A stretch of DNA of 64,000 bases from Thiotrichaceae bacterium (GTDB lineage Bacteria > Pseudomonadota > Gammaproteobacteria > Thiotrichales > Thiotrichaceae): contig JAGLEV010000042.1 in assembly GCA_023144895.1 (NCBI GenBank), forward strand, positions 1 to 64,000, read 5' to 3'. A program made the position numbers and the translations under genes. The notes under the pieces are model-generated. The model was given only the letters and a program-made list of their open reading frames with translations, made no database searches and was not told the DNA's origin. The first letter of the stretch is position 1; the number at the start of each line of letters is the position of its first letter. This document shows positions 1 to 64,000 of this stretch, in pieces.

Positions 1-475
1 AATTGAAGTTGTCCATAATAATATTTATTATTGTGTATCATAGCGGGTGCTGAACATTGATGCAAGATTATTATTCTTGAGAAGCTAAGAAGGTTTTGTT
101 ATTCTTAAAAAATTTGAGCGACATACTATATTGTACTGTCATTGTCATATGTTATGTTAAAAATAAAGTCAGAGTGGTAGACATTCAATGAGCCTAGGCG
201 GTATTACATCAACTTGAAAAGGATTTTTCACTGGTTTTAACCTTAAAAATATAGCTATATCTTCTAGTAGGTATAAAATAAATTTTAGTGAAGTTTTAGG
301 TAACTCTTAATCATATTTCACTAAATCAATCAATAAAAAGATGTATAATATGATGCTGCCTAGCTAAAATTTTATACTACTGAAATTTTAGCTACTGACT
401 GTACAAGAATCCTGAGGTGTCAGGATGCAACCCCAGTAATGATGAACATAATTTCATAAATAGGTAAAATAAAAG
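1..475. other. Leader region upstream of wza, no intact gene
   Basis: No convincing gene is visible in this AT-rich stretch. It holds a degenerate copy of the first part of wza (332-466, listed separately) and, at 197-203, the heptamer GGCGGTA. That heptamer resembles the core of the ops element bound by RfaH in leaders of polysaccharide operons, but the match stops after seven bases. I could not place a convincing sigma-70 promoter, so where wza transcription starts is unknown. Confidence 0.5.
332..466 (+). repeat. Decayed duplicate of the 5' end of wza
   Basis: The bases around 341 (ATGTATAATATGATGCTGCC) repeat the wza start at 476 (ATGTATAATATTCATGCTAC). A second block at 417-452 matches 566-601 with about six differences in 36 bases. 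The offset is 135 bp at the start codon and 149 bp in the second block, so the upstream copy has lost about 14 bp in between. Its reading frame stops after eight codons. It looks like an old tandem duplication, or the remnant of a second wza allele, that no longer codes. Confidence 0.75.
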
Positions 476-1771
476 ATGTATAATATTCATGCTACTCAGC
501 TAAGATTTATACTACTACAACTAGTGATCGGAGTGTTGTTAGTTGGTTGTGCGACAACACCAGGGATGCCAGGATATAACCCCAATAATGATGAACACAA
601 TAGACGTTTTAATCGTGGTCATAATTTTCATTTAATTAAGTTGAGTTTTAGGAATGTCAATAGTTTTAGTCGGCCAGATACCTATTTTACTAAACAGCAG
701 GATGATGTTGCTAGATTAAGGATGAAGCCTTCAATAAAAGTGGTAGGGCATGCTAAAGGGACTGGTGGTTATAATTACCTTATAGGGTCACAAGATATTC
801 TTGGTATTAACATTTTTGGAGTGGAAGATGTCAGTACTTCTGAGCGAGGGGCTTCGGTAACAGGCTATACGGTGAACAATCAAGGTTATATCTTTTTTCC
901 TTTTGTTGGAAAAATTTTGGCTAAGGGGCGTACGACAGCACAAATAAGAACAGAGTTACTCCCTAAGTTAGGTAAATACTTGAAAGATCCGCAAATAAGT
1001 GTTTCTATCGCCTCTTATAAAAGCCAGCATGCTTCTATATCAGGTCAAGTATCAAAGGCACAAGTTTATCCTATCAATGGTTCGGCTTTAACGGTACGTG
1101 ATGCGATAGCAGGGGCGGGTGGGCTGAAGCAAATGTCTTTTAAAGTCAAGGGTTTGAGTCGTTCTAAATCAAGATCTCATGGTAATGGTGTTTCATATAG
1201 CATTTCAGGCTCTAATGATTATCAACGTATTGAGTCACCCAAAAGGGCTTTATTAACACGCGCGAACGGGCAAAGAATTATTGTTGATCTAGAGGAATTA
1301 TTATTAAAGGGTAATAATTCACATAACTATGTATTATGGGGCGGGGATGCATTGCATATCCAGAGACCTGAGCAATTACACAGCAATACGGGTTTAAAAA
1401 CAGCACAAGCAGAAAAGCTGAGAAAGGTCTTTATGATGGGAGAGCTAAAGAGCCCTGGCACTATTATTATGGAAGACCATGGTATGACTTTGGCAGAAGC
1501 ACTGAGTGATCGAGGGGGGTTTAATGAAAAAACAACCAATCCTCGTGGTGTTTTTGTTGTACGTGCAAGCAGTAATTCTCGTGGCTTGCCGGTCATCTAT
1601 CAGTTAACATTACAGTCGATACATTCAATGATCTTAGCTGAAAAATTTGCTTTGCATGAGCGAGATATTGTTTATATTACCGCGGCCCCTGTTTCTCGCT
1701 GGAGCCGAGTAATTCAACAGGTTTTACCTTTTTTATCAACTGCATCATCAGTGGAGCGCTTTGTACGTTAA
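476..1771 (+). CDS. wza: Polysaccharide export outer-membrane lipoprotein, Wza family
   Basis: Forms the outer-membrane channel through which capsular or exopolysaccharide leaves the cell, working with the Wzc-type kinase encoded downstream. The 431-residue product has a lipoprotein signal peptide with lipobox LVGC (Cys25). A Poly_export domain follows at about residues 100-185 (YLIGSQDILGINIFG, then GYIFFPFVGKI), and SLBB-type beta-grasp regions after that (about 190-260 and 330-390). E. coli Wza has 379 residues, so this is a little longer. The ATG at 476 puts the signal peptide at the N-terminus; no strong Shine-Dalgarno sequence is seen. The end overlaps or abuts the phosphatase gene. Family assignment is firm; the symbol is by analogy. 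Confidence 0.9.
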   Translation: MYNIHATQLRFILLQLVIGVLLVGCATTPGMPGYNPNNDEHNRRFNRGHNFHLIKLSFRNVNSFSRPDTYFTKQQDDVARLRMKPSIKVVGHAKGTGGYNYLIGSQDILGINIFGVEDVSTSERGASVTGYTVNNQGYIFFPFVGKILAKGRTTAQIRTELLPKLGKYLKDPQISVSIASYKSQHASISGQVSKAQVYPINGSALTVRDAIAGAGGLKQMSFKVKGLSRSKSRSHGNGVSYSISGSNDYQRIESPKRALLTRANGQRIIVDLEELLLKGNNSHNYVLWGGDALHIQRPEQLHSNTGLKTAQAEKLRKVFMMGELKSPGTIIMEDHGMTLAEALSDRGGFNEKTTNPRGVFVVRASSNSRGLPVIYQLTLQSIHSMILAEKFALHERDIVYITAAPVSRWSRVIQQVLPFLSTASSVERFVR

Positions 1772-1778
1772 TTATATT

Positions 1779-2210
1779 ATGTTTAAAAATATTATGATGG
1801 TCTGTGTGGGCAATATCTGTCGTAGCCCAATGGCAGAAGTGCTATTGCAAGATTATAAACCAGATATTAATGTTATTTCCTCAGGTGTTGGTGCATTGGT
1901 TGGGAAGCCAGCTGATCCTATAGCGGTACAGTTGATGACAGCAAAAGGTATTAACTTAGAGAATCATTGTGCTCAGCAAATCAATAGTCTTTTAGTCTCT
2001 AAAGTTGATTTGATTTTAACAATGGAAAATAAGCATATGGATATTATTCGTTCAAGCTATCCAGCGGCAAGAGGAAAGGTCTATCTCATTGGTAAATGGG
2101 AAGGTGATACAGAAATTATGGATCCCTATAAGCGAGGTGTTGATGCCTTTGAAGAAGCTTTACTCGGTATTGATTCAGGTTTAAAAGCTTGGCTTAATAA
2201 GCTCTCTTAG
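1779..2210 (+). CDS. wzb: Low-molecular-weight protein-tyrosine phosphatase, Wzb family
   Basis: Dephosphorylates the Wzc-type autokinase encoded next, so polymer assembly can cycle. The P-loop CVGNICRSP gives the CX5R(S/T) active site near the N-terminus, and the late DPYKRG carries the general-acid aspartate. The 143-residue length is normal. The start is uncertain: ATG 1779 gives MFKNIMMVCVGN, as in the family, while an in-frame TTG at 1761 has a GGAG at 1753-1756 but only four bases away, and would overlap wza by 11 bp. I chose the ATG. Middle gene of the wza-wzb-wzc trio. Confidence 0.92.
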   Translation: MFKNIMMVCVGNICRSPMAEVLLQDYKPDINVISSGVGALVGKPADPIAVQLMTAKGINLENHCAQQINSLLVSKVDLILTMENKHMDIIRSSYPAARGKVYLIGKWEGDTEIMDPYKRGVDAFEEALLGIDSGLKAWLNKLS

Positions 2211-2236
2211 TTTTTTATTAAAAAAAGCAAGGTACA

Positions 2237-4450
2237 ATGGATAATAATATAAAAACAGTGCAGCAGGATAATAATGAGATAGATCTTCTCGAATTATTCA
2301 CTACTCTACTTGATGGTAAATGGACAATAGTATTCTTTACTACTATTGCCTGTGGTTTGGCATTAATTATTGCGTATGGGCAACCTTCTATTTATGCTTC
2401 TGATACACTTCTGCAAGTTGAAAAAAAGACGTCTACAGTCCCTGGGCTTGAAGGGCTTGCAGGATTATCTGGAGCTGAAAGCTCCATTCCAACAGAGCTT
2501 GAACTGTTGAGATCAAGAAATATTTTAGGGCAGGTTGTAAAAAAATTAAAGTTAGATATTGTTGCAAATCCTCAACGAATAAAGCGCCTAGGTTTGTTTT
2601 ATCATCATTTTTTTAATAAGGGCAGTGTCGAAAAGCCACCACAAATTTGGGGTCAATGGGATGATTTTGCTAGTCAATATGCTTGGGGTAATGAATCTAT
2701 TGAAGTAGTCTCATTAGTCGTGCCAGACTCTTTTCTTAATAAAGCACTGCTCGTTATTGCTGGAGAGAAAGGAAGTTATAAGGTCTTTGATGGGGATATA
2801 CTATTAATGAAGGGCAAGATTGATAAGCTCTCTTTCTCAAAAAACAATCAGTTTGAAATACATATATCAAAGCTGATTGGTTTACCTGGAACACACTATT
2901 CTTTAGTAAAACAATCCCCCTTGGCTAGCATTAAAAACCTACAAGATACTTTGAAAATTACTGAAAAGGGTAAAAAGACAGGTGTTATTCAACTACAGTT
3001 GAATGGAACGGATAAAGCTAAAATGATTGCAATACTCAATAACATTGCCTATGTCTATCTAGAACTTAATAAATCATATAGCAAGGAAGAGGCAGGAAAA
3101 GCACTTGTATTCCTTGAAAATCAGCTTGGCCCTATTAAAAAAACATTAGCAGAAGCAGAACTTGCCTTAAGTCAATACCGAACACGCCATCAAACAGCGA
3201 ATATGTCAGTGGAAACGACGGGGGTGTTAGGGGTTGTGGCAGGAATTGATACGCAGCTACAAGAGCTTGCATTAAAAAAAGCAGAATTGAGCCAGCAATA
3301 TACAGTACACCACCCTCGGCTGAAAGTGCTAGTAATACAGGAGTCAAAGCTAAAACAACGTAAAAAAGAGATGCTATCCCAAGTCACTCGACTACCTAAA
3401 AAACAACAAGACTTATTGGAATTAGAACGTGATCGAAAAGTTTCTAATGAGATCTATTTTAAGATATTAAATGATATTCAAGAGTTTAAAATAGCCAAAG
3501 AAAGTAAAATGGGAAATGTCCATGTTGTTGATAAGGCAGTTGCCTATGAGGGTGCAGTTAAGCCCAAACGAAGCCTTATTGTTGCAATAGGTGGAATGTT
3601 AGGTCTATTGTTAGGTGTTGCTTTTGTTTTTGTGCGTAAGATGTTGCACCGCATGATCACTGACCCTAATGTCTTAGAGCAAAAACTGAATATCCCTGTT
3701 TATGCAACGATCCCCCTCCATCGTAAGCTTAATAAATTAATAGCGAAAGGGAAGAGAGGCAGGATACAAAAAACATTATTAGCATTACAAGATCCTACTG
3801 ACCCCACGATAGAAAGTTTACGTAGTTTACGAACGAGTTTACAATTCACTTTATTTGAAGCCGATAATAATGTTTTAATGATTACAGGGCCTTCACCTTC
3901 GGTGGGAAAATCCTTTATATCATCAAACTTTGCAGCGGTACTAGCGAATAGTGGACAAAAAATACTATTAATTGATGCTGATATGAGAAAAGGTTATTTG
4001 CATAAAGTGTTAGATCTTCCTTCTTCTACTTTAGGTTTGTCAGACTTAATTAGTGGTGAGTGTTCAGTTGAGGAGGCGGTACATTCGATACCTTTAGGTG
4101 AACATAGTATGGATGCTATCACGTGTGGTCGTACTCCACCTAACCCATCAGAGCTGCTAATGAACACCTATTTTGCAGAATTATTGGTTTCATTCTCTAA
4201 AAAATATGATCTCGTACTGATTGATACCCCACCAGTAAATGCTGTCACTGATCCTGTGGTGATTGGTCGACATGCTGGGGTGGTCTTTATGGTCGTGCAT
4301 AATAATCACCATCCTATCGAGGAAATTGAGCACTCACTTGCTACTTTAAAGCACTCAGGTGTGACAGTTAATGGCTTTATTTATAATGGTTACGTTGCTA
4401 GTAAGCATAAATATGGCTATGGTTCTTATGAGTATGGCGTTTATAAGTAA
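2237..4450 (+). CDS. wzc: Bacterial tyrosine autokinase and chain-length regulator, Wzc family
   Basis: Inner-membrane co-polymerase that controls polysaccharide chain length and autophosphorylates on tyrosines. The N-terminal Wzz domain has a first membrane segment at about residues 30-50; a coiled-coil region and a second membrane segment (about 448-468) follow. The cytoplasmic BY-kinase then shows Walker A GPSPSVGKS (about 551-559), Walker A' ILLIDADMR (about 576) and Walker B LVLIDTPP (about 659). The C-terminal tail is a tyrosine cluster (YGYGSYEYGVYK), the usual autophosphorylation site. Length 737 against 720 in E. coli Wzc. AAGG lies six bases before the ATG. No glycosyltransferase, polymerase or flippase gene follows. 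Confidence 0.93.
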   Translation: MDNNIKTVQQDNNEIDLLELFTTLLDGKWTIVFFTTIACGLALIIAYGQPSIYASDTLLQVEKKTSTVPGLEGLAGLSGAESSIPTELELLRSRNILGQVVKKLKLDIVANPQRIKRLGLFYHHFFNKGSVEKPPQIWGQWDDFASQYAWGNESIEVVSLVVPDSFLNKALLVIAGEKGSYKVFDGDILLMKGKIDKLSFSKNNQFEIHISKLIGLPGTHYSLVKQSPLASIKNLQDTLKITEKGKKTGVIQLQLNGTDKAKMIAILNNIAYVYLELNKSYSKEEAGKALVFLENQLGPIKKTLAEAELALSQYRTRHQTANMSVETTGVLGVVAGIDTQLQELALKKAELSQQYTVHHPRLKVLVIQESKLKQRKKEMLSQVTRLPKKQQDLLELERDRKVSNEIYFKILNDIQEFKIAKESKMGNVHVVDKAVAYEGAVKPKRSLIVAIGGMLGLLLGVAFVFVRKMLHRMITDPNVLEQKLNIPVYATIPLHRKLNKLIAKGKRGRIQKTLLALQDPTDPTIESLRSLRTSLQFTLFEADNNVLMITGPSPSVGKSFISSNFAAVLANSGQKILLIDADMRKGYLHKVLDLPSSTLGLSDLISGECSVEEAVHSIPLGEHSMDAITCGRTPPNPSELLMNTYFAELLVSFSKKYDLVLIDTPPVNAVTDPVVIGRHAGVVFMVVHNNHHPIEEIEHSLATLKHSGVTVNGFIYNGYVASKHKYGYGSYEYGVYK

Positions 4451-4470
4451 GGTAAAAGTTTTAATAACGT

Positions 4471-4512
4471 CTTAAGCTCAGAGGTGGATTTAAAAACTCT
4501 GAGTGGTTTAAG
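4471..4512. terminator. Possible bidirectional terminator between wzc and ispB
   Basis: CTCAGAG (4477-4483) pairs with CTCTGAG (4497-4503), with an outer CTTAA/TTAAG pair (4471-4475 with 4508-4512). The hairpin lies between two convergent genes. The loop is 13 bases and there is no good T-tract on either strand, so this is tentative. Confidence 0.35.
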
Positions 4513-4533
4513 ATTAAACTTTACATGCTAATC

Positions 4534-5505
4534 TTAATGTGTTCGGCTAACCGTAAACTTTACCAGCTCTTCTAAAGCAATTTTATACTTATTGTCAGTG
4601 AGACAGCTAAGGCTTTCAGTCGCTAGAGTAACTTGTTCTTCAGCTTTAGTTTTGGTGTACTCCAAAGCCCCAGTGGATTCTATAATTTCAAGAATAGTAT
4701 CCAGTTGCTCTATACCACTGCCTTCTTCAATGGCGTGTCGAATAATAACGCCTTCAGATTCTGAGCATCGCTGTAAAGCAATGATCAGAGGTAAAGTAGG
4801 TTTACCTTCTGCTAAATCATCACCAACATTTTTACCCATCTCCTTTGCAGAAGCACTATAGTCTAAAATATCATCAACTAGTTGAAAAGCCGTACCTAAA
4901 TGAAGCCCATAGCGTGCAATAGACTGTTGATCCACCTCACTTAATTCGGCTAGTACGGCACCAATAAGGCAAGCGGCCTCGAAAAGCTTAGCTGTTTTGG
5001 AATAAATAACCTCCATATAGCGCTTTTCATCAGTATCAGCATCATTACAGTTGAGTAGTTGTAAAACCTCACCTTCAGCAATAATATTAGTCGTACCTGC
5101 TAATATCTCCATCACTCTCATTTGACCGACATCGATCATCATCTCGAATGAGCGTGAGTATAAAAAATCACCGACTAATACGGCGGCTTGATTTCCCCAA
5201 ACATTATTTGCGGTGTCCTTGCCTCGGCGTAAATCAGACTCATCAACAACATCATCATGTAGCAAAGTCGCTGTATGAATAAACTCAATGATGGCGGCAA
5301 TATCAATATGACGCTGTCCTTGATAATTACAGGCACGGGCTATCAATAGTGCTAATAGCGGGCGCATTCGCTTGCCACCACTATTAATAATATAGGTGCT
5401 GAGTTGATTTACGAGTACAACATCGGACTTTAATCGTTGTTGAATTAAGGTGTTGACCGAATCCATATCGTCGGCAACTAGCTTTAAAATAGAGGTGAAA
5501 TTCAT
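4534..5505 (-). CDS. ispB: Octaprenyl (polyprenyl) diphosphate synthase
   Basis: Elongates farnesyl diphosphate with isopentenyl diphosphate to give the long side chain of ubiquinone. It shows the GGKRMRPLLALL signature (about residue 43), the first aspartate-rich motif DDVVDESDLRRG (about 84) and the second, LVDDILDY (about 211). The 323-residue length is that of IspB. It is divergent from rplU, the classical arrangement, and a candidate promoter lies just upstream. Its product would supply the UbiA prenyltransferase encoded at 51113. Chain length cannot be read from sequence alone. Confidence 0.93.
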   Translation of the reverse strand: MNFTSILKLVADDMDSVNTLIQQRLKSDVVLVNQLSTYIINSGGKRMRPLLALLIARACNYQGQRHIDIAAIIEFIHTATLLHDDVVDESDLRRGKDTANNVWGNQAAVLVGDFLYSRSFEMMIDVGQMRVMEILAGTTNIIAEGEVLQLLNCNDADTDEKRYMEVIYSKTAKLFEAACLIGAVLAELSEVDQQSIARYGLHLGTAFQLVDDILDYSASAKEMGKNVGDDLAEGKPTLPLIIALQRCSESEGVIIRHAIEEGSGIEQLDTILEIIESTGALEYTKTKAEEQVTLATESLSCLTDNKYKIALEELVKFTVSRTH

Positions 5506-5536
5506 TGGGGGTATCGGTTAAGTCAAGTATGGCTGA

Positions 5537-5565
5537 ATGCTAGGTAGATGCCTGCACTGTGTCAA
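5537..5565 (-). promoter_or_regulatory. Candidate sigma-70 promoter for ispB
   Basis: Read on the minus strand, TTGACA (5560-5565) is a perfect -35 box, followed after 17 bases by TAGCAT (5537-5542), four of six matches to the -10 box. This would start transcription about 25 bases before the ispB ATG. A 12-bp palindrome ACGTTATAACGT sits further upstream at 5585-5596. Confidence 0.45.
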
Positions 5566-5739
5566 GTGTAATCCTATTAAAATTACGTTATAACGTCTTA
5601 GGTCATGTGATGCATTGCTTAATATCATCGTCGCTAAGAGTATAACGGTTGTTCCTAGGTAAAAGATGCTGAATTTACTATTTTTTGGACAATCATTTTA
5701 TCTTAATAGAATTTAATCATAGAAAGACCCAAATGATAT

Positions 5740-5768
5740 TTGACACTTCGTTCATAGAGTTTTATAAT
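5740..5768 (+). promoter_or_regulatory. Consensus sigma-70 promoter of rplU-rpmA
   Basis: TTGACA (5740-5745), a 17-base spacer and TATAAT (5763-5768) match both hexamers and the spacing perfectly. Transcription would start near 5775, leaving a leader of about 36 bases before the rplU ATG at 5811. A start site here rules out the upstream in-frame ATG at 5685. A very strong promoter fits a ribosomal-protein operon. Confidence 0.88.
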
Positions 5769-5810
5769 TCCGCTCCCTTTTTCATAGGGTATTTTTGGAG
5801 AAAATTAACA

Positions 5811-6122
5811 ATGTACGCTGTAATAAAAACAGGTGGTAAGCAGTATCGTGTAAGCGAAGGCGATATCATCGAGATTGAAAAATTAGATTCAGACGAAGGC
5901 GTAGCCGTAGACTTTGAAGATATCCTAATGGTTGGCGAAGGTGAAAATGTTAAAATTGGCACGCCTTTTATTGAGGGTGGCAAAGTAACGGGTACAATCA
6001 AAGAGCAAAAACGTGGTAAGAAAATTGAGATAATCAAATTTCATCGGCGTAAGCATCACCAAAAGCGCACAGGTCATCGTCAGTACCTAACAAAAGTAGA
6101 AATCACTGGTATTTCTGCATAA
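5811..6122 (+). CDS. rplU: 50S ribosomal protein L21
   Basis: Structural protein of the large ribosomal subunit that binds 23S rRNA. The start MYAVIKTGGKQYRV and the basic C-terminal KFHRRKHHQKRTGHRQ region are diagnostic, and the 103 residues equal E. coli L21. An upstream in-frame ATG at 5685 would add 42 unrelated residues and cross the promoter. The ATG at 5811 has GGAG ten bases upstream and is the real start. First gene of the rplU-rpmA operon. Confidence 0.98.
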   Translation: MYAVIKTGGKQYRVSEGDIIEIEKLDSDEGVAVDFEDILMVGEGENVKIGTPFIEGGKVTGTIKEQKRGKKIEIIKFHRRKHHQKRTGHRQYLTKVEITGISA

Positions 6123-6186
6123 ATAACTATTTGAAGCTATGCGTAGATAACGGGTAGCAAGTCAAACTTAATAAGGCTGGAAGAAA

Positions 6187-6456
6187 ATGGCACATAAGAA
6201 AGCAGGCGGTAGTACCCGTAATGGACGTGATTCAGTATCAAAACGTTTAGGTGTTAAGCGCTTTGGTGGACAACTTGTTAGCGCAGGTAGTATTATTGTA
6301 CGTCAACGTGGAACACGTTTTCATGCAGGTGAGAATGTGGGCTGTGGTAAAGACCATACTTTATTTGCAAAGGAAGATGGTACAGTAAAATTTGCTGTTA
6401 AAGGTCCACGTAATCGCAAGTTTGTTAATATTATTCCATTAACAGCAACAGCTTAA
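6187..6456 (+). CDS. rpmA: 50S ribosomal protein L27
   Basis: Large-subunit protein whose N-terminal tail reaches the peptidyl-transferase centre. The N-terminus [16 protein letters not shown] is the conserved signature, with no Firmicutes-type cleavable extension, and 89 residues is close to the usual length. A GGAAG Shine-Dalgarno lies just before the ATG. It follows rplU by 64 bp and is co-transcribed. A strong terminator at 6658-6688 follows. Confidence 0.98.
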
Positions 6457-8972
<2,516 letters not shown>

Positions 8973-9022
8973 TTATAATGTAGAGTTTCGGTTGAGCAAA
9001 TCTTCCATGGACTTTATATTGC

Positions 9023-9955
9023 ATGTCAAAACAATTTTTTCTAATAATCATTTTATATTGTCTATTATTGGCAGGATGTACAGGGCGCTCTGTCAGTAAT
9101 ATAGCGGCTAGCAGTTCATCCGAAAAAGATTACAGCGTATTGCCTGATACTAAGCAACCTGTTGTTTATCCTATTGATTCTAAGCAATCCGTTGTTTATC
9201 CCGTTGATGTAAAGCAACCCAAGTTATCTGAGCGTGAATTAATGTTGATTAGTCAGCGTATCTATTTTAATGAGACATCGGCAAGACGCAAGAACTTAAT
9301 TATCTGGAATGAAAATGAAAAATTTGTTTCACTCGGAATTGGGCATTTTATTTGGTATCCAGAAGGTGTTAATAAGCGCTTTGATGAAACTTTTCCTCGC
9401 TTGCTTGATTATTTACAGAAAAATCAAGTGAGAATTCCTTTTTGGTTGCAAAGTGCTCGTGAGCGAGGCGCTCCTTGGAAAACAAAGCCTGCATTTTTAG
9501 CCTCTCAATATGACCCTGAGCTACGTGAATTAAGGAGAATTTTACAGAGTACCAAAGAATTACAGACACTCTTTTTTCTCAACCGTATTCATCAGTCAAT
9601 CCCAGAAATATTAAGCAAAGTTTCAGCGAGTCAGCGAGAAAAAGTAAAAAACAATTATAATGCCTTGGCTAATACAAAAGGGGGTTGGTATCCATTAATT
9701 GATTATATTAACTTTAAAGGGACTGGCTTAAAAGTAACAGAACATTATCAAAATCAAGGCTGGGGGATGTTGCATGTGCTTCAGGAGATGCCGCGAGTAG
9801 AAGTTGGTACTGTCGCCTTGAATGAGTTTTCTCAGGCTGCCTTAAGGGTTCTACAAAGACGAATTAATAACTCACCAAAAGAAAATAATGAAGATCGTTG
9901 GTTGGCAGGGTGGACTAAAAGGGTTAATAGCTATAAAGATCCGTTGGTCAATTAA
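9023..9955 (+). CDS. Conserved lipoprotein with lysozyme-like GIGH motif, function unknown
   Basis: I do not recognise a named gene. The 310-residue product has a lipoprotein signal peptide with lipobox LAGC (Cys19). A Ser-rich linker follows, then 2.5 copies of a ten-residue repeat (DxKQxVVYPx, residues 42-66). The folded domain includes ETSARRKNLIIWNENEKF and SLGIGHFIWYPEG. The pattern acidic residue, gap, GIGH resembles the catalytic face of T4-type lysozymes (GH24), which suggests but does not show a muramidase-like fold. Two later parts (GGWYPLIDYINFKGTG and QNQGWGMLHVLQEM) look like conserved core. It stands alone about 50 bp after proB. Confidence 0.8.
   Translation: MSKQFFLIIILYCLLLAGCTGRSVSNIAASSSSEKDYSVLPDTKQPVVYPIDSKQSVVYPVDVKQPKLSERELMLISQRIYFNETSARRKNLIIWNENEKFVSLGIGHFIWYPEGVNKRFDETFPRLLDYLQKNQVRIPFWLQSARERGAPWKTKPAFLASQYDPELRELRRILQSTKELQTLFFLNRIHQSIPEILSKVSASQREKVKNNYNALANTKGGWYPLIDYINFKGTGLKVTEHYQNQGWGMLHVLQEMPRVEVGTVALNEFSQAALRVLQRRINNSPKENNEDRWLAGWTKRVNSYKDPLVN
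9146..9220 (+). repeat. 30-bp tandem repeat inside the lipoprotein gene
   Basis: Two full units (9146-9175 and 9176-9205) and a half unit (9206-9220) encode D-x-KQ-x-VVYP-x. The units keep frame and differ at a few bases. They lie in the linker between the lipid anchor and the folded domain, so copy number could vary without breaking the protein. Confidence 0.8.
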
Positions 9956-10066
9956 CTTATATTTATCTTATTGTTTAGTCTCTGTTTTTTTATTACCCTA
10001 TGACTTTATTTATGACCTTTGTGAAAAAACTTGAACATTTTGCTTTCATTATGATCATACTGTAGT

Positions 10067-10444
10067 ATGAATAAATTAATTAAAAAATTAGTAATGTCTG
10101 CCCTATTGCTTGCAATGATGGCTTCTGCAAATGCAAATATTAATGTGTGGCACTCAGGTGCAGGGTCTCCCCAATCCAGTATTCATATCGAAGATAATAA
10201 AGTTGTTTCCAAGGTTGCAAATAGTGTAACGACCGTTGTATTGCAACAAGTAAATAATCAATTATGGACTGACTATGGTAGTGATTATATAAAAACACGT
10301 GATTTTAATAAAGATGGCTCAATTGATATTGCAGTATTAAGTGGTGCTTCTTTAGGTGGTTCTATGCTGTGTTATGCTGTTTTTGAATATAACACTGCTA
10401 GTCAGGCATATAATGCAACATCGAGCTTTAGTTGGTGTAAATAA
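10067..10444 (+). CDS. Small secreted protein with an EF-hand-like Asp motif
   Basis: Unrecognised. The 125-residue product starts with a Sec signal peptide (basic MNKLIKK, hydrophobic core, cleavage near ANA-NI). The mature part contains DFNKDGSIDIAVLSG, with the D-x-N-x-D-G-x-x-D spacing of calcium-binding loops found in FG-GAP, VCBS and dockerin-type repeats. Two cysteines near the C-terminus (LCYAVF and SWCK) could form a disulfide in the periplasm. A single short repeat module of this kind suggests a small periplasmic or secreted calcium-binding protein. The gene stands alone and no clear Shine-Dalgarno sequence is seen. Confidence 0.75.
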   Translation: MNKLIKKLVMSALLLAMMASANANINVWHSGAGSPQSSIHIEDNKVVSKVANSVTTVVLQQVNNQLWTDYGSDYIKTRDFNKDGSIDIAVLSGASLGGSMLCYAVFEYNTASQAYNATSSFSWCK

Positions 10445-10503
10445 AAATACCGCTATTCCTCATTCACAAACACCTAAATAGACCTTTGTGCCAGCATAGG
10501 GTC

Positions 10504-11625
10504 TTATGCCACTGTCGCTTCTAATATTACAAACTTCTTATTCATTGCAATCGTTTTACAATTTCCAAAGAGATGTTTTAAGTTGCTGTGATAATTGAGG
10601 TGGCGATTGGCAACACACCAAAGGCTTTGTCCTTTTCTTAATACACGATGACTTTGTTCAAACATCTGCCATGCAATATGGTTGGTGATAATATGTTCGT
10701 GGTGAAAAGGTGGATTGCACAGTACTAAATCGACTGACTGTGGTTCTAATAGTAACTCATCTTTTGCAATAAATTGTGCACTCTCATCATTGATGGCTGA
10801 GGCATAGTTTTGTTTTGCTGAATCTATCGCCATATAAGACTCATCAATAAAGGTAATCTGGCTATCAGGTTGCTGTTGTTTTGCCATAATTCCCAAAACC
10901 CCGTTACCACAACCTAAGTCAACGATATGTTGTGCTGTGGGCAATTGTTCAAAATGCTGGAGTAAAAACCGTGTACCCATATCGAGTTTACTCTTTGAAA
11001 ATACATTGGCATGATGGTGTAATTCAAGCCCTAGTTCTGGCATATTTTGTCTTTGTGGGTAGCTAGGCTTTATATTTTGTGTGTTGTCTGCTTTTGTAAA
11101 AATAAGTCGTGCTTTCTTTTTTGCAAGTGATTGCGTACTTGTACCAATAATATGATTGAATATCTTGAGTATATTGGGTGAAATATGCTTGACCATACCT
11201 GCAGTAATCAGTGTCGTTTCTTTATTAATCAAAGCTTTTATGCGGATCAGTTGGTCTTTGAGTAAGTCAATGGACTTGGGTATTTTAATTAAGACGATAT
11301 CAGGTTGTATTGAAGGTATATCTGTTGAAGCAATATACTGAATATTGGGTGCTAATTGGTTGTGTTCTAAATTCAATCGACAGGCATGGTGGCTAGTGCT
11401 AGAGTCTGACCAATGTTGTAATGAATGCTGATTTAAGGCACTTGCTAAGCTACCAAATTGGTCATTAATGAGTAAAATATTCAGGTGGGTCTTGAGTAGG
11501 TCTTTTTCATCCAATGTATTGATGAGATATTCATCTGCTGCATTCCAAGGAAGCAGTTGGTCACTATGATCATTGGGTAGGCGTTGAAGGCAAAAGTTGC
11601 CAAGTGTTGTAATGAAGGGCTTCAT
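10504..11625 (-). CDS. rlmG: 23S rRNA (guanine1835-N2)-methyltransferase
   Basis: Methylates G1835 of 23S rRNA. The N-terminal half (about 1-190) is the degenerate methyltransferase-like domain of the RsmC/RlmG family. The C-terminal half carries the SAM site VDLGCGNGVLGI (about 236) and the N2-guanine motif NPPFHHEH (about 306), ending with the family-typical NRHLNYHSNLKHLFGN. 373 residues against 378 in E. coli. RsmC is the alternative, but the C-terminal sequence fits RlmG better. It is downstream of csp, separated by a strong terminator. Confidence 0.9.
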   Translation of the reverse strand: MKPFITTLGNFCLQRLPNDHSDQLLPWNAADEYLINTLDEKDLLKTHLNILLINDQFGSLASALNQHSLQHWSDSSTSHHACRLNLEHNQLAPNIQYIASTDIPSIQPDIVLIKIPKSIDLLKDQLIRIKALINKETTLITAGMVKHISPNILKIFNHIIGTSTQSLAKKKARLIFTKADNTQNIKPSYPQRQNMPELGLELHHHANVFSKSKLDMGTRFLLQHFEQLPTAQHIVDLGCGNGVLGIMAKQQQPDSQITFIDESYMAIDSAKQNYASAINDESAQFIAKDELLLEPQSVDLVLCNPPFHHEHIITNHIAWQMFEQSHRVLRKGQSLWCVANRHLNYHSNLKHLFGNCKTIAMNKKFVILEATVA

Positions 11626-11651
11626 GAGATTATTGTTTATTGGTAGTACAG

Positions 11652-11688
11652 AAATAAATAGACCCGCACTTGGCGGGTCTATTTATGG
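11652..11688 (-). terminator. Rho-independent terminator of the cold-shock gene
   Basis: A perfect 14-bp stem, ATAAATAGACCCGC (11654-11667) with GCGGGTCTATTTAT (11673-11686), has a five-base loop and on the minus strand ends in a T-rich run. It separates csp from rlmG. Confidence 0.87.
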
Positions 11689-11724
11689 ATTCGGAAATTA
11701 CCTTAAGTGGTAATCTCTCTAGCC

Positions 11725-11937
11725 TTAATCTAGCGGAGTAACATTCTCAGCTTGTAAGCCTTTCTGACCTGTAGTAACTTCCATAGTCACTTTCTGTCCG
11801 TCTTGTAATGTCTTGCGACCTGAAGACTGGATCGCAGTGTAGTGAACAAATACATCTTTCCCAGATGCTTGTTCAATGAATCCAAAACCTTTTTCATCGT
11901 TGAACCACTTAACGGTTCCTTCTATAACTTCTGACAT
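11725..11937 (-). CDS. Cold-shock domain protein, CspA family
   Basis: Single-stranded nucleic-acid-binding RNA chaperone. The 70-residue product shows both RNP motifs: KGFGFIEQ (RNP1) and DVFVHYTAI (RNP2). The start at 11937 ([13 protein letters not shown]) fits the family; a longer in-frame start at 11970 adds 11 residues that no relative carries. A long AT-rich leader (over 100 bases) lies upstream, as is usual for cold-induced csp mRNAs. A weak -10 candidate (TACAAT, minus strand, 12089-12094) would give such a leader. Which Csp paralogue this is cannot be told. Confidence 0.95.
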
Positions 11938-12214
11938 AATTTTCTCTTTCGGTGTTGCTGATATATACATTTGCAGCGTTTAAATGTGCGAGTTAATCTA
12001 GGGTAGGAAGTACAGAGATAAAGGTGATTACAGTGGGGTAATTTGAACAGGAAGGTACTAAGTAAAAAGCAATGGTCATGCGATTGATATTGTAGCTCTG
12101 TCAAAATTAAAAATTTCAACCGATTGTAGGTGACTTTATAACTTAAATCTTACTTCCTAATTGATAACTTGCGAAACGTTAGTGACGCAATTAAAGATTA
12201 CATTAACTAACTAC

Positions 12215-12252
12215 TTTATTGTATACGAAAATAGCTCAATGTATACAATAAA
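12215..12252. repeat. Perfect 12-bp inverted repeat, possible operator
   Basis: TTTATTGTATAC (12215-12226) and GTATACAATAAA (12241-12252) are exact reverse complements separated by 14 bases. Each arm contains the self-complementary GTATAC. The right arm, read as AATGTATACAAT, is one base from ATTGTATACAAT, an operator type known for FCD-class GntR regulators. It lies about 280 bp upstream of csp. Role unknown. Confidence 0.6.
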
Positions 12253-12294
12253 TATGACAAGAACTAAGTGTAATATCCCATTAGCTGACTTATA

Positions 12295-12311
12295 TCCTAT
12301 AATTTATAGGA
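12295..12311. repeat. 17-bp palindrome just downstream of hrpA
   Basis: TCCTATAA-T-TTATAGGA is a perfect 8-bp dyad around one central base, flanked by TTAGCT (12281-12286) and AGCTAA (12311-12316). It lies 35 bp beyond the hrpA stop. It could be a weak 3'-end hairpin or a protein-binding site. Confidence 0.5.
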
Positions 12312-12345
12312 GCTAATTAATATTAAGATGCTATTTTTGTTGATA

Positions 12346-15300
12346 TTATTTATTTTTTTGTTGTTTCCATAGTTTTTCTAAGCGTTTGGCTGAAACAGGT
12401 CTTAACGTGCCTAACTCTTGAGCAAATAAAGAAATTCTAAGCTCTTCTATCTGCCAACGGTACTCACTTAATGCTATTTTTTGAGCAGGTTTCTTTTCTA
12501 TAAAATCTCTGTATTGCTGCCAAAGTGATTGCACTTGTTGCCGTAAACCACGATCTCGTTGAGGGTTAGCTTTAAGTTTATCAAGTCGTCTCAAGATGCC
12601 TTTTAAGTATCTAGGGTAGTGTCGAAGCTCTTCTAAATTGGTTTTGAGAATAAAGTCACGATAAATAAGATGATTAAGTTGCTCATTAATATCATGGATT
12701 GCCTCTAGCCACTGTGGTTGGATTGCCTGTTTGAGTTGTTTCTTTATTTGCAAATGTACGCTAAGAATAGGTTCTAGACGTTGCAGATAAAGTGCAATAT
12801 TTTCAGCAAGCTGTGAGTGATTTTTCTGCAATGCGTGTTGGAATGACTCTTGCTGACGAATATCAATACTAACGAAAGTCTCACGATAGCTTGCCTCCAT
12901 AATACCTTGTTTTAATTGTTCACAGCTACCAATGCTACTAAATAAAAGGCACAGCTTTTGAGTATTAGCCAGTTGGCGCTTGTGTTGTTTATAGTGAGTA
13001 CTATCTTCTAATATAAATAAGCGTAATAAACCTTGTGCATGAGCTTGAGTGGCTTTGTCTTCAGTATCAAAGAGCTGGATAGCAACAGAGGATTTTTTAT
13101 CCACTAGAGCGGGATAGGCTTTAAGCTTAATACCATGAGTTTCTCTATCGATTGAAGGCTCAAGGTCAGCAAAATTCCATGTGGTAATGTCCGTTTGCTC
13201 TATGCTGTGTTTCTGGCTTAATATGCTCACTTCTTTAGTGATGTTGTTTTCTTGCTTCCCCTGTAATTTTTCTAAATTTCGTCCACTATCTAAAATATTA
13301 CCCTTTTGATTAATAATTTGGAAATTCATTAAACAATGTGTCGGTAGTATGAGTTCATTGTAAAGGTCTTCAGGAATTTGATTGCCCGTCATTCGCTGTA
13401 GTTGTTGATTGATATTGTGGAGTAGAGGGAGCTCTAATTTGCTCTCATCACTAATCGCTTCAAAACATGCCATAGCATATTCAGGGGCAGGAACAAATTG
13501 CTTACGAACTTGCTTCGGTAGTGCGCGGATAATACTAGTGATTTTCTCTAATAACATTCCCTGAACTAAATATTGAAAGGGAATATCTGCAAGCTGGTTT
13601 AATAATACCTGAGGCACTTGTACTGTCACACCATCCGCTTTATGGCTTGGATCAAAGTGATAGCTTAAAGGTAGGGCAACACCTAAAACAGTCATTTTAT
13701 CAGGAAAGTGACTGTCGCTAATATGGTCAGTATCACGTTGTAATAAAATGTTTTTATCAAAATAGAGTGCTGTTTTATCATCATGCTCTATTGTCTTGCG
13801 CCATTTTTCAAAGCTTTGACCATTATGAATATGATCAGGGAGGCGTTGATCATAAAAATCATAGAGTCGCTCTTCACTGACTAAAATATCCCGTCGTCGT
13901 GATTTTGCTTCTAGGTTCTCAATTTCGTTAATGAGGTTACGATTATGGTTGAAGAATATCCCATTACATTGATATTCACCATAAACTAAGGCATGACGAA
14001 TAAATAGCTCTCGACTAATAACAGGATCAATATTACCATAATTAACAAGCCGTTTAGCAGTAATGGTTAAGCCATAGAGTGTCGTGCGCTCAAAAGCCCC
14101 CACATGGGCTGATTTTTCTTGCCAATGAGGTTCTGAATATTGACGGTTAATCAAATGTTTTGCTGCTTGTTCTAGCCATTCAGGCTGAATTTTCCCAACA
14201 ACTCGAGCAAATAAGCGTGAAGTTTCAACCAATTCTGCTGCCATAATCCATTTAGGCTGTTTCTTACTAACAAAGGAGCCAGGAAAGATCAGTAGCTTGC
14301 GATTATTTGCGCCTAAAAACTCTTTGTTCTGATGTTGGTAGCCAATATGACTTAATAAGCCACTGAGCAGGCTTTGATGGATGCTATCAATCCCTGCTTT
14401 ATGCTCATTAATTTTAGGATGGTTAAGGCTTTGCTTGATTTGTTGATGAATATCTTGCCACTCTCGCATACGCATATAGGCAATAAATTCTTTACGGCAA
14501 AGTTTGCGCAATTGATTTTGTGAAAGTAATTTGCGTTGTTGGTTGAAATATTCCCAAAGTTTCAAGTAGCCAATAAAATCAGAAGTCTCTTCTTTAAAGC
14601 GACTATGTTTTTCATCGGCAGCTTGCTGTTTATCAATAGGACGCTCGCGTGGATCTTGGATTGATAAAGCACTAACAATAATCAGTACTTCTTTTAATGT
14701 ACCTAACTTCTCGGCCTCTAATAGCATTCGTGCTAATTGTGGATCGATAGGAATATGGGCAAGTTGTTTGCCTATCTTGGTAATACGTTGATCTTTAGTA
14801 ACGGCTTGAAGTTCAAATAGTAATTTATAGCCATCACGAATAAGTCGAGAGTCCGGTGCTTCAATAAAGGGAAAGTTGCTGATGGTACCTATGCGTAAAG
14901 GAATGAGTTGTAAAATAACTGAGGCAAGATTGGTACGCAAAATTTCAGGGTCAGTAAATTCGCTACGTAATTCAAAGTCTTTTTCATCATAGAGACGAAT
15001 AGCAATACCGTTGCTAGTACGTCCACAGCGTCCAGAGCGTTGGTTTGCAGAGGCTTGTGAAATGGCTTCAATCGGTAGGCGTTGAATGCGAGAGCGCCAT
15101 GAGTAGCGAGAAATACGTGCTAAGCCAGTATCGATGACATATTTAATACCCGGTACAGTGAGTGAAGTTTCGGCAATATTCGTTGCTAAGATGATATGTT
15201 GTCGGCTATGGGGTTTGAATATGCGGTTTTGTTCAGCATTGGATAGGCGAGCAAAGAGAGGTAATATGTCGGTATTACGATAGTTTTGCTTTTGTAGTAA

Positions 15301-16260
15301 TTCCGTGGCATCACGTATCTCTCTTTCTCCTGAGAGAAAAATTAAAATGTCACCATAAGCTTCTTTTTTTAGCTCATCAACCGCTTCAATAATCGCTTCA
15401 TATAAATCAATAGCTTCTTTACCACCAAAGCCATTGGGCGGTCGATAGCGTATTTCAACAGGATAAGTACGCCCTGAGACTTCAATGACTGGTGCATTAT
15501 CAAAATGTTTAGCGAAGCGTTCAGGGTCAATGGTTGCAGAGGTAATAATGACTTTAAGATCACGACGGCGTGGTAGTAACCATTTGAGATAAGCCATAAT
15601 GAAATCAATATTGAGGCTACGTTCATGAGCTTCATCAATAATCAATGTGTCGTATTGGCTTAAATAGCGGTCTTGTTGTATTTCTGCTAGTAAAATGCCA
15701 TCAGTCATCAGCTTAATATAAGTTTCAGGCTTAGTATGATCTTGAAAGCGAATTTTATAGCCTACTGCTGTTGCAGAATTTAACTCTTCAGCAATGCGTG
15801 TGGCAACGGTTCGAGCTGCTAATCTACGAGGCTGGGTATGACCAATAAGACCATCAACACCACGTCCAATAGAGAGGCAAATCTTGGGTAGTTGGGTTGT
15901 TTTTCCTGAGCCTGTTGCACCACAGAGAATAGTGACTTGGTGCTTGAGAATAATTTCACTGATTTCTTTGTGTCGTGCTGAAATGGGTAATATTTCAGGA
16001 TAACTAATATTAGGAATGTTGTCTAAGCGTAAGCTACGTTGCTGTATTGAGCGATCAATTTGTTGTTGGATTGCAATATAGGCTTTATTTTTAGTATCAA
16101 CTATTTTTTCTAAGCGATTAATTCGTTGTTTTAATCGAAATCGCTGTGGTGACTGGCAGCGATTGAGTTGTTGATAGAGTTTTTTCTGTAATGCGTTCAA
16201 GGTGTTTCCCTGAGTTTTTATTTTAGGTACTTTCTTCGGTAGTGTAGGGAAGCTCTGCAA
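12346..16260 (-). CDS. hrpA: ATP-dependent 3'-5' RNA helicase HrpA
   Basis: DEAH-box helicase that rescues stalled or collided ribosomes in E. coli. It shows Walker A GATGSGKTTQLPK (114-), DEAHERSLN, the SAT motif, and QRSGRCGR (motif VI). The winged-helix, OB-fold and large DUF3418 C-terminal regions follow. 1304 residues against 1300 in E. coli; nearly every helicase motif is identical. The ATG at 16260 overlaps ygfZ by 38 bp. An alternative TTG at 16200, preceded by AGGGAAA, would avoid the overlap and trim 20 residues. Likely co-transcribed with ygfZ. Confidence 0.97.
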   Translation of the reverse strand: MQSFPTLPKKVPKIKTQGNTLNALQKKLYQQLNRCQSPQRFRLKQRINRLEKIVDTKNKAYIAIQQQIDRSIQQRSLRLDNIPNISYPEILPISARHKEISEIILKHQVTILCGATGSGKTTQLPKICLSIGRGVDGLIGHTQPRRLAARTVATRIAEELNSATAVGYKIRFQDHTKPETYIKLMTDGILLAEIQQDRYLSQYDTLIIDEAHERSLNIDFIMAYLKWLLPRRRDLKVIITSATIDPERFAKHFDNAPVIEVSGRTYPVEIRYRPPNGFGGKEAIDLYEAIIEAVDELKKEAYGDILIFLSGEREIRDATELLQKQNYRNTDILPLFARLSNAEQNRIFKPHSRQHIILATNIAETSLTVPGIKYVIDTGLARISRYSWRSRIQRLPIEAISQASANQRSGRCGRTSNGIAIRLYDEKDFELRSEFTDPEILRTNLASVILQLIPLRIGTISNFPFIEAPDSRLIRDGYKLLFELQAVTKDQRITKIGKQLAHIPIDPQLARMLLEAEKLGTLKEVLIIVSALSIQDPRERPIDKQQAADEKHSRFKEETSDFIGYLKLWEYFNQQRKLLSQNQLRKLCRKEFIAYMRMREWQDIHQQIKQSLNHPKINEHKAGIDSIHQSLLSGLLSHIGYQHQNKEFLGANNRKLLIFPGSFVSKKQPKWIMAAELVETSRLFARVVGKIQPEWLEQAAKHLINRQYSEPHWQEKSAHVGAFERTTLYGLTITAKRLVNYGNIDPVISRELFIRHALVYGEYQCNGIFFNHNRNLINEIENLEAKSRRRDILVSEERLYDFYDQRLPDHIHNGQSFEKWRKTIEHDDKTALYFDKNILLQRDTDHISDSHFPDKMTVLGVALPLSYHFDPSHKADGVTVQVPQVLLNQLADIPFQYLVQGMLLEKITSIIRALPKQVRKQFVPAPEYAMACFEAISDESKLELPLLHNINQQLQRMTGNQIPEDLYNELILPTHCLMNFQIINQKGNILDSGRNLEKLQGKQENNITKEVSILSQKHSIEQTDITTWNFADLEPSIDRETHGIKLKAYPALVDKKSSVAIQLFDTEDKATQAHAQGLLRLFILEDSTHYKQHKRQLANTQKLCLLFSSIGSCEQLKQGIMEASYRETFVSIDIRQQESFQHALQKNHSQLAENIALYLQRLEPILSVHLQIKKQLKQAIQPQWLEAIHDINEQLNHLIYRDFILKTNLEELRHYPRYLKGILRRLDKLKANPQRDRGLRQQVQSLWQQYRDFIEKKPAQKIALSEYRWQIEELRISLFAQELGTLRPVSAKRLEKLWKQQKNK

Positions 16261-17263
16261 TTTCTAGGCAAACTTCTTTATCTTTTGAAAGGAATAGTGT
16301 TTCTTCTGCCATTGCTATCTTTACTATGGCTAGTAGCTCAAGTTTACCATCAGGATTAAGTACAGTATTCAATATTGTTCCTGCATTTTCACCTGCTGAG
16401 TTGTTAATCGTATCACCTGTTATGGCTAACTGATCCGTTGTTGTGATGAGTCGATAAAGGCGACGCTTTGTCTTCCCTAAATACTTTAAACGAGCAACAA
16501 CTTCTTGACCTGGAAAGCAACCTTTTTGAAAGTTAACGGTATTGAGTACTTGCAGATTCAGCATTTGTGGAATCCACTTCTCTCGACTCGCTTCAGTAAT
16601 GGTTGGTAGCCCAGAAAGAATATTGAGATATTCCCATGCTTCATGTCCGACAGGTGCTGCTCGAACATTTAATTTATTCCAGAGTTTAGTTGCGGTTTCA
16701 AGGTGCCCCATAGTGACAAAGCGTGGTGTGGTAGATGGAATACGGATAATAGGTAAGTCTTCAAAATAACTCACACCATAGTCATTATTTGCCAGTTTAC
16801 CATCACAACAGGCATCCCAGTCACGGTGAATACGACTACCTGAAAAGCCAAAATGAACGAGGTTATTGCTAACATCTTCCAAAGTCACTTTAGCTCGCAT
16901 CACATACATTTTTAGACGCTTTAAAACATAAGGAATAAGATCAGCAGACAGTGAAAGTAAGTAGCTGTCTTTAGTTTTAACAACGATACACGATGCAATA
17001 ACACGACCTTTGGGATTACACCAAGCGCTACTTTGAGCTTGATTAGGAGAAAGTTGTTTTATGTCATTAGTGAGCTGTGCTTGAAGAAAATCTTCAGCTT
17101 CTTCACCTGTTATACGAATGATTCCAAGATGAGATAAATCACAAATAACATTGCCCTGAGGCATTATTCTACGTTCACGATTAGGATTACCATAAGAAAT
17201 CAATTGGTCATCAGTAAATTCAGCACCCGTCTGAATTAGAACGTGTTGCCATTGTTTTAACAT
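16223..17263 (-). CDS. ygfZ: Folate-binding tRNA-modification / Fe-S protein YgfZ
   Basis: Tetrahydrofolate-dependent protein needed for MiaB and other Fe-S enzymes. It belongs to the GcvT-like fold; the family hallmark KGCFPGQEVVARLKYLGK, with the reactive cysteine, is present near residue 246. The N-terminal DFLQAQLTNDIK element is also typical. 346 residues, near E. coli YgfZ (326). It sits between the parvulin gene, from which a strong terminator separates it, and hrpA, which overlaps its 3' end. Confidence 0.92.
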   Translation of the reverse strand: MLKQWQHVLIQTGAEFTDDQLISYGNPNRERRIMPQGNVICDLSHLGIIRITGEEAEDFLQAQLTNDIKQLSPNQAQSSAWCNPKGRVIASCIVVKTKDSYLLSLSADLIPYVLKRLKMYVMRAKVTLEDVSNNLVHFGFSGSRIHRDWDACCDGKLANNDYGVSYFEDLPIIRIPSTTPRFVTMGHLETATKLWNKLNVRAAPVGHEAWEYLNILSGLPTITEASREKWIPQMLNLQVLNTVNFQKGCFPGQEVVARLKYLGKTKRRLYRLITTTDQLAITGDTINNSAGENAGTILNTVLNPDGKLELLAIVKIAMAEETLFLSKDKEVCLEIAELPYTTEEST

Positions 17264-17292
17264 AGGTTTATCCGTAGAAGGTATTCTAAATG

Positions 17293-17330
17293 AGAAAGAC
17301 CTTTACAAATCATTTGTAAAGGTCTTTTGG
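17293..17330 (-). terminator. Rho-independent terminator of the parvulin gene
   Basis: AAAGACCTTTACAAAT (17295-17310) and ATTTGTAAAGGTCTTT (17312-17327) form a perfect 16-bp dyad with a single central base, so the real loop opens to a few bases. The minus-strand 3' side is T-rich. It lies directly behind the parvulin stop codon and before ygfZ. Confidence 0.82.
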
Positions 17331-17339
17331 ATTGTAACT

Positions 17340-18212
17340 TTAAGGTTTAGAAGATTTTAATTCTAGTCTCTCAGTATCACTTTTTTCTTTTTTCTCTTCA
17401 GTCTTTACTTCTTCAGGTAGTGTGATTTTTATATCAGCACTTTCTTTTAGTGAGTCAATAAATTCTAATAATTTGTCTTGCTCAATACCACGCTTTAGCT
17501 GAGCCTCTAATGACTTCATGCTAGGTAGTTTTGCTTTACGGGTATCTTCTAGCTTGATGACATGCCAACCAAAGGTCGTTTTTACTGGAGCTGTACTGAT
17601 AGCACCTTTTTTCATTTCAGTAATAGCTTTGGCAAAAGCTGGCACCATTGTACGTGCAGTAAACCAGCCAAGATCACCACCTTTAGGACCAGAAGGCCCT
17701 GTAGATTTTTCTTTTGCTAGCTTCTCAAAATCACCACCCGCTGTAAGGCTTTCAATGATCTTCTTGGCTTCTTTTTCTTTTTTAACAAGAATATGGCGAG
17801 CTTTAAATTCTTGAGTCTCTTGTCCTTTCATTGCCTCTTCATAAGCTGTTTTAATTTCTTTATCACTTATTTTCAGGTCATCTTTTTTATCATTCATCCA
17901 TGCATTAAGAATGATTTTCTTGGTTGCTTCTTCAATATTGCGCTTGATGTGCTCGCGATCTTGAATGCCATCTTTTTTTGCTTGCTGATAAGCAAGTTGA
18001 GTTACGATAAGGTCATCTAGTGCTGTTGCAGCAGGGACTTTATCGCCACGAGAGCGATTGACAATCTCAAGGTAGCCATCTAAAACTTCTTTTGATATGG
18101 AGTGACCATTGACAGTTGCAACACTGACAGACTCTTTCGCAAGAATAGGTGTACTAAATACAAAAGAACTACATAGTAATCCAGTTGTAAGAATTTTTTT
18201 TATGTTCTTCAT
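17340..18212 (-). CDS. Periplasmic parvulin-type peptidyl-prolyl isomerase
   Basis: Probably folds exported proteins, as PrsA and SurA relatives do. The 290-residue product has a Sec signal peptide (cleavage after ILAKE region) and a SurA-N-like helical region (VATVNGHSISKEVLDGYL). The rotamase domain at about 128-225 includes FKARHILVKKEKEA, GGDLGWF, MVPAFAKAI and TTFGWHVIKLED. The C-terminal tail is Lys/Glu-rich. There is one rotamase domain only, unlike SurA with two, so it is closer to the Cbf2/PrsA type. It stands as its own unit, closed by a strong terminator. Confidence 0.9.
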   Translation of the reverse strand: MKNIKKILTTGLLCSSFVFSTPILAKESVSVATVNGHSISKEVLDGYLEIVNRSRGDKVPAATALDDLIVTQLAYQQAKKDGIQDREHIKRNIEEATKKIILNAWMNDKKDDLKISDKEIKTAYEEAMKGQETQEFKARHILVKKEKEAKKIIESLTAGGDFEKLAKEKSTGPSGPKGGDLGWFTARTMVPAFAKAITEMKKGAISTAPVKTTFGWHVIKLEDTRKAKLPSMKSLEAQLKRGIEQDKLLEFIDSLKESADIKITLPEEVKTEEKKEKSDTERLELKSSKP

Positions 18213-18318
18213 TGTTAACTCTATTTGAAGGTAAGAAGGCTTTGAGCGCTTAACTGTTGCGCATCCTCATTCAGATTTTACTGGAATCGTAATCTTAAAC
18301 TCTGAATCATGTATATAG

Positions 18319-18347
18319 ATTATAATGCGTAACCAGATATTTTGCAG
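18319..18347 (-). promoter_or_regulatory. Weak candidate promoter for the parvulin gene
   Basis: On the minus strand a perfect TATAAT (18319-18324) lies 17 bases below CTGCAA (18342-18347), which matches only three of six -35 bases. Transcription would start about 100 bases before the ATG. The -10 is good but the -35 poor. Confidence 0.3.
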
Positions 18348-18456
18348 ATTTTACACATGTCTGTGCGGGATTATTAGGGTAAATGATTATTAAGTCCACT
18401 ATTTTTAATCATTTTGTATAATATAAGCATTGTCTAATTTAGTCGCAAGTCGAGCC

Positions 18457-18759
18457 TTATTGTGGGAAAACTTGCTTAAAAGGCTTAACAATGACGTTCT
18501 TATAAACCTTGGCTGCTTGATAAGGATCATCACTAGCCCAGCTTTCCGCCTCTACTAATGATGTAAACTCAGCAACAATTAAGCTTCCTGTAAACCCTGC
18601 TTCTGTAGGCTCATTCGTGTCAGTTGCTGGATGTGGGCCTGCTAATACCAAGCGCCCTTGGTCTTGTAATGTTTGTAGGCGTTGTAAGTGATGAGCCCTG
18701 ACAGAGAGCCGTTTATCTAAGCTGTTATCATTATCTTCAGCAATAATAGCGTATAGCAT
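18457..18759 (-). CDS. yciI: YciI family protein
   Basis: Small alpha-beta-barrel protein of unknown cellular role, related to dimeric ferredoxin-like muconolactone isomerase folds. It starts [13 protein letters not shown] and contains [24 protein letters not shown] and the closing KPFKQVFP, all typical of the family, including the conserved His and Asp. 100 residues, normal length. It follows yciB by two bases on the same strand, the E. coli-type neighbourhood, and so is translated from the same message. Confidence 0.93.
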
Positions 18760-18761
18760 GG

Positions 18762-19388
18762 TTATTCCTCTGGTACTTCTTTGATATGTCGAGAAAGGTA
18801 GATTCCTTGAATAATCATAAAGACGATGGTGAGACCTAATAAGCCAAATAGTTTGAAATTAACCCAGTTTATGTCATCTTTTCCATGAAAGTAAAAGGCA
18901 ACAATATAGTTAGTGATGGCAATAAAAAAGAAGAAGATAACCCACATAAGAGTGACTTTATTCCATATTGCTTTAGGTAAGGACATTGATTTAGACATCA
19001 TTCGTTCTATCAGTGTTTTTTTACCAATAAACATACTGCCTAATAGCGCAATAGCAAAGAGTATGTTAATAATGGTGACCTTCCATTTGATAAAGTTTGG
19101 ATCTTTAAATACGACAGTAAGAGTGCCAAAAATAAGTAGTAACCCTAGAGAGATAAGGTGCATTTTTTCTAATCGACGATAGCTGATCCAGTGTAGTAAA
19201 TTCTGTAATATACTGGCAATCAGTAGTATTAGTGTTGCAAAAATGATGGCATCACGAGGCTCTGTTTGTGAGAGTGTGACATAGGGAATGGAGTTTATGG
19301 TGCTAATCAGTGCTGGTGGAAGGCTAGCAAAGAATTTATACGCAACAAAGAAGAGTGCAATGGGCAAAAAGTCAAAAAGAAATTTCAT
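18762..19388 (-). CDS. yciB: Inner-membrane septation protein A homologue
   Basis: Polytopic inner-membrane protein (also called IspZ) linked to cell-envelope synthesis and division. The start [19 protein letters not shown] is diagnostic; about five membrane segments follow, with the family sequences [12 protein letters not shown] and [13 protein letters not shown]. 208 residues. A reading frame extends upstream to 19517, but those 43 residues are not found in relatives and would run into the divergent yciO start, so ATG 19388 is chosen. Paired with yciI. Confidence 0.93.
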
Positions 19389-19515
19389 AACTAAATAGTA
19401 CTGATTTAAAACGGATGATGTTAGCAGACAACGAGGCTGGAGTGTTCTTGTTTTTGCGATAAAGTCAGTATTGATATTTTTGCTTCCCCTAAATTTATTA
19501 ATAAATTGAGTTGTC

Positions 19516-20139
19516 ATGAGTCAATATTTTTATATCCATCCTGAAAATCCTCAACCCCGAAATATTTGTCAAGCGATTAATATTATCAACAAGGGCGGGG
19601 TGATTGTTTATCCTACTGATTCTGGTTATGCGATTGGTTGTCATCTTGATGATAAATCTGCGGTTGATCGAATACGATTAATAAGAAGATTAAATGATAA
19701 GCATCACTTTACTTTGATGTGTCGTGATTTATCTGAAATTTCACGTTATGCCATTGTTGATAATATTAACTATCGCTTATTAAAATCACATACACCAGGA
19801 GGCTATACTTTTATTCTAGAGGCTAGTAGAGAGATACCTCGGCGTTTGAGACATCCTAAAAGGAAAACTATAGGAATAAGGATTCCTGATAATAATATTG
19901 CTTTAGCTTTACTGGAAGAGCTTGATGCACCCTTGATTTCTAGCTCTTTAATTTTACCCAATGATGAGTTGCCAATGTCAGATCCCTATGAAATTCAGTT
20001 GCAATTAGAAAAACAAGTGGATCTGATTATTGATGGTGGGCACTGTGGTAATGAATCAACAACTGTTGTTGATCTTATTCAATCTCCCCCTGAGATTTTA
20101 CGTCAGGGGCAAGGTGATACTGATTGGTTAAGGTATTAG
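19516..20139 (+). CDS. yciO: Sua5/YciO/YrdC family protein YciO
   Basis: Relative of threonylcarbamoyl-AMP synthase, able to bind ATP and RNA; its own physiological role is unsettled. The sequence follows E. coli YciO almost throughout: MSQYFYIHPENPQ, GGVIVYPTDSGYAIGC, HTPGGYTFILEA, KRKTIGIRIPDN and LEKQVDLIIDGG. 207 residues. It is divergent from yciB across 127 bp. Its stop codon overlaps the stop of the convergent gene on the other strand (20136-20139), so there is no room for a terminator between them. Confidence 0.93.
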   Translation: MSQYFYIHPENPQPRNICQAINIINKGGVIVYPTDSGYAIGCHLDDKSAVDRIRLIRRLNDKHHFTLMCRDLSEISRYAIVDNINYRLLKSHTPGGYTFILEASREIPRRLRHPKRKTIGIRIPDNNIALALLEELDAPLISSSLILPNDELPMSDPYEIQLQLEKQVDLIIDGGHCGNESTTVVDLIQSPPEILRQGQGDTDWLRY

Positions 20140-22061
20140 CTCACTTGTTTATTTTCAAGGTTTGGGCATAGTGCATCCACTATTTCACACTGTGGAACAA
20201 AGCCAGTGACTACTTCACGCAAGGTATTACGTAGCTGGGGTTCATCTTCATTTCTGATACCCTGCTGGAATATTTGTAGGTAGTGAGTGAGTTGTTCTTG
20301 TGTGATACTTTCTTCATTTGCTCGCATGATACGTGGGTGAAGGGTGTCGGTAACATTCTTTCCAATCAGTAGTTCTTCAGATATTTTCTCGCCAGAGCGT
20401 AAGCCTATGTAGGTAATAGGGATGCCCTCACTGCCATTGTAAGCTTTTGCACCACTCAGCTTGATCATACGTTTAGCTAAGTCGGTAATCATGACAGGTT
20501 CACCCATATCTAATACAAAGACATCACCACCTTTGCCCATAGCTCCTGCTTGGATGACCAATTGTGAGGCTTCTTGAGTGGTCATGAAGTAACGTTTAAT
20601 ATCTTTATGTGTGATAGTGAGGGGGCCACCTTTTTTAATTTGCTCTCTAAATAGAGGAATCACTGAACCTGATGAACCTAGCACATTGCCAAACCGAACC
20701 ATAGTAAAGCGAGTCTTATGTTTTTGCTGGCTCAGTGTTTGTAGAATTAATTCAGCAAAGCGCTTGGTAGCTCCCATAGTGTTTGTAGGGCGTACCGCTT
20801 TATCGGTAGAAATAAGTACAAAAGTATGAACTTTGGCATTAATGGCTGCTTGTGCACAGTGATAAGTGCCAAAGATATTATTGTTAACACCTTCTGAGAT
20901 GTTTTGCTCTACCATTGGAACGTGCTTATAGGCTGCAGCATGGTAGATAGTATGAATACCAAAAGTCTTACAGACACGTTCAATACGTTGCTGGTTAGTC
21001 ACACTGCCCAGAATGGGTATAATCGGAAGGTGTATTTTCTGAGTTTTGAGTAAGGTTAATAGCTCTTGTTCTATTTCATATAAGGCAAATTCACTTAACT
21101 CATAAAGTACAATGAGCTGGGGCTTTTGTTGAATAATCTGTCGGCATAGCTCAGAACCAATAGAGCCACCTGCACCTGTTATCATGATATTGTATGTTTT
21201 TATATTGGCATCAATCAGCTTCTTGACGGGGAGAACGGGATCTCTACCCAGTAAGTCTTCAATATCAAGCTCTTTAATAGACTCGATAGTGACTTTACCT
21301 TGCGCTAGTTCAAGTAAAGTAGGCAAGGTTCTCACTTTGACACGATACTTTTCAAGCTCATTAACAATAGCGGTACGTTTATTGGTGTTCTTAGGTAGGG
21401 CGAGTAATATTTCATCGATTTTTTTATGGCTTTGTGACTCTGTTGTTAGAAAATCTTGACAGACTTGTTCTAAGCTATAGATCTTTTTGCCATTAATTAT
21501 TTTTCCATGAAGCATTTTATTATTATCAATAAAACCAATAATATTAAAACCACCAGAGTGTAAAAGTGCATTAGAAAGCTCGGCTCCAGCATTTCCAGCA
21601 CCATAAATCATAATATTTTTTGTCTGGCTGAGATTGTTTTTTTGAATCTGGACTAAAAAGAGACTTTTTACAGCAACACGACTACTCGTTATTAGTATGA
21701 CTAGTAATAAAAAAGTAATGAAGGGAACAGCCTTAGGTATTGGGATGCTGGTTAGTGTATAGGCTACAATAGTATATAAACCTATGCTTAATATACTTGC
21801 GAGCATAATTGACCAATAAGCCTTACCATCGGTATGACGAAATACTGCACGATATAAGTCAAAACGAAGAAAAATAGGAATAGTAATGATCACTGCTAAG
21901 AAAAGTAGAGGAAGGTGCTGAGTAGAAAATACTAAAAAATCACTATAAGCAAGTACAAATGCAGCCCAAATCGAAAAAGTGATACAGGCTATATCCGTGA
22001 GTATTGCAAATATTTGCTTCTGTTGTCTTGATAATTTATTTAGTTGTTTGAGAATATACAT
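20136..22061 (-). CDS. Membrane-bound nucleotide-sugar epimerase/dehydratase, CapD/WbpM type
   Basis: Probably a UDP-GlcNAc-type 4,6-dehydratase feeding surface-polysaccharide or glycan synthesis. Four N-terminal membrane segments (about 15-125) precede a CoA-binding-like Rossmann region (NIMIYGAGNAGAELSNAL) and the catalytic SDR domain (MITGAGGSIGSELCRQI). STDKAVRPTNTMGATKR forms the altered active site of this long-chain class. 641 residues, usual for the family. It is separated by 15 kb from the wza-wzb-wzc genes and stands beside a decayed stretch with an ABC-2 permease remnant. The exact sugar product cannot be told. Confidence 0.9.
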   Translation of the reverse strand: MYILKQLNKLSRQQKQIFAILTDIACITFSIWAAFVLAYSDFLVFSTQHLPLLFLAVIITIPIFLRFDLYRAVFRHTDGKAYWSIMLASILSIGLYTIVAYTLTSIPIPKAVPFITFLLLVILITSSRVAVKSLFLVQIQKNNLSQTKNIMIYGAGNAGAELSNALLHSGGFNIIGFIDNNKMLHGKIINGKKIYSLEQVCQDFLTTESQSHKKIDEILLALPKNTNKRTAIVNELEKYRVKVRTLPTLLELAQGKVTIESIKELDIEDLLGRDPVLPVKKLIDANIKTYNIMITGAGGSIGSELCRQIIQQKPQLIVLYELSEFALYEIEQELLTLLKTQKIHLPIIPILGSVTNQQRIERVCKTFGIHTIYHAAAYKHVPMVEQNISEGVNNNIFGTYHCAQAAINAKVHTFVLISTDKAVRPTNTMGATKRFAELILQTLSQQKHKTRFTMVRFGNVLGSSGSVIPLFREQIKKGGPLTITHKDIKRYFMTTQEASQLVIQAGAMGKGGDVFVLDMGEPVMITDLAKRMIKLSGAKAYNGSEGIPITYIGLRSGEKISEELLIGKNVTDTLHPRIMRANEESITQEQLTHYLQIFQQGIRNEDEPQLRNTLREVVTGFVPQCEIVDALCPNLENKQVS

Positions 22062-23298
22062 AGGTAGTACTCTAAAAATAGTAAGCTTAACGTTGTTTTA
22101 TTTAAGCTGTTACTTGTTTGTTATTAATGGTTTGTATTATTTTCTAGCTAAATGGGGTTGAGCTTTCTAGTCACTTGAAGCTTGATGTTTTTTTGAGCAA
22201 CACGCTTATCGTTCATGTTAAAGGAATTAATGATAAAATTCAATGTTCTGGCTAATTATATTTCTATATGTCAAGTTCTGATAGAACATAAATGTTTTTT
22301 AAATAGTTCTGATTTCTTTCTATAGTAGGGTAAAGCTAAATGTTTTAAATGTGAAATGTTTTTTCTCTTTGGTTTATTAAATTCCTAGTTTAATATTCAC
22401 TTAACCTAATAATAATATATAAGTATATTATTATTACTAAGCGTTATTGGGTGCTATAATATTTGATCTTTTTTAGTCATGGGTTATCTTGCTTCACTAC
22501 TATTTTTTATAGTATTTTTTCCTATTTATTTAAAATTCTTTGTCTAACAACCCTGTCTTTAACCCACTGAACTTTATTTGTTGTAATATTGATTAATTTT
22601 TTAATACGAAGAATATAATGATATCCTGCCTTAGGCTGAAAGCCTCTTATCCTGCGATAGTCTGCCTCAGACCATGCTGATTCCTTATTGATCTGAATTT
22701 AGTGGCTATTATACTTTGCTTCTCGCTACCTTATGGTGTTTTCCTGATACTGTATTTCAATAAATTTTTGGCTGATTTTTGTTGAGGATGATTTTTTCAG
22801 TTCTTCTTGAATCGTAACTGGATGCTACCTATAAGTTTTAAGCTAGAGCCTGTTTTCTGATAGCTGTGGTTTTCTGTCGTTTCATCGTCAGGGCTCTTTA
22901 CTTAGTACCTAGCAATAGGAATAATATTAGTGCAAATAGTTCAATAAATATTCATTATGGCTTTTATATCTACTCTATAAAACAAATTGATGTCTGTTTA
23001 ATCTAACCTCTTGATTTTTATTACTAAGCTATTGCAACCAACGCATTTCTTTAGATTTGAAAATTAGTCTATTTACTTTTTAAACAACACGTTGGTGACC
23101 ATGAAAGATAAAGGAGAGACAAAATGTTGCCACCTTTTTGGCAAGGTCTCAGTTTATTTAACCCAGTGAGTGGCTTTCGTTAGAGTTTCTTTGAGGTTTC
23201 AGATGTTGGTATAGGAACGAGTATTACGACGATTTTAGCCTTCTTGGGTATTTGTTTATTGTTGGCTGGATGTTTAAGATGGGCTATCGAATGAAGAG
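22062..23298. other. 1.2-kb gene-free decayed region
   Basis: No intact gene is present in 1.2 kb, unusual for this otherwise dense window. The right end holds a recognisable broken ABC-2 permease 3' end (23121-23302), and a 57-codon open stretch on the minus strand (22522-22695) may be another remnant. The remainder is AT-rich with frequent stops. It probably marks a locus being lost. Confidence 0.65.
22522..22695 (-). pseudogene. Possible remnant ORF, transposase-like in part
   Basis: A 57-codon stretch without stops, bounded by TAA upstream and TAG downstream and lacking a plausible start. It includes GYHYILRIKKLINITT, which faintly recalls the G-x-x-Y-x-x-R-x-K segment of IS4-family transposases, and the nearby upstream sequence is stop-rich. 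The resemblance is weak and I cannot name the parent gene. Confidence 0.3.
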
Positions 23299-23302
23299 CT
23301 AA
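23121..23302 (+). pseudogene. 3' remnant of an ABC-2 type transporter permease
   Basis: The translation reads LPPFWQGLSLFNPV then SGFR, a TAG stop (23181), then SFFEVSDVGIGT and ITTILAFLGICLLLAG. A one-base frameshift then leads to MFKMGYRMKS and a stop at 23302. This matches the C-terminus of YadH-type ABC-2 permeases (PFWQGLSHLNPIVYMISGFRYGFLG in E. coli from memory). Four residues are deleted in frame between NPV and SGFR, and an aromatic codon has become a stop. Nothing convincing of the N-terminal part or an ATPase partner remains upstream. The fragment abuts the convergent dnaQ end. Confidence 0.78.
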
Positions 23303-24000
23303 TTCCATAGTTGCACGCCCGAAGACTCCGCAATTTCAGCAACCTTAGTGTTATGTTTTGCCAGATCAGCATCATTAGCATAAATAATTTTCAATGGTGT
23401 ACGCTGACGAGGAGATAAGCGCTGGATAGCCTCTATTTCAACGGTATTTTGTGCTTCTTTAGCATTAAATATTAAAGCCCGTTGCCCACCCGTCATTGCT
23501 AAATAAACTTCAGCTAATATCTGTGAGTCTAATAATGCACCATGTAGTTCACGATGAGTATTACCAATACCTAAGCGTTTACATAAAGCATCAAGAGAGT
23601 TGCGTTGTCCAGGGTAAGATTGACGTGCCATGACTAATGAATCAATAATAGTACAATGGTCTTCCAGCTTTCCCCAGCTTGAATTGATTCGGCTGAGTTC
23701 ACTATTAATAAAGCCCACATCAAAGGGTGCATTATGAATAATCAATTCTGCTCCCTTGATATAACTCATAAACTGATTAACTGTCTCTTTAAATCTAGGC
23801 TTATCGGCTAAAAACTCAGAAGTAATACCATGAACTTTTTCTGCATCTTCATCACTGGCACGGTCAGGTTGTAAGTATTGATGATAGTCATTGTTGGTTA
23901 CACGGCGTTTAACCATTTCAACACAACCAATCTCAATAATACGATGACCATCACTAGGGTCTAGCCCTGTCGTTTCTGTATCTAATATAATTTGGCGCAT
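23299..24000 (-). CDS. dnaQ: DNA polymerase III epsilon subunit (proofreading 3'-5' exonuclease)
   Basis: Proofreading subunit of the replicative polymerase core. It shows Exo I LDTETTGLDP at the N-terminus, Exo II in HNAPFDVGF, and Exo III with HRELHGALLDSQ. A C-terminal tail that binds the alpha subunit follows (RQRTPLKIIYANDADLAKH). 233 residues against 243 in E. coli. Its ATG shares a base with the rnhA stop (TAATG), so the two are translationally coupled, but on the same strand here rather than divergent as in E. coli. Confidence 0.96.
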   Translation of the reverse strand: MRQIILDTETTGLDPSDGHRIIEIGCVEMVKRRVTNNDYHQYLQPDRASDEDAEKVHGITSEFLADKPRFKETVNQFMSYIKGAELIIHNAPFDVGFINSELSRINSSWGKLEDHCTIIDSLVMARQSYPGQRNSLDALCKRLGIGNTHRELHGALLDSQILAEVYLAMTGGQRALIFNAKEAQNTVEIEAIQRLSPRQRTPLKIIYANDADLAKHNTKVAEIAESSGVQLWN

Positions 24001-24452
24001 TAGCTTACCTTCTTTTCATCAATGGCTTGGTTGGCAAGTGCATCGACTCGCTCATTATCAGGGTCACCACTATGACCTTTAACCCACTCCCATGTGACAT
24101 CATGTCCCTGAGTGGCTTCATCAAGGCGTTGCCATAAAGCTTTATTCTTGACAGGCTTCTTTTGAGCTGTGCGCCAATGATTCTTTTTCCAGCCATGAAT
24201 CCAAAGAGTAATTCCTTGACGTACATACTGTGAATCTGTTGTTAATATCGCAGAGCAGGGGCGTGTTAATGCCTCCACACCACGAATGGCAGCCATTAAT
24301 TCCATTTGGTTGTTGGTTGTATCGGCTTCATAACCATAAAGCTCTTTTTCTACTTCAGCATAACGTAATAATACGCCCCAACCCCCTTCTCCTGGATTGC
24401 CCCGACAAGCACCATCAGTATAAATTAGTACCACTTGGTTATTTTTGGTCAC
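24000..24452 (-). CDS. rnhA: Ribonuclease HI
   Basis: Degrades RNA in RNA-DNA hybrids. The catalytic DEDD set is visible: [11 protein letters not shown] (Asp), [10 protein letters not shown] (Glu), LTTDSQYV (Asp) and the late ERVDALAN (Asp), with the basic handle WKKNHW. I chose GTG 24452, which has AAGGAG eleven bases upstream and gives a 150-residue protein starting just before the first strand. A further in-frame GTG at 24491 would add 13 unneeded residues. It overlaps the upstream methyltransferase by 14 bp and the dnaQ start by one base. Confidence 0.95.
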
Positions 24453-25215
24453 GTGATTGTTGACTCCTTGGAATAGGGTTAATGGCAACACCCGCAGCTC
24501 GACTGGGAAAAACAGTACGTGCCTGAGATTTTATAGGTGTTTGAGAGTAGCTCTCTTTTTTCGCATGGATAATATAAAGCTTGCCTAAAATAGGCCAGTA
24601 TAATTGTCCCCAGTTTTCCATTATCTCACTACGGTGATACAGTTTACCTTTCAAGAAAGCAGGGCGAAAGCCTAAATAGGAAATTTTATTAACCTTCCAG
24701 TTAAGCAAAGTGAGCCAGTCTTGTATTTGTCTGACGCCATAAAGTTTTGAGTGAGGTGAAGTATTAACCGCTGAACGTAATGATCGATGACTAAATAGCA
24801 AAGACAGTGGATTGAAGCCAATAAAAACACATTCACCATCAGCAACTAACACCCGATCAATTTCTCGTAGTGCCTGATGTGGTTGCATTGAACATTCAAA
24901 AATATGGCTGGCAATAACAAGGTCAATACTATTAGCTGCCAAGGGGAGAGCTTCTGGCTTTGCATGAACATTGGTATCTTGCATATTATGACCAATAGAA
25001 AACCGCGTTCCAATAAGGGACTCATCTAAAAAGTGCTGATGGTCAACGAGTGGACCTGTTTCATAAGCATAATAGCCAAAAGTGTGAGATAGATAGTCTT
25101 TTATTTTGGGATTAATTTGTTCAAGGATATATTGACCCTCCACCGTTTCATACCACCTTGAGCAGCTATCATAAAGTGATTTAATATTGTGTTGTTCATC
25201 GACCACTGGTGACAA
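24439..25215 (-). CDS. yafS: SAM-dependent methyltransferase, YafS-like
   Basis: Class I methyltransferase of unknown substrate found beside rnhA in many gammaproteobacteria. The Methyltransf_11 core is visible: [18 protein letters not shown], then [20 protein letters not shown]. The glycine-rich SAM loop is unusually degenerate ([10 protein letters not shown]). 258 residues. It starts a tight three-gene unit, yafS-rnhA-dnaQ, read away from the divergent mltD, matching the E. coli neighbourhood. Symbol assigned by synteny and similarity. Confidence 0.82.
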
Positions 25216-25318
25216 AATCCTTGTAATAGTACTTTAATTATTGCATCGTAGTATACAAAAACGATACACATATACAGACTAAGTGTACCCCCATAATAAT
25301 AATAAAGACCCAATAAAA

Positions 25319-26818
25319 ATGAAATTCCAAACCTATAAGCTGCTTATGCCAAGCTTTATGCTGTTGGCGTTGTCAGCATGTTCTAGCCATGTCACGAGGG
25401 TTAATAAAGCCCCTTTAATGTCTTCTCTTCCATCATCTATTCAAAAATCGGTCGCTTATGACCACTCAAAGCGTCCTACAGTAAAAAAACCCACATTTAC
25501 ATATCGTCATGCTGCTCCAACAAAGAAAGCAGTAAAAAAGGCGGTGAAGAAAAAAGTAAAACGTGTTCAGCCGAAAAAACTATCTAAAAAAATATTAAAA
25601 AGAGCAAAGCCACTTGCGAGAAATGTACCAAAACGAGTAAGGCGACCTGCGAGAAGTGCACCAAAACGAGCAAAGCCACTTGCGAGAAGTGTACCAAAAC
25701 GAGTAAGGCGACCCATTGTTAATCGTAGTCGCCCTCATGTTCGACACCTTGCTAGACCTGTGGCTCAAGTACCACCAAAATATAAGCCACATCGATCAGC
25801 ATATAAGCCTCAGTATAAAGTTGGAATGAAGTTCCAATCTAAGTCGCGTCGTGTGACTTATTCGCCGAATTTGAAAAATCAGCAAGCCATTGCTGGCAGT
25901 CGCCCTGTGAATCCTTTGGGGAGAATCAGAGGGACTTGGGGGCATATTCATCGGGGGTATCGCTTTAAAAATTATCGCTATAAATCAAAAGTAAAAAAGT
26001 ATATCCAAAGCTTTAGTTCTAAGCCAGGTTATATGTCACTATTAACCGAACGCTCTGCTCCCTATTTACCAACAATTTTACAGGAAGTAAAGCGTCGTGG
26101 TATTCCAACAGAAGTGGCATTGCTTCCTTTTGTGGAAAGTGGTTTTAAAACAAGAGCCTACTCACATGCACATGCAGCGGGTCTATGGCAATTTATTCCA
26201 GGAACCGCTCGTCGTTACGGTCTGAAAGTAACTAAAAAATATGATGCACGTTACAACTGGCGCTTATCAACCAAAGCTGCATTAAGCTATCTTACTGATC
26301 TTAATCGTCAGTTTAAAGGGGACTGGTTGCTATCGTTAGCAGCATATAACTGTGGTGAGCGTCGCGTACATCGTGAGATTAAGCGTAATAAAGCAAAAGG
26401 CTTACCCACCGATTTTTGGCATTTAAGACTACCTAAAGAGACACGCCATTATGTGCCACGTTTACTTGCATTTAAGGCAATTTTTAGTAATCCAAGAGAG
26501 TATGGTATTCATGTTGTGTCAATCCCACATAACCCACAATACCGTAAGATAAGTAATGTAGAAATGCAGAAAAAAGCATTGCAAATACAATTACAGGCAA
26601 CAAAAAGAAAGTCGATTAGAAGAAAGTTACTTAGGAAAAAAAGAGTAAAGCGTGTGGTAACACATAAAGTTCGATCAGGTGAGACGCTTTATCGAATTGC
26701 TCGACGCTATGGCATTAGTGTTAGAAAGATTAAGCGAATGAATCGTTTGAAGTCGAGCCGCATTAAAATTGGTAAGCGTTTGAAAATTGCGATGAATAGA
26801 AGTAAGAAACGACGTTAA
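25319..26818 (+). CDS. mltD: Membrane-bound lytic murein transglycosylase D with a Lys/Arg-rich linker
   Basis: Cleaves peptidoglycan glycan strands, leaving 1,6-anhydro ends. The lipoprotein signal has lipobox LSAC. The SLT catalytic domain (about 235-400) shows LLPFVESGF with catalytic Glu273, AGLWQFIPGTARRYGL, and AAYNCGERRV. One LysM domain closes it (about 447-490, HKVRSGETLYRIARRYG). Start ATG 25319 gives the signal peptide; 12 upstream in-frame residues are left out. Residues about 55-195 are an extreme Lys/Arg/Pro linker with 11-residue repeats, not seen in E. coli MltD. Divergent from yafS-rnhA-dnaQ as is usual. Confidence 0.93.
   Translation: MKFQTYKLLMPSFMLLALSACSSHVTRVNKAPLMSSLPSSIQKSVAYDHSKRPTVKKPTFTYRHAAPTKKAVKKAVKKKVKRVQPKKLSKKILKRAKPLARNVPKRVRRPARSAPKRAKPLARSVPKRVRRPIVNRSRPHVRHLARPVAQVPPKYKPHRSAYKPQYKVGMKFQSKSRRVTYSPNLKNQQAIAGSRPVNPLGRIRGTWGHIHRGYRFKNYRYKSKVKKYIQSFSSKPGYMSLLTERSAPYLPTILQEVKRRGIPTEVALLPFVESGFKTRAYSHAHAAGLWQFIPGTARRYGLKVTKKYDARYNWRLSTKAALSYLTDLNRQFKGDWLLSLAAYNCGERRVHREIKRNKAKGLPTDFWHLRLPKETRHYVPRLLAFKAIFSNPREYGIHVVSIPHNPQYRKISNVEMQKKALQIQLQATKRKSIRRKLLRKKRVKRVVTHKVRSGETLYRIARRYGISVRKIKRMNRLKSSRIKIGKRLKIAMNRSKKRR
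25601..25711 (+). repeat. 33-bp tandem repeat coding a cationic linker in mltD
   Basis: Units at 25601-25633, 25634-25666, 25667-25699 and a partial unit at 25700-25711 encode RAKPLARNVPK, RVRRPARSAPK, RAKPLARSVPK and RVRR. Units one and three are nearly identical, as are two and four, so the present array looks like a duplicated 66-bp pair. All copies keep frame. Confidence 0.9.
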
Positions 26819-26832
26819 GTTAAGGAGGTCAT

Positions 26833-27414
26833 GTGCTAGAGGATATAAATACTCGTATTCGATGTGAGAAAAAAGCACTGAGAGTTGCACTTGACCCAAT
26901 AGCGATTGATCGTTATTCAAAGCAGATAGCACAACACCTTGTCGCTAGCAAAGTCTATAAAGCAGCACAACATATTGCTTATTATTTACCAGTGCGAGGT
27001 GAAGCCGATGCTCAATTAATAACTCACAGGGCAAAAGGTAAAACATTTTATTTGCCGATTGTTAAAGAAGAGACAGAAAATCATTTGCTCTTTGCACCTG
27101 TGAATAATGCAACAAAGTATAGTAAAAATAAGTTTGGAATATTAGAGCCTATAACTACTAAGTTTTTGAGTTCTTTAGAACAATTAGACCTCGTAGTCAC
27201 ACCTTTAGTTAGTTATGACCAAAAGGGTAGTCGCTTAGGAATGGGAGGTGGGTTTTATGATCGAACCTTTTCATATAAACAGCGTCAAAAAAAAGGTAAG
27301 CCATTATTAATTGGCTATGCTTATTCATTTCAAGAGTCCACAAACATTCAAATACAGGTTTGGGATGTGGCTTTAGATGGCATAGTGACAGAAAAAGGTT
27401 TTTCTTTGTTTTAA
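26833..27414 (+). CDS. ygfA: 5-formyltetrahydrofolate cyclo-ligase
   Basis: Converts 5-formyl-THF to 5,10-methenyl-THF with ATP, salvaging folate. The signature GSRLGMGGGFYDRTF and the N-terminal IAYYLPVRGEADAQ are typical; 193 residues is normal. The start is GTG 26833, with a perfect AAGGAGG four bases upstream; an out-of-frame ATG overlaps it at 26831 and stops at once. It follows mltD by 14 bp and is probably co-transcribed. In many relatives ygfA lies near zapA and the 6S RNA gene; neither is seen here. Confidence 0.92.
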   Translation: MLEDINTRIRCEKKALRVALDPIAIDRYSKQIAQHLVASKVYKAAQHIAYYLPVRGEADAQLITHRAKGKTFYLPIVKEETENHLLFAPVNNATKYSKNKFGILEPITTKFLSSLEQLDLVVTPLVSYDQKGSRLGMGGGFYDRTFSYKQRQKKGKPLLIGYAYSFQESTNIQIQVWDVALDGIVTEKGFSLF

Positions 27415-27496
27415 TCGATGGGACTTTAATGTGAGCAAACAACAATTTAAAACGCTCTAAAAATAATAATTATAATAAAAAATTAGGAGAATAATA

Positions 27497-27745
27497 GTGG
27501 AACTTGATACGAGTGCACAACCAGAAGATAGTGAATTCATCCCTTTAGATTTGGGTGAAATGGAAGAGATCGAGGAAATTGATTTTAGCGATGATACAAG
27601 CATTGTTGATCTCTTTGATGAACAAGATACTCAGCGTGAAAAGAAGAAAAATGCAGCGCGCCGAAATATCGAAGAAATTATGGAAGCCCGTGCATTACGT
27701 CGTGAGCTAGCCGATTTGTTTGATGATGACTTATTGGTAGATTAA
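27497..27745 (+). CDS. Small acidic protein, PA3496-like family
   Basis: Unnamed 82-residue protein. The first half is strongly acidic (GEMEEIEEIDFSDD); the second half is a helical AARRNIEEIMEARALRREL followed by an acidic end (FDDDLL). That second half matches my recollection of the PA3496 family of putative envelope-integrity proteins in gammaproteobacteria. Start is GTG 27497 with AGGAGA upstream. It lies 82 bp after the folate enzyme. No membrane segment or signal peptide is present, so any envelope role is by association only. Confidence 0.75.
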   Translation: MELDTSAQPEDSEFIPLDLGEMEEIEEIDFSDDTSIVDLFDEQDTQREKKKNAARRNIEEIMEARALRRELADLFDDDLLVD

Positions 27746-27784
27746 CCAATCCTATACGGTGAGTTATTTATCAGCCGTTTTCGT

Positions 27785-27812
27785 TGCTTCTGTGAGCCGT
27801 ATTACAGAAGCA
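27785..27812 (+). terminator. Possible terminator after the acidic-protein gene
   Basis: TGCTTCTGT (27785-27793) pairs with ACAGAAGCA (27804-27812) around a ten-base loop, followed by TCTAAAATTTT rather than a clean T-tract. It lies 40 bp beyond the stop codon and before the convergent gene. Confidence 0.45.
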
Positions 27813-27895
27813 TCTAAAATTTTGTGATCTTTGCCTTTTTTTTAAAAGAATGGCGTACCCTCTACCTCTAGATAAAAGCTAACGGGAACTGCTGG

Positions 27896-28456
27896 TTATT
27901 TATGTCGCTGTTTAATTGTCTCCATCATCACTTGAAAATCAAAATGACGCTTGCGTTTCAATAAAGACGTATTACGTATTGCTTCATCACGAATCATTAG
28001 AATATTATCCATTGCCTCAGTACTATCCGTTGCATTGATGTCGGCTTGAATATCATGTAAAGCCAGTGTGAGCTGTTCTAATGAATCCAATGTCACCTTA
28101 AAAAAGCGACGTACCCGCTCAGCTTGTTCAGGCATATTCTCACATAAAACCAGTAAATTTTCAGTGGCTTCAATTGCTTGATCTAAACTAACCAACCACC
28201 TCGGTGCTATCGTTTCACGTAATGTTTGAATGTGAGTTAGTTGCGTGCGTGCTGTGGTTAAGAAAGGAATGTTGTGAGGCTTGGGTTTCTCAGGCTTAGG
28301 CTCTTGCCAATGTTTATATTGTGCAATGACTCCTTGCTTCACAGCACTAAAGAACTGTGTACTCATTTTCCATAGTTTGAAAACTGCCCAAACCGACACC
28401 ACAGTAACCACCGTGATGAGTGCAAATAAAATAATATAAAAGAAAATTTTTATCAT
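27896..28456 (-). CDS. Membrane-anchored helical protein, function unknown
   Basis: Unrecognised. The 186-residue product has one N-terminal membrane segment (about 3-28), a proline/lysine-rich hinge (EPKPEKPKPH), then an all-helical cytoplasmic or periplasmic part. The section RVRRFFKVTLDSLEQLTLAL loosely recalls XpaC/5-bromo-4-chloroindolyl phosphate hydrolysis proteins, but the match is not strong enough to name it. It stands alone between the acidic-protein gene and the initiator tRNA, on the opposite strand to both. Confidence 0.75.
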   Translation of the reverse strand: MIKIFFYIILFALITVVTVVSVWAVFKLWKMSTQFFSAVKQGVIAQYKHWQEPKPEKPKPHNIPFLTTARTQLTHIQTLRETIAPRWLVSLDQAIEATENLLVLCENMPEQAERVRRFFKVTLDSLEQLTLALHDIQADINATDSTEAMDNILMIRDEAIRNTSLLKRKRHFDFQVMMETIKQRHK

Positions 28457-28629
28457 AGCGCTAAGTTTAACTGAAAGTTGGTGGATGAAAAATTAACAAA
28501 TTATAAAAAAATATCGAATATTTAGCTTAGCTCAGTCTATAGTTAAAGTGTCGTTACAATAATAACTTGAGCTTTATTAGTTACTTGATTGTTTGTCGAA
28601 GCTTATATTCATAAAATATAAAAAATAGC

Positions 28630-28658
28630 TTGTAATGACCCCCAAGTCTCCCTATTAT
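28630..28658 (+). promoter_or_regulatory. Candidate sigma-70 promoter of the initiator tRNA
   Basis: TTGTAA (28630-28635), a 17-base spacer and TATTAT (28653-28658) precede the tRNA by 17 bases. The bases after the -10 (AGTCCGACCG) are G+C-rich, the kind of discriminator seen at stringently controlled stable-RNA promoters. Confidence 0.55.
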
Positions 28659-28675
28659 AGTCCGACCGAATCTGA

Positions 28676-28752
<77 letters not shown>

Positions 28753-28760
28753 TATACTAT

Positions 28761-28790
28761 AAAAAAGCCCCGATATTCGGGGCTTTTTTA
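28761..28790 (+). terminator. Rho-independent terminator after tRNA-fMet
   Basis: AAAAAAGCCCCGA (28761-28773) and TCGGGGCTTTTTT (28777-28789) form a perfect 13-bp stem with a three-base loop and T-run. It starts eight bases after the CCA end. Either it partly terminates before rimP, or rimP has its own promoter in the following 117 bp. Confidence 0.92.
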
Positions 28791-28907
28791 TTATTCAGAA
28801 AATGTAATTGCTGATTAAATAAGCACTGATGTCAGTGACACCTTTTCGATTCAACACACCCATTAGTCTGAATCAGGCTTAATATTCCAGAGTAAATAAC
28901 ACGTTAC

Positions 28908-29366
28908 ATGTCACACGTCACGCTAAATGAAATAATCACAAGCACTGTAGAAGGGCTTGGCTATGAATTATGGGGGGTTGATTTTCGCCCACATGCTGAC
29001 AATGGTCTACTGCGTATCTATATTGAATCAGAAAACGGTATTCTGGTTGAAGATTGTGCCAATGTTAGCCGTCAGCTCAGTTCTGTATTTGATGTGGAAG
29101 ACCCTATTCCTGGAGCCTATACTCTTGAAGTTTCATCTCCAGGGCTAGATCGAATGCTTTATACACCGAAGCAATATGAAAGCTATAAGGGCTGGATGGT
29201 AAAAATTAAGACCCGTGTTCCACTCGATGGGCGTAGGAATTTCAAGGGTACGATTGAGGCACTTAATGAGGATAGTGTCATCTTAAAGATTGATCAGGAG
29301 CTTTATGAAGTTCCTTTTGACAGTATCGAACGTTCGCGCTTAAAAACCGAATCATCAGGTAAGTGA
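28908..29366 (+). CDS. rimP: Ribosome maturation factor RimP
   Basis: Needed for maturation of the 30S subunit. The sequence GYELWGVDFRPH, LRIYIES, VEDCANVSRQLSSVFDVEDPI and YTLEVSSPGLDRML are the family core, with the SH3-like C-terminal domain (LDGRRNFKGTIEAL). 152 residues, like E. coli RimP. It starts the rimP-nusA-infB-rbfA-truB operon. A short dyad (CACTGA/TCAGTG, 28824-28837) sits in its leader. nusA begins three bases after its stop. Confidence 0.97.
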   Translation: MSHVTLNEIITSTVEGLGYELWGVDFRPHADNGLLRIYIESENGILVEDCANVSRQLSSVFDVEDPIPGAYTLEVSSPGLDRMLYTPKQYESYKGWMVKIKTRVPLDGRRNFKGTIEALNEDSVILKIDQELYEVPFDSIERSRLKTESSGK

Positions 29367-29369
29367 TAT

Positions 29370-30893
29370 ATGAGCAAAGAAATATTATACGTTGTTGATG
29401 CTATTGCAAATGAAAAAAATGTCAGTCAGGAGCTGATATTTGAAGCAGTAGAAGTTGCGCTGGCAACAGCAACACGCAAAAAGAATAATCCTGATATTGA
29501 TGTTAAGGTTAATATTGATCGCACAACGGGTGATTATGCAACATTTCGTCGCTGGGAAGTGTTAGACGATGAAGATGAAAACTTTGAGTCAACTGAACGT
29601 CAAATTCTTATTAGTTATGCAGCACTTAAAAATGCCAACATAAAAATTGGTGAGTATATAGAAGAGCCGATTGAGTCTGTTGCTTTTGGTCGAATTGCCG
29701 CGCAAACCGCAAAGCAAGTGATTGTACAAAAAGTTCGGCAAGCAGAACGAGAACGTATTATTGATGGTTTCCGTGATCGTGTCGGCTCATTAATTCTAGG
29801 CACGGTCAAACGGACTGATCGTCGTGGTATCATTTTAGATATGGGTGATAATGCAGAAGCATTGATTCCTCGTGATCAAATGTTGCCAAAAGATATGGCT
29901 CGCCCTGGTGATCGGATGCGTGGCTACTTACTAGAAATATCAGAAAATACTCGTGGTCCACAAATGATCGTGAGTCGTACAAGCCCTGAGCTACTGATTG
30001 AGTTATTAAAGCTTGAAGTACCAGAAATTGGTCAGGAAATGATTGATATTATGGCGGCAGCACGTGATCCAGGGTCTCGGGCAAAAATAGCAGTTAGAGC
30101 GAATGTGCCTAATCTTGATCCTATTGGAGCTTGTGTTGGAATGCGTGGTTCACGAATCCAGACAGTCACCAATGAACTTAATGGTGAGCGTGTTGATATC
30201 ATTCCTTGGGATGAAGAAATTGCCACCTTTGTTATCAACTCAATGAAACCAGCCGATGTATTGTCAATTTATGTTGATGATCAAAATAAAATTATGCGAA
30301 TTGGTGTTGATGAAGAGCAACTATCACAAGCTATTGGTAAGGGTGGGCAGAATGTTCGTTTAGCCAGTGAGCTAACGGGTTGGCAGCTTAATATCATGTC
30401 TGAAGATCAGGCAACTGAAGAGAGTGATAAAGAACAAACCGTATTAGTTGATGGCTTTATTGAAAGCCTTGATATTGATGAGGATATTGCCACAATCTTG
30501 GTTGAAGAAGGTTTTGTTTCACTCGATGACATTGTTTTCGACTACGAAGCTTTAGCTGAAGTTGAAGAATTTAATGAAGAGTTAGCAAATGAGCTTAAGT
30601 CTCGTGCTCAAAATGCATTATTAACGCAGGCAATCATGGGTAATAGTGGTAGCCCTGCACAAGATCTATTGGATATGGATACGATGGATAATACGCTAGC
30701 CTTCAAGCTATCTGCAAAAGGTATCTGTACAATGGAAGATCTTGCAGAACAAGCAACGGATGAGTTGCTTGATATAGAAGGAATGACAGAAGAACGAGCA
30801 GGAGAGCTAATCATGATCGCAAGAGCACCATGGTTTGCTGATGAAGAAGATGAGGCAGCAAATGAAGTAGTGGCTGAAGGAGACAACAAGTAA
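29370..30893 (+). CDS. nusA: Transcription termination/antitermination factor NusA
   Basis: RNA-polymerase-binding factor controlling pausing, termination and antitermination. Domains in order: N-terminal polymerase-binding (about 1-130), S1 (about 135-200), KH1 and KH2 (about 230-345, [14 protein letters not shown] and [12 protein letters not shown]), and two C-terminal helix-hairpin-helix acidic repeats (about 360-495). 507 residues against 495 in E. coli. Both acidic repeats are present, the gammaproteobacterial form. The stop overlaps the infB start by one base (TAATG). Confidence 0.98.
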
Positions 30894-33727
30894 TGTCAGT
30901 AATAACAGTAAAACAGCTAGCGCAAATCGTTAGTACACCTGTTGAAGTGATGCTTAAACAGATGCAAGATGCAGACATCCCTGTCAGCAGTCCAAGTGAT
31001 ACAATCACGGATGAACAAAAGCTAAAATTGCTTGCTTATATTCGTGCAGGACAAGAGCCGATAAAGGCTGCTCCAGCGAGTAAGTTATCAGTCGGTGGAA
31101 AGACAGCTGATCGTAAAATATCAACAGCTCCTGCTGGCAAAGTGAATGTTGCTGTGCGCCACAAGAATCGAGGAACTCGACGACCTGAAACAATAATGCC
31201 AGCATCGTCAGATACACCGGTTGCTAGTCGTGCTGAAGAGTTAGCACGTAGAGGTGCTGCAGAGCGTGAAGCTTTGAATAAAGCGAGAGGCATAGAGACA
31301 GAGAAACCGAGTGAAAAAGAGGTTGTCGCTGAGATTGCTGAGCCAGTAGTTGAAGAGGTTAAAACTCCTGTTGAAGCAGAAGCAAAAACTGCTATAGTCA
31401 AAGAGCCAGAGCCAAAAGTAGAGTCTGTTGAGAAGCTAGTAGAAAAAATAGCAGCAAGACCCGCATCGACTAAGGTTGAAGAGAAAACGGTCATTACAAG
31501 TAAACCTAAACCTACTCCTGCTCCTAAAAAGGAAACTAAAGCGCCAGAAGTCGTTAAAGTTAAGGAAGTGCCAAAAGCCGTTGAGCCAGATCCTGTAAGA
31601 CCGAAGCGTTTAGAGCTGAATTTCTATGAAATAGCAAGACGTAACAAGGCAGCAGGTGCTAATAAAGGTCGAGAGGAAGCAGCCTCAGCATTAAAGAAGC
31701 GTCCTTCACGTAAAGTGATTAAAAAGCCAGTGGTTGTTGTTAAGAAAGAACCTGTCAAGAAACCAACAAAGGCAGCGCCTCCTGCAACAGCTAATGCCAA
31801 TGCTAACGCAGCAAAAAATAAGAAGAAAAAGCCATTCCAAGGTCGTGGTGGTAATCAGCTACATATGGATAAGGGTCGTCGTCGTAAGAAGGGACGAGGC
31901 AGAAGAGAAGTTAGAATTGAACGCGAAGACAAGCATGGCTTTGAGAAGCCAACAGCACCGGTAGTCAAAGTCGTTGAAATCCCTGAAATGATTATATTAG
32001 GTGATTTAGCGAAAGCACTTAGTGTTTCAGCAACTGATATCATTAAGCAAATGATGTCAATGGGCGTTATGGCGACTATTAACCAGTCTCTTGATCAAGA
32101 TACAGCGATTCTGGTAACAGAAGAGTTAGGTCATACAGCGGTTGCTCTTAGTAGTACTGATGAAGATGAAGCCATTATTGCCTCATTAATCCCAGAAGAT
32201 GGCAAGTATGAGGCTACAAAACGACCTCCTGTTGTTACGATTATGGGTCATGTTGATCATGGTAAAACGTCATTACTTGATTATATTCGTAATAGTCGTG
32301 TTGCAGCGGGTGAGGCGGGTGGTATTACTCAGCATGTGAGTGCCTATCATGTTGATACACCTAATGGCATTATTTCCTTCTTAGATACTCCTGGACATGC
32401 AGCATTCTCTGCAATGCGTGAACGTGGTGCAAAGGCAACAGATATTGTTATTATTGTCGTCGCTGCTGATGATAGTGTGATGCCGCAGACAAAAGAAGTA
32501 ATTAAACATGCTCGTGCTGCTAATGTGCCTATTATTATTGCTATCAATAAAATGGACAAAGAAAATGCAGACCCAGAGCGAGTTCGAAGTGATCTTTCAG
32601 CACTAGAGGTTATTTCTGAGGAGTGGGGTGGTGATGATGTATTTGTTGAGATCTCAGCAAAAACAGGTCAAGGCATTGAAAAACTTTTAGAATCGATTAA
32701 CTTAGTTGCAGAAATGCAAGAGCTCGTTGCACCGATTGATGGCCCAGCCAGTGGCTTAGTGGTTGAAGCCAGTGTTGAGAAAGGTCGTGGTGCAGTCGCT
32801 ACTGTCTTAGTTCAGCGTGGTACTTTGCGTAAAGGTGATATCGTCCTTTGTGGTCAAGAATATGGTCGTATTAGAGCGATGATTGATGACTTAGGAAAAC
32901 CAATAAAAGAAGTGGGCCCTTCTATGCCTGTTTCAATTCTTGGTTTATCGGGTGCACCAGCATCAGGTATTGAGATGATTGTTGTCGACACAGAGCGTAA
33001 AGCGCGTGAGATTGCTAGCAATCGTCGTCATAAAGAACGTGATACACGATTAAACAAGCAACAAGCGGCAAAACTTGAATTATTATTTGCTAACCTTAGT
33101 GGAGATGCTGTTGCAGAACCGTTGAATGTTATTATTAAAGCGGATGTACACGGTAGTGTTGAAGCACTGAGAAATACTTTAAATCAATTATCAACTGATG
33201 AAGTTCGAGTTAATATTGTTTCTTCTGCGGTAGGTGGTATTAATGAAAGTGATGTGAGTCTTGCTCAGGCATCGGGTGCAGTGATCATTGCTTTCAATGT
33301 ACGTGCAGATGCTTCAGCCCGCCGTACAGCTTCTGAAAGCAATATTGAAATTCGTTACTACAGTATTATTTATGAAGTTGTTGATGATATTACTGAAGCA
33401 TTAAGTGGTATGTTACCTCCAGAGCTACGTGAAGAGTTTGTTGGTCTTGCGGAAGTTAAAGATGTATTCCACTCAAATGCATTGGGTGCAGTTGCAGGTT
33501 GTTTAGTTATCGAAGGGCATGTCTCTAAAGGTCTACCCATTCGCGTATTGCGTGATAATGTGGTTATCTTTGAAGGTGATCTTGAATCACTACGTCGTCA
33601 TAAAGATGATGTAAAAGAAGTGCGTATGGGTACAGAGTGTGGCATCGCGATTAAAGACTACAATGATGTAAAAGCAGGTGACCAAATCGAATGCTTTAGA
33701 CGTACAGAAGTAGAGCGTAGGCTTTAA
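30893..33727 (+). CDS. infB: Translation initiation factor IF-2
   Basis: GTPase that brings fMet-tRNA to the 30S subunit and promotes subunit joining. The N-terminal IF2 helical domain ([11 protein letters not shown]) is followed by a long Lys/Glu/Ala/Pro-rich linker (about 60-350) and a second IF2-N domain ([13 protein letters not shown]). The G domain comes next, with [12 protein letters not shown] (about 451), DTPGH and NKMD, and then domains II-IV. 944 residues against 890 in E. coli. Internal starts giving shorter isoforms are known in E. coli; several in-frame starts exist here but none stands out. Confidence 0.98.
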
Positions 33728-33731
33728 GAAT

Positions 33732-34121
33732 ATGGCAGATTATTCAAGAACTGAGCGAATTGCTGAGCAAATCCTACGTGAACTTGCTCAGATAATTCGT
33801 GACAAGATAAAAGACCCTCGTGTTGGTATGTTGTCGATTCAATCAGTTGATGTTAGTCGTGATTTAAAAATTGCGAAGGTGTACTTTGACTCGTTTGATG
33901 AAAAGCAAGCGAAGGAGTCAGAAGAAGGCTTAAACCGTGCTGCAGGGTTTTTACGCCGAGAACTAGCACGTAATCTAAGCTTACGTGCTACACCACAGCT
34001 AACCTTTATCTATGATGATACTGAGCTTAAAGCCAATAGCTTGAGTGCTTTGATTAATGATGCTGTGGCTAGTGATAAAGACAATCAGACTGATGATATT
34101 GATCTAGATCGACAGTTATAA
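33732..34121 (+). CDS. rbfA: 30S ribosome-binding factor A
   Basis: Cold-important maturation factor for the 16S rRNA 5' end. The KH-type domain is visible: RTERIAEQILRELAQII, DPRVGMLSIQSVDVSRDLKIAKVYF and RATPQLTFIYDDT. 129 residues, near E. coli (133). It follows infB by four bases and precedes truB by 17. Confidence 0.97.
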   Translation: MADYSRTERIAEQILRELAQIIRDKIKDPRVGMLSIQSVDVSRDLKIAKVYFDSFDEKQAKESEEGLNRAAGFLRRELARNLSLRATPQLTFIYDDTELKANSLSALINDAVASDKDNQTDDIDLDRQL

Positions 34122-34138
34122 AAACTGAGTCTTATTAA

Positions 34139-35047
34139 ATGGCACGACGCAATAAAGGCCGTGAAGTTAACGGTATCTTACTTCTCAATAAGCCAACAGG
34201 TGCTAGCTCAAATCATATATTACAACGAGCTAAACGCTATTATGGTGCTCAAAAAGCGGGACATACTGGCAGCTTAGATCCTCTAGCAACAGGGATGCTT
34301 CCGATCTGTTTTGGTGAAGCCACTAAAATATCCTCTTTCCTACTTAATTCTGATAAAACCTATCGAACAACCGCTAGCTTAGGTGTTACCACGACTACGG
34401 GTGACTCTGAAGGTGAATTGCTGGATGAAATAAAGCCTCAGGAATACAGTACCGAGGATATTGAGCAAATACTAGAAAAATACCGTGGGACAATAGAACA
34501 GCTTCCACCAATGTATTCTGCATTAAAGCACCAAGGTAAACCACTTTACGAACTAGCACGCAAAGGTATTAAAGTGGATATCGAATATAAGCGTCGTGAA
34601 GTAACGATTCATCAACTGACCTTGTTAAGTCATCAACTGAATGAGATTCAATTAGAAGTTCATTGTTCAAAAGGGACTTATATCCGCACGCTTGTTGAAG
34701 ATATTGGTGCAGAACTAGGTTGTGGTGCACATGTATCTAGGCTACATCGCTTACATGTTTCACCCTTTGAAACTTATGCAATGGAAGAGCTGGATGCTTT
34801 ACAAAACTTGAGTCATGAAGAGCTGGATGCAAAATTAACACCAATGGATCAAGGGCTAAGCCATTTTCCTAAGCGTCACCTTAATCAATCACAAAGCACC
34901 GCAACGGGCTTTGGGCAGAAAGTTGAAATTGAAATCGAAGAAGAGCAGATAGTTCGCCTGTATAATCATCATGATCAATTTATTGGTATGGGGATTGGTA
35001 TAGAAGCAGGGTGGATGAAACCTAAACGTTTATTGAAAACAAACTGA
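34139..35047 (+). CDS. truB: tRNA pseudouridine(55) synthase
   Basis: Makes pseudouridine 55 in the T-loop of tRNAs. The motifs NGILLLNKPTGASSNHILQ and AGHTGSLDPLATGMLPICFGEATK include the catalytic Asp; CSKGTYIRTLVEDIG is the second family motif. A C-terminal PUA-like domain follows. 302 residues. Last gene of the nusA operon here. In E. coli rpsO and pnp come next, but here trpS does. Confidence 0.97.
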   Translation: MARRNKGREVNGILLLNKPTGASSNHILQRAKRYYGAQKAGHTGSLDPLATGMLPICFGEATKISSFLLNSDKTYRTTASLGVTTTTGDSEGELLDEIKPQEYSTEDIEQILEKYRGTIEQLPPMYSALKHQGKPLYELARKGIKVDIEYKRREVTIHQLTLLSHQLNEIQLEVHCSKGTYIRTLVEDIGAELGCGAHVSRLHRLHVSPFETYAMEELDALQNLSHEELDAKLTPMDQGLSHFPKRHLNQSQSTATGFGQKVEIEIEEEQIVRLYNHHDQFIGMGIGIEAGWMKPKRLLKTN

Positions 35048-35093
35048 TAGCTTATTGATTGGTTTAATGAAGTATTTTACCTACTATCAGTTT
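35041..35093 (+). terminator. Long-loop hairpin after truB, possible terminator
   Basis: AAACTGATAG (35041-35050), which includes the truB stop codon, is the exact reverse complement of CTATCAGTTT (35084-35093). The 33-base loop and the lack of a T-tract make it a poor intrinsic terminator. Confidence 0.3.
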
Positions 35094-35170
35094 AAAATAG
35101 CCCCAAATTGAAGAATTAGCTTAGATTGAATCGCTCTGATTGCACTCTAAGGAGGGACTGGTTAAACTAG

Positions 35171-35196
35171 CCTCAACCAATTCATATCAATTGAGG
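35171..35196 (+). promoter_or_regulatory. Hairpin covering the trpS ribosome-binding site
   Basis: CCTCAA (35171-35176) can pair with TTGAGG (35191-35196). The GAGG of the right arm is the only good Shine-Dalgarno for trpS, seven bases before its GTG start. Pairing would hide it, so translation could be controlled; a six-base stem is weak and this is tentative. Confidence 0.35.
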
Positions 35197-35203
35197 ATAT
35201 TCA

Positions 35204-36412
35204 GTGAGTTCACAAACTAATTCGCGCGTTGTCTCTGGAATGCGCCCTACGGGGATGTTGCATTTAGGGCATTATCATGGGGTTTTAAAGAACTGGGTAG
35301 AGATGCAGCATGATTATGAATGCTTTTTCTTTGCGGCAGATTGGCACGCCTTAACAACTCACTATGAGACACCACAAGGTATTGCAGAAAGTTCTGAGCA
35401 ATTGCTTATTGACTGGCTTGCAGCAGGCGTTAGCCCTTCAAATTCCACGTTGTTTATTCAATCTCATGTGCCACAGCATGCTGAATTACATTTGCTATTG
35501 TCAATGATGACACCCTTGAGCTGGTTAGAGCGTATACCGACTTATAAAGATCAGAAGAAAAAATTAACAGGGCGTGATCTGACGACTTATGGTTTTTTGG
35601 GCTATCCATTATTACAGTCTGCGGATATTTTATTATACCGTGCAGGTTTAGTTCCCGTGGGTGAAGATCAGGTAGTACATGTTGAAATGACGCGTGAGAT
35701 TGCACGACGTTTTAATCACTTTTATGGTCAAGAGGCTGGTTTTGCAGAGAGTTGTGAGCAGGCTATTCCTAAGATGGGTAAGAAAAGTGCCAAATTATAT
35801 CGTAGTCAGCGTAAAGCTTTTCAAGAGCAGGGCGATGGTGAGGCTTTATTAAAAGCACAAGCTTTGATTGATTCACAACAAAATATTTCTATTGCAGATA
35901 AAGAGCGCCTGTTGGGTTACTTGGAAGGTGTAAGCAAAATGATTCTTCCTGAGCCACAAGCTAAGCTGACTAAGGCGGCTAAAATGCCTGGTCTTGATGG
36001 GCAAAAAATGTCTAAATCTTATGGTAATACGATTGGTTTACGTGAAGAGCCTGATGCTCTAACGAAAAAGATTAAAACGATGCCTACTGATCCAGCAAGA
36101 ATTCGCTTAACGGATCCAGGTGATCCAGAAAAATGCCCTGTATGGCAGCTTCATCAAGTGTATACCGATGATAAAACCCATGAATGGGTGCAAGAAGGCT
36201 GTCGTAGTGCAGGAATGGGCTGTGTTGATTGCAAGCAACCCCTTATTGATGCTGTACAGGCTGAGCTAGAGCCTATTCGTGTACGAGCCAAACGTTATGA
36301 AAATGATCGCACTTATTTGCGTACCATTATCAATGAAGGCAGTGCGGCAGCGACAGAAGTTGCTAATGAAACAATGGATGATGTGAGAAAAGCAATGCAG
36401 CTTTATCAATGA
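35204..36412 (+). CDS. trpS: Tryptophan--tRNA ligase
   Basis: Charges tRNA-Trp. The class I motifs are present: the HIGH-type PTGMLHLGHYHG near the N-terminus and the KMSKS loop GQKMSKSYGN (about 267). 402 residues, the longer form carrying an insert of about 70 residues compared with the 334-residue E. coli enzyme; this form is common in other gammaproteobacteria. The start is GTG 35204. Its stop overlaps the scpA ATG (ATGA, four bases), so trpS-scpA-scpB are translationally linked. Confidence 0.96.
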   Translation: MSSQTNSRVVSGMRPTGMLHLGHYHGVLKNWVEMQHDYECFFFAADWHALTTHYETPQGIAESSEQLLIDWLAAGVSPSNSTLFIQSHVPQHAELHLLLSMMTPLSWLERIPTYKDQKKKLTGRDLTTYGFLGYPLLQSADILLYRAGLVPVGEDQVVHVEMTREIARRFNHFYGQEAGFAESCEQAIPKMGKKSAKLYRSQRKAFQEQGDGEALLKAQALIDSQQNISIADKERLLGYLEGVSKMILPEPQAKLTKAAKMPGLDGQKMSKSYGNTIGLREEPDALTKKIKTMPTDPARIRLTDPGDPEKCPVWQLHQVYTDDKTHEWVQEGCRSAGMGCVDCKQPLIDAVQAELEPIRVRAKRYENDRTYLRTIINEGSAAATEVANETMDDVRKAMQLYQ

Positions 36413-37230
36413 CAGATAGCGCTGATCAACCACTTATTAGTAAAAATGAGAAAACTCCCTTTGCTATTGTTGATGGTAATCCCTTGCTTGTGCCCCCAGA
36501 GGATTTATATATTCCTCCACAGGCACTAGAGGTATTTCTTGATACCTTTGAAGGGCCATTGGATCTATTGCTTTATCTGATTAAAAAACAAAACCTTGAT
36601 ATTCTTAATATTCCTATTGCAGAGATTACTGAGCAATATATGGGCTATGTTGAAATGATGCGTACTATTAAGCTAGATCTTGCCGCAGAATATCTTGTTA
36701 TGGCCGCCTTATTAGCAGAGATAAAGTCACGCATGCTATTGCCACGTCATGAGAATATTGATGATGAGGATGATCCACGTGCTGAATTAGTTAAACGCTT
36801 GCAAGCCTATGAACAATTTAAGCAAGTTTCATATGATATTGATGAATTAGGTCGAGAAGGGCGGGACTTTTGGTCGAGTGATATTGAACCAATCTATCAG
36901 CAAGAAGAAAAAGCACTGCCTGATATTGAATTGGAAGAAATTTTATTAGCATTTAAAAACATTTTAAACCGTGCTGATATGAATGTGAGTCATGAAATTC
37001 AACGTGAAGCATTATCAGTGCGAGAGCGAATGAGCCATATTTTAGCAAGCCTGCAAGCGAGTCATATCATGGAGTTTACTCAGCTTTTTGATACGAGTGA
37101 GGGTAAAGCGGGTGTCGTAGTAACGTTTGTGGCTGTGTTAGAGTTACTAAAAGAACACTTAGTCGATATTGTACAATCTGAAGCTTTTGCTCCTATTTAC
37201 CTACAATCTGCTTCACAGAGTACCGAATGA
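36409..37230 (+). CDS. scpA: Segregation and condensation protein A
   Basis: Kleisin subunit of the Smc-ScpAB condensin. The sequence TFEGPLDLLLYLIKKQNLDILNIPIAEIT is the family signature, followed by EYLVMAALLAEIKSRMLLP; the winged-helix C-terminus follows. 273 residues. It overlaps trpS and scpB by four bases each. Having ScpAB rather than MukBEF excludes the enteric and Vibrio-type lineages. smc is not in the window. Confidence 0.96.
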   Translation: MTDSADQPLISKNEKTPFAIVDGNPLLVPPEDLYIPPQALEVFLDTFEGPLDLLLYLIKKQNLDILNIPIAEITEQYMGYVEMMRTIKLDLAAEYLVMAALLAEIKSRMLLPRHENIDDEDDPRAELVKRLQAYEQFKQVSYDIDELGREGRDFWSSDIEPIYQQEEKALPDIELEEILLAFKNILNRADMNVSHEIQREALSVRERMSHILASLQASHIMEFTQLFDTSEGKAGVVVTFVAVLELLKEHLVDIVQSEAFAPIYLQSASQSTE

Positions 37231-37829
37231 TAGTACAAGAAAAACTTCAAGCAATTATTGATGCCATTTTATTGACCGCAGAAGTACCATTGACAATAGA
37301 AAAAATATCAACTTACTTTGATGCTGATGAATATATTGCTCGACAGGATATTAAGGAAGCACTCTCTGTTTTGCAGGAGTCCAATGATCGCCGAGGATTT
37401 GAGTTGATTGAATCTGCTAGTGGTTATCGCTATCAAAGCAAAGAAGCTTATAAGCAATGGGTGACAAAGCATTGGCAAGAAAAGCCTCAGCGGTATTCAC
37501 GCGTTTTTTTAGAAACATTAGCATTAATTATTTATCGCCAGCCCATTACCCGCTCTGAAATAGAAGAAGTGCGAGGCGTTGCCGTCAGTTCGAATATTAT
37601 AAAAGCACTAAGGGAGCGAGAGTGGATACGTGTTGTGGGGCATAAAGAAGTTCCTGGAAGACCCGCAATGTTTGGTACGACTCGTGAGCTACTAGATTAT
37701 TTTAAACTCAAGAGCTTAGATGAAATGCCACCTTTGGCGGAGATACAAAATATTGATCAACTTTACCCTGAGTTGGATTTTAGTTCTTCTGATGATACTG
37801 ATGACATAGCTGATCATGTTAAACATTAA
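37227..37829 (+). CDS. scpB: Segregation and condensation protein B
   Basis: Dimeric winged-helix partner of ScpA. It shows AIIDAILLTAEVPLTIEKI, RGFELIESASGYRYQSKEAY and ALIIYRQPITRSEIEEVRGVAVSSN, all diagnostic (quoted in parts). 200 residues; like many gammaproteobacterial ScpB it has a short acidic tail. Overlaps scpA by four bases and the following chorismate lyase gene by 14. Confidence 0.96.
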   Translation: MIVQEKLQAIIDAILLTAEVPLTIEKISTYFDADEYIARQDIKEALSVLQESNDRRGFELIESASGYRYQSKEAYKQWVTKHWQEKPQRYSRVFLETLALIIYRQPITRSEIEEVRGVAVSSNIIKALREREWIRVVGHKEVPGRPAMFGTTRELLDYFKLKSLDEMPPLAEIQNIDQLYPELDFSSSDDTDDIADHVKH

Positions 37830-38355
37830 TTGGCAAATGCTTGATGCATCTAGCATGAAGCAAATACCACTAGAATTACAGAGCTGGTTAATTGATACAG
37901 GTTCGTTAACTGCTAAACTAAAATCTTATAGTGATAATTTTTCTGTGTGCTTGCTAGCTCAAAAGCAACGACAATCCACCGTTGATGAAGAAGCTTTGCT
38001 AGGTTTAGTTGATGATTGTTCTATTATTGAACGTGAAGTACAGCTTTATTGTCAAGGTCAACCTGTTATTTATGCTAATAGCTTGATTCCATTGGTGTCA
38101 ATTGTTGATCGTTTTGATAATCTGAATAACTTGGGTGAACAACCACTAGGGGAGAAAATATTTTCTGACCCTCAGTTGGAGCGAAGTCCTTTAGAGTGGA
38201 CGGTCTTAACAGAAAAACATTCATTGTTTCATTCTGCGGTGCAAAATCTAAAGGTCATACCAACCCAAATTTATGGGCGGCGTTCGCTATTTTATGGCAC
38301 GGTTAAGCCGATTGTGATTAGTGAATTTTTCTTGCCTGCAATTAGGGTGTTATAA
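37816..38355 (+). CDS. ubiC: Chorismate lyase
   Basis: Makes 4-hydroxybenzoate and pyruvate from chorismate, the first step of ubiquinone synthesis. The family pattern is visible: EREVQLYCQGQPVIYANSLIP, the LGEQPLGEKIF segment, the conserved RRSLFYG and the closing EFFLPAIRVL. 179 residues. It overlaps scpB by 14 bp, ending the trpS-scpA-scpB unit. The next enzyme, UbiA, is encoded 13 kb away at 51113 rather than beside it as in E. coli. Confidence 0.9.
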   Translation: MLNINWQMLDASSMKQIPLELQSWLIDTGSLTAKLKSYSDNFSVCLLAQKQRQSTVDEEALLGLVDDCSIIEREVQLYCQGQPVIYANSLIPLVSIVDRFDNLNNLGEQPLGEKIFSDPQLERSPLEWTVLTEKHSLFHSAVQNLKVIPTQIYGRRSLFYGTVKPIVISEFFLPAIRVL

Positions 38356-38357
38356 CC

Positions 38358-39128
38358 TTAATGCTGAAGATTTTTATGGCTATTTAAAAACTCAGATTGA
38401 GTGATTACGGTAATCCCTAATTTTTTAGCAACCTCCCGATCAGAAGTAGAATTATACCCCCAATCAACAAGTTGTAACCTTATTGTGTTAAGCTTTGGGT
38501 TGTTCAGAATCCCTATTAAAGTTGCTAATCGGTCTTCAATAAAAATAATTTCTTTCTCTGGATATTGCTCTAGTAATTCTATTAAGACTTCTTGTTTTGA
38601 CATCTTACAATCCAGTCCATAAACATGATCATCTGATAAATAAATATCATGACCTTGAAGAATATAGTGTACAAAGTGTTCTTGTTTTGTTGTGATGATA
38701 TGCCAATGATCAATATGCAGGGCTTTGAGCTTCTCAGTAATACCTGCAAATAAACTATTGTTACTTAACCAGTCTATTTTATTTTCATTAATCCACTGAT
38801 CACGAGTTTGACCAAAGAGTATTTTCAAATCATCAGTATTGAGATTGTGAGCGATTATAGTTTCATCAATAATCTCTTGATAAGATGCAAACATATTGTC
38901 AACTAAGCCACCTTTTTGTAGATAATACATAATTAAAATAGCCTCATAGCCTGTTTCAATTAATGGTCGTAGGTAACAAAAATTATCAATATCCTGCTGA
39001 GTAATATCTTGATTTTTCTTGTCAGGCCATAAGTCTTGTGCTGCTTTCCAGCCTGTGATTGCTGTTTCTATCGCGCTATGGCAGATCACACCATCGAAAT
39101 CTAATGCATAAATAATATTTTTTGTCAC
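38358..39128 (-). CDS. HAD-family hydrolase resembling cyanobacterial/plant proteins
   Basis: Haloacid-dehalogenase fold phosphatase of unknown substrate. Motif I is ALDFDGVICHS, with the nucleophile and acid aspartates. Motif II (IITTKQ), the motif III lysine (KMSKQE) and motif IV IFIEDRL follow. LRPLIETGYE, the TTK and the late LVDWGYNSTSDRE match a HAD group I know mainly from cyanobacteria and plant chloroplasts. 256 residues, near that group's length. It is convergent with ubiC with only two bases between the stops. The lineage resemblance is from memory. Confidence 0.82.
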   Translation of the reverse strand: MTKNIIYALDFDGVICHSAIETAITGWKAAQDLWPDKKNQDITQQDIDNFCYLRPLIETGYEAILIMYYLQKGGLVDNMFASYQEIIDETIIAHNLNTDDLKILFGQTRDQWINENKIDWLSNNSLFAGITEKLKALHIDHWHIITTKQEHFVHYILQGHDIYLSDDHVYGLDCKMSKQEVLIELLEQYPEKEIIFIEDRLATLIGILNNPKLNTIRLQLVDWGYNSTSDREVAKKLGITVITQSEFLNSHKNLQH

Positions 39129-39224
39129 TTGAAGAGATGCCCCATAGAAATAAGGTTAGTCTGCTATTTTAGCGCTTAATGCTAAGCTCTACTATCCTTA
39201 GTTCTATTTACTATGAGGTGGAAT

Positions 39225-40268
39225 ATGCAGGAACTCACAGGGTTATTGATTCATAACTTTTGGTTATTGCTCAACTCTATTGCACCCTATATTTTGATTG
39301 GAGTCTTGGTTGCTGGTGTATTTAAACAATTGATTCCTACTTCTTTTATTAAAAAACATCTAGGAAAAAAAGGTTTTATTACAAATATCAAAGCCGCATT
39401 ACTCGGCATTCCTCTTCCTCTGTGTTCCTGTAGCGTGATTCCCTTTGTTAGTGCTTTACGTAAAGCAGGAGCATCAAAAAGTGCAGTACAAACCTTCTTA
39501 ATTGCCACACCAATCACAGGGGTTGATTCAATTTTGGCAACTTATGGAGTTTTTGGTTGGCTCTTTACTCTTTATCGAGTGCTCTCATCCTTAGTCATTG
39601 CCTTATTGGCTGGTTTTTTAAGTTTACTGTGGGTGAAAGAAGACGATACTGATACAAAGCTTGAAGACATACCACAGAGCTGTTGTCACAGTCAGCATCA
39701 GGCTGCATCATGTCAAACAGAAAAAGTATCAAAAAGTCATATGATACGACAAATATTCCATCATGCCTTTGATCAAATTTACAAGGATATTGCTAAGCCT
39801 TTAATGCTAGGTATTGTACTCGGAGCGTTGATAATGACTATGATGCCTGATAATTTAGCACAGTACCTTTCTTCAAACCCATGGCTAAATTACATTATTA
39901 TTCTGGCAGTCTCGATGCCCTTGTATGTTTGTGCAACGGCTTCAATTCCTCTTGGTTTATCACTACTCAGTGCTGGATTTTCACCTGGAGCTGCTTTTAT
40001 TTTCTTAACAGCAGGGCCTGCAACGAATGCGATTACAATGAGTGTCGTATTCAAAGTATTGGGTAAAGCCTCATTGCTGATTTATTTATTCAGTGTGTTA
40101 GCCGGTAGTGTGATTTTTGCTTATACCTTCGATTATTTCTTTGCAGAAAGTCGTTTTATTACACAAATCCTTAATCATCATGAAGAAAGCCCTAGTGTCA
40201 TTGCGCAGATTTCAGCCGTAATCTTATTGGGGTTATCGGTTTGGTATATTATTATAAGGAGGAAATAA
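39225..40268 (+). CDS. Permease of the SO_0444 Cu/Zn efflux family
   Basis: Polytopic inner-membrane permease (ArsP_1/DUF318 family) thought to export copper or zinc. About eight membrane segments are seen, with the conserved PLPLCSCSVIP (a CxC metal motif) and PITGVDSILATYG. The central loop is Cys/His-rich (CCHSQHQAASCQ), a likely metal-sensing or metal-binding segment. The second half repeats the fold (CATASIPLGLSLLSAG; TAGPATNAITMS). I chose ATG 39225, preceded by GAGGTGG; ATG 39213 would add four residues. The usual MerR/ArsR-type regulator gene is not beside it. Confidence 0.88.
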   Translation: MQELTGLLIHNFWLLLNSIAPYILIGVLVAGVFKQLIPTSFIKKHLGKKGFITNIKAALLGIPLPLCSCSVIPFVSALRKAGASKSAVQTFLIATPITGVDSILATYGVFGWLFTLYRVLSSLVIALLAGFLSLLWVKEDDTDTKLEDIPQSCCHSQHQAASCQTEKVSKSHMIRQIFHHAFDQIYKDIAKPLMLGIVLGALIMTMMPDNLAQYLSSNPWLNYIIILAVSMPLYVCATASIPLGLSLLSAGFSPGAAFIFLTAGPATNAITMSVVFKVLGKASLLIYLFSVLAGSVIFAYTFDYFFAESRFITQILNHHEESPSVIAQISAVILLGLSVWYIIIRRK

Positions 40269-40278
40269 TATTTTTATA

Positions 40279-41310
40279 TTAGGTCATTACTTTCTTTTTC
40301 TTATAAGAAAACATAAAAATAACACTTAAAAAGAAGCTCATTAAGGTGGACAATACACTGAATAAAAAACCAACCGTTTTTCTTATCACCCGTGCTCCAC
40401 GAAGTATCCCTTTACCCAATAAACGAAGATAGCCTTTGGACAACTTACCCTGTTTAGAAGTAAATTTTTGTAATCGACGTAGGTCACCACCATTTTCAAC
40501 ATAACGTAATAAATGTAAAGTATCAGCAATATTAGTCGATTTTTTTATAGTATAAAGTTGCTCAGCTGACTGTTGTAATGGTTTAAGCGCCTTGGGGCTA
40601 AAGGCTTTTTTAGCGGCATATTGTACATCATTAATGCTACTGCCACGATGAAGGCTTTGTTTGAATAACTTCCAGTTAAAGACTCGTTTTGATTGCTGTA
40701 GTATTTCACGTGAAAATGATCGGGTTAAATGCTTGGTTTTAGCAGCGAGTTTAATAATAGAAGTCCCCGCTTTGACCATGCTAGTCGTTCCTGCACTACT
40801 ATATGTTAATACGGTGAGCCCAATTCCTGCACCAGCAAGGGAAACGATGAGCTCATCAACGGGTTGATTTTTTTGTTGGCGTTGATATTGTTCATTCAAA
40901 TCACGCACATCACCAATAACGGTTAAATCAGCAGTAATCGCACCCGCAATTCCTGCGCTAGTTGTACTTTTACCTTGTATAAAACCCTGAGTAAACTGTT
41001 TACTATTGCGTTTAACACGAGCAAATGAAGTACTTTGTTGGTCGATAGCTTTTTGGTAAGCAACATAGTTTAGTGAGTATTGGTGTTTCTTGGCAATGTG
41101 TAGATACATGCTAGCATCATCAATGCGTTCCTCGCTTAGGCTCTTATTTAAGGCTCGCTCTAAATCCTTAGCATCAATCTTCGCCGTCATCAGCTGATGG
41201 ATATCCGCAGGTGCATCTTCATAGTCCCAATAATCAGCAAGCTGGGTAATACTAAAAAATAATGCCGTTAATGATAAGCCAGAAAGTAAGCTACGGATAA
41301 GAAAGTGCAT
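40279..41310 (-). CDS. Membrane protein of unknown function
   Basis: Unrecognised 343-residue protein. An N-terminal membrane segment (about 5-24) precedes a charged helical part. A glycine-rich hydrophobic region comes next (about 120-190: GFIQGKSTTSAGIAGAITAD, then VSLAGAGIGLTVLTYSSAGT). After another basic helical part, a C-terminal membrane segment (about 314-334) ends in KKKKVMT. The paired Gly/Ala-rich hydrophobic hairpin resembles those of membrane-inserting proteins, but no homologue is recalled. It is convergent with the efflux permease and lies upstream of, but on the same strand as, nothing closer than lptG. Confidence 0.75.
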   Translation of the reverse strand: MHFLIRSLLSGLSLTALFFSITQLADYWDYEDAPADIHQLMTAKIDAKDLERALNKSLSEERIDDASMYLHIAKKHQYSLNYVAYQKAIDQQSTSFARVKRNSKQFTQGFIQGKSTTSAGIAGAITADLTVIGDVRDLNEQYQRQQKNQPVDELIVSLAGAGIGLTVLTYSSAGTTSMVKAGTSIIKLAAKTKHLTRSFSREILQQSKRVFNWKLFKQSLHRGSSINDVQYAAKKAFSPKALKPLQQSAEQLYTIKKSTNIADTLHLLRYVENGGDLRRLQKFTSKQGKLSKGYLRLLGKGILRGARVIRKTVGFLFSVLSTLMSFFLSVIFMFSYKKKKVMT

Positions 41311-41362
41311 AGGAAAATATTCATTGTTGATACAATGATAGTATAGTCTATATCGATGTCCC

Positions 41363-42430
41363 TTACTTTACACGATATAACGATATCAAACTAATAAGTA
41401 AGAAGAAGGTGACAGGCAAAAAGGCACTTACAACCGCAGGGAGATGATAAACGACACCCATCTCATTAATCACGCTATTGAGTAGATGAAAGATGATACC
41501 AACAATAATACCAATAAATAGGCGCTGACCAATATTAGTACTTCGTTGTGCGCTAAAGAGGAAGGGCATTGCCAGTAGTAACATGACTAAAGCGGCTAAA
41601 GGTGTGGAGAAATGTTTCCAATAAGCAAGCTCATATTTATCAGCATTTAAATTATTACTCTGTTGATGTTCAATGATTTTCTTTAACTTCGTCGAGGGTA
41701 AATATTGTGCTTTTGCTATCGTGACCTTAAGGACTTCTGGTTTGACGAGAATCTGGGTATAAGCACGTTTTACAAAGTTCTTATTCACTTGGTTGAACTT
41801 AAATTCATAACGAGTGATACCCTGTAAGCGCCATTGTTTATCAATATACTCAGCACTTTTAATCACAGATAGGTTAGCAATGGTTTTATGGTTTTCTTTG
41901 AGATGAAAAATTTGAATATCACGGAGTTTGTAGGGAGTATCAACATGTTGTATTCTAATGATTTTCTGTTTTTCTTTTACCCAGAGCCCATGAGCCAAAC
42001 TAATTTTTAAATTACCATGTTTTTGACTGGCTTTAAAATTATTGGCGTAGCGATCTGTTTCAGGAACAACCCACTCCCCCAGTGCAAAGCTAATAAAAGC
42101 AAGAAAAACGCCTAGTTGCAATACAGAGAACGCAATGCTCACAATCGATATACCTGCTGCACGCATCGCAGTAAATTCAGCGTTTGCTGATAAACGTCCT
42201 AAACCTAATAATGTGCCCACTAAGACTGAAGTAGGAAAGTACTCATAAAAGCGTTGTGGCAGGCTGTAAATAATATAGAGAATGGCTTCAGGAGTGCCAT
42301 AATTTTTACCATCAGTGCTATCTAGTTCAGCGATTAGAGCAAAAAAAGTATCCAGAAAGACCAGTGCTAGCCATGCCAAAATAACACCGCTGAGGGCATT
42401 TTTCCACAAGTAGCGTGCCAGTATGCTCAT
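41363..42430 (-). CDS. lptG: LPS export ABC transporter permease LptG
   Basis: Inner-membrane permease that, with LptF and LptB, pulls LPS from the inner membrane. YjgP/YjgQ family with six membrane segments, three at each end, and a periplasmic beta-jellyroll domain between (about 130-260). The N-terminal LARYLWKNALSGVILAWLAL and the EFTAMRAAGIS coupling helix are typical. 355 residues, close to E. coli (360). It overlaps lptF by four bases. The genes for LptB and LptC are elsewhere. Confidence 0.95.
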   Translation of the reverse strand: MSILARYLWKNALSGVILAWLALVFLDTFFALIAELDSTDGKNYGTPEAILYIIYSLPQRFYEYFPTSVLVGTLLGLGRLSANAEFTAMRAAGISIVSIAFSVLQLGVFLAFISFALGEWVVPETDRYANNFKASQKHGNLKISLAHGLWVKEKQKIIRIQHVDTPYKLRDIQIFHLKENHKTIANLSVIKSAEYIDKQWRLQGITRYEFKFNQVNKNFVKRAYTQILVKPEVLKVTIAKAQYLPSTKLKKIIEHQQSNNLNADKYELAYWKHFSTPLAALVMLLLAMPFLFSAQRSTNIGQRLFIGIIVGIIFHLLNSVINEMGVVYHLPAVVSAFLPVTFFLLISLISLYRVK

Positions 42431-43503
42431 TGTTTAACCTTGCGTGAGCCATAGTAGTGTTTTAGTAAAAACGCACCAATACCAATGAAAATTAGATGCA
42501 CCCACCATAAACCAAAGGCTACAGGCATACTGCCTTTTTCAATAAAGGAAACCGCAGTAATTAATAAATTAAAATAAATCGCAAAGACTAAAATACCTAA
42601 AGCTAGACGACCAAACTTGCCTTGGCGGGGTCTGGAAAAACTTAATGGAAAAGCAATAAATGCCATAACAGGAGTCGCGAGGACGACGGCAATTCGCCAG
42701 TGAAACTCAGCCATTGATTTTCTATTATTAATTTTCAATAGATCCATCGTTGAAACAGCATCAAGGTCTACTGATGAAAGAATATCTAATGGAGGGATAC
42801 GAAAACCATGCTCTTCAAATCTAAAAACACTAAAAGCACCTGTTTTTAGATCTCGACTATAGCGACTACCATCATTGATTTGTAGCATCCGTTCGCCACT
42901 AAACTTATCAACAAATAAAATGGCTTGACCTGCGACGAGGAAGTGTTGCTGACCTTTGGACTCAGAGTGCATAAAGAAGCGCTCCATCATGACTTGCTCT
43001 TTTTCTAAGGCTTCAACAAATAGCGTCGTGGATTGGCTACCTTGCCCTAGCTGAAGGAATTCACCAATAGGAATACCAGAGGCTTCAGGGCGTTGTTTTA
43101 CCTCAATCCGTACTTCATTGCTAATACCCTCAACCCACGGAACAACAAATAGTACCAAACCAGCCATGGTGATAGTGAGAGGAATGAGTAGGTGTGCAAT
43201 ACCTTTATAGAAAACTTTGGGCCCCGCTCCAGAAGCACTCATCGCTTCCATTTCATGATCTTGATAGAGGCGACCGAAGGCGAGCATCATGCCAATTAAT
43301 AAAGCGATAGGAACCAGTTGTAAAGCCCCATTGACTGAGCTGAGTAGTACTAATTGACTTAATATATCAAGAGGCAACTCTCCAGTACTAACTTTTGCGA
43401 GTAAGCGTACAAAGGTATTGCCAACAATGATTAAGAGGAGCACTAGCATGGTGGCAATAAATGACCATAGTATTTCTTTAGCAATATAACGCTGAATAAT
43501 CAT
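42427..43503 (-). CDS. lptF: LPS export ABC transporter permease LptF
   Basis: Partner permease of LptG. It starts MIIQRYIAKEILWSFIATMLVLLLI, has the coupling helix HEMEAMSASGAGPKVFYKGI, a periplasmic domain, and the closing membrane segments. 358 residues (E. coli 366). Its ATG overlaps the preceding acyltransferase gene by four bases and its stop overlaps lptG by four, so the three are made together. pepA, usually divergent from lptF, is not present. Confidence 0.95.
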   Translation of the reverse strand: MIIQRYIAKEILWSFIATMLVLLLIIVGNTFVRLLAKVSTGELPLDILSQLVLLSSVNGALQLVPIALLIGMMLAFGRLYQDHEMEAMSASGAGPKVFYKGIAHLLIPLTITMAGLVLFVVPWVEGISNEVRIEVKQRPEASGIPIGEFLQLGQGSQSTTLFVEALEKEQVMMERFFMHSESKGQQHFLVAGQAILFVDKFSGERMLQINDGSRYSRDLKTGAFSVFRFEEHGFRIPPLDILSSVDLDAVSTMDLLKINNRKSMAEFHWRIAVVLATPVMAFIAFPLSFSRPRQGKFGRLALGILVFAIYFNLLITAVSFIEKGSMPVAFGLWWVHLIFIGIGAFLLKHYYGSRKVKQ

Positions 43504-44477
43504 GGACAGTATATATCCTCAGCATGTTGTTTAGAGTAATAATCAGAGGTCGCGGTTTTGAAGCGCTTATGTGTCCATAAATATTGCTCAGGAAACTCTC
43601 GTACCTGTGTTTCAATAAGGTCATTAATACGTTGAGTATCAGCAATATCATCCCCACAAGGAAAGTTTTCTAAGGGGGGGAGGGCGCGTAAAATAAAACC
43701 TGTGTTATCTTTATTGCGAATAGTATAAAACGGTACGACTAATGCACCTGATATTTTAGCTAGCCATGAAGTTGCTGAGTTAGTATCTGTTTGTACATCA
43801 AAAAAACTGACTTCAACACTGGATTTACCTTGGTAGCTTTGATCTTGTGCATACCATAGTGGATGCTTTTGCTTGAGAGTCCGCACCATATTGCGAATAT
43901 CTCTTTTAGGAATGACTTTGCCATAACGTTTGGTACGATTATTTGCCACAATCGCTTCTAATAGGTCGTTCTGGTGAGGGCGATAAACAAAGTGAAGTGG
44001 TACTTTCTCAAGGTGGTCATTCAGCAAACGCCCCCCGAGTTCAAGGCTGGTGAAATGTGCACTTAATAGGATAATTCCTCTATTTTGAGAGAGTGCATCA
44101 ATAAGGTATTGCTCACCTTCAAAAGTATAGAGCTGGCTAAGACGAGAATCGCTTGCCCACCAACTCATAGCCGCTTCAAAAAAACCCATAATCAGACTAT
44201 TAAAATGCTGTCGATTAAGATGGTTAATTGTTGCTTGATCCAGTTCAGGGAAAGCAAGTTTTAGATTGATACAGGAAACTTGGCGACGCTTAGAAAGGAG
44301 TCTAAAGAGTAAGCCTCCTAGGCGTTTTGCAATAGAAGCCTGTACCCTTAAAGGTAATTTAATAACAAGCCAAAGCACACTGATTCCTAGCCAAATTAAC
44401 CAATAACGTGGATGCCAAAACTTCAATTTAAAATCCTCGGTTTTATTATTTTTACAGTGAAGAGTTTTATAGCTCAC
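43500..44477 (-). CDS. Lipid A biosynthesis acyltransferase, LpxL/HtrB family
   Basis: Adds a secondary acyl chain to Kdo2-lipid A. A membrane anchor (about 25-45) is followed by the acyltransferase domain with the HX4(D/E) site SAHFTSLELGGR (about 140), VYRPHQNDLLEA and YAQDQSYQGK. 325 residues, near E. coli LpxL (306). LpxL and LpxM/LpxP cannot be separated by eye. First gene of a unit with lptF and lptG, putting lipid A completion and LPS export under one control. Confidence 0.92.
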   Translation of the reverse strand: MSYKTLHCKNNKTEDFKLKFWHPRYWLIWLGISVLWLVIKLPLRVQASIAKRLGGLLFRLLSKRRQVSCINLKLAFPELDQATINHLNRQHFNSLIMGFFEAAMSWWASDSRLSQLYTFEGEQYLIDALSQNRGIILLSAHFTSLELGGRLLNDHLEKVPLHFVYRPHQNDLLEAIVANNRTKRYGKVIPKRDIRNMVRTLKQKHPLWYAQDQSYQGKSSVEVSFFDVQTDTNSATSWLAKISGALVVPFYTIRNKDNTGFILRALPPLENFPCGDDIADTQRINDLIETQVREFPEQYLWTHKRFKTATSDYYSKQHAEDIYCP

Positions 44478-44582
44478 ACAAATTAAACGAGTTTATCAGT
44501 CATTTTAGAAATCGATCTTAGGTTGAAAATTAAATAACAGCCCAAACTAGCTCTAAATTTTGAGTGCCAACCCCAATGAGAT

Positions 44583-44612
44583 CAAAAGGCGTATAGTATG
44601 CTACACGCCTGT
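44583..44612 (-). terminator. Terminator of the ilvE/zinc-finger unit
   Basis: AGGCGT (44587-44592) and ACGCCT (44605-44610) pair, with three more inner pairs (TAG/CTA) and a four-base loop. On the minus strand the stem runs into CCTTTTGATC, a short T-tract. It lies about 56 bp beyond the zinc-finger gene stop. Confidence 0.6.
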
Positions 44613-44667
44613 AGTTAGCCCCTTTTGAGGTACAATAATCTGATCTGGGCTTAGAAGCTTCTAATTC

Positions 44668-44886
44668 TTAGTCTTCAAGGCGATACTTAGTGCCACAATA
44701 AGGGCAAGAAATTTCCTGATGTTCCATCGACTCAATCGCTAATGATACACGAGGATGTGAACACCACACCGCATCATCACTCATTGGACAGCGCAAGGGT
44801 AGATCTTTTGTTCTGACAATCACTTCCTTATAAGTATTTAATCGGTCAGAACCCCGTTGATAGATGTCTTTTGAACTTGCTTTCAT
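44668..44886 (-). CDS. CHCC zinc-finger domain protein (NDUFS6-like)
   Basis: Small protein with the zf-CHCC fold also found in the NDUFS6 subunit of mitochondrial complex I. The zinc ligands are visible in RCPMSDDAVWCSHPRV (the first part) and ISCPYCGTKYRLED (the last two cysteines). 72 residues. The start ATG 44886 has GAGGG seven bases upstream. It follows ilvE by 19 bp on the same strand, an arrangement common in gamma- and betaproteobacteria. Its biochemical role in bacteria is not known. Confidence 0.9.
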   Translation of the reverse strand: MKASSKDIYQRGSDRLNTYKEVIVRTKDLPLRCPMSDDAVWCSHPRVSLAIESMEHQEISCPYCGTKYRLED

Positions 44887-44905
44887 TGTGTTTCCCTCAC
44901 ATTGA

Positions 44906-45835
44906 TTATTGTTTAACTGACGTTAGCCACTCCGAGTAACGTAAATCACGTCCATGCACTGCATCAAAAAATATAGTTTGAATCTTCTCACTAATGGGTC
45001 CGCGTCCACCATTACCAATCTGGCGGTTATCTAGCTCACGAATAGGAGTCACCTCAGCAGCTGTACCACTAAAGAAAGCCTCGTCAGCAATATAAACTTC
45101 ATCACGAGTAATCCGCTTTTCCACCACTTCATAACCTAAGTCATTAGCAATACGCATGACGGTATTGCGGGTAATACCATTGAGGGCAGAAGTTAAGTCG
45201 GGTGTATAAATGATACCATCTTTAATGATAAAGAAGTTTTCACCACTGCCTTCTGCTACAAAACCATCAACATCAAGTAATAAAGCTTCATCATAGCCAT
45301 CGGCCATTGCTTCTTGCAATGCTAGCATTGAATTAATGTAGTGCCCATTAGCCTTTGCTTTACACATACTAATATTGACATGGTGACGCGTATAAGAAGA
45401 AGTTTTAATGCGTATACCCTTGGTCATACTGTTTTCACCAAGATAAGCGCCCCATTGCCAAGCCGCAATAATACAGTGTACTTTTAAGCCATCAGCACGT
45501 AAACCCATACCTTCAGAGCCATAAAAACACATAGGTCGTAGGTAGGCAGAATCTAGATTATTAATGATAACCGAATCTCGTTGTGCTTGATTAATCGTAT
45601 CCTTAGTGAAAGGAATTTCCATATTCATAATTTTAGCAGAATCAAATAAACGATTAGTATGATCTTCTAAACGGAAAATAGCGGGTCCTTGATTTGTTTT
45701 ATAGGCTCTGACACCTTCAAAAACACCCATGCCATAATGTAATGTATGGGTCAATACGTGAACTTTAGCCTCACGCCATGGCACCATTTCGCCATCAAAC
45801 CAAATATGACCATCAAGGTTATCCATTGTCTTCAT
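44906..45835 (-). CDS. ilvE: Branched-chain amino-acid aminotransferase
   Basis: PLP enzyme that makes valine, leucine and isoleucine from their keto acids. Class IV signatures are present: LTHTLHYGMGVFEGVRAY, the PLP-lysine region SSYTRHHVNISMCKAKANGH, and EGSGENFFIIKDG. 309 residues, equal to E. coli IlvE (309). GGAG lies six bases before the ATG at 45835. Other ilv genes are not in the window. It forms a pair with the zinc-finger gene. Confidence 0.95.
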   Translation of the reverse strand: MKTMDNLDGHIWFDGEMVPWREAKVHVLTHTLHYGMGVFEGVRAYKTNQGPAIFRLEDHTNRLFDSAKIMNMEIPFTKDTINQAQRDSVIINNLDSAYLRPMCFYGSEGMGLRADGLKVHCIIAAWQWGAYLGENSMTKGIRIKTSSYTRHHVNISMCKAKANGHYINSMLALQEAMADGYDEALLLDVDGFVAEGSGENFFIIKDGIIYTPDLTSALNGITRNTVMRIANDLGYEVVEKRITRDEVYIADEAFFSGTAAEVTPIRELDNRQIGNGGRGPISEKIQTIFFDAVHGRDLRYSEWLTSVKQ

Positions 45836-46236
45836 TCTTGCTCCACAAAATACGATATAAAATTCTTCATTAACGGGGGGTAAGAATACACCCTGTTAGC
45901 ATCAAAAAGTACCCCTATGATAAAATGATGACCGATGAGAAATGAAAGGCAGCTTATGCTACCCGTCATTATGATTTTATAGATCCAGTACACTCATGCT
46001 AAAGGGTCGATTGATGGATGCTATAATAATGGTGCAATGCATAAGATCAGCTTTAGTATAATAACCCTATGCTGTTTGATGTTGTCTCTATTGATAAGAT
46101 AATGAGCCTTTGTTTAATCCAGAAACACAGTTTTCTTAGATAAGGCTTGCTATGACAGCATATCTTTTTATAATAACAATCTTTGCATGAGTTAACCCTC
46201 CTGTGTGTAATAATCTTTTTATCGTGGTATTTAATT
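45836..46236. other. Divergent intergenic region between ilvE and ybiT
   Basis: No gene is supported. It carries the promoters for both neighbours: a fair one for ybiT (46147-46174, listed), and for ilvE only a weak candidate on the minus strand (TTTAGC at 45998-46003, TATAAA at 45976-45981, spacer 16). Several TATAAT-like strings occur between 46020 and 46070 but lack partners. Confidence 0.4.
46147..46174 (+). promoter_or_regulatory. Candidate sigma-70 promoter of ybiT
   Basis: TTGCTA (46147-46152), a 16-base spacer and a perfect TATAAT (46169-46174). Transcription would start near 46181, two bases before the in-frame TTG at 46183, which makes that codon an unlikely start and supports TTG 46237. 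Confidence 0.42.
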
Positions 46237-47829
46237 TTGATTTCAGCATCTAGTATCACCATGCAATTTGGTGATAAACCCCTTTTTGAAAATGTTTCCA
46301 TAAAATTTGGTAATGGCAATCGTTATGGTTTGATTGGTGCCAATGGTAGTGGCAAGTCAACTTTTATGAAAATACTGAGCGGGGAGCTCACACCAACAGG
46401 TGGTAACGTCTCAGTTGGTCAAGATATTCGTGTGGCTACATTGAAACAGGATCAATTTGCTTTTGAAGAGTATAGCGTTATCGATACTGTCATTATGGGT
46501 GACAAAGAGCTATGGGCAATAAAAGAAGAGCGTGATCGTATTTATGGTCTGCCTGAAATGAGCGAAGAAGACGGTATTAAAGTTGCTGATCTAGAAATTA
46601 CCTTTGGTGAAATGGATGGTTATACGGCTGAGTCTCGTGCAGGTGAATTACTGTTAGGATTGGAAATATCCGAAGATCAACACTTTGGTTTAATGAGTAA
46701 AGTTGCTCCAGGCTGGAAGTTACGTGTCTTATTGGCACAGGTTCTTTTTGCTGATCCTGATATTTTATTACTTGATGAACCAACCAATAACTTGGATATT
46801 AACACGATTCGCTGGTTAGAAAAGCTGATCAGTGATCGAAAAAGTACCATGGTCATTATCTCTCATGATCGTCATTTCTTGAATTCAGTTTGTGACCATA
46901 TGGCAGATTTGGATTATGGTGAGATACGCATGTTCCCTGGTAACTATGATGAATATATGACGGCGGCAACACAATCACGAGAGCAGTTACAATCAGAAAA
47001 TGCTAAGAAGAAAGCAAAAATAGCAGAGTTACAAGCTTTTGTGAGTCGATTCTCTGCTAATGCATCAAAAGCGAAACAGGCAACCTCAAGAGCGCGTCAG
47101 TTAGATAAGATTAAAATTGATAAAATCAAGCCTTCAAGCCGAGTGAATCCTTATATTCGTTTTGAGCAAAATAAGGCATTGATTCGTCATCCAGTTCAAG
47201 TGAAAGAACTAGCAAAAGCTTTTGATAAGCCCTTGTTTGATAATCTTGATTTGACGATTGAAGTGGGTCAGCGGGTTGCTATTATCGGTCCTAATGGCAG
47301 TGGTAAAACAACCTTGCTACGTTGTTTGGCACAGCAAATTGAGCCAGATTCTGGTGCAATTAAGTGGTCTGAAAATGCCGATATTGGCTACTTTGGGCAA
47401 GATCATACAAAAGACTTCGAAGCGGGTGAGAATCTTTTTGATTGGATGGATCAGTGGCGTGGCGAGAGTGATGATGAACAGGAAATTCGTGGTACTTTAG
47501 GTCGCTTGTTATTCTCTAAGCCCGATAGTGAAAAATCAGTTAAGGTTATTTCAGGTGGAGAGCAGGGCAGAATGTTATTTGGCAAATTAATGCTGGTCAA
47601 GCCGAATGTCATGTTAATGGATGAGCCAACGAACCACTTGGATATGGAGTCCATTGAATCATTAAACTTGGCTTTGGATAATTACGAAGGTACTTTGTTT
47701 TTTGTGAGTCATGACCGTGAGTTTGTATCATCACTGGCAACACAGATTATTGAGCTTAAAGAGGGTGGCTTTGTTCACTATCAAGGTGGATACGAGGACT
47801 ATTTAGCGAGCCAAGGTTTGTTAAAATAG
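46237..47829 (+). CDS. ybiT: ABC-F family ATPase YbiT
   Basis: Duplicated ABC ATPase without membrane parts; ABC-F proteins act at the ribosomal E site. Two cassettes are seen: first Walker [13 protein letters not shown], Walker [14 protein letters not shown]; second Walker [13 protein letters not shown], Walker [13 protein letters not shown], joined by a basic coiled linker (about 240-310). The family start [17 protein letters not shown] follows a TTG at 46237, giving 530 residues as in E. coli YbiT. No ATG is available at this position and the Shine-Dalgarno is poor, so initiation may be weak. Confidence 0.92.
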
Positions 47830-47851
47830 ATCAAGTTTACTGTCGATGTAA

Positions 47852-47883
47852 GGCTTCAGTCTGTCAAATGGCAGACTGAAGCT
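47852..47883. terminator. Hairpin between ybiT and the Deg-type protease gene
   Basis: GCTTCAGTCTG (47853-47863) and CAGACTGAAGC (47872-47882) form a perfect 11-bp stem with an eight-base loop between two convergent genes. Neither side has a T-tract, but stem strength and position suit a shared terminator. Confidence 0.55.
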
Positions 47884-47907
47884 CAACCTACAGAGACCTT
47901 TAAATGA

Positions 47908-49437
47908 TTAAGCGCCAGGCACTTTAACTTTAGGTGCTGTAACAATGGTGCTTTTCTTTTTCTTTGGTTCTAAGTCTTTAGATCGTGAAGAATCAATATG
48001 ATAACGCTCAAGAATCTTCTTATTTTCTTTTTGTGATGCGACTCGATCAATCACAACACGATAGCCATCATCATCCACTAAAGTAATAAAATCATCTTGA
48101 ATTTCTGCCATGATTTTATAAAATTCATCAAAGTTTTTAAATGATTTTCCATTGACTTCCTTGATTAACCAATCGTAGAGATTATGATGTCCCTTATTAG
48201 CATCAGAGGCTAATACCTGTGAGATAATAACGGCTTCACTGCGGTTCTCATCAGGCCATTGTTTAAGCAAGTTACTGAGTGAACTACTGGAGCCGAAGAG
48301 AGAAAGCCCTGAACCATAAATATAATCTTTAGTGACTGGCGTGAAAACAAAGCCACCAAAGATAAAGTAACGTGGAAATTTATCATAGCGTTCACGTTGT
48401 ACTAGACGGAAATCTTTACTCGTTGTGCTGAGTGTTACTTCCACAGACACTTTTTTGCTGTCACGAATAAGGTCAAGTTTCAGTTTTTCACCGATTTGAT
48501 GCTGATCGATATAGTAGCCATATGAGGTGTACTCTTTTGGGCGGAACTCTACAGTGCCATCATTAGCAATAGTATGACCATCAATTGCCGTAATAATATC
48601 CCCTTCTTTAACATGACCTATTACAGGTGAGTTGTGCAATATTTTATAGGCAAGGATTCCTGTGATTTTTTCATCTAATTTGAATTTCTTACGAGAAGCA
48701 CTATTCTCCATCGCTTGAACAATAATACCAAGGTCAGGGAAGCCATTGTATTTACCGTCTTTGATGTCCGTAAAGAAATGCTTAATCATTGGAGTGGGTA
48801 CCATATAACCAATATTGTCAGATCCTCGTAGACCTTGCATAACAATACCCGCAATTTTTCCATCATGGATTACGGGACCACCACTATTACCGGGATTAAT
48901 CGCAGCATCGATTTGAACCGATAACATATACTCACTACTATGAGCATAACGTTGATGCTCAATACGTGATACAACACCTTTAGTCACACTTAATGTATCA
49001 CCACCTGTAGGAAAGCCATAAACAACAACTTCTTGTTGTGTTGTGGGTAAGTTGCCTAATTTGAGTGGTGTAGAGTCTTTGAAAAATTTCTTATCCATGA
49101 CCTTTAAAATGGCTAAATCAGCATCATGTGAAACACTTTCAACCGTTGCAGTATAACGCTTAGTTTGTCCATAGCGTTTTACTTCTATAAATGTGCCATT
49201 GGCAATAACATGAGCATTGGTCAGTATACGTCCCCCCGTTAAAATACTACCAGATCCACTGGTTTGGCGGGTTGAATTGTTCCAAGGCTCTTGATAATTA
49301 GGACGATTGGAAACGGTATAAATTTTTACAATAGATTCCTTCAGGTCTATTGCGGACAGCTCTTTTTTGGCGTAAACATTGGTTGCAATAAAATAAAAAA
49401 GACTAAGAGTTATTAGTCGAATTGCTTTAGTTATCAT
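47908..49437 (-). CDS. Periplasmic trypsin-like serine protease with PDZ region
   Basis: Deg/HtrA-class protease. The Sec signal peptide ends near VYA-KK. The catalytic triad is complete: His in TNAHVIA, Asp in HDADLAIL and Ser in INPGNSGGPV. A first PDZ domain follows (about 240-340, HVKEGDIITAIDG); the C-terminal part (about 350-490) looks like a second, degenerate PDZ (YDWLIKEVNGKSFKNFDEFY). 509 residues, longer than DegP mature form, with a K-rich end. It resembles plant-type Deg9-like proteases in having an extended C-terminus. Substrate and stress role are unknown. Confidence 0.88.
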   Translation of the reverse strand: MITKAIRLITLSLFYFIATNVYAKKELSAIDLKESIVKIYTVSNRPNYQEPWNNSTRQTSGSGSILTGGRILTNAHVIANGTFIEVKRYGQTKRYTATVESVSHDADLAILKVMDKKFFKDSTPLKLGNLPTTQQEVVVYGFPTGGDTLSVTKGVVSRIEHQRYAHSSEYMLSVQIDAAINPGNSGGPVIHDGKIAGIVMQGLRGSDNIGYMVPTPMIKHFFTDIKDGKYNGFPDLGIIVQAMENSASRKKFKLDEKITGILAYKILHNSPVIGHVKEGDIITAIDGHTIANDGTVEFRPKEYTSYGYYIDQHQIGEKLKLDLIRDSKKVSVEVTLSTTSKDFRLVQRERYDKFPRYFIFGGFVFTPVTKDYIYGSGLSLFGSSSSLSNLLKQWPDENRSEAVIISQVLASDANKGHHNLYDWLIKEVNGKSFKNFDEFYKIMAEIQDDFITLVDDDGYRVVIDRVASQKENKKILERYHIDSSRSKDLEPKKKKSTIVTAPKVKVPGA

Positions 49438-49749
49438 AATTAAATTCTTTTTCGTTATAGTTTTTGTCTTGAGTAGCGAGTGCTAATACATCAGCCAGTG
49501 TTAAGTGTCTTGATAAGCAAGGTTTCCCATCATAATGAGTATTGTTTATAGTTTCTAAACGGGAGTTGGTGATTATCATTAGGGTCAGTCAATTATTTTT
49601 TGGCAAAATAAACCGCTGACTCATTAGTGACTATATCAGAATTGAGAGTTATTTGGCGAGAAAGCTAGCGAAATTAGATATTTTGTTGGTTAATTAATCA
49701 GCTCATCTTGTAGGGTATTTAGATGAACTGTTAGGCTAGAACCTTGACA
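49438..49749. other. Intergenic region upstream of the Deg-type protease
   Basis: No gene is seen in 312 bp. At 49570-49581, TGATTATCATTA matches 11 of 12 bases of the core of a Fur box; over the full 19-bp consensus I count about 13 matches, which is borderline. The region should contain the protease promoter; no good sigma-70 or sigma-E match was found by eye. Confidence 0.35.
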
Positions 49750-50793
49750 CTATGCTTGAAACCGTTGCATGAAACCCGCAATGCGTTGGCTTAAATTTTG
49801 GTCACGTTTGGGGTCTTTTAAACCATTGAGAATAGGGTCACGCATATCTGGTATTGGCAGCAACTCCATCAGTAAAACATCAAAGACATTTTGAGGCTGA
49901 GTTGCTAATGCTTGTAGATAATTCTTGAGTCGTTGTGGCTTAGTTAAGGTTAACCAAGCACGGCTAGCAATGACTGATAATATTTCAATATCATTTTTAA
50001 CTGAGCTATCCAATAGGTAATCAATCGTTTGTGTACTCAAGGTGCTGGATGATAAAGCACGAGACAAGGCTGAGGCGAGTGCAATATTGGGTGCTTCAGC
50101 ATTGATTGTCATTTGCAGTCGATCAAAGAGTGCATTGCTTAGATTGGCATCAGGGCTATTGTGCTCTAACAACTGTGCCAGCATGGCGAGAGGTTGGTCA
50201 GGTATCTGTTCAATAGCCTGAGCAGTACGGCTCATATTGTTATCAATAGAGAGATTTGCCACAATATCAGCAAGCCCCTGAAAACCTAGGGATGACCATT
50301 GTGCATAACCTAGCTCACCTGATAAATACTGTTGTGCATTGGCATAATACTGTGAAGGTTTTGAATTCAGTTCACGACTTGCCATCGCATTGAAAATAGC
50401 CATTTTATCTTGTGGTGGTTTAAAGGCAAAGCTGCTTTCATGTTGTTTGCTCTCTTTATTACCATCAGGATTTTTGATTTTTTCACCAACTTGTTCCAGC
50501 ATTTCTTGAATAAAAGCATCACGAGCCTCTACTTTTAAAAAGCTCAGTTCATCAATGGGGAATTTTAAAAACCAAATAGCAGGTTCATTAGCACTTTCTT
50601 CATGCCAAAAGAGTATACCCAGCCAAGCATGTTGCTGAAATGGAGTTGGGTAGAGGGCTTGCTGTGTTTCAATGGCTTTAAATGTATCATTTGGCATAAG
50701 GTTAACCGTGCGACTCATATCAAAGATACGATATTGGTACTGGCTTAATTCAAAAAACTTAGAAATGTTGTCAATTGTGATCGGGTCAGTCAT
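49750..50793 (-). CDS. DUF3549 family protein
   Basis: Conserved gammaproteobacterial protein without known function. The N-terminal ISKFFELSQYQYRIFDMSRT and FQQHAWLGILFWH are the recognisable family segments. The rest is helical, possibly a HEAT-like array (about 155-335). 347 residues, the usual size. No signal peptide or membrane segment. It is divergent from the ferredoxin-ubiA genes, with only nine bases between the two start codons, so both promoters must lie inside the opposite coding sequences. Confidence 0.85.
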   Translation of the reverse strand: MTDPITIDNISKFFELSQYQYRIFDMSRTVNLMPNDTFKAIETQQALYPTPFQQHAWLGILFWHEESANEPAIWFLKFPIDELSFLKVEARDAFIQEMLEQVGEKIKNPDGNKESKQHESSFAFKPPQDKMAIFNAMASRELNSKPSQYYANAQQYLSGELGYAQWSSLGFQGLADIVANLSIDNNMSRTAQAIEQIPDQPLAMLAQLLEHNSPDANLSNALFDRLQMTINAEAPNIALASALSRALSSSTLSTQTIDYLLDSSVKNDIEILSVIASRAWLTLTKPQRLKNYLQALATQPQNVFDVLLMELLPIPDMRDPILNGLKDPKRDQNLSQRIAGFMQRFQA

Positions 50794-50802
50794 AATTTAG
50801 CA

Positions 50803-51123
50803 ATGTCCTACTATAAATATCATGTATTTTTCTGTACCAACCTTCGTGACGATGGGTCGGCCTGTTGCGGTCAGTATAAAACAAAATCGATGCGAGACTA
50901 TGTCAAAAAACGTTGTAAAACGGAAGGCTTAGTTCGCTCTGGCAAAGTGCGAATTAACACAGCGGGTTGTTTGAACCGCTGTGACCTTGGTCCTGTCATG
51001 GTGATTTACCCTGAAGAGACTTGGTATACATGGGTGGATCAAGAGGATATTGATGAAATTATTGACTCTCATTTGATTAATGACACCATTGTAGAGCGCC
51101 TGAGAGTGGGTCATGATAAGTAA
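50803..51123 (+). CDS. Thioredoxin-like [2Fe-2S] ferredoxin
   Basis: Small Fe-S protein of the thioredoxin-like ferredoxin group. The four ligand cysteines are visible: HVFFCTNLRDDGSACCGQ (first pair) and NTAGCLNRCDLGPVMVIYPE (second pair). 106 residues. The role is unknown; relatives are electron carriers or sensors. It overlaps ubiA by 11 bp and is therefore co-expressed with quinone prenylation, though a functional link is only suggested by position. Confidence 0.92.
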   Translation: MSYYKYHVFFCTNLRDDGSACCGQYKTKSMRDYVKKRCKTEGLVRSGKVRINTAGCLNRCDLGPVMVIYPEETWYTWVDQEDIDEIIDSHLINDTIVERLRVGHDK

Positions 51124-51970
51124 GCTTAAATATTATAGTCAATTGATGCGCTTAGATCGTCCTATTGGGATTTACTTATTGCTTTGGCCAACACTTTGGG
51201 CTTTGTTGCTGGCGGCTGAGGGTGCGCCTGACTTTAAGGTTTTAGTGATTTTTATACTGGGTGTGATCGTGATGCGCTCAGCAGGCTGTGTTATTAATGA
51301 TTTTGCAGATCGTAACATTGACGGTCAGGTACAGCGAACAAAAGATCGCCCTCTTGCTAGTGGCAAAGTGACCTCGAAAGAAGCTTTATTACTCTTTGCA
51401 GGGCTGGCGGTGATTGCGTTAATACTAGTATTGCAGCTCAATACTTTGACGATACAGCTTTCTTTTGTTGCCCTTGTGCTTGCCGTGACCTATCCCTTTA
51501 TGAAGCGTTTTCATTCTTTGCCCCAGCTGCATCTTGGAATGGCCTTTGCGTGGGCAATACCGATGGCTTATTCTGCGGTCACTAATGAGCTACCTAGTTT
51601 GCAAGGTTGGCTGGTTTTTGTAGCAACCGTATTGTGGACACTGGCTTATGATACGATGTATGCCCTAGCAGATAAGCCTGATGATGTAAAAATTGGGGTA
51701 AAATCGAGTGCTATTTTATTTGGTGATCAGAGTCGTCTCATTATTGGTTTGCTTCAGTTTTCAGTCTTGGTAATATTAATGATTATTGGCTATTTAGGTT
51801 CATTGTCTTGGCTGTATTATTTAAGTTTATTGGGTGTTGTTAGCTTTATGTTGTATCAACAAGCCTTGCTCGCTAAATCCGAATTTGAAAATGGTCTTGC
51901 GGCCTTCTTAAATAACCACCTACTCGGTTTAACAGTTTTTATCGGTATTGCCTTACACTTTGTTTATTAA
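51113..51970 (+). CDS. ubiA: 4-hydroxybenzoate octaprenyltransferase
   Basis: Attaches the polyprenyl chain made by IspB to 4-hydroxybenzoate from UbiC. The two Mg-binding motifs are NDFADRNIDGQVQRTKDRP (about 62) and YALADKPDDVKIGVKS. About eight membrane segments. 285 residues (E. coli 290). It overlaps the ferredoxin gene and is followed 88 bp later by fabA. Confidence 0.96.
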   Translation: MISKLKYYSQLMRLDRPIGIYLLLWPTLWALLLAAEGAPDFKVLVIFILGVIVMRSAGCVINDFADRNIDGQVQRTKDRPLASGKVTSKEALLLFAGLAVIALILVLQLNTLTIQLSFVALVLAVTYPFMKRFHSLPQLHLGMAFAWAIPMAYSAVTNELPSLQGWLVFVATVLWTLAYDTMYALADKPDDVKIGVKSSAILFGDQSRLIIGLLQFSVLVILMIIGYLGSLSWLYYLSLLGVVSFMLYQQALLAKSEFENGLAAFLNNHLLGLTVFIGIALHFVY

Positions 51971-52058
51971 GCAAGCGATACTGTTATCATTCAGAGCAAT
52001 ACCTTAGTATGAAGTAGGATTTTTTCAGAATAAACATAATACGGAAGAAGAACGAGAT

Positions 52059-52574
52059 ATGACGAAGCAAAGTTCATTTACAAAAGAAGAGTTAGTTCAG
52101 TGTGGTCATGGTGAAATGTTTGGTGAAGGTAATGCCCGCCTTCCTGTAGGTAATATGCTCATGATGGATCGTATTACTCACATTAATGATACTGATGGCG
52201 AGCATGGCAAGGGAAGTATTATTGCTGAGCTAGATATCAACCCTGATTTATGGTTTTTTGAATGCCACTTTCCATCAGATCCTGTGATGCCGGGCTGTTT
52301 GGGCTTGGATGCAATGTGGCAGCTGGTGGGATTCTATTTAGGTTGGTTAGGTAGTCCAGGTAAAGGTCGTGCTTTAGGTTCTGGTGAAGTGAAATTTACA
52401 GGGCAGGTGTTGCCAACCGCGAAGAAAGTGATTTATCGGATTGATCTAAAACGAGTGATTACTCGTCGTTTAGTGATGGGTATTGCAGATGCGACAATGG
52501 AAGTTGATGGTCGTGAAATTTATAAGGCAAAAGACCTTCGTGTGGGATTATTTACGAGTACTGAAAACTTTTAA
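52059..52574 (+). CDS. fabA: 3-hydroxydecanoyl-ACP dehydratase/isomerase
   Basis: Dehydrates 3-hydroxydecanoyl-ACP and isomerises the product, the branch point to unsaturated fatty acids under the anaerobic pathway. The active-site segment [22 protein letters not shown] contains catalytic His and Asp (shown in part); 171 residues, equal to E. coli FabA. fabB, its usual neighbour, is not present. A long-loop hairpin follows. Confidence 0.97.
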
Positions 52575-52591
52575 GTCATGATGTACCTAGC

Positions 52592-52643
52592 GTGTAGGCT
52601 AAAATTTGACCATTAAAAAAGTAGGTTGGTTTTTAGCCTATAC
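52592..52643 (+). terminator. Hairpin after fabA, possible terminator
   Basis: GTGTAGGCTAAAA (52592-52604) pairs with TTTTAGCCTATAC (52631-52643) at 12 of 13 positions with one G-T pair. The loop is 26 bases and no T-tract follows, so it may be a terminator, an mRNA-stabilising 3' end or a protein site. Confidence 0.4.
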
Positions 52644-52728
52644 AGTAATAAAACATGATGAAGCAGATTATTCGTTTCTCAATAAAAGTAGACATCATCT
52701 GGCTCAAAGCATCTAAGAGGGTATTATT

Positions 52729-53187
52729 TTGAATATTAAGTTATTAGTTTTAATTGCACTGACTAGTTTAGTCTTATCAAGTTGTGACCGAGTTGCACCG
52801 ACACCTAGTAGTCATGCCATTAGTGTTGATGGTGCTTATATTCGTGCCATGCCTTCAGGGCAAAAAATAACGGCTTTGTTTATGACCTTGCATAATAACT
52901 CTGAAGAGCCACGACAGCTAGTTGGAGCAAGCAGTATAGTGAGTAAGACAGTTGAGTTACATGAACATACTACTGTTAATGGCATGATGAAGATGGGACA
53001 GGTTGCTGTGATTGATTTACCTAAAAACTCAGCAACTGAGCTTAAACCAGGAGGTTATCATCTAATGCTGATTGGTTTAAAAGAAGATTTGAAAGTAGGG
53101 CAAGAGGTAACCGTGAGTCTTTCCTTTGCTGATGGAACAATGCAGGATATTGAGGCACCTGTTTCTGATCAGTATCTTAAGAAGTAA
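52729..53187 (+). CDS. PCu(A)C-type periplasmic copper chaperone lipoprotein
   Basis: Delivers Cu(I) to the CuA or CuB site of cytochrome oxidase. The signal peptide ends in lipobox LSSC, so the protein is lipid-anchored. The copper ligands follow the H-x10-M-x21-H-x-M plan: VELHEHTTVNGMMKMG and GGYHLMLIGL. 152 residues. The start is TTG 52729, the only way to include the complete signal peptide, with AGAGGG upstream. It is not beside a senC/sco gene here; murJ follows. Confidence 0.92.
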   Translation: MNIKLLVLIALTSLVLSSCDRVAPTPSSHAISVDGAYIRAMPSGQKITALFMTLHNNSEEPRQLVGASSIVSKTVELHEHTTVNGMMKMGQVAVIDLPKNSATELKPGGYHLMLIGLKEDLKVGQEVTVSLSFADGTMQDIEAPVSDQYLKK

Positions 53188-53263
53188 GTTTTTCTTTCAG
53201 GTAGACTACGCGCTTGGGATCTTGCGTCCTAAATTATTTTCTAAAGTTTTTGGGGCTTTATAG

Positions 53264-54823
53264 ATGGGTAGTTTACTGCGATCAAGTATGGCAATTAGTG
53301 CAATGACGCTAATTTCTCGTGTGTTGGGGCTTATTCGAGATATGGTGTTCTTCCATATCTTTGCTGTGGGAGGTGCAACGGATGCTTTTTTTGCAGCCAA
53401 CCGTATCCCTAATTTATTACGTCGATTTGTTGCAGAAGGCGCATTTTCCCTTGCCTTTGTACCCGTGCTAACAGAGTATAAAGAAAAAGAAGATCAACAA
53501 GTGGTACGTGACCTGATCAGTCATGTTGCGACCACTTTAGGTATTATCCTATTTATTATCAGTGTGTTGGGGGTAATCTTTGCACCCATTATTATGATGA
53601 TTTTTGCTCCAGGATTTTTTACCAAGCCTGATGCAGAGCCAGACTTAGCCATCGCTTTACTACGAATCACCTTCCCCTATATTTTCTTTATCTCGTTATC
53701 AGCCCTAGCAAGTGGAATATTAAATACGTGGGGACGTTTTGCAGTACCCGCCTTTACCCCTGTATTACTCAATATTTCAATGATTGTTGCGATGTTGATT
53801 TTCTCACCTTATTTTGAGGAACCCATTACTGCCGTTGCATGGGGTGTCTTCTTTGGCGGTGTGCTTCAATTGGCTTTTCAAATGCCTGCTTTATATCGTT
53901 TGGGGTTAATTCCAAAATTCCGTTTTAAGCGTAAGCATAAAGGAGTAGGGCAGGTTTTAAAATTAATGATCCCTGCTTTATTAGGTTCTTCAGTGGCACA
54001 AATTAACTTATTGATTAATACTATTATTGCTTCAATGTTGGGTCTTGGTTTTGTGACATGGCTCTATAGTTCAGATCGTTTGGTTGAGCTACCTTTAGCT
54101 TTGATCGGTGTTGCTCTTGGCGTTGTTATTTTACCCAATTTGTCGGCTGATTTTGCCAATACCAATACAGAAAAATTTCGTCAAAAATTAAATTGGGCGA
54201 TTCAATTAGCGATGTTAATTGCATTACCTGCAATGCTGGGTTTAATGATTTTAGCTAAACCTATTCTAGGAACTATTATCTATAAAGCAGGTGCATGGCA
54301 TGATATTGATATGGCAAGTATGAGCCTATTTACTTATGCCTTTGGCTTACCCGCATTTATCTTGGTGAAAGTCTTGGTGCCAGGATTTTATGCTCGAAAA
54401 GACTCTAAAACACCCGTAAAAATTGGTATCTATGCCGTCCTTTTGAATATCCTGTTAAGTGTCATTATCGTTTATCCTTGGTATCACTCAGGGCTGCCAG
54501 GACCTCATGCAGGTTTAGCTTTAGCCGTTGCATTAGCAGGTTATGCCAATGCAATTACTTTAGCTGTTGTGTTAAGCAAACAGGGCTTATTAACCTTAGA
54601 CCGTAGTCGTTTGGTTTATTTTGGGCGTATTGCTTTAGCCAGTATCGTTATGGCAAGTTTACTCATGGTGCTTAATCCTGATATTTCATGGTGGCGAACT
54701 GAAAGTGTGGTTTGGCGTGTAGCAATGATCTTTGGATTAATTATTGCAGTGGCTATTGCTTATCTTGCGACCTTACAATTATTGGGTGTTAGGTTAAAAG
54801 CATTAATTAAACCACCGGTTTAA
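53264..54823 (+). CDS. murJ: Lipid II flippase MurJ
   Basis: Moves lipid-linked peptidoglycan precursor across the inner membrane. Fourteen membrane segments are expected; the N-terminal SMAISAMTLISRVLGLIRDM and ATDAFFAANRIPNLLRRFVAEGAFS are diagnostic, including the essential Arg and Asp residues of the cavity. 519 residues (E. coli 511). It ends four bases from the stop of the convergent ankyrin gene. rpsT and ribF, its usual neighbours, are absent. Confidence 0.96.
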   Translation: MGSLLRSSMAISAMTLISRVLGLIRDMVFFHIFAVGGATDAFFAANRIPNLLRRFVAEGAFSLAFVPVLTEYKEKEDQQVVRDLISHVATTLGIILFIISVLGVIFAPIIMMIFAPGFFTKPDAEPDLAIALLRITFPYIFFISLSALASGILNTWGRFAVPAFTPVLLNISMIVAMLIFSPYFEEPITAVAWGVFFGGVLQLAFQMPALYRLGLIPKFRFKRKHKGVGQVLKLMIPALLGSSVAQINLLINTIIASMLGLGFVTWLYSSDRLVELPLALIGVALGVVILPNLSADFANTNTEKFRQKLNWAIQLAMLIALPAMLGLMILAKPILGTIIYKAGAWHDIDMASMSLFTYAFGLPAFILVKVLVPGFYARKDSKTPVKIGIYAVLLNILLSVIIVYPWYHSGLPGPHAGLALAVALAGYANAITLAVVLSKQGLLTLDRSRLVYFGRIALASIVMASLLMVLNPDISWWRTESVVWRVAMIFGLIIAVAIAYLATLQLLGVRLKALIKPPV

Positions 54824-54827
54824 TCAC

Positions 54828-55490
54828 TTATCTTCCAGGGTGGTATTTTCTCCATAAATCCATGTACTTAATAATATGATCATGCTTTATTTGGCGCGCT
54901 AGGATATAGGGATTCTTGCCATCTGAATTAACGGTATAGATGCTACTACCTTGACCTACTAGGTAACGTACAATCTCAAGATGCCCAAAGCGTGCAGCAT
55001 GATGGAGAGGAGTCCAGTTTTTAATGGATTTAGAGTCCACATCACCCTTATGAGTTGCTAATACTTTTACAATATTTAGATTGCCATGGGCTGCCGCGAT
55101 ATGTAGTGCTGTAATCCCATCCTTTTTACTATAATTAGGATCTGCACCTGCTAATATATACTTCTTTATCCCCTCATAGTCATCAGTATGAGCTGACCGA
55201 AGAAGTTTTTTATCCAGTATTAGTTTACTTTGTGCTTCTATTTCTTCTGGGCTGAGCTCTATTTTCTTATCCCTTTTTTTACCTTTTCTTTTTTTCCTAC
55301 TTTTTTTACTCTTTTTGCTTTTTCTTTTTGAATCCTTTTTACCCTTAATAAGACCATTGAAAAAATTAGGATTATCAGATTCTATACTGTTAATGAGGTC
55401 ATTCCATTTTTGGTCAGCGAATGTGACTTGCATTGTACTTATCATTATTAAGAGCGCGACAAGAGAGGGAATAAATTTATTAATGGACAT
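54828..55490 (-). CDS. Exported ankyrin-repeat protein with a lysine tract
   Basis: Unnamed 220-residue protein. A signal peptide (cleavage near TFA-DQ) precedes a run of about 28 residues that are mostly Lys, Arg and Ser (KRKSKKSKKSRKKRKGKK). Three ankyrin repeats follow at about 110-210 (DGITALHIAAAHGNLNIVKV; NWTPLHHAARFGHLEIVRYL; DGKNPYILARQIKHDHIIKY). The ankyrin part should bind a protein partner in the periplasm; the lysine tract could bind anionic glycans or phosphate groups. No function can be assigned. It stands alone, convergent with murJ. Confidence 0.85.
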   Translation of the reverse strand: MSINKFIPSLVALLIMISTMQVTFADQKWNDLINSIESDNPNFFNGLIKGKKDSKRKSKKSKKSRKKRKGKKRDKKIELSPEEIEAQSKLILDKKLLRSAHTDDYEGIKKYILAGADPNYSKKDGITALHIAAAHGNLNIVKVLATHKGDVDSKSIKNWTPLHHAARFGHLEIVRYLVGQGSSIYTVNSDGKNPYILARQIKHDHIIKYMDLWRKYHPGR

Positions 55491-55599
55491 TGGAGTCTTC
55501 CAGATTGATTAGATAAGAATCTTCATACAAACGGTATTAGTGGACTTGTTGCTAAGACCACTAATACATAATACAAATAACTGTTCACCCCTATTTGTA

Positions 55600-56577
55600 T
55601 TACAATATAACTTCTTGTTTCCGAAGATGTCGAGAGACAGCAACCCAAGCGCCGAGTACTCCTAAGGAGCAACTTATAATTAATATATAAAATGTCGTTG
55701 TGAAGTCAAGACCACTTAATGTGAAGTGGCTACTGTATAGTTTTGCCAGTTTATCAACAGGTGGGATTAAAAATAATAGTGAGGTGTGTACGACTACTAA
55801 ACTGATGATACCACCAAAGAGACCATACCACAGTCCCCCAAAAATAAAGGGACGACGAATATAGGCACGTGTTCCACCAATAAACCGAGTGACATCAATT
55901 TCTTCTTTACGATTCTCAATATCAAGGCGAATGGTGTTACCAACAACGAGTAATACGGTCAGACCAAGTAAGCTACCAAACACCCATACAATACGTGTTG
56001 CGATCATGATAATCGCCCTTAGTTTAACAACCCACTCAATATCAGATTGAGCACTTTTAACTTCTGGATAACTTTTGAGTGTTTTAATGAGCTCTTGAAT
56101 GGGTATATGGCGCTCATCAGATAAAGATAAATCAGGTGTTACCACTAAAACATGGGGAAAAATATTTTGCTTACCCAGTGATTCTAAGGTTTCTTTACCG
56201 CCCATAAGTTCACTCATATGAGCAAATGCAACTTCACTATTTTGTACAATAACCTTGGTAACACCATCAAGCTCTGAGATAAGGTCAGCACGATCCTGAG
56301 CTTGTTGCTCTGTCACTCCTTCGTGTAAAAATAAAGAAACAGTCGGTATTTGGCGTTGATCATCGGTTAGTGTTTGTAAGTTCTTTAAAAATAAGTGCAA
56401 GCCAGTCGGTAAGGAGAGAGCAATTGCAATCGCTGCCAATGTAATCCATGTTGAGATTGGATTAAACCAAAGCCGTCTCAAACTAAAGCTCATTGCCGTA
56501 TTAACATGATTCCACCAAGAAATAAAAGCAGGCTTATTACGGTCTTTTTGGTTAGTAGGTCGTGAATTAGTAGTCAT
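55600..56577 (-). CDS. ftsX: Cell-division protein FtsX
   Basis: Membrane subunit of the FtsEX complex, which activates periplasmic amidases during division. A cytoplasmic N-tail and first membrane segment (about 40-62) precede the extracellular loop (FLHEGVTEQQAQDRADL). Three further membrane segments follow at about 190-315, with NTIRLDIENRKEEIDVTRFIGG between them (shown in part). 325 residues (E. coli 352). It shares one base with the end of ftsE. Confidence 0.95.
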   Translation of the reverse strand: MTTNSRPTNQKDRNKPAFISWWNHVNTAMSFSLRRLWFNPISTWITLAAIAIALSLPTGLHLFLKNLQTLTDDQRQIPTVSLFLHEGVTEQQAQDRADLISELDGVTKVIVQNSEVAFAHMSELMGGKETLESLGKQNIFPHVLVVTPDLSLSDERHIPIQELIKTLKSYPEVKSAQSDIEWVVKLRAIIMIATRIVWVFGSLLGLTVLLVVGNTIRLDIENRKEEIDVTRFIGGTRAYIRRPFIFGGLWYGLFGGIISLVVVHTSLLFLIPPVDKLAKLYSSHFTLSGLDFTTTFYILIISCSLGVLGAWVAVSRHLRKQEVIL

Positions 56578-57224
56578 TAATGGATGATCTTTTGTAAAAC
56601 AATAATGCGCTTTTTCATTCTTTCTATCAGCGAATGGTCATGACTGGCAATCAGCACTGTGGCACCTAATTCATTAAATTGCTGGAAGGTACGCATAATA
56701 TCTTCCGCAAGTTCGGGATCTAAGTTTCCAGTCGGTTCATCAGCGAGAATAATTGTTGGCTTGTTGACAACGGCACGAGCGATACCGACACGCTGTTGCT
56801 CACCCGCTGAAAGCATCATTGGATTCGCTTTTTGTTTATTTAATAGGCTTACTTTATCTAAAGAAGCCTGTACTCGTCGACGTATATCACGGTGGTGTAA
56901 GCCAGAAATTCTTAAGGGCAAGGCAATATTTTCAAAAACAGAGCGATCCATTAAGAGGTGATGATTTTGAAAAATCATTCCAATATGGCGGCGAAAATTG
57001 GGTATCTGTCGTTGCTTAATACGATTGATTGACTGCCCGTTAACAATAATCTCTCCTTGATTAGGGCGTTCTAGCATTGCAATCAATTTTAATAAGGTGC
57101 TTTTTCCTGCTCCAGAGTGCCCTGTTAAAAAGGCCATTTCTCCTGTAGTCAGTGCTAAGTTTATATTGTAGAGTGCAAGTTGCCCCGTAGGATATTGCTT
57201 GCTGACATTTTGAAACTGGATCAT
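56577..57224 (-). CDS. ftsE: Cell-division ATP-binding protein FtsE
   Basis: ATPase of FtsEX. It shows Walker A GHSGAGKST, Q-loop FQNHHLL, Walker B ILADEPTGNLD and the H-loop SHD. The signature is LSAGEQQR rather than the usual LSGGEQQR; one Gly to Ala change at this place is tolerated in some ABC proteins. 215 residues (E. coli 222). It lies 147 bp after ftsY instead of being directly joined. Confidence 0.95.
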   Translation of the reverse strand: MIQFQNVSKQYPTGQLALYNINLALTTGEMAFLTGHSGAGKSTLLKLIAMLERPNQGEIIVNGQSINRIKQRQIPNFRRHIGMIFQNHHLLMDRSVFENIALPLRISGLHHRDIRRRVQASLDKVSLLNKQKANPMMLSAGEQQRVGIARAVVNKPTIILADEPTGNLDPELAEDIMRTFQQFNELGATVLIASHDHSLIERMKKRIIVLQKIIH

Positions 57225-57327
57225 TGATTAGGGCTATTTGGTTTACTTAAACTTATTGGGGTATTTTAATGACTTACTTGTGTAGGGATCAAGTAAAATC
57301 CGATGTTTTTACTGTTATTTCTTTAAT

Positions 57328-57356
57328 CCTATGTTTGAGTCAAGAATCCACATAGG
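57328..57356 (-). terminator. Hairpin between ftsY and ftsE, possible attenuator
   Basis: CCTATGT (57328-57334) pairs with ACATAGG (57350-57356) around 15 bases, just behind the ftsY stop on the minus strand. No T-tract follows. The 147-bp gap it lies in could hold a separate ftsE promoter. Confidence 0.3.
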
Positions 57357-57371
57357 CGGATTGGGTAAAAA

Positions 57372-58364
57372 TTAGACCTTAGCTTCTTCAAGTTGTAGTA
57401 AGGCTTTGGTGAATTTTTTAGCATCAAAGACTTGTAGGTCATCAACTTGTTCACCCACGCCAATAAAGCGAATAGGAATATTGGTTTGTTCTGCAATTGC
57501 AAAGACGATCCCCCCTTTAGCAGTACCATCTAATTTGCTTAAAGTAATACCCGTTAACCCTAGTGCTTTATTAAATTCTTTGGCCTGTTGGAGTGCATTT
57601 TGTCCCATACTCGCATCAATGACTAACATGACTTCATGGGGTGCTGAGATGTCATGTTTTTGCATCACTCGCTTTACCTTTTTTAGTTCCTCCATCAAGT
57701 TGGTTTGTGTGTGTAATCGTCCAGCAGTATCTGCTAGCAGAATATCAATATTATTGGCTGCCGCTGATTCAACAGCATCATAAATAACTGAAGCACTATC
57801 TGCTCCTGTCTCTTGTGCAACCACAGCAATATCATTACGCGCTCCCCATGCTTGTAATTGTTCTACAGCGGCGGCTCTGAAAGTATCACCAGCAGCTAGC
57901 ATGACCGATTTTCCTTGCTGTTTGAATTGGTGTGCTAGCTTTCCTATCGTTGTTGTTTTTCCTGCACCATTAATACCAATCATAAGAATAACAAAAGGTT
58001 TTTTACCCTCAGTCTTTAATGGTATCGATACAGGTTTAAGGATATCACGCATTTTGTTTTCTAGTACGATCAATAATTCCGCAGCATTTTTTAGTTCACT
58101 ACGTCGGCTTTGTTGGGTGAGTTCATCAATGATTTTTTGAGTTGCTTCTATACCGACATCGGCCATTAATAGACGGGTTTCTAACTCCTCAAGAATTTCA
58201 TCATCAATTTGTTTCTTACCTAACAATAATGAGCCTACGCCATCTGTTAGGTTATTTCCTGTTTTAGATAATCCACTTTTTAGGCGCTGAAATAAGCCTT
58301 TTGGTTTTTCTTTTTCGCTAGCTTTTTCATTACTAAGGTTTTTTTTCTTTTCAAATCCAAACAT
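57372..58364 (-). CDS. ftsY: Signal recognition particle receptor FtsY
   Basis: Receptor that docks SRP-ribosome complexes at the membrane. The NG domain is complete: GINGAGKTTTIGKLA (G1), AGDTFRAAAVEQLQ, LLADTAGRLHT and KLDGTAKGG. The N-terminal A domain is only about 30 Lys/Glu-rich residues, much shorter than E. coli FtsY (497 residues total against 330 here). This short form is common outside the enterics. It heads ftsY-ftsE-ftsX and diverges from the M16 pair. Confidence 0.97.
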   Translation of the reverse strand: MFGFEKKKNLSNEKASEKEKPKGLFQRLKSGLSKTGNNLTDGVGSLLLGKKQIDDEILEELETRLLMADVGIEATQKIIDELTQQSRRSELKNAAELLIVLENKMRDILKPVSIPLKTEGKKPFVILMIGINGAGKTTTIGKLAHQFKQQGKSVMLAAGDTFRAAAVEQLQAWGARNDIAVVAQETGADSASVIYDAVESAAANNIDILLADTAGRLHTQTNLMEELKKVKRVMQKHDISAPHEVMLVIDASMGQNALQQAKEFNKALGLTGITLSKLDGTAKGGIVFAIAEQTNIPIRFIGVGEQVDDLQVFDAKKFTKALLQLEEAKV

Positions 58365-58518
58365 TGTCCAATCCAGTGGGTAAAAAATTATTGTTGCAAT
58401 TGATAGGCTTAGGGGTTGATAATTGAGCTCCTTGCTAATAAGGAACGGGGAGTCAATATAACTCTAAACTTTTCCCATTCCTAGTTACTGTACGCAACGA
58501 AGATTTCAGGAGATTCTA

Positions 58519-59955
58519 ATGATACTAACATCGATAAGTAACAGGGTTAATAAATACTTTTGGCTGAGTGTGCTTTCCATATTCCTGCTGCCAATATCCA
58601 CCAGCTTGGCACAAATAAAGACGCTAGATGTTGCTGATAAAACATTAGATAATGGTTTAAAAATACTGGTTCTAGAAGATTCTCGAGCGCCAGTTGCCGT
58701 TGTGCAACTATGGTACCGAGTGGGTACAAGTTATGAGCACGAAGGAATTACAGGTCTTTCACATGCACTTGAGCACTTGATGTTCAAAGGAACAAAAAGT
58801 CGTGCATCGGGAGAGTTTGAAAAAATACTCGCCGTTAATGGTGCGCGTAATAATGCTTTTACCTCACAAGATTATACTGCTTATTATGAAGTATTGGCGA
58901 GTGACCGACTAGATGTCGCCATGTCATTAGAAGCTGATCGTATGCGTAATTTGGTACTGGATGAAAAGGAATTCAAAAAAGAAATTGAGGTGGTTAAAGA
59001 AGAGCGTCGCTGGCGTACTGATGATAAGCCTAAGTCATTAACGCGTGAGCAATTTAATGCTGTAGCTTTTATGAATAGCCCTTATCGAGCACCCGTGATT
59101 GGCTGGATGGTTGATTTGGAAACGATGACGATTGATGATTTGCGTGATTGGTATAAAAAATGGTACTCACCTGATAATGCAACTTTAGTGGTTGTTGGCG
59201 ATGTTAAAAAAGATGAAGTCTTTGCAATGGCAGAGAAGTATTTTGGTGCTATTAAGAAAACCCCATTACCTATTGTTAAGTTGCGGACAGAAGTTGTTCA
59301 AAAAGGGGTGCGTAAATTATTGGTTAAAGCACCCGCTAAACTACCTTATTTAAGGATGGGCTTTAAAACACCTGGAGTGATTAATGCTGAAAAAAAATGG
59401 GAACCCTATGCTCTAGAGGTCTTATCTAATATTTTAGGCGGTAGCAATAGCTCAAGAGTGACTAAACGCTTAGTTCGTGGTAAGGGAATTGCTGCCTCAG
59501 CAGGTTCTTATTATAATGGTTTTGGTCGCTTGCCTGATTTGTTTATTCTTTCTGGTACACCCAGTAAGGGGACAACGCTTGATCAATTACAATCTGAATT
59601 AATTGCTCAAATTAAAGATTTACAAACTCACTTGGTTTCTGAAAAAGAGCTGAAACGGGTGAAGGCACAAGTCGTGGCTAGTGAGGTTTATGAGCGCGAT
59701 TCTATTGAAAACTTAGCGAGTATTCTAGGTTCCTTTGAATCGGTTGGTATTGGTTACAAGGAAGTGGATAATTACTTGCCAGCTATTCTCAGTGTCACCA
59801 CAGAGCAGGTAATGGCAGTGGCAAAAAAGTATTTGGTTGAAGATCAATTAACCATTGCACACCTACAACCACAGGCTTTAGTGGTGGAAACAGTAACAGA
59901 AAATAAAAAATCTAAATCAGCAACAACGGTTGCTAAAACGGGTGGGAGTAAGTAA
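58519..59955 (+). CDS. M16 family zinc peptidase, catalytic subunit
   Basis: Periplasmic insulinase-type metallopeptidase. A signal peptide (cleavage near SLA-QI) is followed by the inverted zinc motif HxxEH in LSHALEHLMFKGT (about 84) with its distal Glu in VKEERRW. ARNNAFTSQDYTAYYE is typical. 478 residues, half-size, needing a partner. GGAGA lies before the ATG. It is divergent from ftsY as in Pseudomonas and relatives, and the partner gene follows after two bases. Confidence 0.93.
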   Translation: MILTSISNRVNKYFWLSVLSIFLLPISTSLAQIKTLDVADKTLDNGLKILVLEDSRAPVAVVQLWYRVGTSYEHEGITGLSHALEHLMFKGTKSRASGEFEKILAVNGARNNAFTSQDYTAYYEVLASDRLDVAMSLEADRMRNLVLDEKEFKKEIEVVKEERRWRTDDKPKSLTREQFNAVAFMNSPYRAPVIGWMVDLETMTIDDLRDWYKKWYSPDNATLVVVGDVKKDEVFAMAEKYFGAIKKTPLPIVKLRTEVVQKGVRKLLVKAPAKLPYLRMGFKTPGVINAEKKWEPYALEVLSNILGGSNSSRVTKRLVRGKGIAASAGSYYNGFGRLPDLFILSGTPSKGTTLDQLQSELIAQIKDLQTHLVSEKELKRVKAQVVASEVYERDSIENLASILGSFESVGIGYKEVDNYLPAILSVTTEQVMAVAKKYLVEDQLTIAHLQPQALVVETVTENKKSKSATTVAKTGGSK

Positions 59956-59957
59956 GT

Positions 59958-61268
59958 ATGTTTAAACACATCGTAGTGGCTGTATTATTATCATTATGGA
60001 TAGCCAATGTTAGTCAAGCAGCACCTAAAATAGAGCACTGGAAAACGAGTAATGGTTTGAGTGTTTATTATGTTTCTGCACCAAGTTTGCCAATGTTAGA
60101 TATGGAGCTGGTTTTTGCGGGTGGCAGTGTGCGTGATGGCGCTAAGTCGGGTGTTTCTTTATTAACAGCAGCGTTACTGAATAAAGGGGCTGATGGGCTA
60201 ACGGCTGATCAGGTGGCTGAAGCCTTTGAGGATGTTGGTGCAACATTCTCCGCATCATCCAATATGGAGCGTTCTTCTATCAGTTTACGCACTGTAACTT
60301 TTGTTGAAGAAATGGAGTCTGCCTTACAAACTTGGTTGAAAGTTGTGGGTAAACCTGAATTTCCAGAGCAAGACTTTAAACGTACTAAAAAACAAGCGCT
60401 CATTGGCTTGCAAGCTCAAAAGCAAAAGCCAGGCTCTATTGCTGAAAAAGCCTTTTACAAAGCACTTTATGGTGATCATCCTTATGGGGTGTCAGGATCA
60501 GGAACTGAGGCAACAATTAATGCGATGACTGTGCCTGATTTAAAGGCTTATTATCAGCAATACTATGTGGCAAAAAATGGCATGTTGGCAATGGTCGGTG
60601 CTATTGACCGTAAACAAGCTGAAGTGCTGGCAGAACGTGTATCAAAAGTATTAAAAGTGGGCACCAAGGCAGCAGCAGTTCCAGAGGTTAAGCCTTTAAC
60701 TCAATCAAAGACTGTACGTGTTGACTTCCCGTCAAGCCAGTCTCATGTTTATATTGGTCAGATAGGTAATAAGCGAGGAGATGCAGACTACTATAGTCTT
60801 TACCTTGGTAATCATGTATTAGGTGGTGGTGGTTTCACTTCACGCTTAATGAAAGAAGTCCGTGTTAAACGTGGCTTATCATACAGTGTCTACAGTTACT
60901 TTATGCCTCAAGGTCAATTAGGACCTTATATTTTAGGTCTTCAAACAAAGAATAAGAACTTAGATGAAGCCATTAAAGTGGCTCGTGAAGTTTTGATTGA
61001 TTTTGTTGAAAAGGGTCCTAGTGATGAGGAAATAAAACAATCAAAACAAAGTATTACGGGTGGGTTTCCATTGCGTACAGCGAGTAATGCCAATATCATC
61101 AGTTATATTTCAATGATTGGCTTTTATGGCTTGTCGCTAAATTACTTGGAGGAATTTTCTCCTAAAATAGAGAAACTCTCTCGTGAGCAAGTGGTTGATG
61201 CTTTTAAACGCAGAGTGCAGCCCGATAAGATGGTGACGATTGTTGTTGGTGGCAAAAAGAAGTCCTAA
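59958..61268 (+). CDS. M16 family peptidase, non-catalytic partner
   Basis: Paralogue of the preceding gene product. It has a signal peptide (cleavage near SQA-AP) and the two-domain M16 fold, but at the place of HxxEH it reads SGVSLLTAALLNKG, with no zinc ligands. The C-terminal half keeps the substrate-grip RLMKEVRVKRGLSYSVYSY. 436 residues. It most likely forms a heterodimer with the catalytic subunit, like other paired bacterial M16 proteins. Substrate unknown. Confidence 0.93.
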   Translation: MFKHIVVAVLLSLWIANVSQAAPKIEHWKTSNGLSVYYVSAPSLPMLDMELVFAGGSVRDGAKSGVSLLTAALLNKGADGLTADQVAEAFEDVGATFSASSNMERSSISLRTVTFVEEMESALQTWLKVVGKPEFPEQDFKRTKKQALIGLQAQKQKPGSIAEKAFYKALYGDHPYGVSGSGTEATINAMTVPDLKAYYQQYYVAKNGMLAMVGAIDRKQAEVLAERVSKVLKVGTKAAAVPEVKPLTQSKTVRVDFPSSQSHVYIGQIGNKRGDADYYSLYLGNHVLGGGGFTSRLMKEVRVKRGLSYSVYSYFMPQGQLGPYILGLQTKNKNLDEAIKVAREVLIDFVEKGPSDEEIKQSKQSITGGFPLRTASNANIISYISMIGFYGLSLNYLEEFSPKIEKLSREQVVDAFKRRVQPDKMVTIVVGGKKKS

Positions 61269-61791
61269 TTTAGTGTTAGCTGAACGAGCTTTAATCTGTC
61301 AATAGAGTCACTATAACCCATTGATAGTCTTTTATTGATAGAGAAGCTCTGTTCTATTTTAAAGCGATTGTAGTGATGTATAATTAACCACTTGTAAGCT
61401 AAAGTTATGAAAATCCCATTTTCTTAACTACAATAGTCTTAGCTAATCACCAAAATATAGAGTGTAATTAATGATCTTGTTTGGTGGTGTGTGAGTGGGG
61501 GGGTGTTCTTAACTAATTAATAACCTTGGTTTAGGTGAACTGTGTATTTTCTAGCCAGTGGTTTGTAGAGTGAAGCTGTGGATTGATTCCCAGTCAAATA
61601 AGTAGAGATGCCTTCTTGGAAGTGAATGGTGAATTATTTATTCAGCCATCCCCATTACTTAAACTAATCACTGTAGCCTGGCTCAGATTTCAATAAAAAT
61701 ACAGAGCAAATTCTGTACTGTATTTGTAGTGACTGATTTTTCAGGTCGACCCCAAGGTATATATATGCGTCCTTTAAGGCTAGTATCTAAT
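61269..61791. other. Long intergenic region upstream of pgi
   Basis: No gene is supported in about 520 bp. Noted inside: a G7 run at 61497-61503, rare in such AT-rich DNA, and a dyad AAATACAG (61697-61704) with CTGTATTT (61718-61725) about 65 bp before the pgi start, with an alternative internal pairing ACAGA/TCTGT. No clear promoter or terminator is seen. Confidence 0.45.
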
Positions 61792-63450
61792 ATGAAATCC
61801 ACACTCAATAGCAGCCCAGCTTGGTTAGCTTTGATACATCATCATCGAGATATGCAATCAAAGCATATGATGACTTTGTTTGATAAGAATCCTAATCGGT
61901 TTAATGACTTTACATTGGAATTTGAAGGGATATTATTAGATTATTCAAAGAATATTATTACTGATAAAACTTTGAAACTATTAATTAAATTAGTAAAGCA
62001 ACAGGGTGTGGAGCAATTTCGTGATGCCATGTTTGCTGGTGAACGTATTAACAATACAGAGAATCGAGCCGTTCTTCATACTGCATTGCGTAATCGATCT
62101 AAATCCCCCGTTTATGTTGATAATCAAGATATAATGCCAGCAGTACATGCTGAATTAGAAAAAATGCGTATTTTCACAGATAAAGTACGTTCTGGTGAGT
62201 GGAAGGGGCTTTCAGGAAAAGCAATTACAGATATCGTTAATATTGGTATTGGTGGCTCTGACCTAGGGCCGCAAACGGTGTGTTGTGCATTAGCCCCTTA
62301 TGCATCGAATCTTGATGTGCATTTTGTTTCTAATGTTGATGGTATGCATATTGAAAATTGCTTGAAAAAACTTAATCCAGAGACAACATTATTTATTGTT
62401 GCCTCTAAAACCTTTACTACTCAAGAAACAATTACCAATGCTGAGACAGCAAAGCGGTGGTTCTTAGGGCATGAGAATGTTATTGAGAGTGATGTTGCCA
62501 AGCATTTTGTTGCTGTATCAACCAATGATAAGGAAGTGTCTAAATTTGGTATTGATTTAGATAATATGTTTGAGTTTTGGGATTGGGTGGGTGGGCGCTA
62601 TTCATTATGGTCAACTATCGGTATTTCCATTGCTCTTTATGTAGGAATGGATCGCTTTATTGAATTACTTGAAGGTGCTGAGGCAATGGATAAGCATTTT
62701 CAAGAAGCACCACTAGAAGAGAACATGCCCGTTATTTTAGCAATGATTGGTGTTTGGTATGGTAACTTTTTTGGTGCAGAATCTAGTGCAATTCTGCCTT
62801 ATGATCATCATTTACAGTTTTTACCTGCTTATCTTGAGCAGGCTGATATGGAAAGCAATGGTAAATCTGTTGATCGTGATGGCAAAGAGACAACCTATTC
62901 TACAGGAAAGGTTATTTGGGGTACTGAAGGTATTAATGGACAACATGCTTTCTATCAATTATTACACCAAGGAACTCGTTTAATTCCAACCGATTTTATT
63001 GCTTCAATTCGTTCTCATTCAAAACTATCCAATCATAGCAATATTTTGGCTTCTAACTTTATTGCACAAACAGAAGCATTGATGCGTGGACGAAATATGA
63101 AAGAAACACGTTTACAATTGCGTAATGCAGGGGTTGAGCTAAAGGAAATAGAAGCCCATTTACCACATATGACGTTTCGTGGTAATCAACCTAGTAATTC
63201 AATTGTTTTGGATTCTTTAACACCCCGTTCATTGGGTTCATTGCTAGCACTTTATGAGCATAAGATTTTTGTACAAGGTGCTATTTGGAATCTTAACTCT
63301 TATGATCAGTGGGGAGTGGAGCTGGGTAAGAAATTAGCTCGCAATATTCTGGATGAATTAGAGTCAGATAAATCACTCTATGAGCATGATAACTCAACGG
63401 ATGGTTTGCTTAATTGGTTCTTAGATCGTCGAAATAAAGATAAAGAATAA
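61792..63450 (+). CDS. pgi: Glucose-6-phosphate isomerase
   Basis: Interconverts glucose 6-phosphate and fructose 6-phosphate. Signatures [16 protein letters not shown] and VVEL-type [20 protein letters not shown] are present, with the substrate-binding [10 protein letters not shown] and SKTFTTQET, and catalytic Glu in MESNGK and His in GTNGQHAF-type [14 protein letters not shown]. 552 residues from ATG 61792, as in E. coli (549). Two more in-frame starts exist upstream: ATG 61765, with AAGG nearby, and GTG 61729. They would add 9 or 21 residues not seen in relatives. Confidence 0.96.
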
Positions 63451-63460
63451 TGTAGCGATA

Positions 63461-63488
63461 GAAAAGCCACACTCTGTGGCTTTTCTTT
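63461..63488. terminator. Bidirectional rho-independent terminator after pgi
   Basis: GAAAAGCCAC (63461-63470) and GTGGCTTTTC (63476-63485) form a perfect 10-bp stem with a five-base loop and T-runs on both strands, between the convergent pgi and small-ORF genes. Confidence 0.87.
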
Positions 63489-63523
63489 AAGTGATTAAAT
63501 GATCACTTGTCAGAAGTGGGTCA

Positions 63524-63715
63524 TTACTTCCAGAAATTAGCTTCTTTTGAAGCCATTTCACGAACTTCAGAAGCAAGCTCTTGATAGCGTTGACGGTATT
63601 CTTTACCTTCACCAATATAATAATCTTCAGCTTCAAATTTACCTGCTTGTTCATCAGCAATAAACTTAGACTGCATTTCTAGCATTTCTTTAATCAATTC
63701 AGCTTTAGTACTCAT
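63524..63715 (-). CDS. Small helical protein, function unknown
   Basis: Unrecognised 63-residue protein, charged and probably two helices (AELIKEMLEMQSKFIADEQ and YRQRYQELASEVREMASKE) around a short loop with an aromatic patch (AEDYYIG). GGAGAAC lies just before the ATG, supporting expression. It lies upstream on the pgi side of the DsrC-family gene and on the same strand, 88 bp behind it, so the two may be co-transcribed. I recall similar small proteins in sulfur-oxidising bacteria, but this is not firm. Confidence 0.75.
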   Translation of the reverse strand: MSTKAELIKEMLEMQSKFIADEQAGKFEAEDYYIGEGKEYRQRYQELASEVREMASKEANFWK

Positions 63716-63803
63716 AATGAGTTCTCCATACGTAATACAATAATCTTGCCCTAAATATACCGATTTCTACGTGAGTAAGGTATACCCCATTAGGGTAGTG
63801 AAA

Positions 63804-64000
63804 TTAATAGCCACCTTTGCGGGTCGTTGCAGGTAGTCCTGCTACTTTCAAGCCTTGTTTACTCGGTGCGCCAGGGAATAAACGGTAGAGATCTTTACTC
63901 TTTAGCTTCTCACCCCAAACCTTAGACATGTGTTTAGTAATAAAACGTTCCATTGGCTGATTGCCAGCGTTATTAATATATTCATCACGTAAGAATTCAA
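63804..64000 (-). CDS. DsrC/TusE-family protein, C-terminal part (cut by window edge)
   Basis: The visible 64 residues include LRDEYINNAGNQPMERFITK and LYRLFPGAPSKQGLKVAGLP, ending ATTRKGGY. This follows the C-terminal half of DsrC/TusE proteins ([26 protein letters not shown] type, from memory). The two functional cysteines are both absent: KQGL stands for KQAC, and KGGY for the GCV end. DsrC-like paralogues lacking cysteines are known in sulfur oxidisers with unclear, perhaps regulatory, roles. The 5' end lies beyond the window. Confidence 0.8.
   Translation of the reverse strand, partial: EFLRDEYINNAGNQPMERFITKHMSKVWGEKLKSKDLYRLFPGAPSKQGLKVAGLPATTRKGGY

Follow-up and report, generated by a model that had tools for sequence, protein, structure and literature searches.

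The window (the whole stretch of 64 kb that was analysed, from an uncultured member of the Thiotrichaceae) contains a gene for a lytic transglycosylase lipoprotein of the MltD type, located between genes for a methyltransferase and a 5-formyltetrahydrofolate (5-FTHF) cyclo-ligase. The domain architecture of the encoded protein is summarized in Table 1 together with the tandem repeat found in its linker. The putatively lipidated cysteine of the lipobox is followed, as read from the sequence, by a serine at position +2. According to the usual +2 rule a serine in this position leads to retention of a lipoprotein in the outer membrane.

Table 1. Features of the mltD locus (positions in the window; residue numbers are those of the MltD-type protein).
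Feature	Position	Strand	Remarks
Methyltransferase gene, adjoins mltD	24439..25215	-	Neighbour kept in family
MltD-type lytic transglycosylase lipoprotein gene	25319..26818	+	499 aa, N-terminus MKFQTYKLLM
Signal peptide with lipobox LSAC, Cys21 as putative lipidated residue	25319..25381	+	Read from sequence
Linker from lipid anchor to SLT part, residues 22-205, 184 aa	25382..25933	+	K30 R25 P22, one D/E; net +54
Densest K/R/P part of linker, residues 52-180 (129 aa)	25472..25858	+	36% K/R, 13% P, zero D/E
Tandem repeat, 33-bp units, 66-bp dimer	25598-25714	+	A 25598-25630, B 25631-25663, A 25664-25696, partial B 25697-25714
SLT catalytic domain, residues 258-360	26090..26398	+	Pfam, E 6e-27; Glu273 in invariant VES motif
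Basic connector from SLT to LysM, residues 400-448	26516..26662	+	Net +15
LysM domain, residues 449-490	26663..26788	+	Pfam, E 1.5e-15; net +15
5-FTHF cyclo-ligase gene, adjoins mltD	26833..27414	+	Neighbour kept in family

Judged from its sequence this protein is of the MltD type with putative peptidoglycan-cleaving activity. An SLT domain with the glutamate in its VES motif, a C-terminal LysM domain, a lipoprotein signal and the neighbourhood typical of the family are all present, and among 19 family loci searched for the gene order methyltransferase–mltD–5-FTHF cyclo-ligase the methyltransferase occurs in 16 and the cyclo-ligase in 15. By far the best NCBIfam model for the 499-aa protein is PRK10783 (murein transglycosylase D), and its score of 252 bits misses the equivalog cut-off of this model (508 bits), whose 457 positions were probably built on the form with two LysM domains. 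The name MltD-type is thus based on the agreement of domain order and synteny and not on the PRK10783 score. An earlier reading of the same DNA, made from the letters alone, had already called this protein an MltD with a lipid anchor and an SLT domain, and lipobox, Pfam match and best model agree with it. Among solved structures the closest is 8rhe, which covers the SLT part alone. A segment of about 80 residues between SLT and LysM (consensus KPVxLRxAAxxAGL...LPR), found by alignment in most other MltDs of the family, is missing from five of the six MltDs of the genus and retained in the sixth, L006. Rfam detected no RNA features within mltD (the sole match in the window is a tRNA-Met elsewhere), the count of promoter-like sites inside the gene is not above that in shuffled sequences, and the sole match in a search of plasmid DNA was an mltD fragment of Providencia.

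With MltD of Escherichia coli and other gammaproteobacteria this protein shares the lipobox, the SLT domain with the same invariant motifs, the C-terminal LysM and a nearby methyltransferase gene (putative methyltransferase genes are found near E. coli mltD). In contrast, the E. coli protein has a short and nearly neutral linker and a net charge of only +22, as well as two LysM domains (in the consulted part of PMC10931528) instead of one. The same part of that source places E. coli MltD among the outer-membrane lipoproteins and reports a severe reduction of its function when the LysM region is missing (PMC10931528).

The most conspicuous part of the protein is the linker. The sequence-only reading had described a stretch of about 140 residues consisting mainly of Lys, Arg and Pro, which is fair in view of the dense part within the 184 residues, and had placed 33-bp tandem repeats at 25601-25711, which agrees with the in-frame array of Table 1 and with the single array reported by TRF in the linker (25597-25703, 33 bp x 3.2, 83% match). 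With a score of 158 this is the top array of the window; the second (9145-9220) is a 30-bp tandem repeat with 2.5 copies. The translated units of 11 amino acids, A (KRAKPLARxVP) and B (KRVRRPARSAP), follow each other in the order A-B-A-B', where the two A units agree in 31 of 33 bases, the two B units in 17 of 18, and A and B in 26–28 of 33. Self-matching peaks at lag 66 (score 46, where 200 codon shuffles gave at most 13.5), and the array is best read as a dimer of 66 bp (22 amino acids), with the 66-bp duplication as the younger one. Slippage was rejected as a complete explanation of the linker because the repeat supplies just about 39 of its 184 residues and 17 of its 55 Lys and Arg; the remaining 145 residues contain 38 Lys and Arg and one acidic residue. 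The linker is predicted to be disordered, since AlphaFold2 with an alignment of 27 MltDs gives pLDDT values mostly below 50 for residues 25-201 and mostly above 90 for the SLT part and LysM.

We searched 29 genomes of relatives, 6 of the genus and 63 of the family, among which no second genome of the same species was found. At E 1e-50 or better 56 of the 63 family genomes contain an MltD match, and 58 family MltDs were usable, with L027 (no MltD frame) left out of the family table and the 5'-truncated L023, L026 and L070 out of the linker statistics. Beyond the family, a scan of named genomes with the single protein gave zero matches and an alignment-based scan gave 80 loci; after removal of seven from the family itself and of three that were truncated or short, 70 non-Thiotrichaceae MltDs remain, mostly from Pseudomonas. 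Their lipoboxes were located by pattern, so that some boundaries are rough, and the linkers have a median length of 40.5 residues and a median net charge of +1 (range -17 to +8), while the whole proteins have a median of +15 and a maximum of +37. Together with the E. coli protein this shows that such a linker is not the rule among well-studied MltDs; had it been, the earlier reading would have fallen. When the feature was looked for in other MltDs of the clade, as the earlier reading had advised, a comparable linker was found in one family member, L068 from genus g8, and not in the five congeners, whose linkers are shorter (54-95 residues, net +7 to +18) and have no array. In linker charge the window MltD ranks first (+54) and L068 second (+47) among the 58, the latter with its own 44-aa K/R/P repeat unrelated to that of the window. 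As the locus of L068 lacks the conserved neighbours, it is probably a paralogue. Two genomes of g8 (G041, G044) have four MltD-like matches each at E 1e-50 or better, some with long cationic linkers, and this number suggests a paralogue expansion.

The sequence-only reading missed that the entire enzyme, as well as most SLT enzymes of the genome, is cationic. The whole protein has a net charge of +117 and a pI of 11.8, and outside the linker the core (+26), the connector (+15) and LysM (+15) are basic too. Across the 58 family MltDs the charge of the linker correlates with that of the core (rho 0.67) and that of the LysM tail (rho 0.62), and for eight genus medians linker and tail charge reach rho 0.98; the linker thus follows core and tail, which argues against local slippage alone. 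In the same 58 proteins lower GC goes along with more Arg (rho -0.71) and more Lys (rho -0.52). Pressure towards AT by itself is expected to lower Arg, and therefore AT bias was rejected as a full explanation and selection is favoured for this trend, in which clades and GC are confounded.

Is this charge a property of MltD or of its functional class? We determined the best net charge in 50 residues for 300 ORFs from 360,691 bases of the genome that contains the window (G000; the window and 20 further stretches). MltD is first, which proves little because it was pre-selected by the finding itself; its fellow ORFs with high charge matter instead. Ten of the 300 reach +16, and five of these have peptidoglycan-hydrolase domains, namely MltD, two small SLT proteins, an enzyme of the Slt70 type and an AMIN-amidase-LysM protein. 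The other five are a DUF1287 lipoprotein with RRP repeats, an ankyrin protein, one ORF without Pfam match, IF-2 and an SRP54-like protein (the last two labels are our own naming from sequence). Whole-genome family searches, which do not depend on this sampling, yielded a median of +16 for the SLT ORFs of three genomes of the genus (n=26) versus +7.5 in two genomes of g2 (n=18; p 3e-6, in a test that like all charge tests here treats related sequences as independent). The g2 genomes appear to be Thiothrix because the MltD linker of Thiothrix fructosivorans (L074) is identical to that of one g2 genome (L042). At least +16 is reached by 6 of 9 SLT ORFs in G000, 5 of 9 in G004 and 3 of 8 in G005 and by 0 of 9 in both g2 genomes, G063 and G066; some SLT enzymes of the genus are ordinary (+5, +6, +9). 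Amidase_3 proteins reach +13 to +16 in the genus (n=4) versus +6 and +8 in g2 (n=2; p 0.05), and M23 proteins show a weak difference (medians +10, n=13, versus +6, n=12; p 0.035, for 25 of 27 matches, with the two below the cut-off omitted). Of four further genera in the family two resemble this one and two are mixed: among the SLT matches listed (30 of 40) medians are +20 in g4 (n=6) and +17.5 in g8 (n=6), versus +11 in g7 (n=7) and +10 in g5 (n=11). Nine E. coli hydrolases of our own choice range from +5 to +12.

Within G000, 11 peptidoglycan hydrolases (6 of 9 SLT ORFs, as the first six per genome were used, 2 of 2 Amidase_3 and 3 of 4 M23 matches) have a median of +17 versus +7 in 115 other ORFs classed as exported by a crude hydrophobicity rule (p 6e-7), and 8 of the 11 exceed the 95th percentile of these others. 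The corresponding values are +13 versus +5.5 in G004 and +8 versus +4 in G063. Wall hydrolases are therefore basic-leaning in all three genomes, and the lineage of the window exaggerates this, which makes it a difference of degree. Part of the shift is general because the exported proteome of G000 is slightly more basic overall (median net charge per residue +0.017 versus -0.012 in Thiothrix).

Several other proteins of this genome face the wall or contain repeats. The DUF1287 lipoprotein (L179:16925-18250, on G000:C26) has an RRP-rich repeat linker with +21 in 50 residues and no acidic residue, and the gene of a cationic SLT protein lies shortly downstream. In a LysM lipoprotein (L157:1498-2613, on G000:C49) tandem repeats of 24 bp encode VRRPVVQP units beside several His-rich stretches. 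The OmpA-domain proteins L166 and L168 contain K/P or AYK repeats; in L168 (382-2826, on G000:C38) AYK-type repeats flank the OmpA domain on both sides and Thr/Pro repeats follow near the C-terminus. The ankyrin-repeat protein (window 54828-55490), probably exported, shows a Lys-rich tract after its signal sequence with +17 in 50 residues that include seven acidic ones. LysM, SPOR and OmpA-domain proteins elsewhere in the genome are neutral or acidic (e.g., L155, L158, L164, L165), and for this reason the cationic rule is not universal.

Searches by title found no pairing of lytic transglycosylases with lysine-rich tracts, those by title and abstract for Thiotrichaceae and peptidoglycan gave nothing on cationic hydrolases among the papers listed, and the sole match for a hydrolase with a positively charged disordered region concerns FtsK. 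The linker is a real and rare feature of a known general kind, as both disordered lipoprotein linkers and basic wall hydrolases have been described, and the class-wide trend adds to its interest. With the linkers of Pal, NlpD and RcsF it shares its place between the lipid anchor and a domain that binds peptidoglycan, as well as a lack of structure, which is predicted here. Such a linker can act through its length, and length together with Lol sorting is what the consulted part of PMC12826056 deals with, whereas the mark of the window linker is its strong and acid-free positive charge. For Gram-positive hydrolases (lysostaphin-type M23 enzymes and SH3b fusions) the parts consulted of PMC8498115 and PMC11237380 report an influence of net charge and of ionic strength on activity, with positive charge favouring the anionic wall. 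There the charge sits on folded domains acting on a Gram-positive wall; here it is found in a disordered tract of a Gram-negative periplasmic enzyme.

We propose a lineage-wide cationisation of peptidoglycan hydrolases, which probably serves to keep them on the sacculus by electrostatic attraction and in which slippage has lengthened one particular linker, and assign to this reading a probability of about 0.5. It has to be weighed against the view that a flexible spacer of any kind suffices, so that slippage and drift set length and composition and the charge has no function. The linkers of the genus, about 54 to 185 residues long, cannot be aligned with each other, the near identity of the two A units marks the repeat as recent, and many outer-membrane lipoproteins contain a disordered linker, whose length is important in Pal (in the consulted part of PMC12826056). 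Neutral growth hardly explains, however, why acidic residues are avoided except for one throughout the linker, why its non-repetitive residues are cationic too and why charge covaries with the folded domains and is common to unrelated hydrolases of the genome, and we consider it rather unlikely. A general bias, by which all exported proteins of a low-GC lineage are somewhat basic and MltD forms the tail of the distribution, could rely on the exported ORFs of G000 being slightly more basic than those of Thiothrix or E. coli, on the correlation of charge with low GC and on cationic repeats in some exported proteins that are not hydrolases (the above mentioned L166 and L168 as well as L179:1207-2022). 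Yet the hydrolases of G000 lie about +10 per 50 residues above its other exported proteins and Arg becomes more frequent towards high AT, where mutation alone should make it rarer, which makes this bias an improbable cause.

RcsF threads through a barrel to the cell surface. A comparable path for the MltD linker, or its contact with anionic lipid head groups and LPS phosphates of the outer membrane, would suit the serine at +2 and a cationic block that begins about 30 residues from the lipid, but the cationic hydrolases of the genome include some that have no lipobox and whose tails lie at a great distance from a lipid anchor (L244, L249, L258), and a literature search for RcsF with cationic proline-rich features gave nothing; we see little chance for either variant. 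Least probable is binding of nucleic acid such as extracellular DNA by a histone-like tail; nucleic acid was one of the partners named by the sequence-only reading. The tails of histone H1 are indeed rich in Lys and Pro, and the composition of the linker recalls them. But Pfam yields SLT and LysM alone without any histone-type family, the protein is an exported lipoprotein and the trend follows peptidoglycan hydrolases, so that this part of the earlier interpretation was rejected, while anatomy, rarity and repeat origin stand.

In the proposed retention on the sacculus the linker would span the distance from outer membrane to sacculus, and its Lys and Arg would hold MltD to the carboxylates of peptidoglycan (D-Glu, meso-DAP) by weak multivalent electrostatics on top of the specific LysM contact. 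A long disordered polycation that is fixed by lipid and LysM on its two sides may add many weak contacts, and anionic wall glycans would be its best-fitting target. Duplication of a 33-bp and then of a 66-bp unit gave part of the length. The same pressure would have turned most SLT hydrolases of the lineage cationic by differing routes, i.e. linkers, C-terminal tails and surface substitutions. More tentatively, we suggest that SLT hydrolases and an amidase evolved in parallel to strong positive charge via disordered repeat-prone K/R/P tracts, as a shared code of electrostatic retention and possibly an adaptation to ionic strength, of which MltD with its +117 is the extreme; a link of charge to marine versus freshwater life is only a suggestion. 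How Gram-negative bacteria retain hydrolases on their thin sacculus and restrain them is partly understood. This lineage, where many hydrolases from different enzyme families became cationic, and Thiothrix of the same bacterial family, where they did not, offer a natural comparison for the question whether bulk charge, beyond domains like LysM, may control the retention of such enzymes and their dependence on salt.
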